A DNA stretch of 64,000 nt from Deltaproteobacteria bacterium (GTDB taxonomy: Bacteria; Myxococcota_A; UBA796; UBA9615): positions 1-64,000 of the forward strand of contig JAGSHC010000007.1 in assembly GCA_023954745.1 (NCBI GenBank), written 5' to 3'. The position numbers were made by a program, and so were the translations under genes. This document shows positions 1 through 64,000 of the stretch, piece after piece (position 1 is the stretch's first letter; every line of letters starts with the position of its first letter). The notes below the pieces were generated by a model, which did not search any database, had not been told where the DNA came from, and worked only from the letters and a program-made list of their open reading frames with translations.

Positions 1-1905
1 CCCCTCGCCATCGAGCTCGCGGCGGCTCGGGTTCGGCTCGTGGGGCTCGATGGGTTGCTCGCTCGCCTCGACGAACCCTTGCGCCTCCTCGCCAGTCGCC
101 GGGGGACCAGTGGGCGCCTCCCCTCGCTCGAGCAGGCCCTTGCCCGCTCCTGGGACGCCCTCGCCCCAGACGACCGTCTCCTCCTCACCGCCTGCACGAC
201 GCTTCCGGGCCCCTTCGTGGTGGCCGCCATCGAGACGGCCGTAGGGGACGTGGTGTCGTTCGACGTGGTCGACGGACTCGACTCCCTGATGGACCACGCG
301 CTCCTCCGCCAGGCTCCCGACGGCCGCATCGGACCCACCTTCGCCGTCCGGGAGTTCGTGCAGGCCCACGCGGGTCCCGAAGAGGAAGCGGTGGCGCGCC
401 AGACCCTCGCAGGGCTTCGGCGCTGGTACGCCGCGCCGGGGCCCCGGGTGCCGGCCACCGAGTATCCGGCACCCTCCGCCGTGCGGATGCTCGCCGCGGA
501 GTTGGACGGAGCGCTGCGCGCGCTGAAGGGAGCGTTGGACGCGGGGGAGATCGACGTCGCCCGCCAGATCGCAGGGTGGACCGTGCCGCTCCTGATGCTG
601 CAGAGCAGCCCACGACGAGCCTTCGATGTGGCCTCGCTCCTTCGGTCTGCAGCACCGGAGGACCCCGTGGCCCTCGTGCTCGGCGCCCTGGCCGGCGCCG
701 GAAGCAAGCTTCCGCAAGACGAGCAAGTGGCCCACGACCTGGGGGTCCTCGAGCGCTCCGGGCGGAGCGACCTTCGCTCCCGCTACGTCGGTCTGACCCT
801 GCGCACCGCGGTCGAACGGGCCGGCAAGGACCGCGTCCTCCCCCTTCTGGAGCTCGCCGAGAGACTCCTCGAGTCCACGACCGAGCCCCTGCTTCGTGCG
901 CGCCTGCTCGCCTCCCTCGGGTGGTGCGACTACCGGGCAGGGCGACGGCATCAAGCCTGGGAGCGCCTGCAGGAAGCCCTCGCCCTCTACCGCACCCAGG
1001 ACCGCGCGTTTGCCGCGTCGCAGGTGTGCATCTCGCTGGGAGGAATGGCCCAGGCGGAGACGCGCTTCGAGGAGTCGGAGGCCTTCCTGGCGATGTCGAT
1101 GGCGCCCTTCGAGCGCGCCGGGGTAAAGGAGTGGAATCTGGGCGCGGGAGACACCCTGGGCCTGATTCGACTGGTGCAGGGTCGCTACGAGGAAGCAGAC
1201 CGGGAGAACCGGCGGGTGTACGACCGGTCTCGGGCCTTGGGGAACCTCGAGCGTCAGAGCGGCATGGCCTCGCGGCTCGGAACCACCGCGTCGTACCGGG
1301 GGGATCAGGCGGCCGCCGCGAGCTGGTTCGAGTTGTGCCGGACGACCGCCGCCCAGCTCGGTCTGCGTGCCCAGGAGTGTGCCGCGAACTACAACCTGGG
1401 AACCCTGGCCCTCTCCCAGGACCGGCTCGAGGAGGCGCGGACACACCTGGAGCGCGCGCGCGACGGATATCGGGCCCTCGGACGGCACCCCCATCAGGCA
1501 TATACGCGAGTCCGTCTGGCCGAGATTGCTCTGGAGCGGGGCGACCACTCAGCAGGCCTCGAGGAGATTGGGCTGGCCATCGGGACCCTCCGCGAGGCCG
1601 ACCGAAGGGTCTGGCTCGGGGAGGCGCGGGCCATCGAGGCTCGACTCCAGGCCGAGGGCGGAGACCAAGGGGCCCTCCTGATCTCCGAGCACGCCGTGGA
1701 CCTGCTCCGAGAGGGCGGTCACGACGCCGGCCTCGTCGGTGGCCTGTGCCATCGAGGCCACGTCGCCCTTCGCCTCGGTCATCGACGCGAAGCCGAGGCA
1801 TCCCTCGCCGAGTCCCGCGCCCTGGTCGCCGAGCTCGGTCTCGGCGCCAGCAGCCGCGCAGTGGGGTTGGTGGAGCGACTGGACGAGGCACTTCGCGCGA
1901 GCTGA
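1..1905 (+). CDS. C-terminal part of a STAND/AfsR- or LuxR-type ATPase regulator with TPR repeats; 5' end outside window
   Basis: Frame is open from base 1 and reads PLAIELAAARVRLVGLDGLLARLDEPLRLLASRRG, the GLPLAIELAAAR region of STAND ATPases, followed by TPR-like helical repeats. The track start at 40 is an internal GTG. Confidence 0.75.
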   Translation, partial: PLAIELAAARVRLVGLDGLLARLDEPLRLLASRRGTSGRLPSLEQALARSWDALAPDDRLLLTACTTLPGPFVVAAIETAVGDVVSFDVVDGLDSLMDHALLRQAPDGRIGPTFAVREFVQAHAGPEEEAVARQTLAGLRRWYAAPGPRVPATEYPAPSAVRMLAAELDGALRALKGALDAGEIDVARQIAGWTVPLLMLQSSPRRAFDVASLLRSAAPEDPVALVLGALAGAGSKLPQDEQVAHDLGVLERSGRSDLRSRYVGLTLRTAVERAGKDRVLPLLELAERLLESTTEPLLRARLLASLGWCDYRAGRRHQAWERLQEALALYRTQDRAFAASQVCISLGGMAQAETRFEESEAFLAMSMAPFERAGVKEWNLGAGDTLGLIRLVQGRYEEADRENRRVYDRSRALGNLERQSGMASRLGTTASYRGDQAAAASWFELCRTTAAQLGLRAQECAANYNLGTLALSQDRLEEARTHLERARDGYRALGRHPHQAYTRVRLAEIALERGDHSAGLEEIGLAIGTLREADRRVWLGEARAIEARLQAEGGDQGALLISEHAVDLLREGGHDAGLVGGLCHRGHVALRLGHRREAEASLAESRALVAELGLGASSRAVGLVERLDEALRAS

Positions 1906-2053
1906 GAGCAGCGCGCCCCCCTCGGAGAGACCCACGCCTCGGCTCTGGTCCCCTGCCCTTGCCGCGCAACGGGACCCAGCAGGGACCGAGCGGCTCGTAG
2001 GTTCCGTTCATCACGCAATCGCGTGGCTGAACCTCTCTGAGCAAGGACCTCCC

Positions 2054-3076
2054 ATGCGCCTCTCCCCGCCCCCCTACCTGCTTCTCCTCTCCCTCCTGGC
2101 TCTGGGTGGCTGCGCCGCCCCGGGAGCCAACGACGACGACGCGGCCTCCAACGACGACGACGCAGCGTCGAACGACGACGACGCTGCAGACGACGACGAC
2201 GACGACACCCCCGACACCACCGGCCCCTCGGTGCTCTCCACCAGCCCCGCCGACGGCGACACCGGCGTCTACGAAGACGCCACTGTGCAGTTCGTCTTCA
2301 GCGAGGCCATGGACACCGCCTCGGTGGAAGCGGCCCTCGACACCGCCGAGCTCGGAGAGGTCGCCCTCAGCTGGAACGCGACCGGAGACACCCTGACCGT
2401 CACCCCCGCCACCTTCCTCCTCTACGCCGAGGGGACGGGTGGTTCGCCCGCAGCCATCGACCCCGTGCGGTACCGCGTCGAGCTCGAAGACAGCGCGACC
2501 GACGCCGCGGGGAACGGAATCCTCAATGGCGGGGCGGAGGTCACCTTCACCACCATGAAGGCCATGACCAACGAGCATGAGCTGCACGAGCTCATGACCG
2601 GCAGTGGCACGGCGGGGGGGGGAGTCGACAGCCCCGAAGGAACGCTGCACGTGGGAGACAACGACAACGCCGAGGGCATCCGCGGCTTCGTGACCATGGA
2701 CCTGTGGTTCGTCTCCACCACGGCGGTGGAGGTGGTGGAGGCCACGCTGACGGCGCGGATGTACGAGACCGCGGGACTGCCCTGGAGCCTGGGTGACCTC
2801 ATCCTCGACCACGGCATCTACGAGGCCTTCGACAACGCCGCCTTCAACCTGCAGCCGCTGTCCGAAGTGGGCGTGTTCGCCACGGATGGGGATGTGGCCC
2901 TGAGCATCGACGTGACGTCTCAGGTCGACGACGACGTGAAGAACCGCCAGGAGCGAGACGCCCTCAGCCAGTACCGCCTCCGGTTCGAGACGATCAACAA
3001 CGAGGATGGAGTGGCCGACCTCGTGTACCTGAGCCGCGACGCGTTCGTGCTCGAAATCACGTACCTGGCGCACTGA
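2054..3076 (+). CDS. Lipoprotein with Asp-rich linker and Big_5-like Ig domain
   Basis: ATG at 2054; signal peptide with LGGC lipobox; DDDDAASNDDD linker; PSVLSTSPADGDTGVYEDATVQFVFSEAMD is typical of bacterial Ig-like (Big_5) domains. Confidence 0.7.
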   Translation: MRLSPPPYLLLLSLLALGGCAAPGANDDDAASNDDDAASNDDDAADDDDDDTPDTTGPSVLSTSPADGDTGVYEDATVQFVFSEAMDTASVEAALDTAELGEVALSWNATGDTLTVTPATFLLYAEGTGGSPAAIDPVRYRVELEDSATDAAGNGILNGGAEVTFTTMKAMTNEHELHELMTGSGTAGGGVDSPEGTLHVGDNDNAEGIRGFVTMDLWFVSTTAVEVVEATLTARMYETAGLPWSLGDLILDHGIYEAFDNAAFNLQPLSEVGVFATDGDVALSIDVTSQVDDDVKNRQERDALSQYRLRFETINNEDGVADLVYLSRDAFVLEITYLAH

Positions 3077-3747
3077 TGCTGAGCCCGCTTCGTCTCCTCG
3101 CCGCCGCTTTCCACGGGGTGCATCTGATGGTGCGGCCGGGGCACCTCCCCGCCATCTTCGGCCTGGTCGGTGCGATGAACACTCCGGCGCAGCTCGTCAC
3201 CATGCGAGAGCATCTGAGGACCCATCCCCGCGCAGCAGCGGCGCTCGACAGCCCCTTTCACCTCTCACTCGACGTGGACGCCCTGGGGCGTCTCCCCACG
3301 GGCACCCTCGGACGGGCCTTCGCGGAGTTCACGACGAGGGAGGGGGTGGAGCCTCGGGTGCTGACGGACAAGGCCCTGGGGGAGACGGACTGGGTGCCCA
3401 TGCACCTCTACGAGGTCCACGACATCTGGCACGTCGTCACGGGCATCGGGACGGACGTGGTGAGCGAGGTGGAGATCCTGGCGTTCATGCTGGCCCAGCT
3501 CCCGCACACCCGGATGGCTCCCCTCGCCATCGCCATCGCCATGGCGCGGGGAGCGCTGGGTCACCGGGACCTGGCGCCGAGCAAGCTGCAAGCCGCCTTC
3601 GTGCGCGGGACCCAGCTTGGAGAGCGAGCTGACCTCTTCTTCGGGGTCGACTGGTCCAAGCGGTGGGACACCCCGCTCAGCGAGGTACGAGCGGAGCTTG
3701 GGGTGCAGGTGGAGATGAAAGAGCCGGCGGCGTTGCCCGCGGCGTAG
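3076..3747 (+). CDS. COQ4-like ubiquinone biosynthesis family protein
   Basis: HDIWHVVTGIGTDVVSE fits the COQ4 HDxxH-x11-E metal motif; start overlaps the preceding stop by 1 nt. Confidence 0.75.
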   Translation: MLSPLRLLAAAFHGVHLMVRPGHLPAIFGLVGAMNTPAQLVTMREHLRTHPRAAAALDSPFHLSLDVDALGRLPTGTLGRAFAEFTTREGVEPRVLTDKALGETDWVPMHLYEVHDIWHVVTGIGTDVVSEVEILAFMLAQLPHTRMAPLAIAIAMARGALGHRDLAPSKLQAAFVRGTQLGERADLFFGVDWSKRWDTPLSEVRAELGVQVEMKEPAALPAA

Positions 3748-3861
3748 GAGGGCCGCCCCAAGGAATGGTGACGTCGTCGACTCCTCGGGCGGGAATGGAG
3801 CATCCGCTGGAGGAGGGGTGCCGGGAGTAGTCGCTCCGCCGTCAGGTACGCGAATCCCCCC

Positions 3862-4482
3862 TCAGTTGCACTCCTTCTCGAGCTTCAGCAACGCCGCGGT
3901 GAGCTCAGCCTCGAGGGCCTGCAGATCCAGGTACAGCTGCTCGAGCACTGCGTCCTCGGCATCGGTCTGGGCCTGTCCGTCCAGCTGATCGTCGATCTCC
4001 ACGAGCGCACCCTGCGCATCCCCGATCAGCTCTTCGACGTCCTCCTCGAACTCGTCCTCGAGGTCTTCGAAGGCATCCTCGCAGTCCTCGCTCGCGTCCT
4101 CGAAGTCGTCTTCGTCGAGACCCAGGTCATCGAGCACGTCATCGAAGGCGTCCTCGGCGATGTCTTCGATGTCGTCTCCGGTCCAGTCGAGGACGTCGTC
4201 GGTGTCGAACGGCACGTCCACATCGCTCGTCGCATCGTCGTCGTCACCGGTGGCGTCGTCGTCGTCACCGGTGGCGTCGTCGTCGTCACCGGTGGCGTCG
4301 TCGTCGTCACCGGTGGCGTCGTCGTCGTCTCCCGTGGCGTCATCGTCGTCCGAGCCCCCGATTCCGTCCTCGGTTGTGTCGTCGTCGTCTCCGAGCAGTC
4401 CACTGGAGGCGCCGGTGCACGCGGAGAAGCTCGTCAGCGCCAGGGCAAGCAGGAGAGAGACGAAGAGGCGGATCGATGTCAT
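3862..4482 (-). CDS. Putative lipoprotein with tandem DDDDATG repeats and acidic helical C-terminus
   Basis: Start MTSIRLFVSLLLALALTSFSAC at 4482; lipobox FSAC; repeated DDDDATG units. Confidence 0.6.
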   Translation of the reverse strand: MTSIRLFVSLLLALALTSFSACTGASSGLLGDDDDTTEDGIGGSDDDDATGDDDDATGDDDDATGDDDDATGDDDDATGDDDDATSDVDVPFDTDDVLDWTGDDIEDIAEDAFDDVLDDLGLDEDDFEDASEDCEDAFEDLEDEFEEDVEELIGDAQGALVEIDDQLDGQAQTDAEDAVLEQLYLDLQALEAELTAALLKLEKECN

Positions 4483-4615
4483 GAGGTCTCCGGGGGTCGA
4501 CGCCACCCACGATACCCGTGGGCTCCGGCGGTTCGCCGGCGCGACCCGCTCCCTCACGGAACAACCGTCCCCGAGTGAGTACGCGCGCACCGCGCGTACT
4601 CCGAGGCCCCCACTC

Positions 4616-5470
4616 TCAGGCCCCCCATCCGTCCCGGAAGCGCTCGAAGTCCCGCTGAGCGGTCACGAACAGGCTCCGCCACTCGTCCTCTGCGGCTCCC
4701 GCGCCGGCCGCGCGGAGCTCGGCGAAGTAGACGTCGAGGGCCTCGTCCACCTGCCGTGCCCCCCAGAGCAGGTAGGCCACGTCCTTGATGCCGGGGCCGC
4801 CGCCCACGTACTGGAAGTCCACCGCGGCCACGCCGCCAGGCCCGAAGCAGAAGTTGGCGGGCTTGGCGTCGCCGTGGACGAGGGTCTGAAAGCTCGCGGA
4901 CCGGAGTCGGGCGTCCAGCTCCGGGGCTTCGCGACGGAGCGCTGCGTTGGACATCGCCCGCAGCTCGTCGGGGCGCGTTGCGAGGTGCCAATACGTGCCG
5001 ACGGGCCACAGGTCCTCGGCCGACTCTCCCAGGAACGTCGCGTGGAATCGCGCGAGCCAGCGCAGACAGTCACGAAGCTCTCGAGGAGCGAGCCCCCGGC
5101 GGCGCCCGGAGAACCCGGCTGCGTCGAGGTCCTCGAGGACGAACAGGGACTCGGAGCCATCGGACCACGTACCGAGGCAGCGGGGCACGCGACAGTCACC
5201 GGTGCAGCGACTCGCGCGGCCCTCGTACCAGGCCCGCTCCACCTCGTAGGAGCGCAGCTTCCGCGGGTGGGCATCCAGCGGCGGCCGCACGTGCTTCACG
5301 ACCCGTGGCGCGCCGTCCACCTGGACCCGGACGACCTCCCCATACCCACCCCAAAGGGTCTGGATTCGTTGCCCCCACTGCACCTCGCGGGCGCCGGTCA
5401 GCTCGCGGACGAGGGCGGCCTTCCTTGCAGTCCCCGGTTGCATCGTGTGTGTGCTGGCCACCGGGGCCAT
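4616..5470 (-). CDS. Aminoglycoside phosphotransferase / choline kinase-fold family protein
   Basis: LVHGDAKPANFCFGPGGVAAVDFQYVGGGPGIKDVAYLLWG matches the HGDxxxxN...D kinase motif. Start is 5470 or 5443. Confidence 0.7.
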   Translation of the reverse strand: MAPVASTHTMQPGTARKAALVRELTGAREVQWGQRIQTLWGGYGEVVRVQVDGAPRVVKHVRPPLDAHPRKLRSYEVERAWYEGRASRCTGDCRVPRCLGTWSDGSESLFVLEDLDAAGFSGRRRGLAPRELRDCLRWLARFHATFLGESAEDLWPVGTYWHLATRPDELRAMSNAALRREAPELDARLRSASFQTLVHGDAKPANFCFGPGGVAAVDFQYVGGGPGIKDVAYLLWGARQVDEALDVYFAELRAAGAGAAEDEWRSLFVTAQRDFERFRDGWGA

Positions 5471-5505
5471 TCTGCCCGACCGGGTGGAGTCGCTATGGTC
5501 CCCCC

Positions 5506-6639
5506 ATGCAGATCGACGACCGCTTCGACGGCGGCAACATCGAGGTCGTCTCCTCTGACGACCCCTCCGACGTTCAGCTGCGCATCCGCAAGGACCCCCT
5601 GACCGAGACACGGCATGGGCCCAGGGAGTTCTTTCAGTGGTTCTCTTTCCGCGTCGCAGGGGCTCGTGACGTTCCGCTGACGATGCGCATCGTCAACGCG
5701 GGACGAGCCGCGTTTCCGAAGGCCTGGGAGGGCTATCGCGCCGTCGCCTCGACGGACCGCGAGACCTGGGTTCGTGTCGACACCACCTATGTGGAGGAGG
5801 TGCTGACCATCACCCACACCCCAACGGCCGACGTCGTGTGGTTCGCCTACTTCGCGCCCTTCTCGCAGGAGCGCCAGGCTGCCCTCATCGCGCGGAGCGC
5901 CCAGAGTTCCCATGTCCGACTCGACTCGCTGGGCCGCTCTCTCGACGGGCGCACCCTCGACCGCCTCATCATCGGCGACGGCCCAGCCGCCGTCTGGGTC
6001 GTGGGCCGCCAACACCCCGGCGAGACCATGGCGAGCTGGTGGATGGAGGGCTTCCTCGCCCGCCTCTGCGACGACGACGACCCCGTCGCCGCTGAGCTCC
6101 GCTCCCTCGCCACGGTCCACGTGGTCCCGATGATCAACCCCGACGGCGCCTACCGAGGGCACCTGCGCACCAACGCGACCGGAGCGAACCTCAATCGAGA
6201 GTGGGCCGAGCCGAGCCTGGAGCGGTCACCCGAGGTGTTCCACACGCGGAACGCCATGGACGCCACCGGCGTCGACCTGTGCCTCGACGTGCATGGCGAC
6301 GAAGCCCTGCCCTACAACTTCATCGCGGGCACCCACGGAGTCCCAAGCTGGTCACCGGCTCGGGCTGAGGCCCTGCAGCGCTTTCTCGACGACTACGTGG
6401 CGGCCACTCCCGAGTTTCAGCAAGAGCACGGGTACCCCAGGTCCTCCCCCGGAAAGGGCAACCTCACCTACTGCTCGAACCAGACAGCCCAGCGCTATGG
6501 GTGCCTGTCGATGACGCTGGAAATGCCCTTCAAGGACAACGCCGACCACCCCAATGAGGTCAGCGGATGGAGCCCTGAACGATGTCGGCGGCTCGGCGCC
6601 GCGATCCTGGGGCCCATGGTCTCCACCCTCGTTCTGTGA
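5506..6639 (+). CDS. M14 family metallocarboxypeptidase, cytosolic carboxypeptidase (CCP)-like
   Basis: RQHPGETMASWWMEGFL (HxxE zinc site), MINPDGAYRGHLRTNATGANLNREW, N-terminal CCP-like beta domain. Confidence 0.8.
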   Translation: MQIDDRFDGGNIEVVSSDDPSDVQLRIRKDPLTETRHGPREFFQWFSFRVAGARDVPLTMRIVNAGRAAFPKAWEGYRAVASTDRETWVRVDTTYVEEVLTITHTPTADVVWFAYFAPFSQERQAALIARSAQSSHVRLDSLGRSLDGRTLDRLIIGDGPAAVWVVGRQHPGETMASWWMEGFLARLCDDDDPVAAELRSLATVHVVPMINPDGAYRGHLRTNATGANLNREWAEPSLERSPEVFHTRNAMDATGVDLCLDVHGDEALPYNFIAGTHGVPSWSPARAEALQRFLDDYVAATPEFQQEHGYPRSSPGKGNLTYCSNQTAQRYGCLSMTLEMPFKDNADHPNEVSGWSPERCRRLGAAILGPMVSTLVL

Positions 6640-6658
6640 CGTCTCACCGGGTCTCCTG

Positions 6659-7582
6659 TCAGGCCCCGGGTGGAACCCGGGTTCCCGTACGGGCAGCAAC
6701 CCCCGCGTCGATGACGGCCTCCACCGCGGGGTTCGCCCTCCGATTGGGCATGACCATCGCGTAGATCCGCTGGCGCGCCTCCTCCAGCTCCCCCAGGGGG
6801 ACCACGTGGTACTGAGCCTGCACCGCCACGGCCACCGCTGAGGGGACCGCGAAGACCCCCGCCCCTTCCTGCCCGAACGCCTTGAGCAGTGCGCTGTCCC
6901 CGATCTCGGCAACCACTCGAGGCCGAATCTCGTGGGTCGTGAAGAACTCCTCGAGCACGCGCCGAAGCTCCGAGCCCACCTCTGGAAGGAGAAGCGGTGC
7001 CTCGTGCAGGCTCTGGGGAAAGCCAGCGAGCACCCCCGCGGCCAGCTTCGGAGAGGCGAGGAGCGTCACCCCCGACTCGCCCAGGAGCACGCTCTCGACC
7101 CGCACCTCGGAGGCGAGGGCGACGGGCGCGTCCACCAGGACGAGGTCGAAGTGATGGGTGGCGAGATCCGCGACGAGGCGATCAGCTCGGTCCTCGTGCA
7201 CCACGAGGTGCACCGGGAGGTCGTCCATCCGCAGACAGGGCGACAACAAGTGCCAGGCCTGGAGCTTCGGGACGTCGTTTCCGAGACCCACCCGGAAACG
7301 GTACGCATGCTTGGGACCAGTCTTGCTCCGCACGGCATCGACGAGCTCCTGGCCGAGCCCAAAGATCTCGTCGGCATAGGCCATCACCATCTGGCCTCGC
7401 TCCGTCAGTCCCAGACCCCGGCCGCGCCGTTCGAAGAGCGGGTGGCCGAGGGTCGCTTCCAACGTCTTGATCTGGGCGCTCACCGTCGACGGGGCTACCC
7501 GCAGGCGCTGCGATGCTCGGGTCAGGTTCCCCTCTCGGGCCGTCGCCCAGAAGTACTTCAGATGGTGGTAGTTCAGGTCCAA
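6659..7582 (-). CDS. LysR-family transcriptional regulator, NhaR-like
   Basis: LNYHHLKYFWATAREGNLTRASQRLRVAPSTVSAQIKTLEATLGHPLFERRGRG; probable TTG start at 7582 preceded by GGAGGAGAATCCC. Confidence 0.8.
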   Translation of the reverse strand: MDLNYHHLKYFWATAREGNLTRASQRLRVAPSTVSAQIKTLEATLGHPLFERRGRGLGLTERGQMVMAYADEIFGLGQELVDAVRSKTGPKHAYRFRVGLGNDVPKLQAWHLLSPCLRMDDLPVHLVVHEDRADRLVADLATHHFDLVLVDAPVALASEVRVESVLLGESGVTLLASPKLAAGVLAGFPQSLHEAPLLLPEVGSELRRVLEEFFTTHEIRPRVVAEIGDSALLKAFGQEGAGVFAVPSAVAVAVQAQYHVVPLGELEEARQRIYAMVMPNRRANPAVEAVIDAGVAARTGTRVPPGA

Positions 7583-7888
7583 GGGATTCTCCTCCGCAGT
7601 GGCCGCCGGCCCACGTCGGCCCGAGAACGGCGCTGGCAACTGCGTCGCCACCAGTATTCGCTATGACCGAATGCTTGTGTGTGTTTTTTGCAATGGAACG
7701 CATGATTGCCAAGGCGACAGTGGTCCTGTCGCTGTTTCCCACTCTCCCCGCGACTCCTCAGCGCGGGGTAGACACGAACATTGTTCGTCCCTAGCGAACG
7801 GTCTGCCGACCATTTTCTAATGGAAAGCACAATTCAGGTCGCTAGCCTTTTTTCATCAGGGAACCGCCCTGGCGAAAGGAGTCAGGTC

Positions 7889-8173
7889 ATGAACATGCCC
7901 GTGGGTCACCACGCATCCCTTCCAAAGGAGACGGCACCACCTGAATCGAAGGACCAGGGGCTCATGCCGTGCGCACGCTGCGGAACCACGGGGGTGGTAC
8001 GCCTCTACTCCGAGTTCGGCGCCGCCCGACGCACGCCGTACGTCACGCATCCCTGCCCCGCCTGTCGCGGTTCGGGCAAGGCCCTGGCGAAGTCGACGAC
8101 GGAAGCGAGCGACGGCTCGTTCGTCTACGGGCTCGCCATTCTCGCCATCGCGCTCTTCGCCATCCTGTGGTGA
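7889..8173 (+). CDS. Small protein with CxxC...CxxC zinc-ribbon-like motif and C-terminal TM helix
   Basis: MPCARCG...HPCPACRGSG then GLAILAIALFAIL. Confidence 0.5.
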   Translation: MNMPVGHHASLPKETAPPESKDQGLMPCARCGTTGVVRLYSEFGAARRTPYVTHPCPACRGSGKALAKSTTEASDGSFVYGLAILAIALFAILW

Positions 8174-8218
8174 CCATCCTGTGGTGACGCGAGGCTGAAG
8201 GGCCCAGCGTCGACCGTC

Positions 8219-8695
8219 CTACGGCACCACCACCATCACGCCGGAGACCACGTCCTCGGCGACGCCGTCGACGTAGGTGACGGTGCCGCTGATCTCCAGC
8301 GGGTCGTTCAGCTCGGTGAGCGCGACCCCGTTGTCGAAGATGAGACGGACTCCATAGACCTCAGAGCCCTCTGCCGAACAGGCAGGTGTCACCAGGGTGA
8401 GCGGGGCGCTCGCCCTGACCTCGCCGAGCAAACGACCTTCGAGAGCGACCGCCCACCCCTCCTGGGTCGGGACCCCTCGCCCGCGCACCGCCACCTCCAG
8501 GTGCACGCCGCCCTGCGGCCCGAAGACCAGCTCCATCGACGGCGGGTCTGTCAGCTCCTCGAACGCCGCGTCCCCCTCGCCCAGCTCGATGGACGGACTC
8601 GGGCCGCTCGCGCACGGGTCTCCGGCTGCGCACCCCACGAGAGCTGCCCAGAGCACCCAAAGTGCGGCGAGGGAGACGGGCCTACAGACAGTCAT
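8219..8695 (-). CDS. Hypothetical lipoprotein
   Basis: Start MTVCRPVSLAALWVLWAALVGCAAG at 8695 with lipobox LVGC. Confidence 0.55.
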   Translation of the reverse strand: MTVCRPVSLAALWVLWAALVGCAAGDPCASGPSPSIELGEGDAAFEELTDPPSMELVFGPQGGVHLEVAVRGRGVPTQEGWAVALEGRLLGEVRASAPLTLVTPACSAEGSEVYGVRLIFDNGVALTELNDPLEISGTVTYVDGVAEDVVSGVMVVVP

Positions 8696-8848
8696 CGCGC
8701 AGCAGCCTAAACGGCTTCTCACGGAAATGAGGCGCAGCTCGGGGTGAGACGAGGGGGCGGTGCGCACCGAGGGACGAGCGGAGCGGATCGAGACGCCGAA
8801 ATCGACCACGAAACGATCGATGAAACGCCCAATAAAGATCGATGAGGG

Positions 8849-9679
8849 GTGGTGCTGGCGTGCAATGATTTTCATGTGCAGGAAATCGGCTCACGCGGCA
8901 CAACCCTCTGGCTTCTGGCCATCCTCACCGCGCTGTCGGGATGCGCCGCTCCGGAGGCTCCGACCGAGATCAGCGACCTGAGCCGGTTCATGGTGCGGGA
9001 GTTCGAGAACCCCAACCCGGGCGTGCTTCGAGCCGGAGTCAGCAACTTCGCCGAGCTCCTCGACGCCGTCGACTACGACGCGTCCACCGCCGAGCGCGCC
9101 GTGATGCCCGCGAGCCTCACCGAAGACGATGTGTTCGACGTGGAACTCCCTGAAGGCATCGATCTGGAGGCCGCAACCGAGGTCGCGGTCTTCTACCAGT
9201 CACGCCATCCCGTGTCCGCCCACGAGAGCTTCAGCGTCGAGGCAGACCAACTCGCAGCCGAACCCAACACGGACATGTACGAGCGTGCATTCCTCGAAGG
9301 CCAGGAATGCTTCGGCACCTGCGACTGCGAGGCTCTGCGAACCGTCAACGACATCACCCGCCAGAACATGCTCTTCGAGCTCGAGTTCGAGCTGAAGAAG
9401 GACTTCCGCCATCTCGAGACCGACGACGGCCGCGCCGTGCTGGTCGCCCGGGCTTGGACCGAGGAGACGTTCCCCGCGACCGGAAGCTCCGCCGAGCTGC
9501 TGCAGAGTTGGACCCTCGATGTGTGGATCGACAGCGACGAAGGCGCCCGACGCTACCGAGCGAACTGGGCGGAGACGGTGTTCGACCCGCCCATCGACGA
9601 GGACCTGATTCGGGTCACGACCCGCAACGGCATGGACAACGCCCTCGCGACCGCCGACGAAGCGCTGGACGCACGCTAG
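8849..9679 (+). CDS. Hypothetical lipoprotein
   Basis: LLAILTALSGCAAPEAP lipobox; acidic soluble domain; exact start uncertain. Confidence 0.55.
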   Translation: MVLACNDFHVQEIGSRGTTLWLLAILTALSGCAAPEAPTEISDLSRFMVREFENPNPGVLRAGVSNFAELLDAVDYDASTAERAVMPASLTEDDVFDVELPEGIDLEAATEVAVFYQSRHPVSAHESFSVEADQLAAEPNTDMYERAFLEGQECFGTCDCEALRTVNDITRQNMLFELEFELKKDFRHLETDDGRAVLVARAWTEETFPATGSSAELLQSWTLDVWIDSDEGARRYRANWAETVFDPPIDEDLIRVTTRNGMDNALATADEALDAR

Positions 9680-9715
9680 AGGCCCTGGCGCACAGACCGC
9701 TGGCGCCGCCACCTC

Positions 9716-10147
9716 CTATGGGAGGGACAGGCTCAGGGTGATCTCTGGCCCGCACACGTGCAGACCCACCGCTGGCGCCGCTTGCCACGAGAAGCCCGCC
9801 GCCACCGTGGCCGGAGCCAGAAGGTCCGAAGCGACGTACACCTGGAGCGATGCCGGCTTGGCTGAGACCGACCCGGCGCCCTCCAGGCGGATGACCCGGT
9901 CCGCGGCTCCCTCGAGGGCCAACCGCGGACCCGAGCGCTGGTATTGGAGCGGGTAGCCACTCCACAGGTCGGAGGCGGCGAGGCCAGGCATGGAGGCCGT
10001 GCCGCAGGTGGGGCATGCCAGCGCCGCACCGGGCAGGCTCAGCAACAGGACGATGAAGAGGGAGCGCACTCCTGAAGCTTGGCGCCCCTGCGCGCAAACG
10101 CCAGTTCTTTGGGCGTGCGTCCGCGCCACCAGACGGCCCGCGGGCAT
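9716..10147 (-). CDS. Hypothetical secreted protein
   Basis: Hydrophobic LFIVLLLSLPGAALACPTCG; true start may be GTG near 10069. Confidence 0.45.
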   Translation of the reverse strand: MPAGRLVARTHAQRTGVCAQGRQASGVRSLFIVLLLSLPGAALACPTCGTASMPGLAASDLWSGYPLQYQRSGPRLALEGAADRVIRLEGAGSVSAKPASLQVYVASDLLAPATVAAGFSWQAAPAVGLHVCGPEITLSLSLP

Positions 10148-10193
10148 GACATTTGTCAGGTGCCGTAGGGCCCCGCCCCGAAATCGTCTTTCT

Positions 10194-10865
10194 ATGAAGA
10201 ACGCGTCATGCCCCTGCCCCTATCCGTGTCCCGAAGTGCACACGAACTCTGCTCTGCTCTCCAAGAGCTCCCATGTGAGCTGGAGGCGAGGAGACGAACT
10301 CTGGCGCGCCGGGGACGGGCCCGGCTGGATGCTCGCCGTCTGTACCGGCGCCGTGGGCTTGCGACGGGGTGGTGACGCAAGGACCAGCCGCCTCGTGGAC
10401 ATCGTGGTGCGCGGCCAGATCGCGGGGGAGGAGGTGGCGGTGGGCGCTGACCGACCGGCGACCTGTGTGGGCCTCATCGCGGGGAAGGGTCGCCTGCTCC
10501 CTCGACGACAGCTCTCGGACGCGGTGCAGACCAAGCCCCTCGCCTGGATGAGCTTGATGACCATCAGCACCCAGCGCTCCGCGACCCTCGCCCAGGCTCT
10601 GGAGACGACGAGCAACGGCACCGTCGCCACCCGGCTCGCAGCCCTCCTCCTGCGGCTTGGCGAGCGCATCGGACTCGACGACGCGCGGGGTCTCATGGTC
10701 CCGCTTCCTCTCCCGCGCATCGACCTCGCCAATCTCGTCGGGTGTCGCGAGGAGACGGCCGTGCGTCAAATGCGGGCCTGGGAAGAGCATGGTCTGGTGA
10801 GCACGCTCAAAGAGGGGTTCGTGCTCCGGGACCAGCCGGCCCTGGCGTTGATCGCAGCGGACTGA
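10194..10865 (+). CDS. Crp/Fnr-family transcriptional regulator with Cys-rich N-terminus
   Basis: MKNASCPCPYPCPEV; cNMP-like beta roll; HTH IDLANLVGCREETAVRQMRAWEEHGLV. Confidence 0.75.
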   Translation: MKNASCPCPYPCPEVHTNSALLSKSSHVSWRRGDELWRAGDGPGWMLAVCTGAVGLRRGGDARTSRLVDIVVRGQIAGEEVAVGADRPATCVGLIAGKGRLLPRRQLSDAVQTKPLAWMSLMTISTQRSATLAQALETTSNGTVATRLAALLLRLGERIGLDDARGLMVPLPLPRIDLANLVGCREETAVRQMRAWEEHGLVSTLKEGFVLRDQPALALIAAD

Positions 10866-10908
10866 GACATCGGCTCGACCGTCGCGCCCCTCTCCTTTCG
10901 CCACAGAG

Positions 10909-10922
10909 TTGATCTGGATCAG
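10909..10922. promoter_or_regulatory. FNR/DNR-type palindrome TTGATCTGGATCAG
   Basis: Matches TTGAT-N4-ATCAA with one mismatch; lies between the Crp/Fnr gene and zwf. Confidence 0.5.
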
Positions 10923-11059
10923 GTCGGATCTCGAGAGATTCGAGGAGACGCTCGACGCGTCGCCTGAGACGGCGCGCTCCCGCCGGAGTCCGCCTCGGTG
11001 GACGCCCGCGCATCCCGGTGCTCCACTCCACGCCCGGCACGAGCCGAGGCAGGAGCTCC

Positions 11060-12535
11060 ATGGCTGACATCTCTCAAATCGTGATCTTCGGCGCCTCGGG
11101 CGACCTCACGAGTCGCAAGCTCATCCCCGCGCTGCTCAGGAACTTCGCCGAGCAGCGCTTCCACAAGCCGCTTCAGATCATCGGAGTGTCCCGCTCGGCT
11201 CGGTCCGACGTGGAGTGGCGCGAATCCCTCGACGAGTGGATCCCCGACGACCTGAGGGCAGCCTGGAGCGGCTTCGCCCCCAGCCTCTCCTGGCGGGCCG
11301 TCGACGCCTCGGTCGGCGAGCAGACTCAGGGCCTCGCAGATCACCTCGAAGCCCTCGCTGAGGGGCGCACCGCCAACCGGCTGTTCTACCTCGCCCTGAA
11401 GCCCTCTCTCTTCGCCCCCACAATCCGGACCTTGTCCTCCCACGGCCTCCTCGACGGTCCGAAGGACCCCAAGCTCGGGTGGCGCCGGGTGGTGGTGGAG
11501 AAGCCCTTTGGCCGGGACCTCCCCAGCGCCCGGGCCCTCAACCGCGAGCTGCTCGAGCATGTGCGGGAAGATCAGCTGTTCCGCATCGACCACTACCTCG
11601 GCAAGGAGACGGTGCAGAACATCCTGTCGTTTCGCTTCCAGAACGCCATCTTCGAGCCCCTGTGGAACCGCAAGCACATTGAGTCTGTCGAGATCAGCGT
11701 CTGCGAGACGGTGGCGATGGAGGGGAAGCGCGGCGCCTACTACGACTCGGCGGGCGCCATCCGGGACATGGTCCAGAACCACGTCCTCCAGATCCTCGCC
11801 CTCGTAGCCATGGAGCCACCCACGTCGATGGCCGCAGACGCGGTGCGGTCCGAGAAGGTCAAGGTCCTCACGGCTCTGCGGCCCATGAGGCCAGACCAGG
11901 TGGCCGAGCATGTCGTCCGCGGGCAGTACCTCGCGAGCCCCGTCCGGGACCGCGGCTACCTCGAGGAGGAGGGAGTCGACCCCGCCAGCTCGACGGAGAC
12001 CTTCGTGGCGGTCCGCGCACAGATCGACAACTGGCGCTGGAGCGGGATTCCATTCCTCCTTCGCTCCGGCAAGGCGCTGCACAAGCGGTACACCGAGGTG
12101 GTCTTGCGGTTCCGGACTCCGCCGCTGGACCTGCTCGCCGGCCCCAGCGAGGGCGAGCACTGCGCCTTGCGCCCCAACGACCTGCGGCTGCTCATCCAGC
12201 CCGAGGAAGGGGTGCGCCTCAGCTTCCTCGTCAAGCGCCCCGGCCCAGGTATGACGATGGTGAAGTCGGAGCTCGGCTTCGACTACTCGGACCTGGACGC
12301 CGGCTCGTCACCGCCGGCGTATCAACGTCTTCTGCTCGACGCCATCGAAGGCAACGCCACCCTGTTCATCCGGGGTGACGAGGTGGAAGCCGCCTGGGCG
12401 TTCGTGGACTCCATCCGCGCAGGGTGGGACCAGGAGGACGTGCCGATGTTCGGCTACGAAGCTGGATCGCACGGCCCCGAAGAGGCCAACAACCTCTTTG
12501 TCGGCTGCGAGGGCACCTGGAGCATCGGTCCATGA
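11060..12535 (+). CDS. zwf: Glucose-6-phosphate 1-dehydrogenase
   Basis: IVIFGASGDLTSRKLIPALL, RIDHYLGKETVQNILSFRFQNAIFEPLWN; AGGAG 4 nt before ATG. Confidence 0.95.
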   Translation: MADISQIVIFGASGDLTSRKLIPALLRNFAEQRFHKPLQIIGVSRSARSDVEWRESLDEWIPDDLRAAWSGFAPSLSWRAVDASVGEQTQGLADHLEALAEGRTANRLFYLALKPSLFAPTIRTLSSHGLLDGPKDPKLGWRRVVVEKPFGRDLPSARALNRELLEHVREDQLFRIDHYLGKETVQNILSFRFQNAIFEPLWNRKHIESVEISVCETVAMEGKRGAYYDSAGAIRDMVQNHVLQILALVAMEPPTSMAADAVRSEKVKVLTALRPMRPDQVAEHVVRGQYLASPVRDRGYLEEEGVDPASSTETFVAVRAQIDNWRWSGIPFLLRSGKALHKRYTEVVLRFRTPPLDLLAGPSEGEHCALRPNDLRLLIQPEEGVRLSFLVKRPGPGMTMVKSELGFDYSDLDAGSSPPAYQRLLLDAIEGNATLFIRGDEVEAAWAFVDSIRAGWDQEDVPMFGYEAGSHGPEEANNLFVGCEGTWSIGP

Positions 12536-13266
12536 CCACGACCGTGGACGTCGTCGGCCGGTCAGACATGGGAGAGGTCGCGGGCGGCTACCTGCTCTCT
12601 GCCATCGAGGCCAGCGTCTCCCGCCACGGTCGGTGCCGGCTCGGCGTTGCTGGGGGTTCCAGCCCTTCCCCGGTGTTCCGTTGGCTCGCGCAGCATCTGC
12701 CGGGCGAGCTCGCTCGCCAGACCGTGGTCGTCACGCTGGACGAGCGGCACCTGCCCGCGGACGGTGATGGTCCCGACGGCCTACGCCCAGAGCACAACCT
12801 TCGTTCCCTGCGGGAGCACTGGATTGACCGCGCCTCCACTCCGCCCCAGGTCCTGTCCATGGTGCGCGGCGGAAGCGTCGACGAGGCCTGCGCGGAGGTG
12901 GCGCAGGAGGTGGAAGAGATGGGCGGCCTCGACGTCGTCCTTCTGGGACTGGGGCCCGACGGCCACGTCGCCTCCCTGTTTCCGGGGCACCCGGGACTGG
13001 AGGCGCGTGGTGGCTGCATCGCGGTGTCGGACAGCCCCAAGCCTCCCGCCGAGCGAATCACCCTGACGATGGACTTCCTCGCTGGCGCCGATGCCTGCGT
13101 GCTCGTGGCCGCGGGCAGCGCGAAGGCCGGGGTCCTCGGCCGGACGATGCAGGGCGACCTGTCGGTCCCCGTGGCCCAGGCTCGACCGACTGGGTCCTGG
13201 TGGTGGGTGCTCGACCCCGGCGCTGCGACTGAACTCAGCCCCCTGCTCCGAGGAATGACCGAATGA
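12532..13266 (+). CDS. pgl: 6-phosphogluconolactonase
   Basis: LGVAGGSSPSPVF...VTLDERHLP...LLGLGPDGHVASLFPGHP; ATGA overlap with zwf. Confidence 0.9.
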   Translation: MTTTVDVVGRSDMGEVAGGYLLSAIEASVSRHGRCRLGVAGGSSPSPVFRWLAQHLPGELARQTVVVTLDERHLPADGDGPDGLRPEHNLRSLREHWIDRASTPPQVLSMVRGGSVDEACAEVAQEVEEMGGLDVVLLGLGPDGHVASLFPGHPGLEARGGCIAVSDSPKPPAERITLTMDFLAGADACVLVAAGSAKAGVLGRTMQGDLSVPVAQARPTGSWWWVLDPGAATELSPLLRGMTE

Positions 13267-14681
13267 CTGGAACCACTGCACACATCGGCCTCGTGGGACT
13301 CGGGGTGATGGGCTCGAGCCTGGCTCGCAACTTCGCCAGCCGTGGCCTCACCGTCGCCGTGAACAACTACGAGAACGAGGTCACCACGGCGTTCATGGCC
13401 GAGTACGGCGACGAAGGCAGCTTCGTGGCGTGCTCCAACTACGCCGCGCTCGCCGCCGCCTTGGCCCCCCCGCGCCGGGTGCTGCTGATGGTGACGGCCG
13501 GCAAGCCCGTGGACCTCGTGCTCCGTGCTCTCACCGAGGTACTCGAGCCCGGCGACATGGTGGTGGACGGAGGGAACTCGCACTTCCCCGACACGGACCG
13601 ACGCGTGGCCGAGGCGGCTGCCTCGGGAATTCACTTCGTCGGCATGGGCGTCAGCGGCGGAGAGGAAGGCGCCCTCAAGGGCCCCTCCATGATGCCCGGC
13701 GGGACGCGCGCGTCCTGGGAGGCGCTCAAGCCCTTGTTGGAGGCAGCGGCGGCGGTGAGTGACAGCGGTCCCTGCGTCACGTGGTGCGGCCACGGCAGCG
13801 CGGGCCACTACACGAAGATGGTGCACAACGGCATCGAGTACGGCGACATGCAGCTCATCGCCGAGACCTGGACGCTCCTGCGCGCCCTGGGGCACGGCCC
13901 TGCCGCCATCCGCGACGTGTTCACCGGCTGGAACGAAGGAGTGCTGGGCTCGTTCCTCATCGAGATCACCGCCCGCATCGCCGGCGCCAAGGACCCCCAG
14001 GGGGACGGCCCTCTGGTGGAGCAGATCCTCGACGTCGCCGGGCAGAAGGGCACGGGCCGCTGGACGGCCATCGACGCCATCATGCGGGGCATCCCCTTGT
14101 CGACGGTGGTCGCGGCAGTGGATGCGCGGGCGCTCTCGGCGCGCAAGGAGGACCGCCTGACCGCGGCCGCGGCCTTTGGCGAGGAGCTCGGCGCCATCGA
14201 GGGCATCGCCGCGGACGACCTCGAGGCGGCGCTCTACGCCGCGAAGCTCATGAGCTACACCCAGGGCTTCGACTTGCTGCGCACCGCATCGCGGGAGCGG
14301 GGGTACGAGACGGACCTCGCCGAGGTGGCGCGGATCTGGACCGCGGGGTGCATCATCCGCGCGACATTCCTCGACCGCGTACACGCCGCCTACGCGGCCG
14401 ATCCCGACCTGCCGCTCTTGTGCCTCGATCCCGGCTTCGCCGCGGACTTGACCGCCCGCCTCCCTGCCTGGCGGCGCGTCGTGGCCGCAGCGGTGAGCGC
14501 GGGGATCCCCGTCCCAGCCCTGAGCGCCTCCCTGGCGTGGTTCGACTCCATCCGGCTCGCCGAAGGGTCCGCCCGAGTCATCCAAGCGCAGCGCGACCTC
14601 TTCGGCGCCCACACGTTCCGGCGCACCGACGCACCCGAGACCCCGGTGCACGTGCAGTGGTCGGAGCTGGAGCAACTGTGA
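13263..14681 (+). CDS. gnd: 6-phosphogluconate dehydrogenase (decarboxylating)
   Basis: IGLVGLGVMGSSLARNFASRG, VDGGNSHFPDTDRR, GVSGGEEGALKGPSMMPGG, KMVHNGIEYGDMQLIAE; ATGA overlap with pgl. Confidence 0.95.
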   Translation: MTGTTAHIGLVGLGVMGSSLARNFASRGLTVAVNNYENEVTTAFMAEYGDEGSFVACSNYAALAAALAPPRRVLLMVTAGKPVDLVLRALTEVLEPGDMVVDGGNSHFPDTDRRVAEAAASGIHFVGMGVSGGEEGALKGPSMMPGGTRASWEALKPLLEAAAAVSDSGPCVTWCGHGSAGHYTKMVHNGIEYGDMQLIAETWTLLRALGHGPAAIRDVFTGWNEGVLGSFLIEITARIAGAKDPQGDGPLVEQILDVAGQKGTGRWTAIDAIMRGIPLSTVVAAVDARALSARKEDRLTAAAAFGEELGAIEGIAADDLEAALYAAKLMSYTQGFDLLRTASRERGYETDLAEVARIWTAGCIIRATFLDRVHAAYAADPDLPLLCLDPGFAADLTARLPAWRRVVAAAVSAGIPVPALSASLAWFDSIRLAEGSARVIQAQRDLFGAHTFRRTDAPETPVHVQWSELEQL

Positions 14682-14728
14682 GGGCTAGGGCCTCGAAGGG
14701 CTGAGCCTGGATCGGCGGGCGCCGCCCC

Positions 14729-16105
14729 TCAGTCCATCCGGAACATCACGACCGCGGACCCGCGGTCCACGTCGCGACCCGCGGCCGCCACGGTGCGCTC
14801 ATCCACCCACACCACCTGGCCCATGGACTCGTGCCGACCCCGCCAGGACCGGGCCCGACGACCGTCTGGGTGCCACACGGCCACGTCCCCACCGAAGCAG
14901 GCCGCCGCCAGCCACTGCCCGTCGGGGGACCACGCCAGCGCCTTCACTTCGCGCAGCCCGCCCACGTCGCACGGCACCGCGTCGCCGTCGCGGATGATCT
15001 GCAGGCTCACGGGGGTGCCGTCGAATCCTCCACCCCACGCCACGGCAGCGCTCTCGCCTGAGACTGCGAGGGCGCCCGGACACCCACCTGTCTGCATCCG
15101 GCGGCGGACCTCGCCCGTCGCGCCATCGAGCCAATCGACGCCGTCGTCGGTGCCCACCGCCAGGACCTCGTCCGAGGCCCAGGCGATGGGTCCCACCGCG
15201 CCGGTCTCCCAGCGGATGGCGCCAGTCCAATCGAGGGCCAGCGAGGGACCCCAGGTGCCGACGAAGAGCGTTCCGCCCCCCGGCGACCACGCCATGCACC
15301 GCACCTGGTTGGGGGCGACATGGAAGTCGCGAAGTCCACGGAGTCGCTTGCGAATGGGGGCCGTCTGGATGGTGTTGCCGTCGCTGGCGTAGACACCCGC
15401 GCCGTCCGGGGTGAGGGCTGCGGCCCACCGGGCGCCACCGCTGGGCACGTCGTCCACGGCGACCCAGCCCTCTTGGTCGCGGCGCCACACGAAGAACTCC
15501 CCGCCGGAGCCGGTGGCAAGCAAGGTGCCGCCTGCATAGTCGAGGGCGGAGATCTGGTAGGCGGATCCCAGCCCCTCGCTGACGCCCACCTCCTCCGACA
15601 GCTGGAGCTGCGTCCGCAGCCGCGCGAGCACCGCGGGGGGGTTCAGCCGCTCGGCGTTCTCCCACCGGGAGCGGTCGCTCTGGTCCCCCTGCATGACATG
15701 CAGCGTGAGACCCTCACGGGCGGCCCCCTTCCCGAACAGGCCCTCGCCGTCCAGGGTCCTGAGCGCCTCGAACACGGCGCCGAACCTCACACCCACCCGG
15801 TCCCAGCCCTCGAGGGCATCCGACGAGAGGAGCGCATCCACCTCGGCAAACGCGTCATCGCCGAGACAGTGTCTGGGCGAGTCCGCCGGGCTCCAGCGAA
15901 GCTCGTCGGCGAGAACAGCAAGGTCTCCGCCTCGGCTGGCGTACTGCTCGGCCGTGGCGCGTAGGCCAGCGCGGGAGAAGGCCGTCACCCGGATGAACTC
16001 GGCCGCCGGGTCCGTGAACAGGGCGAGCCCGTAGAGGTCGCTGGTGTCGAGCCCCGCCCAGACCGACCGCACGGCGTCGGCCAGGGCCTCGCTCAGCGCG
16101 CTCAT
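14729..16105 (-). CDS. N-terminal DUF4303-like domain fused to WD40-type beta-propeller
   Basis: Start MSALSEALADAVRS at 16105; LRWSPADSPRHCLGDDAFAEVDALL; C-terminal repeats with MAWSPGGGTLFVGT, LAWSPDGQWLAAACFGGDVAVWHPDG. Confidence 0.6.
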   Translation of the reverse strand: MSALSEALADAVRSVWAGLDTSDLYGLALFTDPAAEFIRVTAFSRAGLRATAEQYASRGGDLAVLADELRWSPADSPRHCLGDDAFAEVDALLSSDALEGWDRVGVRFGAVFEALRTLDGEGLFGKGAAREGLTLHVMQGDQSDRSRWENAERLNPPAVLARLRTQLQLSEEVGVSEGLGSAYQISALDYAGGTLLATGSGGEFFVWRRDQEGWVAVDDVPSGGARWAAALTPDGAGVYASDGNTIQTAPIRKRLRGLRDFHVAPNQVRCMAWSPGGGTLFVGTWGPSLALDWTGAIRWETGAVGPIAWASDEVLAVGTDDGVDWLDGATGEVRRRMQTGGCPGALAVSGESAAVAWGGGFDGTPVSLQIIRDGDAVPCDVGGLREVKALAWSPDGQWLAAACFGGDVAVWHPDGRRARSWRGRHESMGQVVWVDERTVAAAGRDVDRGSAVVMFRMD

Positions 16106-16572
16106 CGCGGGCGACCCCCTCGACCACCACCACCGCCTCGACCGCCGCCCCCTCCGCCGCCGAGCCCCGGGCCCACCACCTGCATGCCGCCCTGGTTGCG
16201 CATGTGCAGCGCCGTGCGCTCGAAGGCGCCGACGAGCATGTTGCGTAGCTCCGTGTCGTCCAGGTCGTCCAGCGCGCGGCTCATGCAGAGCATCCACTGA
16301 GCGGATTCATCGTCTCCGATGGGGAACGGAAGATGACGCGCCCGCAGCCTGGGGTGGCCAAAGCGCTCGATGTAGAGCGAGGGCCCACCCAACCATCCAC
16401 ACAGGAAGAGGTAGAGCTTCTCTCGCGACATGCGCAGGTCCTTGGGGTGCATGGCGCGGATGGGCGCGGCCTCGGGAAGGCTGTCCATGAGGTCGTAGAA
16501 CCGGTCCACGAGGGTGCGCACGCCGTCGAGGCCTCCCAGACGCTCGAAGGGGGTCGGCTCGCCGTCGCTCAC
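16102..16572 (-). CDS. Group II truncated haemoglobin (HbO-type) with Gly/Arg-rich tail
   Basis: FERLGGLDGVRTLVDRFYDLMD...YLFLCGWLGGPSLYIERFGHPRLRARHLPFPIG...W; tail GGGGGGGRGGGGGRGGRPR. Confidence 0.85.
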   Translation of the reverse strand: MSDGEPTPFERLGGLDGVRTLVDRFYDLMDSLPEAAPIRAMHPKDLRMSREKLYLFLCGWLGGPSLYIERFGHPRLRARHLPFPIGDDESAQWMLCMSRALDDLDDTELRNMLVGAFERTALHMRNQGGMQVVGPGLGGGGGGGRGGGGGRGGRPR

Positions 16573-17036
16573 GAGTGCTCCAGCCGCCAGGCGAAGTGCT
16601 TCTCCAAGACCTCCTGCTCGAGCACCGTGGACTCCTGGTTCACGTTCTTCTCGGCCCGCAACACCGCGGGGAGATCAGCCCTCAGCTCCTTGTTGAGCGT
16701 GTCGGGGAAGAACACCAGCGGCACCTTGCCGCCCGGTGTCCACCCGGGGAACCGGTTGAGGATCTTCGTTCCGCAGGTCCGGCAAAACGCCCGCACGGGT
16801 CCGTTCGGCTTCTGGAACTCCTCGAGCAGCTCGGCCCCCTCCAGGAAGCTGAACCAGCCCTCCTCGATACACACCGCGTGGTAGAGCGGTGCTGCGTGGG
16901 AGCGCCGGCAGTTGTTGCAGTGGCAGTACATGTTGAAGAGCGGGCCCTGTCCGGCCGGAACATCCACGGCGAAGCGGATCCCTTCGCAATAACAATGTCC
17001 CTCTGCGTGCACGGGCTCGTCGGTCGTCATCGGCAT
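16569..17036 (-). CDS. GFA / CENP-V family zinc protein
   Basis: HCYCEGIRFAV...YCHCNNCRRSHAAPLYHAVC...FCRTCGTKI; ATGA overlap with the haemoglobin gene. Confidence 0.85.
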   Translation of the reverse strand: MPMTTDEPVHAEGHCYCEGIRFAVDVPAGQGPLFNMYCHCNNCRRSHAAPLYHAVCIEEGWFSFLEGAELLEEFQKPNGPVRAFCRTCGTKILNRFPGWTPGGKVPLVFFPDTLNKELRADLPAVLRAEKNVNQESTVLEQEVLEKHFAWRLEHS

Positions 17037-17079
17037 CTGGACTCCTGGCGGCGGAGCGTATCAGCGCTACGTTGCGCCC

Positions 17080-17739
17080 ATGACCACCGCACTCGTCACC
17101 GGAGCAAATCGTGGAATCGGGCTGGAACTGGCCCGACAGCTGGCTGCGCAGGGCCACGAAGTGATCGGTGTGTGCCGCACCTCGAGCCCCGAGCTCGACG
17201 CCGTCGCCGAGGTCTGGGCCGGCATCGATGTGGGCAGCGACGCGTGCATCGCGACCCTGAAGGAGAAGGCCGCCGGACGCACGATCGACATCGTCGTCAA
17301 CAACGCCGGCATCCTCCGCCACGAAGGTCTCGAGTCCCTGGTCTGGGACAACCTGCGGGCCCAGTTCGAGGTGAACTCGATGGGGCCGCTCCGCGTGACC
17401 CAAGCGCTGCTCGATTCCCTCGGCCGCGGCGCAAAGGTCGCCATCGTCACCAGCCGCATGGGCTCCATCGCGGACAACACGTCGGGCGGCGCCTACGGCT
17501 ACCGCATGAGCAAGGCCGCCGTGAACGCAGCCGGCGTCTCTCTCGCCAACGACCTCGAGAGCCAGGGCATCGCGGTGATCCTGCTGCACCCCGGATGGGT
17601 CCAGACGGGCATGACCGGGGGACGGGGACACCTCTCCGCCGCGGAGTCTGCCGCTGGCCTCATCGCGCGCATCGACGAGCTGACTCTCCACACGACCGGC
17701 AGCTTCCACCACGCCCAGGGCGAGGAGCTGCCCTGGTAG
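17080..17739 (+). CDS. Short-chain dehydrogenase/reductase
   Basis: TALVTGANRGIGLELARQLA, NNAG, SRMGSIADN...YGYRMSKAAVN. Confidence 0.85.
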   Translation: MTTALVTGANRGIGLELARQLAAQGHEVIGVCRTSSPELDAVAEVWAGIDVGSDACIATLKEKAAGRTIDIVVNNAGILRHEGLESLVWDNLRAQFEVNSMGPLRVTQALLDSLGRGAKVAIVTSRMGSIADNTSGGAYGYRMSKAAVNAAGVSLANDLESQGIAVILLHPGWVQTGMTGGRGHLSAAESAAGLIARIDELTLHTTGSFHHAQGEELPW

Positions 17740-17751
17740 GGCCGGAGCACC

Positions 17752-18195
17752 ATGGACCACGACCTCGTCTTTCACCTCGGCAACTCCCTCGTTCTTCCGG
17801 CCTGGCTGGCCATGCTCTTCCGCCCCTCCTGGCGGTTCGGCACCGACGTGTTGGCGCCACTCATCACCCCAGCGGCCATGGCGCTGCTGTACTCCGTCTA
17901 CATCACCCTCACCCTCACCGGCGACGGCCCCGGAGGGTTCGGTGACCTCGAGGAGCTCGGCCTCGGCTTCAGTGAGCCCATCGGCGCCATGGCGGGCTGG
18001 GCCCACTACCTCGTGGCCGACGTCTTCATCGGGTCCTGGGCCCTGCGCGAGTCGCGGCGCCTCGGCATCCGCCACCGCACGATGGTTCCCATCCTCATCC
18101 TCCTCTTGATGCTGATGCCCGTGGGTTTCCTCGCGTACCTGGTCGTGCGGGCCCGTCACACCGGCTTCGCCATCTCCGCGGGCCGCGGCGCCTGA
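17752..18195 (+). CDS. ABA4-like (DUF4281) membrane protein
   Basis: NSLVLPAWLAMLFRP...GAMAGWAHYLVADVFIGSWALRESRRLGI, four hydrophobic segments. Confidence 0.7.
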   Translation: MDHDLVFHLGNSLVLPAWLAMLFRPSWRFGTDVLAPLITPAAMALLYSVYITLTLTGDGPGGFGDLEELGLGFSEPIGAMAGWAHYLVADVFIGSWALRESRRLGIRHRTMVPILILLLMLMPVGFLAYLVVRARHTGFAISAGRGA

Positions 18196-18315
18196 CTTCC
18201 GGGGAGTTCGTCTCGCTCACCCGGCACCGTGAGAGTGGGCCCGAGATCGATGGCCCGACCCTCGGTCCGGAGCGCAGACCCCGCCGCTGTTGCTCGGGCC
18301 GGATAGAGTCTCGCG

Positions 18316-19764
18316 ATGCCGCCCATCCGCGAAGCTGGCCTGCGTCTCGCCGCCGAGAGCGGGCTCTACACCGTCGGGATGTTCCTCGTGCGGGCCGGCA
18401 ACTTCCTCCTGCTGCCGCTGTACCTGAGCCTCCTCGACCCAGCGGAGTACGGCGCCTTCGGGGTGGTCCGACAGCTCGTGGTTGCCCTCGTGCCCCTCGC
18501 CGTGACCGGGCAGGTGCACTCGCTGCTGCGTCTCGTGGTCGACACCGAACAGGGGAGCAGCGAGACCTCCACCTCGCTCCTTCAGACCGTCGTGGCCTGG
18601 GTCCTCGGGTCGTCTCTGGTCCTCACTGCCCTCGCCGCCGCCGCCTGGCCCCTGCTCGACGGGTGGGTCGGCGGAGTGCCCCTGTGGCCCCTGGGACTGG
18701 CAGGTCTCGGGCTCGTCGCGGGGCAGGGCCTCTTCAACATCGCCCAAGCCTGGCTCCAGGCGGTCCGCCGCGCCCGGGCCCACACTCTGCTGGCCGTGCT
18801 TCGGTGGCTCGTGCTGCTCGGGGGTGTGCTGCTGTTCGTCATCGGACTGGGCTGGGGAGCGCCCGGCCTGCTCCTCGCCATGAGCCTGTCCTTCGGGCTC
18901 GTCGCCATCGGCTCCCTCGGACTGTCGCTGCGCGGGCGACCTCCCAAGGTGCATCGCGACCTGATGCGCGCATCGCTGGTGTATGGCCTGCCCTTGCTCC
19001 CCCACGCGTTCTCGACGGTCGTCTTCGGGGCGACGGGTCAGCTGGTGATTGCGGCCGACCCATCCGCGGGGCTGGCCATCGCCGGGGCCTATCTCCTCGC
19101 GACCCAGCTCGGCCAGGTCGTGGCCATGGTGGCGGTGGGCGTGCAGAAGGCGTGGGTCCCGTTCTTCCTCCGCGAGGACCGGGACCGGGACCAGCGAGGT
19201 TGGGAGCGTGTACGGGTGCTCTCCTTCTTCGGCCTGGTGGCCGTGGCCCTCACCACCGTCGCAGTGGGCTTGCTCTCCCCCGAGCTGGTTGCCCTCGCCG
19301 GACTCTTCAGCCCCCATGACTGGAGCGCCGCTGCCCTGGTCGTACCGATCCTCGCGTTCTCGGGACTGCTGCGGGCGTACTATCTCGTGGCGCTCACCGT
19401 GGTGCTCGCCAACAAGCAGAGCGCGCGGTGGCTCGGAGCAGTGACCCTCCCTGCCGCCGTGTTGAACGTGGTGCTGACCCTCCTGTGGGTTCCCGCGCAC
19501 GGGATGGCAGGGGCAGCCTGGGCCGCGGTGGCCTCCTGGGGTGGCGCGGCGATCGCCACCGGCTTCCTGGCTCGACGGGCCCGCATCGTTCCCTTCAAGT
19601 ACGCACGCGCCGCCGTCCTCCTCGGGCTCTGTGGAGCAGCCCTCGCAGCGGGCGTGGAGCAGGACCTGGCGGTGCGCGCCGGAGTCCTGGCGGCCTTCGT
19701 CGCGAGCATCGCGTTGCTCGATGGTCGTGACCTTGGCAAGGCGGTGCGCTCACTGCGAGGGTGA
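18316..19764 (+). CDS. Polysaccharide flippase / O-antigen exporter family membrane protein
   Basis: About 12-14 TM segments; RAGNFLLLPLYLSLLDPAEYGAFGVVRQL N-terminus typical of the MOP/Wzx superfamily. Confidence 0.75.
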   Translation: MPPIREAGLRLAAESGLYTVGMFLVRAGNFLLLPLYLSLLDPAEYGAFGVVRQLVVALVPLAVTGQVHSLLRLVVDTEQGSSETSTSLLQTVVAWVLGSSLVLTALAAAAWPLLDGWVGGVPLWPLGLAGLGLVAGQGLFNIAQAWLQAVRRARAHTLLAVLRWLVLLGGVLLFVIGLGWGAPGLLLAMSLSFGLVAIGSLGLSLRGRPPKVHRDLMRASLVYGLPLLPHAFSTVVFGATGQLVIAADPSAGLAIAGAYLLATQLGQVVAMVAVGVQKAWVPFFLREDRDRDQRGWERVRVLSFFGLVAVALTTVAVGLLSPELVALAGLFSPHDWSAAALVVPILAFSGLLRAYYLVALTVVLANKQSARWLGAVTLPAAVLNVVLTLLWVPAHGMAGAAWAAVASWGGAAIATGFLARRARIVPFKYARAAVLLGLCGAALAAGVEQDLAVRAGVLAAFVASIALLDGRDLGKAVRSLRG

Positions 19765-19839
19765 GCCCAAGACCCCTTCCCTCTCGGAGCCCCCCGCGCG
19801 CCATGGGCTACTGCGACGCGCGCAGCATGGCCGGTGGGA

Positions 19840-22347
19840 TCAAGGCGTGGCGGGCGGCTGGCTATCCCCTGGATCGTCGCGACGGGTGAGTCCCACCAGC
19901 TTGCTGGCCTCGAAGAGCACGAAGCCGGCACAGGCGACCGCTGAGACCCGGCCCCAGTCCGCAAGACTGATGGGCACGAGATGGAACGCCACCGCCAGCG
20001 GCGTGTAGAGCAGGAGCAGGTGCACGCAGAGCACCACCGCGATGGCCGCGAGCAGCCAGCGGTTACCGAGCAGCCCCACGGTCACCACCGGCAGCCGGCT
20101 CCGCGCCGACATGGCCATCAGCAGCTCGATGCCGATGGTCAGAGTCAGCGTGGTGGAGCGCGCGTGATCGAGATCGACTCCCTGCGCGTTCTGCCACCAG
20201 AACCATCCCCCCACCATCGTGAAGCTGAGCAGCGTCATGCCGATCAGACGCGGCCATTCCCCCGACAGCAGACCCTCGTCATGAGGACGGGGAGGGCGCT
20301 GCATGACGTCCGGCTCGGCGGGCTCCGTCCCGAGAGCAAGGGCGGGGAGGCCGTCCGTCATCAGGTTGAGCCACAGGATGTGGATGGGCAGAAACGGGAG
20401 GGGCAGCTTCAGCGCGACGGCCGCGAGGATCAGCAGCAGTTCGTCGAAGTTCGCCCGCAGGAGGAAGAGCACGAACTTGCGAATGTTGTCGTGCAGACGC
20501 CGCCCCTCGCGGATGGCTGCGACGATGGTGGCGAAGTGGTCGTCGGCGAGCACCACGGACGCAGCCTCCCGGGCGACTTCAGTGCCCCGGTCTCCCATGG
20601 CAACCCCCACATGAGCGCCCTTGAGCGCGGGGGCGTCATTCACACCGTCACCGCTCATGGAGACAATCTCGCCCTGGGCCTGGAGGGCCTGGAGGATGGC
20701 GATCTTGTGCTCTGGCGCGACACGCGCGAACACCGAGGTGTCCCGGACCCGGGCGAGGAGCTCCGGCTCGGTGAGCGTGTCCAGCTGGTTGCCCACGAGG
20801 GTCCTGGTGGCGTCGATACCCACCTGCGCAGCGATGGAGCGCGCTGTCGCCGGTGAGTCTCCGGTGATCATCACGCTGCGAATCCCCGCCGCCCGCGCCT
20901 CCTCCACCGCCGTCCGCACGCCGTCCCTGGGAGGGTCTTCCAGGCCCCAGAGGCCCACGTATCGAGTGCGTCCGCTCTCGTGCACCGCCCCGGCGAGCAC
21001 CCGCAGTCCGCGCGCCGCAAAGCTGTCGGCAGCCGCATCGATGGCATCCCCTCCATCGTCGACCAGCAGCGCGATGCGCTCGGGGCTGCCCTTGAGGAAG
21101 GAGCGCTCCCCATGGCGGGTACGCATGTACTTCTCTTCGGAGGAGAACGGCACCTCCTCGTCATCGATGGAGAGGCGCGTTGCCCCTTCCTTGTCGGCCC
21201 ACCGCAGCAGCGCCACTTCCGTGGGGTCTCCGAGGTTGGGGAGCGCAGCGTGATTGCAGCAGGCGGCGATCTCCGCCAGGAGTGGACCGTCGCCGTCCTG
21301 AGCGACGCTGGTCCTCACGACGGTCATGCGGTTCCCGGTGATGGTCCCGGTCTTGTCCGCGCAGATGACGGTGACGCTGCCCAGCGTCTCCAGAGAGTCG
21401 AGCCGCCTGACGAGAGCGTGCTCGTGAGCCATGCGCCGCACGCCAAGGGCAAAACAGACCGTCACGACAGCGGGGAGACCCTCGGGGACCGCGGAGACCG
21501 CCAGACTGACCCCGACGAGCAACACCTCGATGAGGGGCAGCCCTTGCACGAGCCCTGCCACCACGACGATGGCCGTCAACACGAGCACGACCCCGCCGAG
21601 CATGAAGCCCAGGCGACGAAGCCTCCTCTGCAGCGGTGTCTCGGGCAGAACGGTTCCGCCCACGAGCTCGGCGATGCGGCCCGTCTCCGTGCTCAATCCG
21701 GTAGCGACCACCACGGCCTCGGCCGAGCCCCGGGTGACGAGGGTGCCGCTGTAGAGCATCGACGAACGCTCGGCGACCGGCGCGTTCGCAGCCACTGGTG
21801 CCACGCTCTTCCGCACGGGCATGGACTCCCCGGTGAGGGAGGACTCGTCGACCGCGAGGTGGGAGGAGGTGAGGATGCGCGCGTCCGCCGAGACCCGGTC
21901 GCCAGCCTCGAGCTGCACCACGTCCCCCGGCACCAACTCGCGGGACGCGATGTCCTGCTCCACCCCTCCTCGACGGACCCTCGCGTGCGGGGCTCCGAGT
22001 CTCGCGAGCTCGGCGATGGCCTCCTCGGCCTTGTACTCCTGCACGAACCCGAGAGCAGCATTGAGAAGAAGGATGGCGCCGATGACGTACGCGTCGAGGA
22101 AGCTGCGCCAGGTGAGCGGCTCGTGCTCCAGGACCGGCGCCGCGATGGAGAGCGCCAGTGCCACGAAGAGGATGTAGACGAGCACGTCCTGGAACTGACG
22201 CTTCACCAGGGAGACGAGCGAGCGCTTGGACTCGGGCAGCGCGTTCGGCCCGGCCGGCGAGGCGAAGACCTCGGCCGCGGTCAGCCCGCCGGGCCGGCTG
22301 CCGAGCTGGGAGAGGGCTTCAGACGCGGGGATGTCATGCACCAACAC
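19840..22347 (-). CDS. P-type cation ATPase, Ca2+-type (IIA-like)
   Basis: VPEGLPA, CADKTGTITGNRM, LKGSPE, MITGDSPATA, MSGDGVNDAPALKGAHVGVAMG, ILWLNLMTDGLPALALG. GTG start near 22347 inferred. Confidence 0.88.
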   Translation of the reverse strand: MLVHDIPASEALSQLGSRPGGLTAAEVFASPAGPNALPESKRSLVSLVKRQFQDVLVYILFVALALSIAAPVLEHEPLTWRSFLDAYVIGAILLLNAALGFVQEYKAEEAIAELARLGAPHARVRRGGVEQDIASRELVPGDVVQLEAGDRVSADARILTSSHLAVDESSLTGESMPVRKSVAPVAANAPVAERSSMLYSGTLVTRGSAEAVVVATGLSTETGRIAELVGGTVLPETPLQRRLRRLGFMLGGVVLVLTAIVVVAGLVQGLPLIEVLLVGVSLAVSAVPEGLPAVVTVCFALGVRRMAHEHALVRRLDSLETLGSVTVICADKTGTITGNRMTVVRTSVAQDGDGPLLAEIAACCNHAALPNLGDPTEVALLRWADKEGATRLSIDDEEVPFSSEEKYMRTRHGERSFLKGSPERIALLVDDGGDAIDAAADSFAARGLRVLAGAVHESGRTRYVGLWGLEDPPRDGVRTAVEEARAAGIRSVMITGDSPATARSIAAQVGIDATRTLVGNQLDTLTEPELLARVRDTSVFARVAPEHKIAILQALQAQGEIVSMSGDGVNDAPALKGAHVGVAMGDRGTEVAREAASVVLADDHFATIVAAIREGRRLHDNIRKFVLFLLRANFDELLLILAAVALKLPLPFLPIHILWLNLMTDGLPALALGTEPAEPDVMQRPPRPHDEGLLSGEWPRLIGMTLLSFTMVGGWFWWQNAQGVDLDHARSTTLTLTIGIELLMAMSARSRLPVVTVGLLGNRWLLAAIAVVLCVHLLLLYTPLAVAFHLVPISLADWGRVSAVACAGFVLFEASKLVGLTRRDDPGDSQPPATP

Positions 22348-22410
22348 AGAGTAGGAGTCAGGACCCGAGGACACCCTGAGCGTCCGCAGCCTGCGTACGT
22401 CATACTGACC

Positions 22411-27543
<5,133 letters not shown>

Positions 27544-27638
27544 GCGACTGGAGCGAGTGTTAGTCGACGGTCCAGCCGCCGGTTCCGGTGTCGGTGTGGC
27601 TGGACCCGGGTTCGACACACGGCGCCGAAGGCACCCCC

Positions 27639-27992
27639 CTACTTCTCACCCCACTCATCGCGCGCCGACGCCATCGCGGCGCGGATTCGGCCCGGCTGGA
27701 GCAGCGCCGCCTCGGTGAAGTCCAGCCCCTCGAGCACCCAGCGGGCCACGCGGGGCTCGGCCAGGGAGTAGTACACGTGGCGGCCCTCCCGGCGGGGGGT
27801 CACGAGGCGGTGCGCCTTGAGCTGCTTGAGATGTTGGGAGACCCGCGAGTGGGAGCACTTGAGGATCTCCGCCAGGTGGTTCACATCCTGCTCGCTCTGC
27901 CCGAGCTCCTCGATGATGCGCACCCGATGGGGGTGCGACAGCGCTCCGAACAGGGAGGCGAGCTCCTGGGTGACGATCTCTCGTTGCGGCAT
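27639..27992 (-). CDS. ArsR-family transcriptional regulator
   Basis: LASLFGALSHPHRVRIIEELGQSEQDVNHLAEILKCSHSRVSQHLKQLKAHRLVTPRREGRHVYYSLAEP. Confidence 0.9.
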   Translation of the reverse strand: MPQREIVTQELASLFGALSHPHRVRIIEELGQSEQDVNHLAEILKCSHSRVSQHLKQLKAHRLVTPRREGRHVYYSLAEPRVARWVLEGLDFTEAALLQPGRIRAAMASARDEWGEK

Positions 27993-28102
27993 GGGGGCTC
28001 CTGACTCCGTGCGGCGCTGCTCTGGCGCCCGTCACGAACTTCCTGCTTGACGTTGCTGAAATCGAGTCTAGCTTACGTGCTCATATTAATAATCTTTAAT
28101 GT

Positions 28103-30097
28103 TTGAACATGATTAATACGAACGAACTAGCTCAGCTTCAAGACCTCGTTGGACGCGCCCTCGCCGGCGCCTCGCACCCCCGCACGCCGTCGGACATCGC
28201 GGCCGCCCTGGGCCGCGCGAAGGGCCACGTGGCCCGCGCCCTGGTCGACCTGGGGGTCCCGAACGATCACCTCGAGCGGGCGCCCACGGAGGTCATCGAC
28301 GCGATCGGCTCCAACGCTCCGGCCCTCGCTCGCGGGGAGCGGGGGTGGGTTCTTCTCGACGACCGTCAGGGGCGCCGAGTCCGGGTCCTCGAGCAGCACA
28401 GCGACGAGCCCGTGTGGCTGGGGCCGGCGCGGCTCGATGCGCTGGGTCTCCGGGACTGGGTGCTCGTAGCTCCCGCCCCGGTGTTCCCGGGGGTGTCTTC
28501 GTCGGCCACTCCCTGGGAGCGCGTCCAGGCGCTCATGAAGGTGGAGTCCGAGGATCTGTGGACCGTCGCCCTCTACTCCGTGGGGGTCGGCCTCCTGTCG
28601 CTGGCGACCCCGGTGGCCGTGCAGGCCCTGGTGAACACGGTGGCCTTCGGCACCGCAGTCCAGCCCCTGCTGGTCCTCACCATCCTTCTGGGCGGCGGAC
28701 TGGCCCTCGCCGCAGGCCTTCAGCTCATGCAGGCGTGGGTCGTCGAGCTTCTGCGCAGGCGCCTGTTCATTCGACTCGTCTCCGACCTCGCCCACCGCTT
28801 GCCCCGGGTGCGCCTCGACGCGCTGCGGGGAGGCCGCGGACCCGAGCTCCTCAATCGCTTCTTCGACATCTTCACCCTGGAGAAGGCAGTCGCCGCCTGG
28901 CTCGGTGATGGTCTCGGCGCGCTGATCACGGCGGCCGTTGGACTCGCGGTCCTGGCCGTCTACCACCCGGCTCTGCTGGTGTTCGACCTCATCCTCGGGA
29001 CCGCCGTCGCCACGACCTTCCTCGTCCTCGGGCGCGGGGGCACGTCCACCGCGGTGAACGAGAGCAAGGCCAAGTACCGGGTGGCGGCCTGGATGGAGGA
29101 GATCGCGCGCAACCCGGTTGCGTTCAAGGCCTCGGGCGCTGCGGACCTCGCGCGGAACCGGGCCGACGTGCTGTCCCGCGAGTTCCTCGAGGCGCGCCAC
29201 GCTCACTTCCGGGTCGTTCTTCGTCAGGTCGCCGGCGCCCTGGGGCTCCAGGTCATCGCCGCGGCTGGGCTCCTGGGCGTCGGCGGATGGCTCGTCATCG
29301 CCCGACAGCTGACCCTGGGGCAGCTCGTCGCCGCCGAGCTCATCGTGGCCACCACCGTCGCCGCCTTCGCCAAGAGCAGCAAGCTCCTGGAGTCCTGGTA
29401 CGACCTGCTCGCCGCCGCGGACAAGCTCGGCCAGCTGACAGACCTGCCCCTGGAGCCCGCGGGCGAGCGCACCACGGGACTGCACGAGGGACAGCTGTCC
29501 GCGGCCCTGACCTTCGGCACGAAGCAGGTGCGCGTCGCCGCGGGCGAGCGCATCGCGCTGACGGGGCGCTCGGGAGCCGGCAAGAGCACGGCGCTGGAGG
29601 AGCTCTTTGGCCTCGTCGACGGCCAGGCAGAGATCTCCGACACGCCCGTGGCGGACCTCGACCGGGAGCTCCTGCGTCGGCGGGTCGCCCTCGTGCAGGG
29701 CTTTGAGGTCATCGAGGGAACGGTGCTCGACAACCTGCGCTTCGGCCGGGACAAGCCCACACGGGCCGAAGCCTGGGCCGCGCTGCGCCGAGTGGGGCTG
29801 GACGCGACGGTCGCGAACCTCGACGGAGGGCTCGATGCGGCCCTGACTCCGTCCGGCTCCCCGCTCGTCCCCGCGGAAGCCCGTCGCCTCGTCGTCGCGC
29901 GGAGCCTCGCCGGGAACCCAGACCTGCTGCTCATCGACGAGGCGCTGGACGGGCTGGAGGAGGACAAGGGCGAGACCGTCCTCGACTCCGTCTTCCACTA
30001 CGCCCGTCCCTGGACCGTGCTCGTCGTCAGCCATGACCCCGCGGTGCTCGCGCGCTGCGACCGCGTCATCACTCTTGCCTCTGAGGAGGCCTCCTGA
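28103..30097 (+). CDS. ABC exporter, fused permease/ATPase, with degenerate signature motif
   Basis: TM domain; Walker A GRSGAGKST; Walker B DLLLIDEALDGL; signature position reads LVPAEARRLVVARSLA. Start TTG 28103 or ATG 28109. Confidence 0.8.
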   Translation: MNMINTNELAQLQDLVGRALAGASHPRTPSDIAAALGRAKGHVARALVDLGVPNDHLERAPTEVIDAIGSNAPALARGERGWVLLDDRQGRRVRVLEQHSDEPVWLGPARLDALGLRDWVLVAPAPVFPGVSSSATPWERVQALMKVESEDLWTVALYSVGVGLLSLATPVAVQALVNTVAFGTAVQPLLVLTILLGGGLALAAGLQLMQAWVVELLRRRLFIRLVSDLAHRLPRVRLDALRGGRGPELLNRFFDIFTLEKAVAAWLGDGLGALITAAVGLAVLAVYHPALLVFDLILGTAVATTFLVLGRGGTSTAVNESKAKYRVAAWMEEIARNPVAFKASGAADLARNRADVLSREFLEARHAHFRVVLRQVAGALGLQVIAAAGLLGVGGWLVIARQLTLGQLVAAELIVATTVAAFAKSSKLLESWYDLLAAADKLGQLTDLPLEPAGERTTGLHEGQLSAALTFGTKQVRVAAGERIALTGRSGAGKSTALEELFGLVDGQAEISDTPVADLDRELLRRRVALVQGFEVIEGTVLDNLRFGRDKPTRAEAWAALRRVGLDATVANLDGGLDAALTPSGSPLVPAEARRLVVARSLAGNPDLLLIDEALDGLEEDKGETVLDSVFHYARPWTVLVVSHDPAVLARCDRVITLASEEAS

Positions 30098-31446
30098 TGC
30101 TCTTCCTCGCTCGCGCCTACCCCGACTCTCCCGACGTCAAGACCGAGGAGGGATGGGCTCCACCGGAGCTGCTGCCCGCCTGGCGCCTCGTGCCCCCGCC
30201 CAGGGGCGCCCGTCGCGTCGCCCGTCGGCTCGCGGTGTTCCTCCTCGTGTTCGCCCTCGCGTGTGTGCTGTCTCCGTGGCAGCAGTCCGTCCGTGGAGAT
30301 GGCTCGGTCATCGCGTTTGCGCCCTCGGAGCGTCCAGTCACCGTGGAGGCGCCCACCTCGGGCGTCGTGCGGAAGTGGCACGTTCGGGAGGGGGACTCGG
30401 TCGTCGCGGGGCAGCTCCTCGTCTCCGTCACGGACAACGACCCCGGGCAGCTCGACCGACTCCGCGCCGAGCGCGACGCCGTGGCGGCCACCGTGGACCG
30501 CAAGTCCGACAGCGTGCTGGCGCTGGAGACGGGTCTCGTGGCCGCACAGCTCGCAGCGGACGCGAAGATCGAGGCATCTCGGAACAAGGTCGGAAGCGTG
30601 CGTCAGAAGCAGGAGGCCGTAGCCCAGAAGGTGGAGGCGGCCATCGCGAAGCTGGACACCGAGACCCGCAACCGGGACCGCACGGAGACCCTCGGCGCCG
30701 AGGGGCTCGCCTCGGTGCGGCAGCGCGAAGTAGCGGGGCTGAAGGTCGCTGAGGCCGAGGCGAAGCTTCGAGGGGCCAAGGCAGACGCAGCCGGGGCCGC
30801 CGCCGACCTGCGCTCCGCCGCGAGCTCCCTCCAGGAGGTGGAGAGCAGCACCCTGTCCAAGCTCTCGGAGCTGGAGAGCAAGCTCGAGTCGTCGCGGTCT
30901 GACGTGGAGACGGCCCGCGCGAAGCTCCTGTCGCTCGAGACGAAGCTCGGCCGCCAGATGACCCAGGATGTGAAGGCGCCGCGCGACGGGGTCGTGATGC
31001 GACAGCTGGTCCCCGAGGGCTCCGAGCAGGTGAAGCGAGGAGACGACCTCGCCGTCATCGTGCCGCCCCGCGAGACGGTGCGGGTGGCCCTCACCGTGGA
31101 CGGAAACGACGCTGCTCTGCTCGACCCGGGGCGCACGGTGCGGGTGCAGTTCGAGGGATGGCCCGCCGTCCAGTTCGTGGGCTGGCCCTCGGTGGCGGTG
31201 GGGACCTTCGGCGGCGTCGTCGAGCTCATCGATGCGGCGAGCGACGGCAGCGGCAACTTCCGGGTCGTCGTCCGGCCTGATCCCTTCGACACCCCCTGGC
31301 CCCCGTCGGAGCGCCTGCGCCCTGGCGTGCGCACCCACGGCTGGGTCCTCCTGGACCAGGTCCCGCTGGGGTTCGAGCTCTGGCGCCAGCTCAATGGCTT
31401 CCCGCCCTCGGTGCAGCCGCCCTCATCGTCCGGGACCTCGAAGTGA
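30097..31446 (+). CDS. HlyD-family membrane fusion protein
   Basis: N-terminal TM, VTVEAPTSGVVRKWHVREGDSVVAGQLL biotinyl-lipoyl-like motif, coiled coil. Confidence 0.88.
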   Translation: MLFLARAYPDSPDVKTEEGWAPPELLPAWRLVPPPRGARRVARRLAVFLLVFALACVLSPWQQSVRGDGSVIAFAPSERPVTVEAPTSGVVRKWHVREGDSVVAGQLLVSVTDNDPGQLDRLRAERDAVAATVDRKSDSVLALETGLVAAQLAADAKIEASRNKVGSVRQKQEAVAQKVEAAIAKLDTETRNRDRTETLGAEGLASVRQREVAGLKVAEAEAKLRGAKADAAGAAADLRSAASSLQEVESSTLSKLSELESKLESSRSDVETARAKLLSLETKLGRQMTQDVKAPRDGVVMRQLVPEGSEQVKRGDDLAVIVPPRETVRVALTVDGNDAALLDPGRTVRVQFEGWPAVQFVGWPSVAVGTFGGVVELIDAASDGSGNFRVVVRPDPFDTPWPPSERLRPGVRTHGWVLLDQVPLGFELWRQLNGFPPSVQPPSSSGTSK

Positions 31447-32861
31447 GGCTCGTCGGCCCCGTCGTCCTCGCGCTGTTCGCCATCGTGCTCTCTCCGTCGG
31501 CCTGGGCTCAGGCCCTCCCCCTGGAGCGAGTCCTGGAGTCCGTGCAGCGTCACCCAGACCTCGTCGCGGCCGATGCCGTCGTGCGCCAGGCCGCCGGCGA
31601 ACGACTGCGGAGCGCGGGGGCATTCGATCCCACAGTGAACGCCTTCGTCGGCGGTCGTCCCCTCGGCTACTACGACCAGGCGGTGGGGGGCGCATCGCTG
31701 TCGGTGGCGACCCCGGTGTGGGGGCTGCAGGTCGAAGGCGGGTGGCGCGTGGGCGTGGGGGACTTCGCCACCTACGAGGGGAAGCGCGAGACGCTCCCGG
31801 GGGGAGAGCTGTTCGTCGGAGTCTCCGTTCCCCTGCTCAAGGGGGGCCCCATGGACGACGCCCGCGCAGACCGACTGAAGGCCCGCTTCGGGGAGGACCT
31901 CGCGTCGGCCGAGAGGACCTCGGTGACCCTCGATCTCGCAGCTCAGGCCGAGATGGCCTACTGGGGCTGGGCCGCGGCGGTGCAGGCGCTCCAGATCGCT
32001 CGGGACCAGCTCGACCTCGCGACCCGGCGAGAAGCGGGGCTGCGGCGCAAGGTGGAGGAGGGTGCGGTCGCTCCCATCAATGCCCTCGAGGCGCGCCGGT
32101 CCGTGCTCTCCCGGGAGAGCAAGCTCGCTGCCGCATCCGCGAAGGAGAGGGCAGCGGCCAGCAAGCTCTCGCTGTTCCTGCGAGACGCCACGGGCCAGCC
32201 GCTCCTCCCCGCAACAGAGGAGGCTCCAGTGCTGCCCGAGCCGGCCAGCGAGCTCCGCCTGGGCCCCAGCGAAGCCGCGCAGCAAGCGTGGGTCCGGCGC
32301 CCCGAGGGGCAGGCCTGGCGTGCCGCTGAGGAGGTGGCGCGCGTCACCGAGCGCCTCGCCCGGGCACAGACCCTGCCGAAGCTCGATCTCAAGGTCGGCG
32401 CCGCCGTCGACCTTCCGCAGAACGGACAGGGCAGCAGCGCCCTCGCTGAGCCGACCCTGGATGCTCGACTGGACCTGTCGTTCCCGACCTTGCTCCGGGA
32501 GGGCCGCGGCAAGCTCGCGTCAGCGCGGGCGAAGAGCGCGCAGGTCGACGCGAAGGCGACCCTGGTGCGCGAGAAGATGGGCGCCGCCATCGTGACCCTC
32601 GCCGCCCAGATCGACGCCGCGGAGGCACGCTTGAAGCTCGCGGACGAGAGCGCCGAAGTGACCGCCGCCCTTGCGAGGGCCGAGACCGCGCGATTCAACG
32701 CCGGGGCATCGGACCTCCTCGTCGTGAACCTGCGGGAGCAGGCGCTGGCGAGCGCGCAAGAGCAGCGGGCGATGCTGCGCGCTGAGGTCCTGGGGTTGCG
32801 GGCCGGATGGAGAGCCCTGGTGGACCCGGACCCCGTGGGGGCAGGCCCCGCCAGCCTGTAG
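31443..32861 (+). CDS. TolC-family outer membrane efflux protein
   Basis: Signal peptide, long paired helical repeats; ATGA-type overlap with the HlyD gene. Confidence 0.85.
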   Translation: MRLVGPVVLALFAIVLSPSAWAQALPLERVLESVQRHPDLVAADAVVRQAAGERLRSAGAFDPTVNAFVGGRPLGYYDQAVGGASLSVATPVWGLQVEGGWRVGVGDFATYEGKRETLPGGELFVGVSVPLLKGGPMDDARADRLKARFGEDLASAERTSVTLDLAAQAEMAYWGWAAAVQALQIARDQLDLATRREAGLRRKVEEGAVAPINALEARRSVLSRESKLAAASAKERAAASKLSLFLRDATGQPLLPATEEAPVLPEPASELRLGPSEAAQQAWVRRPEGQAWRAAEEVARVTERLARAQTLPKLDLKVGAAVDLPQNGQGSSALAEPTLDARLDLSFPTLLREGRGKLASARAKSAQVDAKATLVREKMGAAIVTLAAQIDAAEARLKLADESAEVTAALARAETARFNAGASDLLVVNLREQALASAQEQRAMLRAEVLGLRAGWRALVDPDPVGAGPASL

Positions 32862-32950
32862 TCGATCCGCGACAGCTCGGGTGGCACGGCCATTGCGATG
32901 GCCCTCCTGTGTCCCGCCGAAGTGACTCGGTGGACTGCCCAGGAGGGGCC

Positions 32951-33562
32951 ATGAAGGTCTTCATCGCACTGCTCGTCATTCTCTGCGCCGCCGCCCACGC
33001 CAGCGGCGCCTCTGCCGCACCGCCGTCCAGTCGGCTCACCGCCCCCGAGGGCGTGCTCAGCTGGACTGTCTCCATCACCGCCGACGGCGTCGCTGTGTCG
33101 GGGCGTTCTCCAGAGTGGACGGTGGAGCACACCGCCGCCCCCGACCTCACCCCACGCTCGACCATGCGCACCGACGCCGACGGCAGCACCGTCACCGTGG
33201 TCTACGGGCCGAAGGCCACGACCGTGACCCTCCCCAGCAAGACCATCACCCACGAGCGCGCGGACCTCTGGGACGCGGACACCTTCGACGTGCGTCTCGG
33301 AGATCGGGTCGCTCGGCGCCAGAGCACCGACTTCGCCTTCGACGCTCTCGATCCCGCCAGCGGCAAGGTCTATGGCTTCACGGCGGAGACCGTGGGGGAG
33401 GAAGCGTGCGGGACCAAGGCCTGCCGACGAGTGAAGGTCCGCCTCGCAGGGGTGCTGAAGATGCTGGGGCCAAAGTGGGAGTTCTGGTTCGCGCCGTCGG
33501 GACAGCTCATGCGCTTCAAGGGTCCCCTGGGGGACTTCGTCGCCGAGGGCGTGTCCCGTTGA
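32951..33562 (+). CDS. Hypothetical secreted protein
   Basis: MKVFIALLVILCAAAHASGASA signal peptide; AGGAGGGGCC before ATG. Confidence 0.55.
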   Translation: MKVFIALLVILCAAAHASGASAAPPSSRLTAPEGVLSWTVSITADGVAVSGRSPEWTVEHTAAPDLTPRSTMRTDADGSTVTVVYGPKATTVTLPSKTITHERADLWDADTFDVRLGDRVARRQSTDFAFDALDPASGKVYGFTAETVGEEACGTKACRRVKVRLAGVLKMLGPKWEFWFAPSGQLMRFKGPLGDFVAEGVSR

Positions 33563-33589
33563 CCACCCAGGTTGGGGCCGGCGAGTGGC

Positions 33590-35869
33590 TCAGTCCTGGA
33601 GCCGAAGCTCGTCGGTCACGAGTCGAAAGCTCACGTAGCTGTACCGAATCATCGGCATGAGACCGGCCCGATTGGCGCAGAGCATGTCGTGGGCGTCATC
33701 CCCCCAGGTTCCGCCACGGATGACGTTGGCCCCCTCGTCGAAGAGCGAGCTCGTCCACTCGCGCATCCCTCCGCTGGTGTCCAGCACCCCGTAGACCGAG
33801 CAGTCCTGCGGATAGACCCCCACCGCGCTGGGCCGGGGTGGTCCCGGTTTGCTGCTGCGCATGTGGGCGAAGGTCGGATCGAAGGCGTTCCCCCAGGGGT
33901 AGCTGCGGCCATCGACGCCGCGTGACGCCTTCTCCCACTCCTCCTCGGTGGGGAGCCGCACGCGCCGCCCTTCCCGCTCGGAGAGCCAGGTGGCGTACAC
34001 CTCAGCGTCGGCGACGTTCACCGCGAACACGGGCCAGTCGGGGTTCCAGCCGTCGGGCAGCGTCCAGGCTCCGTCTTCCCTGGTCCAGAACGGCTGAAAG
34101 CTGCCGAACAGGCCGGCTTCGCCGGGCACGTGCAGGCGCGCCTCCTCTTCGGGGATTGCGTCCAGAAAGCGCTGCCACTCGCGCGAGGTCACACACGTGC
34201 GCTGCACCAGGAGGTCGCCGAGAATGGGCTCGCAAGGGTCCAGGGGCTGACGCGCCCGGGGGTCACCGCCGAGACGGAACGCACCCCCGGGGACGAACAC
34301 CCAACCGTCGCCTATCTGATCGGGGGTGAGGAGCCGCACCGATCCCCGGTGGTTCTGGACGCGTCCGAGCTGGACGGGGTACCGGCTGGGCGAGTAGCCC
34401 TCGGCGTGCACTTCGAGGAGCCAGGAGCCCGGCGCCAGCGGATGCCCCACCAGGGGCATGGGCAGCTCCGCGACCTTCTCGGCCACGAGGACGCGATCCT
34501 TCTCGACGTAGCGATGCAGGATGACCGTCGCACCCTCGACGGGCTCGACGAGGTCGAGGCTCACCGTCGAGTCGGAGCACAGGACTCGGGTGTAGCGGCC
34601 GTCGTCCCAGGCCTGCACTCGGCGCTCCGCCACGGCGGCGGTCAGAGGGTCGTAGTGGGTCTCGGCATCGTGCAGCCGCTCCCACCAGAGCTCGGCCATG
34701 ACACTGCGCGCCAGGACGTTCGTGGGGTCGAGGCTCGCCGCCAGAGTCGCGGACTCCGTCGCAGCGGTCCACACCTCGGTCTGCTCGGCCGCGAGCGCCA
34801 GGACTCGGTCTTCGGCATCCCAAAGGGGCCGCTTCTGCGCGATGGGGGCGTGCTCAGCGACCTTCGTCCGCTGGACAAGGGCCACTCGCTCCTCCTGGAC
34901 GTAGCGCTCTCCGAGCTCCCGAAATCGGGAGAGACCGTCTCGCGCGCGAGCGAGATGCACGCTGGCCTCCCCCGTGCGCCGGGCCTCCTCCGCCTGCGCG
35001 CCCAGGCACGCCGCGAGCTGGTCCCTCACCTCCGCAGACGACGGCCGAGCCGACGGATCGAAGGCGAGCGCCGCATTGCAGGCAGCGCGAAGGCCCGACG
35101 GCACCCCTGGCTCTTCGGGAGCGAGGGGCGAGGAAGCGTCACGCCATCGAGCCACGAAGTCCCCAAGGGACTCGTCGTGTCGTCGGGGACGCAGGGGCCG
35201 CAGTGCGATGAGTTCCCACAGCAGCGCGCCCAGAGCGTGCACGTCCGACGCCGGCGTGGGAGGGCTCCCGCGCAGCTGCTCCGGGGCCGCGGTCGAGGGA
35301 TGCCCGGAGAAGGACGGGCCGGCGGCAGACTGAACGCTGGACCAGTCGAGCACGTACGGCTCCCCGTCCGCGTCGATGGCGATGTTCCCCCCGTGCAGAT
35401 CGCCGTGCACCACCCCGAGCTGGTGGGCTCGCGCGACGGCCGATGCGACCCCGACCAGCATGCGGACCCGAGTGAGCAGCGGCCACTCCTGCTCTGGACT
35501 GGCGTCGGCCAGGCGCCTCTCGAGGGTGAGGGCTGGGGCCAGCTGGTACTGGACCGCCACGAGCTCTTGTTCCTCGTGCACCCGATGCACGGCGAGCACA
35601 GCCGGGTGCTCGAGGGATGCCGTGATGCTGGCCTCTCGCAGAATCGCGGCGCGGTCTTCGGCAGACGCGCCGGGCAGGCTGATCTTCACGGCGACGTCGC
35701 GAGCCAGCGCCGGGTCGTGGGCGCGCACCACCTCACCGTGGGCTCCGCGACCCAGCAGCGGTCCGGGTTCGAGGCCGAGGGCCAAGGGAAACCGGCTGGT
35801 TCCGCCCGCCTCTGGCGCCCTCCCAGTCCCTGGGACCAGGGACTCGAGCAACGACTCGAAGGCATCCAT
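33590..35869 (-). CDS. Serine/threonine protein kinase fused to FGE-sulfatase (SUMF1-like) domain
   Basis: GRGAHGEVVRAHDPALARDVAVK, VVHGDLHGGN, LDWS; C-terminal FVPGGAFRLGG...RLPTEEEWEKASRGVDGRSYPWG...VIRGGTWGDD...FRLV. Confidence 0.85.
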   Translation of the reverse strand: MDAFESLLESLVPGTGRAPEAGGTSRFPLALGLEPGPLLGRGAHGEVVRAHDPALARDVAVKISLPGASAEDRAAILREASITASLEHPAVLAVHRVHEEQELVAVQYQLAPALTLERRLADASPEQEWPLLTRVRMLVGVASAVARAHQLGVVHGDLHGGNIAIDADGEPYVLDWSSVQSAAGPSFSGHPSTAAPEQLRGSPPTPASDVHALGALLWELIALRPLRPRRHDESLGDFVARWRDASSPLAPEEPGVPSGLRAACNAALAFDPSARPSSAEVRDQLAACLGAQAEEARRTGEASVHLARARDGLSRFRELGERYVQEERVALVQRTKVAEHAPIAQKRPLWDAEDRVLALAAEQTEVWTAATESATLAASLDPTNVLARSVMAELWWERLHDAETHYDPLTAAVAERRVQAWDDGRYTRVLCSDSTVSLDLVEPVEGATVILHRYVEKDRVLVAEKVAELPMPLVGHPLAPGSWLLEVHAEGYSPSRYPVQLGRVQNHRGSVRLLTPDQIGDGWVFVPGGAFRLGGDPRARQPLDPCEPILGDLLVQRTCVTSREWQRFLDAIPEEEARLHVPGEAGLFGSFQPFWTREDGAWTLPDGWNPDWPVFAVNVADAEVYATWLSEREGRRVRLPTEEEWEKASRGVDGRSYPWGNAFDPTFAHMRSSKPGPPRPSAVGVYPQDCSVYGVLDTSGGMREWTSSLFDEGANVIRGGTWGDDAHDMLCANRAGLMPMIRYSYVSFRLVTDELRLQD

Positions 35870-37578
35870 CAGGGCTCCCCTCCCCACTTCGCGAGCAATC
35901 GATGAAGCCACTGACGGCTGACTCCGAGCCTTCGGGCGGCGTCGGTTCGATTCCCGTCGGCGAGCCGCAGGGCCTCCCGCACCTGGCCACGCTGAAAGGC
36001 GTCGGTGTCGGCCTTCAGGTCGCCCGACAGCACGACCGGAGCAGGCTCGGACGAGGCCTCGATCGTGCTGGCGTCCGGGAGCTCCTCTTCGAGGGCCTCC
36101 AGCTCCGCCGTGAACTCCGCGAGATCGACGTCGTGCCCCACCGCGACGGACTCTCCAAAGGTGCCGAAGCCGAGCGCCTGCACGTCCACCACGGAGCGGC
36201 GCGACGCGAGGGCTCGGGCGATGGAGCCCCGCAGCAGGTTCTCCATCTCGCGCACATTGCCGGGCCAGGCCACCCGCTGCAGCGAGGCGAGAGCGGCCTC
36301 ATCCAGCATGAGGGCGTCCGGCTTGCCGGCCTCCTTCAGAGCCCGGGCAAAGAGAAAGCGCGCGATGTCGGGAATGTCCTCACGACGATCCCGGAGCGGC
36401 GGCACACGAAGGATGCAGGCCCCCAGGCGATGGAAGAGGTCGTCACGAAAGCCCTCTCTGCCCTCGCCGCGGTCAAGGGCTCGGTGGGTTGCAGCGACGA
36501 TGCGGCCGCTGAAGCGCTCGGAGCGCGAGCTCCCCACGCGCTCGTACGTGCCCTCCTGAAGCAGCCGGAGCAGCTTGGGCTGGACAGACGCCGGGAGCTC
36601 GCCCACCTCATCGAGGAAGAGGGTGCCGCCGCGCACCCCCGCGACCAGGCCCTCGGCGGGTCGGTCCGCCCCCGTGAAGGCGCCCTTCACGTGGCCGAAG
36701 AGCATCGACTCGGCCAGCTGCTCCGGGATGGCGGCGCAATTCACCGGAACGAAGGGCGCCGAAGACCGCGGCGAGGTGGAGTGCAGGGCGCGGGCGACGG
36801 CCTCCTTGCCAGTGCCCGTCTCTCCGAGGACGAGGGCCGGCCAGGGCATGGGAGCGAACGCATGGATCGCCGCGAAGAGCTCGTGCATCGGGGGGGCATC
36901 TCCCACCAGCCCTGGAACCCTTCGCGAGCGTGCGCGCCGGCGGCGGCGCCGCTCCTCGGCGGCGGCGTAGGGATCGAGCTCGTCGCTGAGCCCCTGGGCA
37001 TCGAGGAACGAGCCCGCGAGACCACACAGCGCGGTGATCTGCACGCGGGCCGTCGGAGTGAATGCGCCCGCCTCGGTGGGATGCAGCATGTAGAGCACTC
37101 CCCTCTTGCCCACGGGAATGCAGCCCACCGAACGCAGCGCGAAGAGGTGGACGGACTCGCTGGCCTGGAAGCGGGCATCGGAGCGGGCGTCATCGCTCCA
37201 CGTGGGGCGCCCGTCGCGAAGGACCTGGCCCACGATGGAGCGGGAGATCTCAGCCGGCGCCGCAAACCCGGCCGCACCCAACCCGTCACGGTCGCCCGCG
37301 AGAGCCCGAAAGCTCGTGGTGCCGGCCTCGGGGTCGCCGGACCACGCCAGCGCCCAGGCCGTCGGCACCCCGGTGAGGTCCCGGGCTGCATCCACGACCG
37401 CCCCGAGCAACGAGGCCGCGCCCCCGGCAGACGCGTCAATGAGCTGCGGGATGCGTTGATGAGCCCACGCCACTGCTCCGGCGGCGTCCGTGAGGCGGGA
37501 CAGGTCGTCGCGGAGGCGGGCGCCGAGGGCGGGGTCGAGGGCTGCGACGTCGCTGACCACCGTGGGGAGAACCGTCAT
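35869..37578 (-). CDS. Sigma-54-dependent transcriptional activator (GAF-like + AAA+ + Fis HTH)
   Basis: LGETGTGKEAVARALHSTSPR, VNCAAIPEQLAESMLFGHVKGAFTGADRP, GGTLFLDEVGELP, C-terminal RTDAARRLGVSRQWLHRLL. Confidence 0.92.
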   Translation of the reverse strand: MTVLPTVVSDVAALDPALGARLRDDLSRLTDAAGAVAWAHQRIPQLIDASAGGAASLLGAVVDAARDLTGVPTAWALAWSGDPEAGTTSFRALAGDRDGLGAAGFAAPAEISRSIVGQVLRDGRPTWSDDARSDARFQASESVHLFALRSVGCIPVGKRGVLYMLHPTEAGAFTPTARVQITALCGLAGSFLDAQGLSDELDPYAAAEERRRRRRARSRRVPGLVGDAPPMHELFAAIHAFAPMPWPALVLGETGTGKEAVARALHSTSPRSSAPFVPVNCAAIPEQLAESMLFGHVKGAFTGADRPAEGLVAGVRGGTLFLDEVGELPASVQPKLLRLLQEGTYERVGSSRSERFSGRIVAATHRALDRGEGREGFRDDLFHRLGACILRVPPLRDRREDIPDIARFLFARALKEAGKPDALMLDEAALASLQRVAWPGNVREMENLLRGSIARALASRRSVVDVQALGFGTFGESVAVGHDVDLAEFTAELEALEEELPDASTIEASSEPAPVVLSGDLKADTDAFQRGQVREALRLADGNRTDAARRLGVSRQWLHRLLAKWGGEP

Positions 37579-37609
37579 GGGCGCATCCTTGCCGGGGCAT
37601 GGTGGCCCG

Positions 37610-38758
37610 TCAACGATCCGCGACGCGCCCCTCGAAGACGCGGTAGCGCCGGTACACCTCGGCATCGCAGTCCTTCAGCATGCGGCACATCTTGCGGTTC
37701 CGACTGTCGACGAGCGACGCCTCGAGGCGCACGTATCCCGCCGCGTAGGTCCCGACGCACGCCTGATAGGCCATGAGCATGTGCAGACCCGAAGCGCGGT
37801 ACTCGGGCAGGACGCCGAGCAGCTTGAAGCTCGCGGTACGGATCTGCGGGACTGCGCGGAGGAAGCCCAACCAGCCGAAGGGAAGCAGTCGGCCCCGCAT
37901 GGCCACCGTCGCCTCGTTCAGGTCGACGAAGCAGAGGGCGAACCCCGCGGGTTTGCCGTGCACCGTGGCGATCTGAAGCATGTGCCGGCTGGAGAGGAGC
38001 AAGAAGACGAGGCCGGTCTTGAGCCATTGGGAGAGCGGCATGGGCGTGTTGTCCGGCACGTCGCGGAAGGCTTCGACGAAGACGGTGTGGGCGAGGCGAA
38101 GGTCTCGGACGATGCGCCACCAGTTGGCTGGTCGCACCTCGAGACCATCGAGCGTCCGGGCGCGCGTTATCTGGTGGCGCATGCGCTCGGGCACGTCCCG
38201 CAGCTCCCCCGACTCCAACACCAGGGGGACCTCCCACGCGAGGATGTCGTGGTGCGGCGTCAGGCCTGCGCCCTCGAGGAGCCGGGCGTAGTGCGGGGGA
38301 GCGTGCCCAGCCAGCATCGGCGGGGGCGTGTCGTGGCCGTCCACCAGGACGCCGATCTCGGCGATACGACTCAGGTTCCGCGGGCCTCGGAGGAGCTCGC
38401 CTCCCCAGGCTCGGGCCTCGGTTCGCGCCGCGTCGAGCAAGGCACCAACCACCTCGCTGTCGTCCGAGGTCTCGAAGAAGCCGAAGAAGACGACCTTCTC
38501 GCGATGCACGTCTGTGTGCCGTTTGTCCTCGATGACGGCGATGCGTCCGATGACATCTCGTCCTCGCCGCGCGAGGAACATCGCGAAGCGTCGCGAGCTG
38601 GCCATGGCCTTGCGCAGGCGTCGGGCTTGCACGTCCTCCAGCGGCGGGACGAAGCATGGGTCGTCGCCCTGCAGCTGAGCGGCGAGCGCCACAAAGGCGG
38701 CAAGCTCGGACGCGGCTTGCACGCGATCGACGAGGACGGGGCTGCGCAGTGAATTCAT
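37610..38758 (-). CDS. GNAT-fold acetyltransferase-like protein
   Basis: LARRGRDVIGRIAVIEDKRHT...FFGFFETSDD and LGVLPEYRASGLHMLMAYQ resemble duplicated GNAT-like domains. Confidence 0.55.
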   Translation of the reverse strand: MNSLRSPVLVDRVQAASELAAFVALAAQLQGDDPCFVPPLEDVQARRLRKAMASSRRFAMFLARRGRDVIGRIAVIEDKRHTDVHREKVVFFGFFETSDDSEVVGALLDAARTEARAWGGELLRGPRNLSRIAEIGVLVDGHDTPPPMLAGHAPPHYARLLEGAGLTPHHDILAWEVPLVLESGELRDVPERMRHQITRARTLDGLEVRPANWWRIVRDLRLAHTVFVEAFRDVPDNTPMPLSQWLKTGLVFLLLSSRHMLQIATVHGKPAGFALCFVDLNEATVAMRGRLLPFGWLGFLRAVPQIRTASFKLLGVLPEYRASGLHMLMAYQACVGTYAAGYVRLEASLVDSRNRKMCRMLKDCDAEVYRRYRVFEGRVADR

Positions 38759-38944
38759 CGTGTCTCCTGCCTCGCCCTCGGTGCAGGGTCCGGGCCAACG
38801 CGAAGTCATCGATCGTGGACAAGGAGCGCGCGGAGGATGCCGACGAGATCGACACAGATTCGTCACAAGTTCGTGAGCCCCGCGCGGGCTGGAGCCTTAG
38901 GGTGCGCCCGCTGACCGCTCGACCGCACTCACGAAGGGCCTCCG

Positions 38945-40597
38945 ATGCTTCGCAACCAGCTCGACATTCCCCTCCTCCTCGTAGGACTGCTCGTCCTCGG
39001 AGGCTGCCCCACCCCATCGATCGTCATCGACGACGACGACGCCACGACGGACGACGACGACGCGACCGCAGACGACGACGACGCGACCGCAGACGATGAC
39101 GACGCGACCGCAGACGACGACGACGACGACGCGACCGCAGACGACGACGACTCGACCGCAGACGACGACGACGCAACCGCAGACGACGACGACTCGGGCG
39201 GGGACGACGACGACGTAGCCAATGACGACGACGCCACGGCGTCGGGCTGGGTCTTTGGAGACCTGGTCATCACCGAGCTGATCCTCAACCCCATCAGCAC
39301 CGATGACGGGAAGGAGTGGATTGAGCTGTTCAACAACTCCGGCGCCGAGGTCGACCTGCAGGGGCTGACCTTTTACGACGACGGCTCCGACGACTTCACG
39401 GTGAGCACGTCGGTCCTCGTGGCCGACGGAGACTTCGTCGTGCTGGGCCAGAGCGCCGACACGTCGGTCAACGGAGACGTAGCCGTGGACTACGCCTACG
39501 GCCTGAGCGGCATGACCCTGGGCAACAGCGACGACGAGCTCTACATCGAGGCCCCCGACGGCGTGCTCATCGACAGCATCCTCTGGGACAACGGAGCGAC
39601 CTTCCCCGACCCCAACGGCGAGTCCATGAACCTGGATCCGCTGTTCTTCGACGCGACCCTCAACGACGACGGCCTCAACTGGTGCGAGTCCACCGCGCCG
39701 GCTTTCGGCACGAACATGGACCTGGGCACACCGGGCGCCGCCAACGTGAGCTGCACTCCCCTCGGGGACGACGACGACTCCGCGGGGGACGACGACGACT
39801 CAGCCGTTGGCGACGACGACGACTCAGCTGTTGGCGACGACGACGACTCAGCCGTTGGCGACGACGACGACTCAGCCGTTGGCGACGACGATGACTCCGC
39901 CACCGGTGACGACGACGACTCAGCCGTCGGAGACGACGATGACTCCGCCGTCGGCGACGACGATGACTCCGCCGTCGGCGACGACGACGACTCAGCCGTC
40001 GGAGACGACGACGACTCAGCCGTCGGCGACGACGACGACTCAGCCGTCGGCGACGACGACGACTCAGCCGTTGGTGACGACGACGACTCCGCGAGCTCGT
40101 CCTGCGACCCGGAGCCTTGGATCAACGAGCTGCACTACGACAACAGCGGCGCTGATGCGAACGAGGGGGTCGAGATTGCCGGCCCCGCCGGCTTCGACCT
40201 CACCGGCTGGGCCCTCGAGTTCTACAACGGCGCCAACGGCTCCCCCTACGTCAACCTGCCCTTGACGGGCACGCTCCCCGACGACGGCAGCGGCCTCGGC
40301 GCCATCTGGTTCGCGCAGTCAGGCATCCAGAACGGAGCGCCTGACGGCCTGGCCCTGATGGACCCCCTGGGTCTCATCGTGTCGTTCCTCAGCTACGAGG
40401 GGTCCCTTACGGCCAGCGGCGGCGCCGCCATCGGCCAGACCAGCGTGGACATCGGAGTGTTCGAGTCCGGTGGGGTCACCGCCACCGAGTCCCTCCAGCT
40501 GGGCGGCACGGGCTGCAGCCTCGCCGACTTCGTCTGGCAGGTCCCGCAGACGAACACCCAGGGCGCGGTCAACACCGGCCAGACCTTCCAGCAGTAG
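38945..40597 (+). CDS. Lipoprotein with two lamin-tail-like (LTD) domains separated by DDDDSAVG repeats
   Basis: Lipobox LGGC; GDLVITELILNPISTDDGKEWIELFNNSGAEVDLQG; second EPWINELHYDNSGADANEGVEIAGPAG. Confidence 0.7.
   Translation: MLRNQLDIPLLLVGLLVLGGCPTPSIVIDDDDATTDDDDATADDDDATADDDDATADDDDDDATADDDDSTADDDDATADDDDSGGDDDDVANDDDATASGWVFGDLVITELILNPISTDDGKEWIELFNNSGAEVDLQGLTFYDDGSDDFTVSTSVLVADGDFVVLGQSADTSVNGDVAVDYAYGLSGMTLGNSDDELYIEAPDGVLIDSILWDNGATFPDPNGESMNLDPLFFDATLNDDGLNWCESTAPAFGTNMDLGTPGAANVSCTPLGDDDDSAGDDDDSAVGDDDDSAVGDDDDSAVGDDDDSAVGDDDDSATGDDDDSAVGDDDDSAVGDDDDSAVGDDDDSAVGDDDDSAVGDDDDSAVGDDDDSAVGDDDDSASSSCDPEPWINELHYDNSGADANEGVEIAGPAGFDLTGWALEFYNGANGSPYVNLPLTGTLPDDGSGLGAIWFAQSGIQNGAPDGLALMDPLGLIVSFLSYEGSLTASGGAAIGQTSVDIGVFESGGVTATESLQLGGTGCSLADFVWQVPQTNTQGAVNTGQTFQQ
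39768..40090 (+). repeat. 24-bp tandem repeat encoding DDDDSAVG, about 14 units
   Basis: About 14 DDDDSA units counted in translation; synonymous variation among copies. Confidence 0.9.
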
Positions 40598-40624
40598 CCA
40601 CGACCGCGGCCGCCCCAAGACGAA

Positions 40625-40652
40625 ACGGGCCAGTCCCGAAGGACTGACCCGT
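40625..40652. terminator. Hairpin between convergent genes
   Basis: ACGGGCCAGTCC-CGAA-GGACTGACCCGT, 12-bp stem with one mismatch; no strong U tract. Confidence 0.5.
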
Positions 40653-40699
40653 CTCTCATTCGCTTCAGTACCTCTCCGTTCGGGGGCGGAGGGTGGGGA

Positions 40700-42061
40700 C
40701 TACTGGAACGAGGGGGGCAGAATCACCGCATCGATGATGTGGATGATGCCGTTGCTGGCCTCCACGTCGGTGGTGGTCACCGTGGCGTTGCCGTTGAGCA
40801 CCACTCCGTTGCTGGCGTCGATGGAGATGTCCTCGCCCTGCACCGTGGTGGCAGAGGTGAGACCCACGACCGCGGCCGCGTCCACCTCACCGGACACCAC
40901 GTGGTAGAGCAGCACCTCGGTGAGCTGCTGGTCGGTGAGACCCTCGGTCACGCTCGCCACCGCCTCAAAGGCAGCGTCGGTGGGCGCGAAGACCGTGAAG
41001 GGCCCCTCGCCGCGCAGGGTGTCCACGAGACCCACCGCAGTGACGGCGTTGGCGAGCTCGCTGAATCCAGCTTCGATGGCGGTGTCGACGATGTCCTTCG
41101 GCAGGGTGATGCTCGGGGGCACGAGGACCGCATCGATGACGTGGATGATGCCGTTGCTCGCCTCGATGTCCGTCACGGTCACCACGGCGCCGCCGTTGAG
41201 GACGACCCCGTTGGAGGCGTCGATGGTGATGTCCTCGCCCTGCACCGTGCCGGTGGAGGTGAGTCCGACGACCGTCGCTGCATCCACCGCGCCGGAGACG
41301 ACGTGGTAGGTGAGGATGGAGGTCAGGGTGTCCGTGTCATCGAGCAGCTTGCCCACGAGTCCCGCGGGCAGCGCCTCGAAAGCGGCGTCCGTAGGGGCGA
41401 ACACCGTGAACGGACCTTCGCCGCGCAGCGTGTCCTCGAGGCCCGCAGCCTGCACCGCGGTCACGAGCGTGCCGAAGTCTCCGGCACCGATGGCGGTGTC
41501 GACGATGTCAACCGGCAGGGTGATGCTCGGGGGCACGATGACCGCGTCGATGACGTGGATGATGCCGTTGGTGGCCTCGATGTCGGTCATGGTGACGGTC
41601 GCGCCGTTCACGGTGACCGTGGTGCCATCGAAGGCGATGGCGATGTCCTCGCCCTGGAGCGAACCCGCAGAGTCGAGGCCCGTGGCGGTGGCGGCGTCCA
41701 CCGCGCCCTCGACCACGTGGTAGGTGAGGATGGAGGTGAGCAGCTCGGTGTCGTCGAGCAGCTTGCCGAGGAGTCCGGCGGGCAGCGCGTCGAAGGCGTC
41801 GTCCGTGGGGGCGAACACGGTGAAGGGGCCGGCCGCGTCGTCATCCATCGTGCCGTCGAGGCTCGCGGCGACGAGGGCGGCGCTCAGGGTGTCGAAGTCG
41901 TCGCTCGCGTCCGCGATGTCGAAGATGGAGTCCGTAGCCGCGACGCTGTCGTCGTCGTCGCCCACGGCGTCGTCGTCGTCTGCCTCAACGGGGCAGCCGG
42001 CAAGGCCGAGCGACATGGTGAGAGCAAGCATCAAGGTCCAGTTGCGATTCAAGTCGATCAT
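40700..42061 (-). CDS. Lipoprotein with three fasciclin (FAS1) domains
   Basis: Three copies of [19 protein letters not shown]...[10 protein letters not shown]...[15 protein letters not shown]; lipobox LAGC then DDDD linker; RBS GGGAGG. Confidence 0.92.
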
Positions 42062-42453
42062 TTCTCGAAGTCCTCCCGTTCAACCGTGAATCGGTCAAAA
42101 CGACTACGGGAAGTATTAGACTCGACCATTCCGACCAGCAACTCCAAACCGTTCTTTTGTGGTCGCTTTTCGATATGAACGATAGACATCGACCCAATAC
42201 CAAAGACTTCGACCTGAAAAGATCCATCCGCAACCGCCCGGGAAGCGCCCATTCCGACCCCTCTCGACGGCGCGTGACGACGAGCCAAAGTGTCAGGGTT
42301 TCGCGGGCCAGTGACAAAGTGGCACTTGCCCGCGCCAGGCCACCCGTCCATGCTCTTGGAACTTCGAGCCCAGGCGCAGTCCGCGCCGCACCAGTATTGG
42401 ACGACATGAAGCACTCCCTCTGCCCCATCAATTTCCAAGAGCGACCGGCCACG

Positions 42454-42471
42454 AGTGTCCTTTTGGACACT
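42454..42471. other. Perfect inverted repeat AGTGTCC-TTTT-GGACACT
   Basis: 7-bp perfect arms, 4-nt loop, in noncoding region. Confidence 0.5.
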
Positions 42472-42536
42472 GATGGTCAGTACCGCCCCGGGGGCGTAGG
42501 AGTGACTTGAGCTCGTAGAGCACACAAGCATCCACA

Positions 42537-42571
42537 AACGCCCCCGCCGGCCCAGAGCCAGCGGGGGCGTT
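42537..42571. terminator. Strong GC hairpin, terminator/attenuator-like
   Basis: AACGCCCCCGC ... GCGGGGGCGTT, 11-bp perfect stem. Confidence 0.45.
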
Positions 42572-42680
42572 CTCGTTCCGGATCCCCAAACAGCACCGCC
42601 GGTTCGCCGGCTCAACCCGACCCCGGGCCTGCCCGGAGTCACAACCCAACCGCCGGGTATCACCGGCCAGGGAGTTCGAC

Positions 42681-42878
42681 ATGACCGCAATGACTCGTCG
42701 ACAGCGACTGGCTGTGTGGATGCGGGGCCGCGGACCCACCACCGTGGGTGAAGCCGCGTCCCGCTTCGCAGTCTCCGAGCGCACCATCTTCCGTGACATC
42801 GCACGCATGCGTGCTGATGGCCTCCGGGTGATGGGTGACCCGGGCCGCGGCGGTGGAATCTGGCTCCGCGCGCGATGA
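42681..42878 (+). CDS. Stand-alone HTH protein (DeoR/HTH_11-like), no effector domain
   Basis: RQRLAVWMRGRGPTTVGEAASRFAVSERTIFRDIARMRADGLRVMGDPGRGGGIWL. Confidence 0.6.
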   Translation: MTAMTRRQRLAVWMRGRGPTTVGEAASRFAVSERTIFRDIARMRADGLRVMGDPGRGGGIWLRAR

Positions 42879-42926
42879 CCTCAACCCCAGATACGTAGGC
42901 GCGGCAACGCCCACGTAGAAGACAAC

Positions 42927-42959
42927 GGGGGCGCCGTCCATGGTCGGACGGCGTCCCCC
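42927..42959. terminator. Strong GC hairpin downstream of the HTH gene
   Basis: GGGGGCGCCGTCC-ATGGTC-GGACGGCGTCCCCC, one-nt bulge. Confidence 0.45.
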
Positions 42960-43166
42960 AGTTCCGGATTCTTGCCGCCGTCGGGGCGGCTTCTCCGCTT
43001 GGGCGCTCCAATTCAGCGCAGGCGCGCCATCGTCGACCACCACGGTGCACCGTCTCGGATCAGCCCGCTCCCCTCCCTCACCGCCGTTCCGGCTCCTCGT
43101 CGCTCGTTTGGGCTCCCTGGCATGCCCGTTGCTCTTCCACCGGGTCCGTGCCCAAGGAGAGAGACG

Positions 43167-44417
43167 ATGTCGACCCACAAGCGCATGAGCACCCTGGCCG
43201 AGGCGAGCAACGCCGGCCGCCACGAAGATGCACTCACCCTCGCCCGCGACCTGAAGCGGGAGCTACTGGCCGACGTGTTCACCGATGCCGCCCTGCTCGG
43301 CTGGGCCAGAGACTACGAATTGCGCAGCCTCTACCACCTCGAGCGCTTCGCAGAGGGGCTCGAGCTCCTCGAGTCCGGCGAACCGAAGCCCTTCTTGATC
43401 TCCGCGAAGAACGCAGCCTGGCTTCACTCTGTGGGGGCCGAGATGGCCGCTCGGATCGGCCTGCACGACGCCGTCTTGCGGCAGGGCCAGAAGGCAGTCG
43501 ACCTGCGACTGGATGACGGCGACGTCGAAGGCGCCACCACGGCCATCGCCACGATGCGCGCGCTCTTCGACCTGGTGGAGCGGCCCGATCTCGCGGAGCG
43601 GTTCACCACCTGGAGCGAGCGCCTCTGGACCAGCCAGGAGCCAGGCGGTCGCCGCGCGATGGACTCGGCGATGGCTGTGGCCCAGGCCGCCAAGAAGGAC
43701 TGGTACCTCGCGGGGCTGCCCCGCAAGGAGGACCGAATGCGACGGTGGCGCCTCCGAGAAGCGGCGCTGATCGGAGACGCGGCCAGGGTGCGGGATCTGC
43801 TTCATGCGGGGACCGACCCAAACTCCATCGACCCGCGCGCACCGGGGCTCCCGACGGCCCTGATCCAGGGGGCATATGCCGGCCACCACGAAGTGATGCA
43901 GGCTCTCCTCCAAGCGAGGAGCGCCACCTCCCTCGCCAACGTCCAGGGCCGAACCGCCCTCCACCAAGCGGCGGACCAGGGCCATGACGGCATCGTTCGA
44001 CTCCTCCTGGAGGCCGGGGCCGACGTCACCGCAGCAGACTTCTGCGGACACACCCCGCTGCACGTGGCGTGCTGGCAGGACCACCTCAACGTCGTCCAGG
44101 AGCTCGTGGCTGCGGGCGCCCCCCTCCACCGGGGGGACATCAACGGCGACAGTCCCTTGGCGCTGTCTGCCACCGAGCGCCACACCCGCGTGCTCGAGTT
44201 CCTGCTGACCGTGGATGACGACCTGGATCGCGCGAACCACTTCGGCCAGACGGCCTTGCACGGCGCGGCCATTGCGGGCATCGCCCCGGCTGTGGAGCTG
44301 TTGCTCTCCGCAGGGGCGAGCGCCGACCTGCCAGACCGGAATGGGATGGACGCCCTGGCCTGGGCTCAACACGAAGGAAACGCCGAGGCGGACCGGGTGT
44401 TGTCCCGCGCGGGATAG
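43167..44417 (+). CDS. Ankyrin-repeat protein with N-terminal helical region
   Basis: QGRTALHQAADQGHDGIVRLLLEAGADVTAADFCGHTPLHVACWQDHLNVVQELVAAGAP. Confidence 0.85.
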   Translation: MSTHKRMSTLAEASNAGRHEDALTLARDLKRELLADVFTDAALLGWARDYELRSLYHLERFAEGLELLESGEPKPFLISAKNAAWLHSVGAEMAARIGLHDAVLRQGQKAVDLRLDDGDVEGATTAIATMRALFDLVERPDLAERFTTWSERLWTSQEPGGRRAMDSAMAVAQAAKKDWYLAGLPRKEDRMRRWRLREAALIGDAARVRDLLHAGTDPNSIDPRAPGLPTALIQGAYAGHHEVMQALLQARSATSLANVQGRTALHQAADQGHDGIVRLLLEAGADVTAADFCGHTPLHVACWQDHLNVVQELVAAGAPLHRGDINGDSPLALSATERHTRVLEFLLTVDDDLDRANHFGQTALHGAAIAGIAPAVELLLSAGASADLPDRNGMDALAWAQHEGNAEADRVLSRAG

Positions 44418-44514
44418 ACCGCCTCGCGATCACGGGCCCCCCTCCCCAGGTGCGAACTCGCCCGCGGCTCACGACCTACTTGTCGCTCACAAAGTTGGGC
44501 CATACCCTCGGGTC

Positions 44515-45399
44515 ATGACCGCATCCACCGCCGTCGTCTCCAGCCGCCCCTCCTTCTACTCGATCGTGCCAAATCGTGACCGCGCGGACGACCTGTTCCG
44601 CTCGTACATCGCGTTCCTCGAGGAGCGGAACGGCGACTTGTTCGCCGACGACGGCTTCGCCCACCGCGAGGCGATGATGGACACCCTTGGAGAGCACGAC
44701 GCCATCTATCGGGGTGGCTTCGACAACGCGGTCTTCAACCGCAACTACGTCAAGCTCCAGGACACCGACCTGAGCGACGAGCAGCTGGCGCTCCTGGCCT
44801 TCGTGAAGATGAACGCGGGCGAGGCCTACGGGGTCGAGGTGATGTCCGAGGCGCGGGCGGACCTGATGGCGCGCCCGGAGCCGCTCTACGTGCTGGAGCG
44901 GGTGCTCGGCCGGGAGGAGAACTACCACACGAAGATGCTGGTGGGCGCCGCCGACCACTTCGACGGGATCGAGGTGGAGGGAGCGTGGAGACCCGCATGG
45001 CCGCTGAAGCTCCTGATCTTCGCGTTGGCGAAGTTCCCGCCGTCGATGTTCCATCCGATTCTGCTCGGAGCCGAGATCAGCGGGGTGTTCACCATGAACT
45101 GGATGCTCGGCCGTCTCTCCACGATGTTTCCCGACGACCCCGGCGTGCGGGAGTCCATGGAGCACCGGATCATCGAGGTCCTCATCGATGAGGTGGGCCA
45201 CGTGGCCTACAACCGCATCTGCGTAGGCACCGCCGGCATGCGCGCCGCGAAGGTCCTCGCCAGGGGCGTCTCCAAGAGCCACGACGACCTCACCCCAGAG
45301 CTCAACGTCCTGGGATACGCCGAGGCCCGCAAGGGGCTCGCGTCCTTCGACTACGCAGACCTGCCCGAAGAGGTGCGACGCAAGGCGTGGTTCGCCTAG
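44515..45399 (+). CDS. Ferritin-like diiron protein of unknown function
   Basis: Two ExxH motifs (REENYHTKM; LIDEVGHVAYNR) in an all-helical context. Confidence 0.5.
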   Translation: MTASTAVVSSRPSFYSIVPNRDRADDLFRSYIAFLEERNGDLFADDGFAHREAMMDTLGEHDAIYRGGFDNAVFNRNYVKLQDTDLSDEQLALLAFVKMNAGEAYGVEVMSEARADLMARPEPLYVLERVLGREENYHTKMLVGAADHFDGIEVEGAWRPAWPLKLLIFALAKFPPSMFHPILLGAEISGVFTMNWMLGRLSTMFPDDPGVRESMEHRIIEVLIDEVGHVAYNRICVGTAGMRAAKVLARGVSKSHDDLTPELNVLGYAEARKGLASFDYADLPEEVRRKAWFA

Positions 45400-45484
45400 G
45401 GGCTCTGCCCCGCACCTGTGAAGAAGTTGCGGAGACTTCGCCCCCTCGCCTGATGCCGCGTCCCCGGTTTAGAGTGCGCGTTCC

Positions 45485-46717
45485 ATGCCTCGACACACCC
45501 CATTTCACCCTCGGACCGCCGCGCTCTGCCACAGCTATGCGTGGAAGGAGTGGGCGGGCCAGCTGGCCGTCTGCAACTACGACCGTCACTCCGAGCGCGA
45601 GTACTTCGCCTTCCGCCACAACGCGGGATTGATCGACGTCTCCCCGCTCTACAAGTACGACGTGCGCGGGCCTGACGCCGCTGACTTCCTGGCCCACGTG
45701 TGGACTCGGGACTGCAACAAGCTCAAGCCCGGGCGCATGTACTACGGCGCCATGTGCAACGAGGACGGCCACACGCTGGACGACGGCACCATCGCCAACC
45801 TCGGTGAAGGGCTGTTCCGGGCGACGACGAGCGAGCCATGGCTGGGCTGGTATGGGCGGCACTCTCGCGGGTTCGACGTGTCCATCGAGGACGTGACCGA
45901 CCGCATCGCGGCGCTGTCGCTCCAGGGGCCCCTCGCGCGCGAGATCCTCCAGGGCATCACCGACGCGGACCTCGACGCCCTGCGGTTCTTCGGCATCACG
46001 TCGTGCACCGTGGCGGGCCAGGCCGGGCACATCTCGCGGACCGGCTACACCGGGGACCTCGGCTACGAGATCTGGGTCGACCCCGACGGCGCCCTCCCCC
46101 TGTGGGACGCGCTCCAGACCGCAGGGGCGCCCTTCGGGATGCAGCCGGCAGGGCTCGACGCCATGGACGTCACCCGCATCGAAGCCGGCTTCGTTCTGCA
46201 AGGCGTGGACTACGTGAGCGCCAAGAGCTGCATCACCGAGTCCCTCAAGAGCACGCCCGACGATGCGTCGCTGGGCTGGACGGTCAAGCTCGACCGCGAG
46301 GGCTGGATCGGTCGAGACGCTCTGCTCCGAGAGCGCGACGCTGGCGGAAGCAAGTGGCAGCTGGTGGGTCTGGAGATCGACTGGGCCGAGCTCGAGCAGC
46401 TCTACGACTCCTACAAGCTGCCCCCCCACCTCGCCCCTCACGCCTCCCGGGCGGCGCTTCCGGTGTGGAACGCCGACGGCAAGCAGGTCGGCCAGGCGAC
46501 ATCGTCCACGTGGTCTCCCCAGCTCAAGCGCTACATCGCGCTCGCCCAGGTGCACCGCCCCTACGCGGCCGAGGGCACGGCCTTGACCATCGAGCACACG
46601 CCGGAGTTCGAGCGGCATCGCATCACCGCGACGGTCGTGGACAAGCCCTTCTACAACCCACCGCAGAAGACCTTCACGCCCGCCAAGGCGAAGGCCAAGA
46701 AGGAGGCGGTGGCATGA
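45485..46717 (+). CDS. GcvT-family (aminomethyltransferase-like) folate-binding protein
   Basis: AGLIDVSPLYKYDVRGPDAADFL...LQGPLAREIL...RTGYTGDLGYEIWV...GLDAMDVTRIEAGF. Confidence 0.85.
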   Translation: MPRHTPFHPRTAALCHSYAWKEWAGQLAVCNYDRHSEREYFAFRHNAGLIDVSPLYKYDVRGPDAADFLAHVWTRDCNKLKPGRMYYGAMCNEDGHTLDDGTIANLGEGLFRATTSEPWLGWYGRHSRGFDVSIEDVTDRIAALSLQGPLAREILQGITDADLDALRFFGITSCTVAGQAGHISRTGYTGDLGYEIWVDPDGALPLWDALQTAGAPFGMQPAGLDAMDVTRIEAGFVLQGVDYVSAKSCITESLKSTPDDASLGWTVKLDREGWIGRDALLRERDAGGSKWQLVGLEIDWAELEQLYDSYKLPPHLAPHASRAALPVWNADGKQVGQATSSTWSPQLKRYIALAQVHRPYAAEGTALTIEHTPEFERHRITATVVDKPFYNPPQKTFTPAKAKAKKEAVA

Positions 46718-48321
46718 GCGCCCTCGGTACTTCGGGAAACCCCTACGACGCCATCGTGGTCGGCGCCGGCCACAACGGCCTCGCCTGCGCCGCCTACCTC
46801 GCCAAGGAGGGTCGCAAGGTCCTCGTGCTGGAGCGACGCCACCTCGTGGGTGGCGCGGCCGTGAGCGAGAGCCTCTACCCCGGCTTCACCTACAGCGTGT
46901 GCAGCTACGTGGTGTCCCTGCTGCGGCCCTGGATCATCCGGGACCTGGAGCTGGTGAAGCACGGGCTCAAGATCGTGCCATTGGAGTGCAGCTACACGCC
47001 GCAACCCGACGACGCCGGCCTGTGTCGCTGGCCCGATCCCGACAAGACGCGGGAGGAGATTCGACGTCTCTCGCCCCGCGACGCCGACACGTACCCCGAG
47101 TTCGGGCGCGCCGTCTCTCGCCTGTCCCGCTTCGTCAAGCCCTTCATCGACAGCCCCGCCCCCGACCCGCTGTCCCTCAAGCCCAAGGATCTGTGGCAGC
47201 TCATGGGCATGGGGCGAGCGTTCCGGGAGCTCGGCGACGACCTCACCGCGCTCCAGTTCAAGCTCACCACCATGGGAGGCGTGGACTTCCTGCGGGAGTG
47301 GTTCGAGTCCGACCAGCTCATCGCTCCCATGTCGTGCAGCGGCATCATCGGCACCTTCCTCGGGGTCAACTCGCCAGGCACCGCCTACGTGCTCCTGCAC
47401 CACTACATGGGAGAGATCGACGGCTCCTCACGCGCGTGGGGTTTCCCGGTGGGCGGCACTGGCGCCATCAGCGAGGCCATCGCCAGCTCGGCCCGGTCCC
47501 ACGGAGCCGAGATTCGCTGCAACGCGGCGGTGGAGAAGATCCTCGTCAAGGGCGGCAAGACCTACGGGGTCGCGCTCCAGAGCGGCGACGAGCTGCACAG
47601 CAAGACCGTCATCAGCGGCTGCGAGCCTCGCCTGACCTTCAACACCTTCGTGGGCGCCGAGCACCTGCCCGACGAGTTCGTCACCCAGGTGTCCCGCTAC
47701 AAGGCCCGCGGTTCGAGCGGCAAGGTGAACATCGCCCTGGACCGCTGGGTGGACTTCAAGCACCGCCCCGGCGACGGCATGCACGTGCGCGGCGACATCG
47801 CCATCGCGCCGTCCACCGACTACCTGGAGCGCGCCTACGACGACGCCAAGTACGGCGACTTCAGCAAGAAGCCCTACATCAACCTCGTCTTCCCGAGCCT
47901 GCTCGACCGCAACATGGCCCCCCCGGGCAAGCACGTGATGTCCTGCTTCGTGCAGTACGCGCCCTACGACATCAAGGAGGGGCCGTCGCACTGGCCCGAG
48001 AAGCGCGAGGCCTTCGGCGACGCGGTGGTCGACACCCTCGCCGACTACATGCCAGGGCTGAAGGACGCGATCCTGCACCGCCAGGTGCTCACCCCCTGGG
48101 ACCTCGAGCAGGACTTCGGCCTCACCGAAGGCAACATCTTCCACGGTGAGCTCGGCCTCGAGCAGCTGCTCTTCCAGCGGCCCGTGGCGGGCTGGGCTCG
48201 GTACAAGACGCCGGTGAAGAACTTGTGGCTGTGCGGCTCCGGCGCGCATCCCGGCGGAGGCGTCATGGGCGCCCCCGGTGGTCTCGCGGCGAAGGAAATG
48301 CTGAAGCAGAGGGCGGTCTGA
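46714..48321 (+). CDS. FAD-dependent oxidoreductase, PYROXD2/phytoene desaturase-like
   Basis: YDAIVVGAGHNGLACAAYLAKEGRKVLVLERRHLVGGAA; C-terminal LWLCGSGAHPGGGVMGAPG; ATGA overlap with GcvT gene. Confidence 0.85.
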   Translation: MSALGTSGNPYDAIVVGAGHNGLACAAYLAKEGRKVLVLERRHLVGGAAVSESLYPGFTYSVCSYVVSLLRPWIIRDLELVKHGLKIVPLECSYTPQPDDAGLCRWPDPDKTREEIRRLSPRDADTYPEFGRAVSRLSRFVKPFIDSPAPDPLSLKPKDLWQLMGMGRAFRELGDDLTALQFKLTTMGGVDFLREWFESDQLIAPMSCSGIIGTFLGVNSPGTAYVLLHHYMGEIDGSSRAWGFPVGGTGAISEAIASSARSHGAEIRCNAAVEKILVKGGKTYGVALQSGDELHSKTVISGCEPRLTFNTFVGAEHLPDEFVTQVSRYKARGSSGKVNIALDRWVDFKHRPGDGMHVRGDIAIAPSTDYLERAYDDAKYGDFSKKPYINLVFPSLLDRNMAPPGKHVMSCFVQYAPYDIKEGPSHWPEKREAFGDAVVDTLADYMPGLKDAILHRQVLTPWDLEQDFGLTEGNIFHGELGLEQLLFQRPVAGWARYKTPVKNLWLCGSGAHPGGGVMGAPGGLAAKEMLKQRAV

Positions 48322-49712
48322 TGGCGGACGTCATTGTTGTTGGAGGCGGCCACAACGGCCTGGTGGCGGCGGCGACGCTGGCGAAGGCTGGCCGGCGCGT
48401 TCAGGTGCTCGAGGCGCGTGAGGACGTAGGCGGCATCTGCCATCTGCTGATGGACGGAAGCACGCTCTCCCCGGAGGTCGTGAAGAGCCTCGGACTGTCC
48501 ACCAGCGCGGAGCTGGCCAGCAAAGCCGTCAACCACGAGGGGCGTGCGATCAACCTCGACGCCAGCGCTGGGGATGCGGGGTACACCGGCTGGCGCTCTT
48601 GGGTCGACACCGTGCGCCCGGCCCTCGCCGCTCAGCTCGACGCAGCGGCCCCGGACATCGGCAGCACCGCCCCCATCTGGCCCCTCGCGAAGGCGGGGAT
48701 GGCCGTCCGCAAGCTCGGCAAGCGCGACATGATGGAGCTGCTCCGGGTGGCGCCCTCGTGCATCGACGACTGGCTCAGCGAGCACCTGACGGACCCGCTG
48801 CTCCGCGCGGCGTTGATGATGCCGGCGCTGCAGGGCACCTGGATGGGGCCCCGCTCTCCGACGTCCGCCGCGGCGCTCCTCCTCCGCGAAGCCTGCCGAG
48901 CGGGCACCAGCGTGAGCACCGGCTCGCTCCCCGAGGCCCTGCTCGCGGCGTGCAAGGCGGCCGGAGTCGAGGTGACCACGGGCGCGACGGTGAAGCGCAT
49001 CCGCATCGAGGGCGGCAAGGTCGCCGGGGTCGAGCTCGCCGACGGGACTCCTGTCGACGCGCCCACGGTCCTCAGCACGGTCGGTCCGAAGGCGACCTTC
49101 TTGCGCCTGCTGCATCCCCGGCACGTGCCCGGGAAGACGGCCCACCAGATGGAGGTCGTGCGCGTGCGTGGGACCTTGGCTCGTATCGAGCTGGACGCGG
49201 CCACCGAGGTCTCCTGGCCCGGCCAGCACTTCTTCGTGGCCAATGAGCCCATGCACCTCGAGCGCGCGTTCGATGACGTGAAGCATCGGCGCCTCCCCAC
49301 AGTGCCGCCTCCGCTCGAAGTAGGCGTCGGGCTCTTCGGCGAGCACGTAAGCGTCAACTGCTGGAGCGCGCCCTACGAGCTGAAGGGCGGGTGGACCGAC
49401 GAGGCGAAGGACGCGCTGGTGGCCTCGGTCCTCGAGTCCCTCGAGAAGGCCGTCCCGGGCGCGAAGGACGCCAAGGTGGTGGGCGTGAAGACCCCCGCCG
49501 ACCTGGAGACGGAGTTCGGCCTGGACGGCGGACACCCCAACCACGGGGAGATCGCCCTCGATCAGCTGGGCCCCATGCGTCCGAGCATGAAGCTGTCGCG
49601 TTACGGCACCGCCATTCCCGGCCTGTGGCTCGGCTGTGCGGGCATCCACCCGGGTGGCGGGATCAGCGGACGACCCGGCTTGTTCGCGGCGCAAGCGATG
49701 CTGCGTGGCTGA
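48321..49712 (+). CDS. FAD-dependent oxidoreductase, PYROXD2-like, second copy
   Basis: ADVIVVGGGHNGLVAAATLAKAGRRVQVLEAREDVGG; LWLGCAGIHPGGGISGRPG; TGATG overlap. Confidence 0.85.
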   Translation: MADVIVVGGGHNGLVAAATLAKAGRRVQVLEAREDVGGICHLLMDGSTLSPEVVKSLGLSTSAELASKAVNHEGRAINLDASAGDAGYTGWRSWVDTVRPALAAQLDAAAPDIGSTAPIWPLAKAGMAVRKLGKRDMMELLRVAPSCIDDWLSEHLTDPLLRAALMMPALQGTWMGPRSPTSAAALLLREACRAGTSVSTGSLPEALLAACKAAGVEVTTGATVKRIRIEGGKVAGVELADGTPVDAPTVLSTVGPKATFLRLLHPRHVPGKTAHQMEVVRVRGTLARIELDAATEVSWPGQHFFVANEPMHLERAFDDVKHRRLPTVPPPLEVGVGLFGEHVSVNCWSAPYELKGGWTDEAKDALVASVLESLEKAVPGAKDAKVVGVKTPADLETEFGLDGGHPNHGEIALDQLGPMRPSMKLSRYGTAIPGLWLGCAGIHPGGGISGRPGLFAAQAMLRG

Positions 49713-49791
49713 CCACTAGGGCGCAAAGCCCGCTTCGGGCCGGGCATTTCTCGCCTCCTCTGACCGCTGAGGCTCGTGCCATCGTGGGAAG

Positions 49792-50778
49792 ATGAAGATC
49801 GCAGACGGACTCTGGCTCCTACTCATCCCCCTTCTCCTGATGCCAACGGCCGGCTGCCCCACCGATCCGCGGGGAGTCTTCGACGACGGAGAGCCGGACC
49901 CCGACGACCTGACGGACGACGACGACAGCACCGATCCGGTCGACGTCGACTGCACATCGCTCCCCGACCCGCCTCTCGTCGAGCGCACCCTCGACGGACC
50001 GCGAGCGACCAAGGGGCTCGCCATCGGCTCGGATGGCCGCGTCGTGGGGAGCGACGACTCCTCCCTCATCAAGTCCACCTATGACGGCGACTGGGAGGTC
50101 TTCCTGCCGGGCATCGGCACCGTCGAGGGCATGCTCTATCTGCCCGATGGGGACTTGGTGATCACGTCGTCCTGGGACGAAGGAGACCTGCGACGCATCA
50201 GTCCAGACGGGGGAATCACCGTCATTGCGTCCGCGCTCCTCGCATACTCCGTGATTCAGGGCCCCGACGGAATGCTGTACGCGGCGGGGTGGGACGGCGC
50301 GTTCCGGGTCGACCCCGATACAGGCGCGGTCGACACCCTCATCGCCAGCGGCTGGGACGACCCCTGGTCGCCTCGCACGCTCGCCTTCAGCGAAGATGGC
50401 TCGCGGCTGTTTGTCGGCACCGTCGACGAAGACGGCCGCATCTTCGTGTTCGACCTCGACGAGGACTTCGAGCCGACCGGTCCCCCCGCCGTGCACGTGA
50501 CGGGCGTGGGCAACGGTTGGCACGACGGGCTCGGGATCGACGCGTGCGGAAACCTCTGGACCGTCGACTTCGAGAGTTCCTCCCTCTACCGGGTCTCGCC
50601 CGAGGGAGACATCGACCGGATGGTCGACTGGTCGTCGAACCCAAGCCAGTTCGGACACGGACTCATCTGGGGTTCGGGCACCGGAGGCTGGAGGAGCGAC
50701 GCGCTCTATCTGCCAGTGCCCGAGGGCGGAGACGTAGTCAAAGAAGTGATCATCGGGGTGCCCGAAGCGAACCGGTAG
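49792..50778 (+). CDS. Lipoprotein, SMP-30/gluconolactonase-like beta-propeller
   Basis: Lipobox TAGC, DDDDST linker, repeated blades (GLAIGSDGRVVG, GIDACGNLWTVDFESSSLYRVSPEG). Confidence 0.65.
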   Translation: MKIADGLWLLLIPLLLMPTAGCPTDPRGVFDDGEPDPDDLTDDDDSTDPVDVDCTSLPDPPLVERTLDGPRATKGLAIGSDGRVVGSDDSSLIKSTYDGDWEVFLPGIGTVEGMLYLPDGDLVITSSWDEGDLRRISPDGGITVIASALLAYSVIQGPDGMLYAAGWDGAFRVDPDTGAVDTLIASGWDDPWSPRTLAFSEDGSRLFVGTVDEDGRIFVFDLDEDFEPTGPPAVHVTGVGNGWHDGLGIDACGNLWTVDFESSSLYRVSPEGDIDRMVDWSSNPSQFGHGLIWGSGTGGWRSDALYLPVPEGGDVVKEVIIGVPEANR

Positions 50779-50788
50779 CATCCGCCGC

Positions 50789-51403
50789 ATGACCGACCTC
50801 TTCGCCGACAAGGCCCACGAATACGACCAGCGACCCATTCCGGCCCAGATCTCCGCGGGGGTCTTCTCCGCCATCGAGGCGGCCGTCCCTCTGAGCCCTG
50901 ACCAGGTCGTCCTGGACTTCGGCGCAGGAACCGGCCTCATCGCGGGCAAGGTGGCCTCCCGGGTCGCGCGCGTGCTGGCGGTGGACATCTCCGAGTCCAT
51001 GCTGGCTCAGCTCGCCTCCAAGCCGGAGATGCCCGACACCGTCGAGCCGATCCGCCACGACCTCCTGGAGGGACCGCTCGACGAGCAGGTCGACCTCATC
51101 GTCAGCGCCATGGCCATGCACCACGTCGACAACACGGCGGCGCTCCTGCAGTCGCTGTTCGCGCAGCTTCGACCTGGCGGACGGGTGGCTCTCGCCGATC
51201 TCGACGCTGAGGACGGCTCGTTCCACCCCCCGGACATCCAGGGCGTGTTTCACCAGGGATTCGAGCGCCTGGCGCTTCGCCAGCTCATCGTGGACGCCGG
51301 CTTCGAGAACGTGCAGTTCGTCGACGCCTGCGAAGTCGACCGGGAGGAGCGGCGCTACCCCATCTTCCTGGTGACGGCGCAACGGCCTGCGACCGACGCA
51401 TAG
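50789..51403 (+). CDS. Class I SAM-dependent methyltransferase
   Basis: VVLDFGAGTGLIAGKVASRVARVLAVDISESMLAQL. Confidence 0.85.
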   Translation: MTDLFADKAHEYDQRPIPAQISAGVFSAIEAAVPLSPDQVVLDFGAGTGLIAGKVASRVARVLAVDISESMLAQLASKPEMPDTVEPIRHDLLEGPLDEQVDLIVSAMAMHHVDNTAALLQSLFAQLRPGGRVALADLDAEDGSFHPPDIQGVFHQGFERLALRQLIVDAGFENVQFVDACEVDREERRYPIFLVTAQRPATDA

Positions 51404-51468
51404 GTCTCAACGCTGCTCGGCGCGCGAGTTTCTGGTGCCCTGAGCGGCGGTCGACCTACAGTTCGCCG

Positions 51469-52854
51469 GTGACGCGCTTCTCCCTCCCCCTGCTCGCCCT
51501 CCTCGCTCTCGCCAACGTCAGCTGCGATGAGCCTCCGGAAGTCCCCGTGGCCGACTCACCGGCGATCGGGCCGACGGCCATGTCCTCGACGGGCTACGAG
51601 ACCCTGTCCATTCAGACAACTGTCGTGGACGTCGCTCCCGCCGAGGTCCGGGCCGTGCTCATTGGGGGCATCCTGGCCCTCGACCTCGAAGTGGTCGACG
51701 ACGAGTGGATCACCGTGACCTCCCAGGGCTCGCCGGCCCCAGGGCCCGCGGCCATCGACCTCGTGCTCTCGGACGTCTCGGTGCGCCACCCCGACACCCT
51801 CGACTACGCGGCTCCCATCGACCCCCGCCTCGAGCGCGTCGTCGCCTTCGGCGCCTCCCTCACCCAGGGGGTGCAGGACGGAACTCCCACTCATGACGGG
51901 GTGCTGATGAGCCCCTCGCTCCAGCTCGCCCGCGTCATGGGCGCCTACATGCCCCAACCGGTGCTCATCGACGACCTGTTCCCCACCCTCGGCCTCGACA
52001 GCGTCGGCCCACCACCCGAGTGCGCCTCCACCAACGTCGCCGACTTCATCCGCAATGCCATCACCGACGTGCTGGTGCAGATGGTGGACCCCGAGGAGGG
52101 GCTCGCCTACTGGGTGGCCCGCAGTGACCCGGACATGTCGGTGCGCAACCTCGCCGCGGGCAACTTCATGGTGGACGACATGCTGCTCGGCCCATCGGCC
52201 GACGAGCTCGTCCAGAACGTGCTCGGCTCCCTCAGCCTCGACCCGTACGCGCCCTTCGGGGGCGCCCCGCGGTGGACGATGATCGAGGCCGTCGAGCGGC
52301 TCGAGCCCACCGTGGTCGTGTCCTTCGATCTCGTAGGCAACGACGTGCTGAGCGGCACTGCGGTGGAGGACATGGAGGAGAACCTTCCTCCTCTCATCGC
52401 ACGCCTCGCTGCCACCGGCGCGGAGGTCTTCCTGGCTGACATGCCGGACATCTCGATCCTGCGCGGAAGCCTTGGGGACGAGCCCCTGGGCGAGGACGAA
52501 CAGTCCCTCGCCGACGAGGTCAACGCCGTGCTCTACGCCGAGGTGGACCGGCACGACAACGTGCACGTCGTGCCCGTCGCCGAGCGCGCGCTACAGATCG
52601 CCACGGACGGCCTCGAGCTCGGCGACCAGACCCTCAACGGGGAGATGCTGGGAGGCATCCTCAGCTTCGACGGGCTGCACTTCAGCTCGACGGGCTACGC
52701 CCTCGTCGCAGACATGTTCGTGGACACCATCAACAACGAGTTGGGTACAGCTGTCCCTGCCATCGACGTGGCAGCGGTCCTCGCAGAGGACATCCACTCC
52801 CCCAACGCCGTCCTGGACGCCGGCCGCGATGGCTCCCTCTGCGGAGTGGAGTAG
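51469..52854 (+). CDS. Lipoprotein, SGNH/GDSL-type hydrolase
   Basis: VVAFGASLTQGVQDG, SFDLVGNDVLSG, FDGLHFSSTGYALVADMFVDTIN; GTG start. Confidence 0.75.
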   Translation: MTRFSLPLLALLALANVSCDEPPEVPVADSPAIGPTAMSSTGYETLSIQTTVVDVAPAEVRAVLIGGILALDLEVVDDEWITVTSQGSPAPGPAAIDLVLSDVSVRHPDTLDYAAPIDPRLERVVAFGASLTQGVQDGTPTHDGVLMSPSLQLARVMGAYMPQPVLIDDLFPTLGLDSVGPPPECASTNVADFIRNAITDVLVQMVDPEEGLAYWVARSDPDMSVRNLAAGNFMVDDMLLGPSADELVQNVLGSLSLDPYAPFGGAPRWTMIEAVERLEPTVVVSFDLVGNDVLSGTAVEDMEENLPPLIARLAATGAEVFLADMPDISILRGSLGDEPLGEDEQSLADEVNAVLYAEVDRHDNVHVVPVAERALQIATDGLELGDQTLNGEMLGGILSFDGLHFSSTGYALVADMFVDTINNELGTAVPAIDVAAVLAEDIHSPNAVLDAGRDGSLCGVE

Positions 52855-53029
52855 CAGACGAGGCGCTCGGTCGAGGTGGAGTCCGCCCGGCGGGCCTGCA
52901 TCACCACAGTCGTGCCCTTGGGCAGCCGCGCCACCTTGAACGACTGGTCCTTCGCCACCGTCCACTGCGCTCCGACACCCACCTCTTCGAGGGGAAGGGG
53001 CACGGGGAGGCGACCTCGGCCGGGCCCCA

Positions 53030-53635
53030 TCACTGCTTGATTCCCTGGGGCCGGGCGCGGGCCTCCTCGAGCTCGCGCTCCACCTCGGCGGGCAGCTCGG
53101 TCTCAGCGACGTCGGTGCTCAGCAAGGTCCGGCCGCCGGCCGAGGTCACGAGCTGATCCCGCAGCTCGTCCACCTGCTCGTTGGCGTGGTGCACGTGCGC
53201 GCCGAGCCCGAGGACCGTGACGAGCAACGCGAAGGCGGCGAAGGCCGCCGCGATCATCGCCGCCGACGCCGTGCCTTCCCCCAGCAGCGACAGGGTCGAG
53301 ACCCCGACCACCAACGGCATGAAGAGGACCGCCACCAGCCGAAGAGTCCACACCATGAAGTCGGGCATGCCGACGTGGCCCTGGATCCGGGTGCCCGTGG
53401 CGGACTTGTCGAGAGTCACCGACGCCGTGGGCTGGAGCATCGACCACCAGTCGGACTTGTTCAGCCCGACCGTGGCCTTGCCCTCGGCCACTCGCCCCTT
53501 GAGCGGCTTCTTGCCGAACGTGAGGGGGCCGCCGCGATACGGCTGCGGGCTCCAGCGAGTCTCTTCCTTGAGCCGCTCTGCGACCTCTTCGGGCTCGCCG
53601 TCCACGAGCAGATCGAGCTCCAGCTTCCTTGGCAT
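53030..53635 (-). CDS. Hypothetical membrane protein
   Basis: Two hydrophobic segments (WTLRLVAVLFMPLVVGVS; AAMIAAAFAAFALLVTVLGLG). Confidence 0.6.
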   Translation of the reverse strand: MPRKLELDLLVDGEPEEVAERLKEETRWSPQPYRGGPLTFGKKPLKGRVAEGKATVGLNKSDWWSMLQPTASVTLDKSATGTRIQGHVGMPDFMVWTLRLVAVLFMPLVVGVSTLSLLGEGTASAAMIAAAFAAFALLVTVLGLGAHVHHANEQVDELRDQLVTSAGGRTLLSTDVAETELPAEVERELEEARARPQGIKQ

Positions 53636-53698
53636 GCGTCCTCCCTCTCAAGCGAGGGAAGACGCTACCAAGTCGCCGGAACGCCCGTGAGAGGCCGT

Positions 53699-55468
<1,770 letters not shown>

Positions 55469-55577
55469 CGTGATCTCCGATAGATGTGCCGGCGGCGGCG
55501 CGCACCCTACCCGCAGAATCGGCGATGACATAGCCGCGTCATAGTCTTGCGGTAGAGGAACCGCCTACCGTCAGGTC

Positions 55578-56702
55578 ATGCATGAAGCAGACGAGGAGAT
55601 CCCCTCGACTCCCGGCGCTCCCGAGTCGGGCTCCGCAGGGTTCTACCGGTGGTCCGACACGATCACCGCGGGGCAGCGGGCCGTCCGCCTCCCCTCGGGC
55701 GCCGAGGTCTCTTCGGTGCGCTTCGGCGCGTTCGACCTCGTGGGCCTGCTGGGGACCGGCGGGATGGCCCGGGTCTACCTCGCCCTGCAAGACAACCAGC
55801 CGGGCAAGCAGTTCGCCCTCAAGGTCCTCAACGAGGACCTGGCCACTCGGCCCTCATCCCTGGTGGCGTTCGAAGACGAAGCACGGCTGAGCGTCATGCT
55901 GGTGCACCGGAACATCGTGCGCACCGTCAGCCATGGAGCCGTCGGGGGTCGCCCATTCCTCGCCATGCAACGGGTGCCGGGCTGGAACCTGGAGGACGTG
56001 CTCCGGTCTCTTCATCGCCGCGGTGACGTTCCCAGCGAGCCGGTCGTGGCGGCCCTCGCCTTGGAGGTGGCCCGCGGAATGGCCTACGCCCACGGTATGC
56101 GTGACCGGTGGGGCAACCACCTGCGCCTCGTGCACCGCGACCTGAAGCCAGGGAACATGATGATCAGCCCCCGCGGCGCCGTCCGAGTGATGGACTTCGG
56201 CATCGCCCGCTGGCGCAATCGGGAGGGCACGACGGGCCGCGGATGGGTCAAGGGCACCGTCGGCTTCATGAGCCCCGAGCAGGTGCTCGGCATTCACATC
56301 ACCGCCCGCTCGGACATCTTCTCCCTGGGATCGGCGCTGGCCACGATGGTGTTGGGGAGGTCTCCCTTCGAGCGGGCAACCCTGGAGTTGGCTGGCCAGG
56401 CGATCCTCGCAGCGGACCTCGCCCCGGTTTGGGACGCGCTGGTGCTCGCGCTACCGACGCTGCACCCGCTGGTCGCGCGCTGCCTTCGGCCGCAGCCTTC
56501 CGAACGCCCCTCCTCAGCGGGGGTCGTCGCAGAGCTCGAGGCCTGTGTTGAGCTTCATCACCCCGACGTGCTCGCGGAGTGGATTGGACGGATCGAACCC
56601 TCGCTCGACCCCATCCCGGGACCGGGGCACTGGCCAGCAGGTGGCCCCCCCGAGGGCCTCCGGCGTACTCGCCAGGAGGCCGGGCTCACCCCGTCCAGCT
56701 GA
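55578..56702 (+). CDS. Serine/threonine protein kinase
   Basis: LLGTGGMARVYLALQ, FALKVL, VHRDLKPGNMM, MDFGIAR, GFMSPEQVLG. Confidence 0.92.
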   Translation: MHEADEEIPSTPGAPESGSAGFYRWSDTITAGQRAVRLPSGAEVSSVRFGAFDLVGLLGTGGMARVYLALQDNQPGKQFALKVLNEDLATRPSSLVAFEDEARLSVMLVHRNIVRTVSHGAVGGRPFLAMQRVPGWNLEDVLRSLHRRGDVPSEPVVAALALEVARGMAYAHGMRDRWGNHLRLVHRDLKPGNMMISPRGAVRVMDFGIARWRNREGTTGRGWVKGTVGFMSPEQVLGIHITARSDIFSLGSALATMVLGRSPFERATLELAGQAILAADLAPVWDALVLALPTLHPLVARCLRPQPSERPSSAGVVAELEACVELHHPDVLAEWIGRIEPSLDPIPGPGHWPAGGPPEGLRRTRQEAGLTPSS

Positions 56703-56720
56703 GCTGAACGGGGCGAGATC

Positions 56721-56752
56721 GGTGCGCCGCCCGGGTTGCCGGGCGACGCGCC
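56721..56752. terminator. Bidirectional terminator-like hairpin between convergent genes
   Basis: GGTGCGCCGCCCGG-GTTG-CCGGGCGACGCGCC, 12 of 14 pairs. Confidence 0.5.
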
Positions 56753-56767
56753 AAAGTCGACGGGTCG

Positions 56768-57031
56768 CTAGACCTTCTCGACGCCCTGCTTCTTGACGTT
56801 CGCCTTCCAGACGGTGTCGCCGAGCCAGGAGGGGCCGTTGCTCGGGGCAGCGACCTGCTCACGCCATCCCTTGAAGACGTGCACGCGGTTGGTGCCGCGC
56901 TCGCGGAGGCGGATGTCGGTGTGGCCACGGGAGGCAGCCTTCAGAGCCGCGCCACGAGGCTGGCGGCTGTGAAAGACGGTGTCGGTGTCGCCACCATTTT
57001 CCTGCATCACGAAGTACTTCTTGTCAGCCAT
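56768..57031 (-). CDS. MC1-like (archaeal non-histone chromosomal protein) DNA-binding protein
   Basis: MADKKYFVMQENGGDTDTVFHSRQPRGAALKAASRGHTDIRLRERGTNRVHVFKGWREQVAAPSNGPSWLGDTVWKANVKKQGVEKV matches the MC1 pattern QPRxAALKAAxRG...DIRLRERGTxxVHVFKxWxExVxAPxxxPxW...VKK; GAGGG before ATG. Confidence 0.88.
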   Translation of the reverse strand: MADKKYFVMQENGGDTDTVFHSRQPRGAALKAASRGHTDIRLRERGTNRVHVFKGWREQVAAPSNGPSWLGDTVWKANVKKQGVEKV

Positions 57032-57076
57032 GATTTTTCCCTCAGCAGCCCCGACGTCCGTCGCCGAGGCAATTCG

Positions 57077-57107
57077 ATTGTAAGTCACAACGTTTCTGGG
57101 GGGTCAA
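57077..57107 (-). promoter_or_regulatory. Candidate sigma70-like promoter for the MC1-like gene
   Basis: On minus strand TTGACC-N19-TACAAT; spacer longer than optimal. Confidence 0.35.
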
Positions 57108-57428
57108 TGGAGAAAATTGCGGTCGCTGTTGACTCGTCCCTCATTGGCAGGCAAAAAGCGTGGTTTTGCCAGCTCCAGCATCGCCGCGAAGCATGCGGAA
57201 TGACGACGTTTCCGGCGATCCGGAAGACGCCCGAATCGACCGCTTGGACGGCGTCCAGCGATCACGCATTTTTTTTGCATTTTTTTCGATTTGGGGGTTG
57301 CGCGAACACCCCTTCGGCTCAGTTGAGGCCTCTTGCGTGCCCCCTCTGAGGGCCCCCAGGCGACGTCAGGCGATGTGCGCGTCAACCCATCCGGAGTCGG
57401 GATCTCCGAGGGGGCGCGATGGCGTGGC

Positions 57429-58340
57429 TCATCGCTTCAGATTCTCGGCGAGGAAGTCACGGGTCTTGCCCCAGGCGTCGTCCGCAGCGTCGGCGGCGTA
57501 CCGAGCCGAGCTCGGGTTCGCAAAGGCGTGGTCGGCGTCATAGATGTGCACCGTCACCGACTTGCCCGCTTCGGTGGCGGCGGTCTCGAAGTCACGGACC
57601 GTCGAGATGGGAATGCCTGCATCGCGCTCGCCAAACACTCCGAGGACCGGGGCCTGGAGGCTGGCGAGACCCGAGAGGTCCTCGGGAATCCGCCCGTAGT
57701 AGAGGACCGCAGCGTCGAGCTCGGCGTTGGTGAGAGCGGCCCGCAGTGACCATCCACCCCCGAAGCACCACCCGATGACCCCCGTGCGCGGAGCCTGCAC
57801 GCGAGGATCCGAGGTCAAGAAGGCGTGGGCCAACGCGAGGGTCTCCCCGGCGAGGGCCTCATCGACGCCCTTCATGGCCATCATCGCGTCGTCCGGGGTC
57901 GTCGCCACCGTCCCGCCGTAGAGGTCCACGGCGAGGGCCGCATATCCCGCGGCTGCGAGGCGGTCCGTCCAGTGCTTGATGTGTCCGTTGAGACCCCACC
58001 ACTCGTGAATCACGATGACGGCGGGCACCGGCCCGGTCGCTCCTTCGGGGAGGGACAGGTACGCGGTGGTGTCGCCGATGGTCACGCTGGTGCCCTTCGC
58101 AGGCGGCGCGGCTTCCCCACTGAGCTGATGCAGGGCCGCGAACTGCGCCTCGGTGAGCAGCCCCGGCTGGGCCGGGCTCATGCCGGCGTTGGCGGCGTCC
58201 GCGGTCCTCGAGGGTTGCGAGGTCTCCCCCGGCTTGGCTTCCCCCGCCGCCACCGGTGTGGGCTCGCTCTTCGGGGCCTCGTCCGAGGTGCCGCAGGCGA
58301 GAAGGAGAGCGAGGGGCGCGAGCAGCAGGCGGTGGTCCAT
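57429..58340 (-). CDS. Dienelactone hydrolase-family lipoprotein
   Basis: LALLLACGTSDE lipobox; VIVIHEWWGLNGHIKHWTDRLAAAGYAALAVDLYGG; GWCFGGGWSL; DADHAF. Confidence 0.85.
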   Translation of the reverse strand: MDHRLLLAPLALLLACGTSDEAPKSEPTPVAAGEAKPGETSQPSRTADAANAGMSPAQPGLLTEAQFAALHQLSGEAAPPAKGTSVTIGDTTAYLSLPEGATGPVPAVIVIHEWWGLNGHIKHWTDRLAAAGYAALAVDLYGGTVATTPDDAMMAMKGVDEALAGETLALAHAFLTSDPRVQAPRTGVIGWCFGGGWSLRAALTNAELDAAVLYYGRIPEDLSGLASLQAPVLGVFGERDAGIPISTVRDFETAATEAGKSVTVHIYDADHAFANPSSARYAADAADDAWGKTRDFLAENLKR

Positions 58341-58368
58341 GGGAGTCCTCCAAGGGGGGAACCGATGA

Positions 58369-60163
<1,795 letters not shown>

Positions 60164-60189
60164 GCGTTCACGCTACGTGATGCCCGAGG

Positions 60190-60297
60190 GGTATCACCCG
60201 GGAGCATCCGGTGATAGCAGCCGATACCATGACGGGGTACCGTGCGATACCTTGTACCGGTAGCGACTGGTATCAGCTCTAGAAACCACCCGGTATC
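60190..60297. promoter_or_regulatory. Array of GGTATC/GATACC boxes, last four at exact 23-bp spacing
   Basis: GGTATC 60190, GATACC 60223, GATACC 60246, GGTATC 60269, GGTATC 60292. Confidence 0.7.
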
Positions 60298-60323
60298 ACC
60301 AATAGATATCGCAAAGGACTGCC

Positions 60324-60740
60324 ATGTCCCGCACCCAGCTCGGCCTCCGCCTCTCCCACGACGAAGCCGAGCAGCTCCGCCGCGTGGCGAGGTCGCGTCG
60401 CATGTCGCTCGGCGAGCTCGTGACCACGCTGCTGCGAGACGAGCGCGCCCAGCAGGGACAGGGCATCTGGCTCGACCTCGACCCCATCGCCCACACCGCG
60501 CTTCGGGCCGTAGCCGCTGCAGCCGAGACGACCCCGGAGGAGGTGATGCAGCGATTCGCGCGCCGTTGGCTTGCGGCCGACCTCGCGCGGCTTCAGCGGG
60601 AGCTGGGGGCGGACTCCCTCCCCGGAACGACGACCACGGGGTCCCCCGATGGGTCCTTGGCGGCCTCCTCCGTCGGAAACCCAGACTCCGACGCCTTCGA
60701 CGAACCCGACGACGTGCTGTTCACGGTCTCGGAGGACTGA
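60324..60740 (+). CDS. Ribbon-helix-helix (CopG/Arc-like) protein, possibly two RHH units in tandem
   Basis: RTQLGLRLSHDEAEQLRRVARSRRMSLGELVTTLLRDE and GIWLDLDPIAHTALRAVAAAAETTPEEVMQRFARRWL. Confidence 0.6.
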   Translation: MSRTQLGLRLSHDEAEQLRRVARSRRMSLGELVTTLLRDERAQQGQGIWLDLDPIAHTALRAVAAAAETTPEEVMQRFARRWLAADLARLQRELGADSLPGTTTTGSPDGSLAASSVGNPDSDAFDEPDDVLFTVSED

Positions 60741-61171
60741 CGCACGGCGTCTGGAGGGCGCTCATCGGAGTGGCAGTACGCCTGGTACACGCCCATCACG
60801 GCGTCGCAGGTCTCGCCTTCTGGGATCCCTTGCTCCTGGCATCGCTCGTGTCGCCAGGCCCCAGCGGTCGTCTCGTTGTTGGGGTCGGGGACTCCGACGC
60901 AGAACCCCTCGGTGAGGTGCGCCTCCATGAAGCAGAGCATCTCGAAGCTCGCGAGCTTCACCAGACAGACGACGCCGCCATCACAGCCAGCGCTGCGCTT
61001 CACCGTCTCGGTGAGACAACCACGCTCGTCGGTGGACGCAGCAAAGGTCTCGGCCTCCTCGGCCATCTCCTTGCCTGCTTTGGCGGCGATGCCTCCCACC
61101 GCCATGGCCAGGCCAACCAGGATCAAGATCCCCACTGCGGCAGCGACAAACAGCTTTCCGAGTCCCGACAT
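60593..61171 (-). CDS. Membrane-anchored Cys-rich hypothetical protein
   Basis: N-terminal TM LFVAAAVGILILVGLAMAVGG, then about 9 cysteines. Confidence 0.5.
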   Translation of the reverse strand: MSGLGKLFVAAAVGILILVGLAMAVGGIAAKAGKEMAEEAETFAASTDERGCLTETVKRSAGCDGGVVCLVKLASFEMLCFMEAHLTEGFCVGVPDPNNETTAGAWRHERCQEQGIPEGETCDAVMGVYQAYCHSDERPPDAVRQSSETVNSTSSGSSKASESGFPTEEAAKDPSGDPVVVVPGRESAPSSR

Positions 61172-61208
61172 ACTGCTCCCGAGCACAGCCTGAACGGCCC
61201 GATGCCTC

Positions 61209-62105
61209 CTAGTAGTGCCAGGGGTAGTCGCCGAAGTTGCGCGGGCGCTTCTCCAGGAAGGAGTCCCTGCCCTCCTGGGCCTCGTCGGTGCCGTAGGCGA
61301 GCCGCGTGGCCTCCCCCGCGAACACCTGCTGACCCACGAGCCCGTCGTCGATCATGTTGAAGGCGAACTTCAACATGCGCTGGGCCGTCGGCGACTTGTC
61401 GAGGATCTCCGCCGCCCACTGCAGGGCCTCGTTCTCCAGCTCCGCGTGGGGGAGCGCGGCGTTGGCCATGCCCATCTGGAAGGCCTCTTCGGCGCTGTAG
61501 TTGCGACCGAGGAAGAAGATCTCGCGCGCCCGCTTCTGACCCACCTGACGCGCGAGGTAGGCAGAGCCGAAGCCGCCATCGAAGCTGGCGACGTCCGCGT
61601 CGGTCTGCTTGAAGACCGCGTGCTCCTTCGAGGCGAGAGTGAGGTCCGCCACCACGTGCAGCGAGTGCCCCCCGCCCACAGCCCACCCCGGCACCACCGC
61701 GATGACGACCTTGGGCATGAACCGAATGAGGCGCTGGACCTCGAGGATGTGAAGACGACCGAGGCGGGCGCGGTCGATCTGACCCTCGCCGCCCTCCTGG
61801 TACTGGTAGCCCGCCTTGCCGCGCACGCGCTGGTCGCCGCCGGAGCAGAAGGCCCAGCCGCCGTCCTTCGGTGACGGCCCGTTGCCCGTCAGCAGGACGA
61901 CCCCCACATCGCTCCACTGGCGCGCGTGGTCGAGGGCGCGGTACAGCTCGTCCACCGTGTTGGGGCGGAACGCGTTGCGCACCTCGGGCCGGTCGAAGGC
62001 GATGCGTACGCAGCCCAGGTCCTTCGCCCGGTGGTAGGTGATGTCAGTGAAACCGAAGCCGGGGACTTCGTCCCAGCGGCTCGCGTCGAAGATCTCCGAG
62101 ACCAT
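61209..62105 (-). CDS. menB: 1,4-dihydroxy-2-naphthoyl-CoA synthase
   Basis: FTDITYHRA...VRIAFDRPEVRNAFRPNTVDEL...FCSGGDQRVRG...VVPGWAVGGGHSLHVVADLTLAS...FDGGFGSAYLARQVGQKRAREIFFLGRNYSAEEA. Confidence 0.92.
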   Translation of the reverse strand: MVSEIFDASRWDEVPGFGFTDITYHRAKDLGCVRIAFDRPEVRNAFRPNTVDELYRALDHARQWSDVGVVLLTGNGPSPKDGGWAFCSGGDQRVRGKAGYQYQEGGEGQIDRARLGRLHILEVQRLIRFMPKVVIAVVPGWAVGGGHSLHVVADLTLASKEHAVFKQTDADVASFDGGFGSAYLARQVGQKRAREIFFLGRNYSAEEAFQMGMANAALPHAELENEALQWAAEILDKSPTAQRMLKFAFNMIDDGLVGQQVFAGEATRLAYGTDEAQEGRDSFLEKRPRNFGDYPWHY

Positions 62106-62188
62106 GATTGGCTCCTCCAGGCGGGGCCGCGAAAGCTACACGAAGCGTCCTGGCTGCTCTCGTCTTCTGGACGTTCTACCCTCGCCTC

Positions 62189-63211
62189 ATGCGCCCCTTC
62201 ACCGACCTCACCCCGCGCGGCCAACTGCGACGCCTGCATGCGCTCGCCACCGAGGCACTTCGTGGGTGGGCGCTGCCGAGGGAGCCGACCCTGCGGCTGC
62301 TGAACCACGGCGAGAACACCGTCTACGGAGTGCGCACCCCGGGAACCCCCGAGCTGCACGTGCTGCGGATTCACCGCAGCGACTACCACCCGATGGACCA
62401 CCTCGTGAGCGAGGCCCGCTGGCTCGATTACCTCCAGGGCGAGGGCATCGGCGCCCCGGCGGCGGAGCGAGACATCCAGGGGAACCCCGTCCGCCACGTG
62501 CAGACCGAGGGAATGCCGGAGGGACGGCACGTCACCCTGCTGCGCAAGACCCCGGGTCGCATGCGGGACTACGACCACTGGGGCCCCACTCACGCGGCGG
62601 AGGTGGGCAAGCTCCTGGCGAGGATGCACCGGGCCGCCGAGCGATTCGAGGCGCCCGCGGGATTCTCGCGCCGCGTGCTGGACGCCGAGGGGCTCGTGGG
62701 TCCCACCGCGAGCTGGGGGGACCCGCTGGCGGAGCCTCTGCTGGATAAGGCAGGCAAGGATCTGTTCGCCTGGGGCCGCGACCGGTTGTTCGAGGAGCTA
62801 GGCACGCTGCCTCGGGACCGAACCGCCTGGGGCATGACCCACACCGATCTGCACGGTGGCAACGTGCTCTTCGCCGACGGCGTCGCGAAGGCCATCGACT
62901 TCGACGACCTGGCCCATGCGTGGTTCGTGAGCGACTTCGCGGTCAACCTCGTGCCCGTGCGATGGCGCAATCCAGACCTCGCAGACGGCATGCTCGCCGG
63001 CTACCGCTCGGTGCGCCCGCTGTCGGATGAGGCCCTCGCCGCGCTCCCGACCTTTCACTGTGCGCGGCGGATGATGGGGGTGGCCTGGGCCCGCTCCCGA
63101 GCCGACGTCCCCCGTTTGATCAAGTGGCTCCCCTGGCGCATCCAGTTCGCGATGCGCACCCTGCAGGCGTGGAAGGACGGCGACGACCCTCTCCTCGTGA
63201 AGCCCGACTAG
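62189..63211 (+). CDS. Phosphotransferase-family (homoserine kinase II/APH fold) protein
   Basis: [38 protein letters not shown]. Confidence 0.8.
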
Positions 63212-63234
63212 CGCCCTTTCCCCCGAGAGCCCCC

Positions 63235-64000
63235 ATGGACGATCAGCAACTCCTCGAAGACCTCGCGCAGCGCATCGAGAAGGACCCCTCGATCCTGTTC
63301 GTCACGGGGGCCGGCCTGTCTGCGGACTCGGGGCTCCCCACCTATCGAGGAGTCGGCGGGCTCTACGACAACAAGGGAACGGCCGACGGGATCCCCATCG
63401 AGGAGGCCCTCTCGGGTCCCATGTTCCGCAAGGACCCGGACCTCACCTGGAAGTACATCCGCCAGATCGAGGAGGCCTGCCGCGGCGCGAGCCCCAACCG
63501 GGCCCACGAGGTCATGGCGGCCCTGGAGAAGAAGCTCTCCCGCGTCGTCGTCCTGACGCAGAACGTCGACGGCCTCCACCGCGCCGCGGGGACCGAGAAC
63601 CTCATCGAGATTCACGGCACGGTGCACGATCTTCGCTGCCCCTTCTGCGGATGGACCCACCGCGTCGACGACTACTCCCACCTCGCCCCGGGCACGCCCG
63701 AGTGTGGGGACTGCTTCTCAGTGATTCGCCCGCGGGTCGTGCTCTTCGGCGAGATGCTGCCCAGCGATGGCATCAACAAGCTGGAAGCGGAGCTCGCGAA
63801 GGGCTTCGATCTGGTGTTCAGCGTGGGCACCACGAGCGTCTTCCCCTACATCGCGGCGCCCGTGTACCGAGCGAACCGGGAAGGCGGGCTCACCGTGGAG
63901 ATCAACCCCGGAGACACCGAAGTGTCCTACGACGTCCAGCACCGTCTGCGGCGCGGGGCCGCGGACGCACTGGGTAGGTTGGGAGAACTCGTCGGGGTGT
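63235..64000 (+). CDS. Sir2-family NAD-dependent protein deacylase; 3' end outside window
   Basis: Own translation from ATG 63235: [51 protein letters not shown]...[33 protein letters not shown]. Not in ORF track because no stop occurs before 64000. Confidence 0.93.

Follow-up and report, generated by a model that had tools for sequence, protein, structure and literature searches.

In Methanosarcina MC1, Trp74 intercalates DNA (PMC6776556, PMC3928310), Pro72 inserts into it (PMC6776556), and the V-turn is shaped by R25, Q23, P72, W74, K86, and I89 (PMC6776556, PMC3928310). R25 is the residue whose loss cuts binding most, with the R25A substitution shifting the KDapp from 1.2 to 161 nM, while M75L lowers affinity and R71A keeps binding and bends DNA more strongly (PMC3928310). 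The form named MC1b (PMC9723583) is that of Marine Group II archaea (Ca. Poseidoniales), to which MC1 is restricted within its phylum and where its arrival has been inferred as a horizontal transfer (PMC7613761); our own count for that phylum, 62 of 243 genomes with MC1, agrees with this restriction. On the bacterial side, histones (HBb, Bdellovibrio bacteriovorus; PMC10627809, PMC11317129) offer a precedent for a chromatin protein of archaeal/eukaryotic type in bacteria, and HU/IHF are small, basic, DNA-bending nucleoid proteins. In the literature we searched, which included few subscription papers, MC1 figures as a protein of archaea that also has viral copies: reports place it in archaea, including Marine Group II, and in giant viruses, and no bacterial report was found. 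Public databases may hold unremarked bacterial MC1 entries.

Here we describe an MC1 gene in a 64,000-nucleotide stretch of contig JAGSHC010000007.1 from a Myxococcota genome (hereafter the window, i.e., the whole stretch of DNA analysed). The gene and its upstream features are:

56768 to 57031, minus strand: MC1-family protein gene, 87 aa plus TAG stop (MADKKYFVMQ...KKQGVEKV), single copy, pI 10.3
57039 to 57043, minus strand: Shine-Dalgarno-like GAGGG, 7 nt before the MC1 ATG, read from the sequence
57032 to 57428, minus strand: upstream non-coding region, 397 bp, with minus-strand A-tracts around 57265-57300, read from the sequence

The start codon reads ATG, and a GGA-rich stretch lies ahead of it in aligned relatives as well. 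The product, MADKKYFVMQENGGDTDTVFHSRQPRGAALKAASRGHTDIRLRERGTNRVHVFKGWREQVAAPSNGPSWLGDTVWKANVKKQGVEKV, is small and basic (net charge +7), and a search of the whole 7.13 Mb genome returned this single MC1 copy. A first-pass annotation of the DNA had assigned the gene to MC1; its coordinates, the 87-aa length, and both motifs it quoted are right letter for letter, and the strand, which it did not give, is minus. The profile search it called for bears out the family and domain assignment, as Pfam PF05854 (MC1) matched the product significantly (E 6e-29, 100.6 bits, for a gathering score of 23 bits) over profile positions 1-94 of 96. A sequence search of the PDB retrieved Methanosarcina MC1 (1t23/2khl/2nbj, E 8.5e-21). 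Because of the PF05854 score and because orthologues in independent genomes are 63-84% identical, a chance match to MC1 is excluded. MC1 was the sole Pfam match up to E 1, the HU/IHF profile PF00216 (Bac_DNA_binding) and PHROGs (up to E 0.1) gave no match, and the strand opposite the ORF had no Pfam match above the cut-off. The gene encodes a genuine MC1 family protein seated in a bacterial chromosome, extending a known family to a domain where it was not expected. NCBIfam was without any model naming proteins P0001, L009, and L052, and automatic annotation may thus leave bacterial MC1 as hypothetical.

Compared with Methanosarcina thermophila MC1 (PDB 1T23, 2KHL, 2NBJ), the window protein shows full-length homology at 50% identity, a similarly basic pI, and the same key DNA-contact residues. 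Three of these, placed by alignment, are encoded at:

56954 to 56956, minus strand: R26 codon, equivalent of Arg25 of Methanosarcina MC1
56831 to 56833, minus strand: P67 codon, equivalent of DNA-inserting Pro72
56825 to 56827, minus strand: W69 codon, equivalent of DNA-intercalating Trp74

The equivalents of Q23, R25, H56, P72, W74, and K86 are identical in the window protein (Q24, R26, H51, P67, W69, and K81), and those of Q23, R25, K30, R34, H56, P72, W74, and K86 are invariant in all 75 sequences compared (31 from bacteria, 44 from Marine Group II). Most invariant positions touch DNA or were mutated in Methanosarcina MC1 (PMC6776556, PMC3928310). I89 corresponds to V84, a position occupied by V, I, or L among the 75 sequences. 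Unlike the M. thermophila protein, the window's is bacterial, has a helix-beta3 loop (LP3) shorter by 6 residues, and carries three changes, namely Q26 (a DNA contact in Methanosarcina) to G27, M75 to L70, and R71 (a DNA contact) to G66. An AlphaFold2 model (pLDDT 90.9) placed strands at residues 5-11, 14-22, 39-44, 49-61, and 73-86 and a helix at 25-34, giving a predicted order beta1-beta2-alpha-beta3-beta4-beta5 with a long beta4-beta5 arm, which is the published MC1 order (PMC6776556). Foldseek matched this model to MC1-like proteins of giant viruses (TM up to 0.81); a Foldseek search of the PDB gave nothing significant and no MC1 entry. By analogy with the archaeal protein, we infer that the window MC1 may be an abundant, monomeric, DNA-bending protein with a role in the nucleoid. 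A monomer would bind double-stranded DNA and fold it into a sharp V-turn, with R26 neutralising the compressed major groove, P67 and W69 on the beta4-beta5 arm wedging into the minor groove, and K81, V84, and H51 clamping the other side of the DNA.

The helix-beta3 loop of bacterial and Marine Group II proteins counts 5 residues, whereas Methanosarcina MC1 has 11 and haloarchaeal MC1 15-18; G replaces Q26 in both short-loop groups. These two groups also formed an exclusive clade (support 99/94) that left out all five archaeal outgroup rows. Judged from loop and tree, they are one short-loop subfamily, separate from methanogen and haloarchaeal MC1. Marine Group II proteins are 63-77% identical to the window protein and share G27 and L70 with it; they differ in the domain of their host and in beta4-strand residues around 56-61, which vary between clades. 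The haloarchaeal proteins (from Halococcus and Salinibaculum plasmids) fall in the same Pfam family, but their identity is about 40%, their loop is 10-13 residues longer, and the one protein tested, from Halococcus dombrowskii, has a pI of 5.6. Five plasmid records of H. dombrowskii each carried MC1 matches (L091, L093, and L094 among the loci), with as many as three sites on a single plasmid. Whereas the first-pass annotation had named Methanosarcina-type archaea and some haloarchaea as the best-known hosts of MC1, the closest archaeal relatives are therefore those of Marine Group II. Since these ocean-dwelling archaea hold the nearest relatives outside Myxococcota, the MC1 gene crossed between two domains of life. 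The suggestion that it could be a transferred nucleoid-associated protein is supported, but not as an isolated, recent import of Methanosarcina type, as the short-loop subfamily spans several Myxococcota families.

The same phylogeny does not allow an archaea-to-bacteria direction to be assumed. In the best tree, which leans the opposite way without significance, Marine Group II is adjacent to the window's clade (93/93) and nested inside bacterial sequences, and the mean identity of the window's clade is 66% with Marine Group II and 63% with other bacterial MC1. Forced bacterial monophyly, however, withstood the AU test (p 0.105, and 0.232 once long branches were removed), and because of this, and with 90 columns and five outgroup sequences only, the tree does not decide the direction. 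Somewhat short of an even chance, in our view, is a history in which the short-loop subfamily arose in bacteria and Marine Group II got MC1 from Myxococcota, an archaeal chromatin protein thereby returning to archaea. If this were true, a candidate chromatin protein of very abundant ocean archaea would have come from bacteria. Bacterial MC1 in any case offers close relatives with which to compare the Marine Group II protein, whose arrival there is so far unexplained.

Across the 379 Myxococcota genomes sampled, MC1 matches were found in 32, and in 31 genomes from six families once G237 was dropped; its match (24.5 bits) was rejected as likely chance or out-of-frame, with low GC3 and an N-terminal half that was not recognisable. 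The named MC1-bearing relatives are metagenome-assembled genomes, with no cultured member identified among them. MC1 is long established in several of these families. Family f13 has it in 19 of 22 genomes, including 15/15 of good quality, and in the f13 loci compared it adjoins a lytic-transglycosylase gene, and in four lepA. Among loci L082, L083, L085, L086, and L088, the arrangement with MC1 flanked by lepA (elongation factor 4) on one side and the lytic-transglycosylase gene on the other recurs in several f13 genera. Vertical retention in at least this family is part of the explanation that we favour below. Sister genomes, where the first-pass annotation had proposed to look, are largely positive, with MC1 in five of the six genomes of the window's own family (f1). 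These f1 genes fall into two distinct sequence lineages with differing neighbourhoods (L002 and L004; L001, L003, and L005), and MC1 location differs even among species of one genus. One f1 lineage groups with Myxococcota family f49, and lies near a CDP-alcohol phosphatidyltransferase gene in both genomes having it.

At the window locus, the minus strand carries a dienelactone-hydrolase-type lipoprotein gene (57429-58547), the 397-bp gap, and MC1, while a Ser/Thr kinase gene on the plus strand (55578-56702) converges on MC1 from the other side. Beyond the kinase lies an acyl-CoA dehydrogenase gene, whose orthologue in the sister species sits on a separate contig of 9.5 kb that lacks MC1. A promoter of its own is probable for the MC1 gene; a simple scan of the locus found no sigma-70-like promoter or terminator, Rfam gave no match within 50000-64000, and the upstream DNA is not conserved among relatives. 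The consensus site of Methanosarcina MC1 also begins with an A-tract, like those at 57265-57300, and self-regulation through the upstream A-tracts is conceivable by analogy.

Overall, we consider it probable that the gene encodes a true MC1 that acts as a V-turn DNA-bending nucleoid protein beside HU, and that passed between Myxococcota and Marine Group II in the distant past and was retained thereafter. HU/IHF proteins are dimeric and belong to an unrelated family, and bacterial histones have an unrelated fold, with no histone-fold gene found in the window's genome. HU-family genes were present in all 32 genomes tested, so that MC1 would be an additional nucleoid-associated protein; its replacing HU was rejected on the same count. 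The window's genome (G000) holds five HU-family genes, more than most relatives. A stable bacterial MC1 subfamily would represent a natural experiment, in which an archaeal DNA-bending protein was added to an HU-based nucleoid. The five HU-family genes could also be read the other way, along with the patchy distribution of MC1 (31/379 genomes), the differing neighbourhoods within the window's own family, and the preference of Methanosarcina MC1 for four-way junctions and bent DNA (PMC3928310), as signs that the fold was kept for a local regulator or a DNA-repair/recombination accessory instead of a global chromatin protein. We regard this as unlikely, because the residues making non-specific DNA contacts are strictly kept and no operon partner or conserved neighbour of MC1 was found in the window's lineage.

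Much less probable still is that MC1 is a selfish or phage-borne passenger recently brought in, for instance a virion DNA-condensing protein. Its shifting position between species of one genus and the MC1-like proteins of giant viruses would fit such an origin, but MC1 occurred in 0 of 50,697 phage records and in none of the IMG/VR scans, and the short-loop subfamily was absent from the plasmids searched. Together with the PHROGs result, this led us to reject phage or plasmid carriage of the subfamily. Moreover, no tRNA gene was found anywhere in the window and no repeats were found flanking MC1, and the gene has been long retained in other Myxococcota, as in 19 of the 22 f13 genomes.

Least credible of all is that archaeal contaminant DNA, binned or chimerically assembled into the bacterial genome, explains the gene: metagenome assemblies do misbin, but the flanks are bacterial on both sides, as the first-pass annotation had said, GC3 is host-like (0.85 for MC1, 0.85-0.93 for neighbouring genes), MC1 is the only gene common to the window and the compared Marine Group II contigs, which share no other DNA similarity with it, archaeal L19e was found in 0 of 20 MC1-bearing Myxococcota genomes (the window's and 19 others), and the lepA synteny of MC1 is kept across independent genomes of another family (f13). 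The chimeric contig that the first-pass annotation had raised as a concern was thus rejected, and the contig is bacterial to either side of MC1, in a genome estimated as 100% complete and 0.59% contaminated. L19e was matched in 3 of 4 archaeal-type genomes tested, the exception being the assembly of L022. This locus (NZKZ01000004.1, labelled 'Acidiferrobacter sp. IN47') matches L023, a contig of Euryarchaeota (Marine Group II), at 98.4% identity along 7.5 kb; it was rejected as a proteobacterial MC1, and is likely misbinned archaeal DNA inside a proteobacterial assembly.
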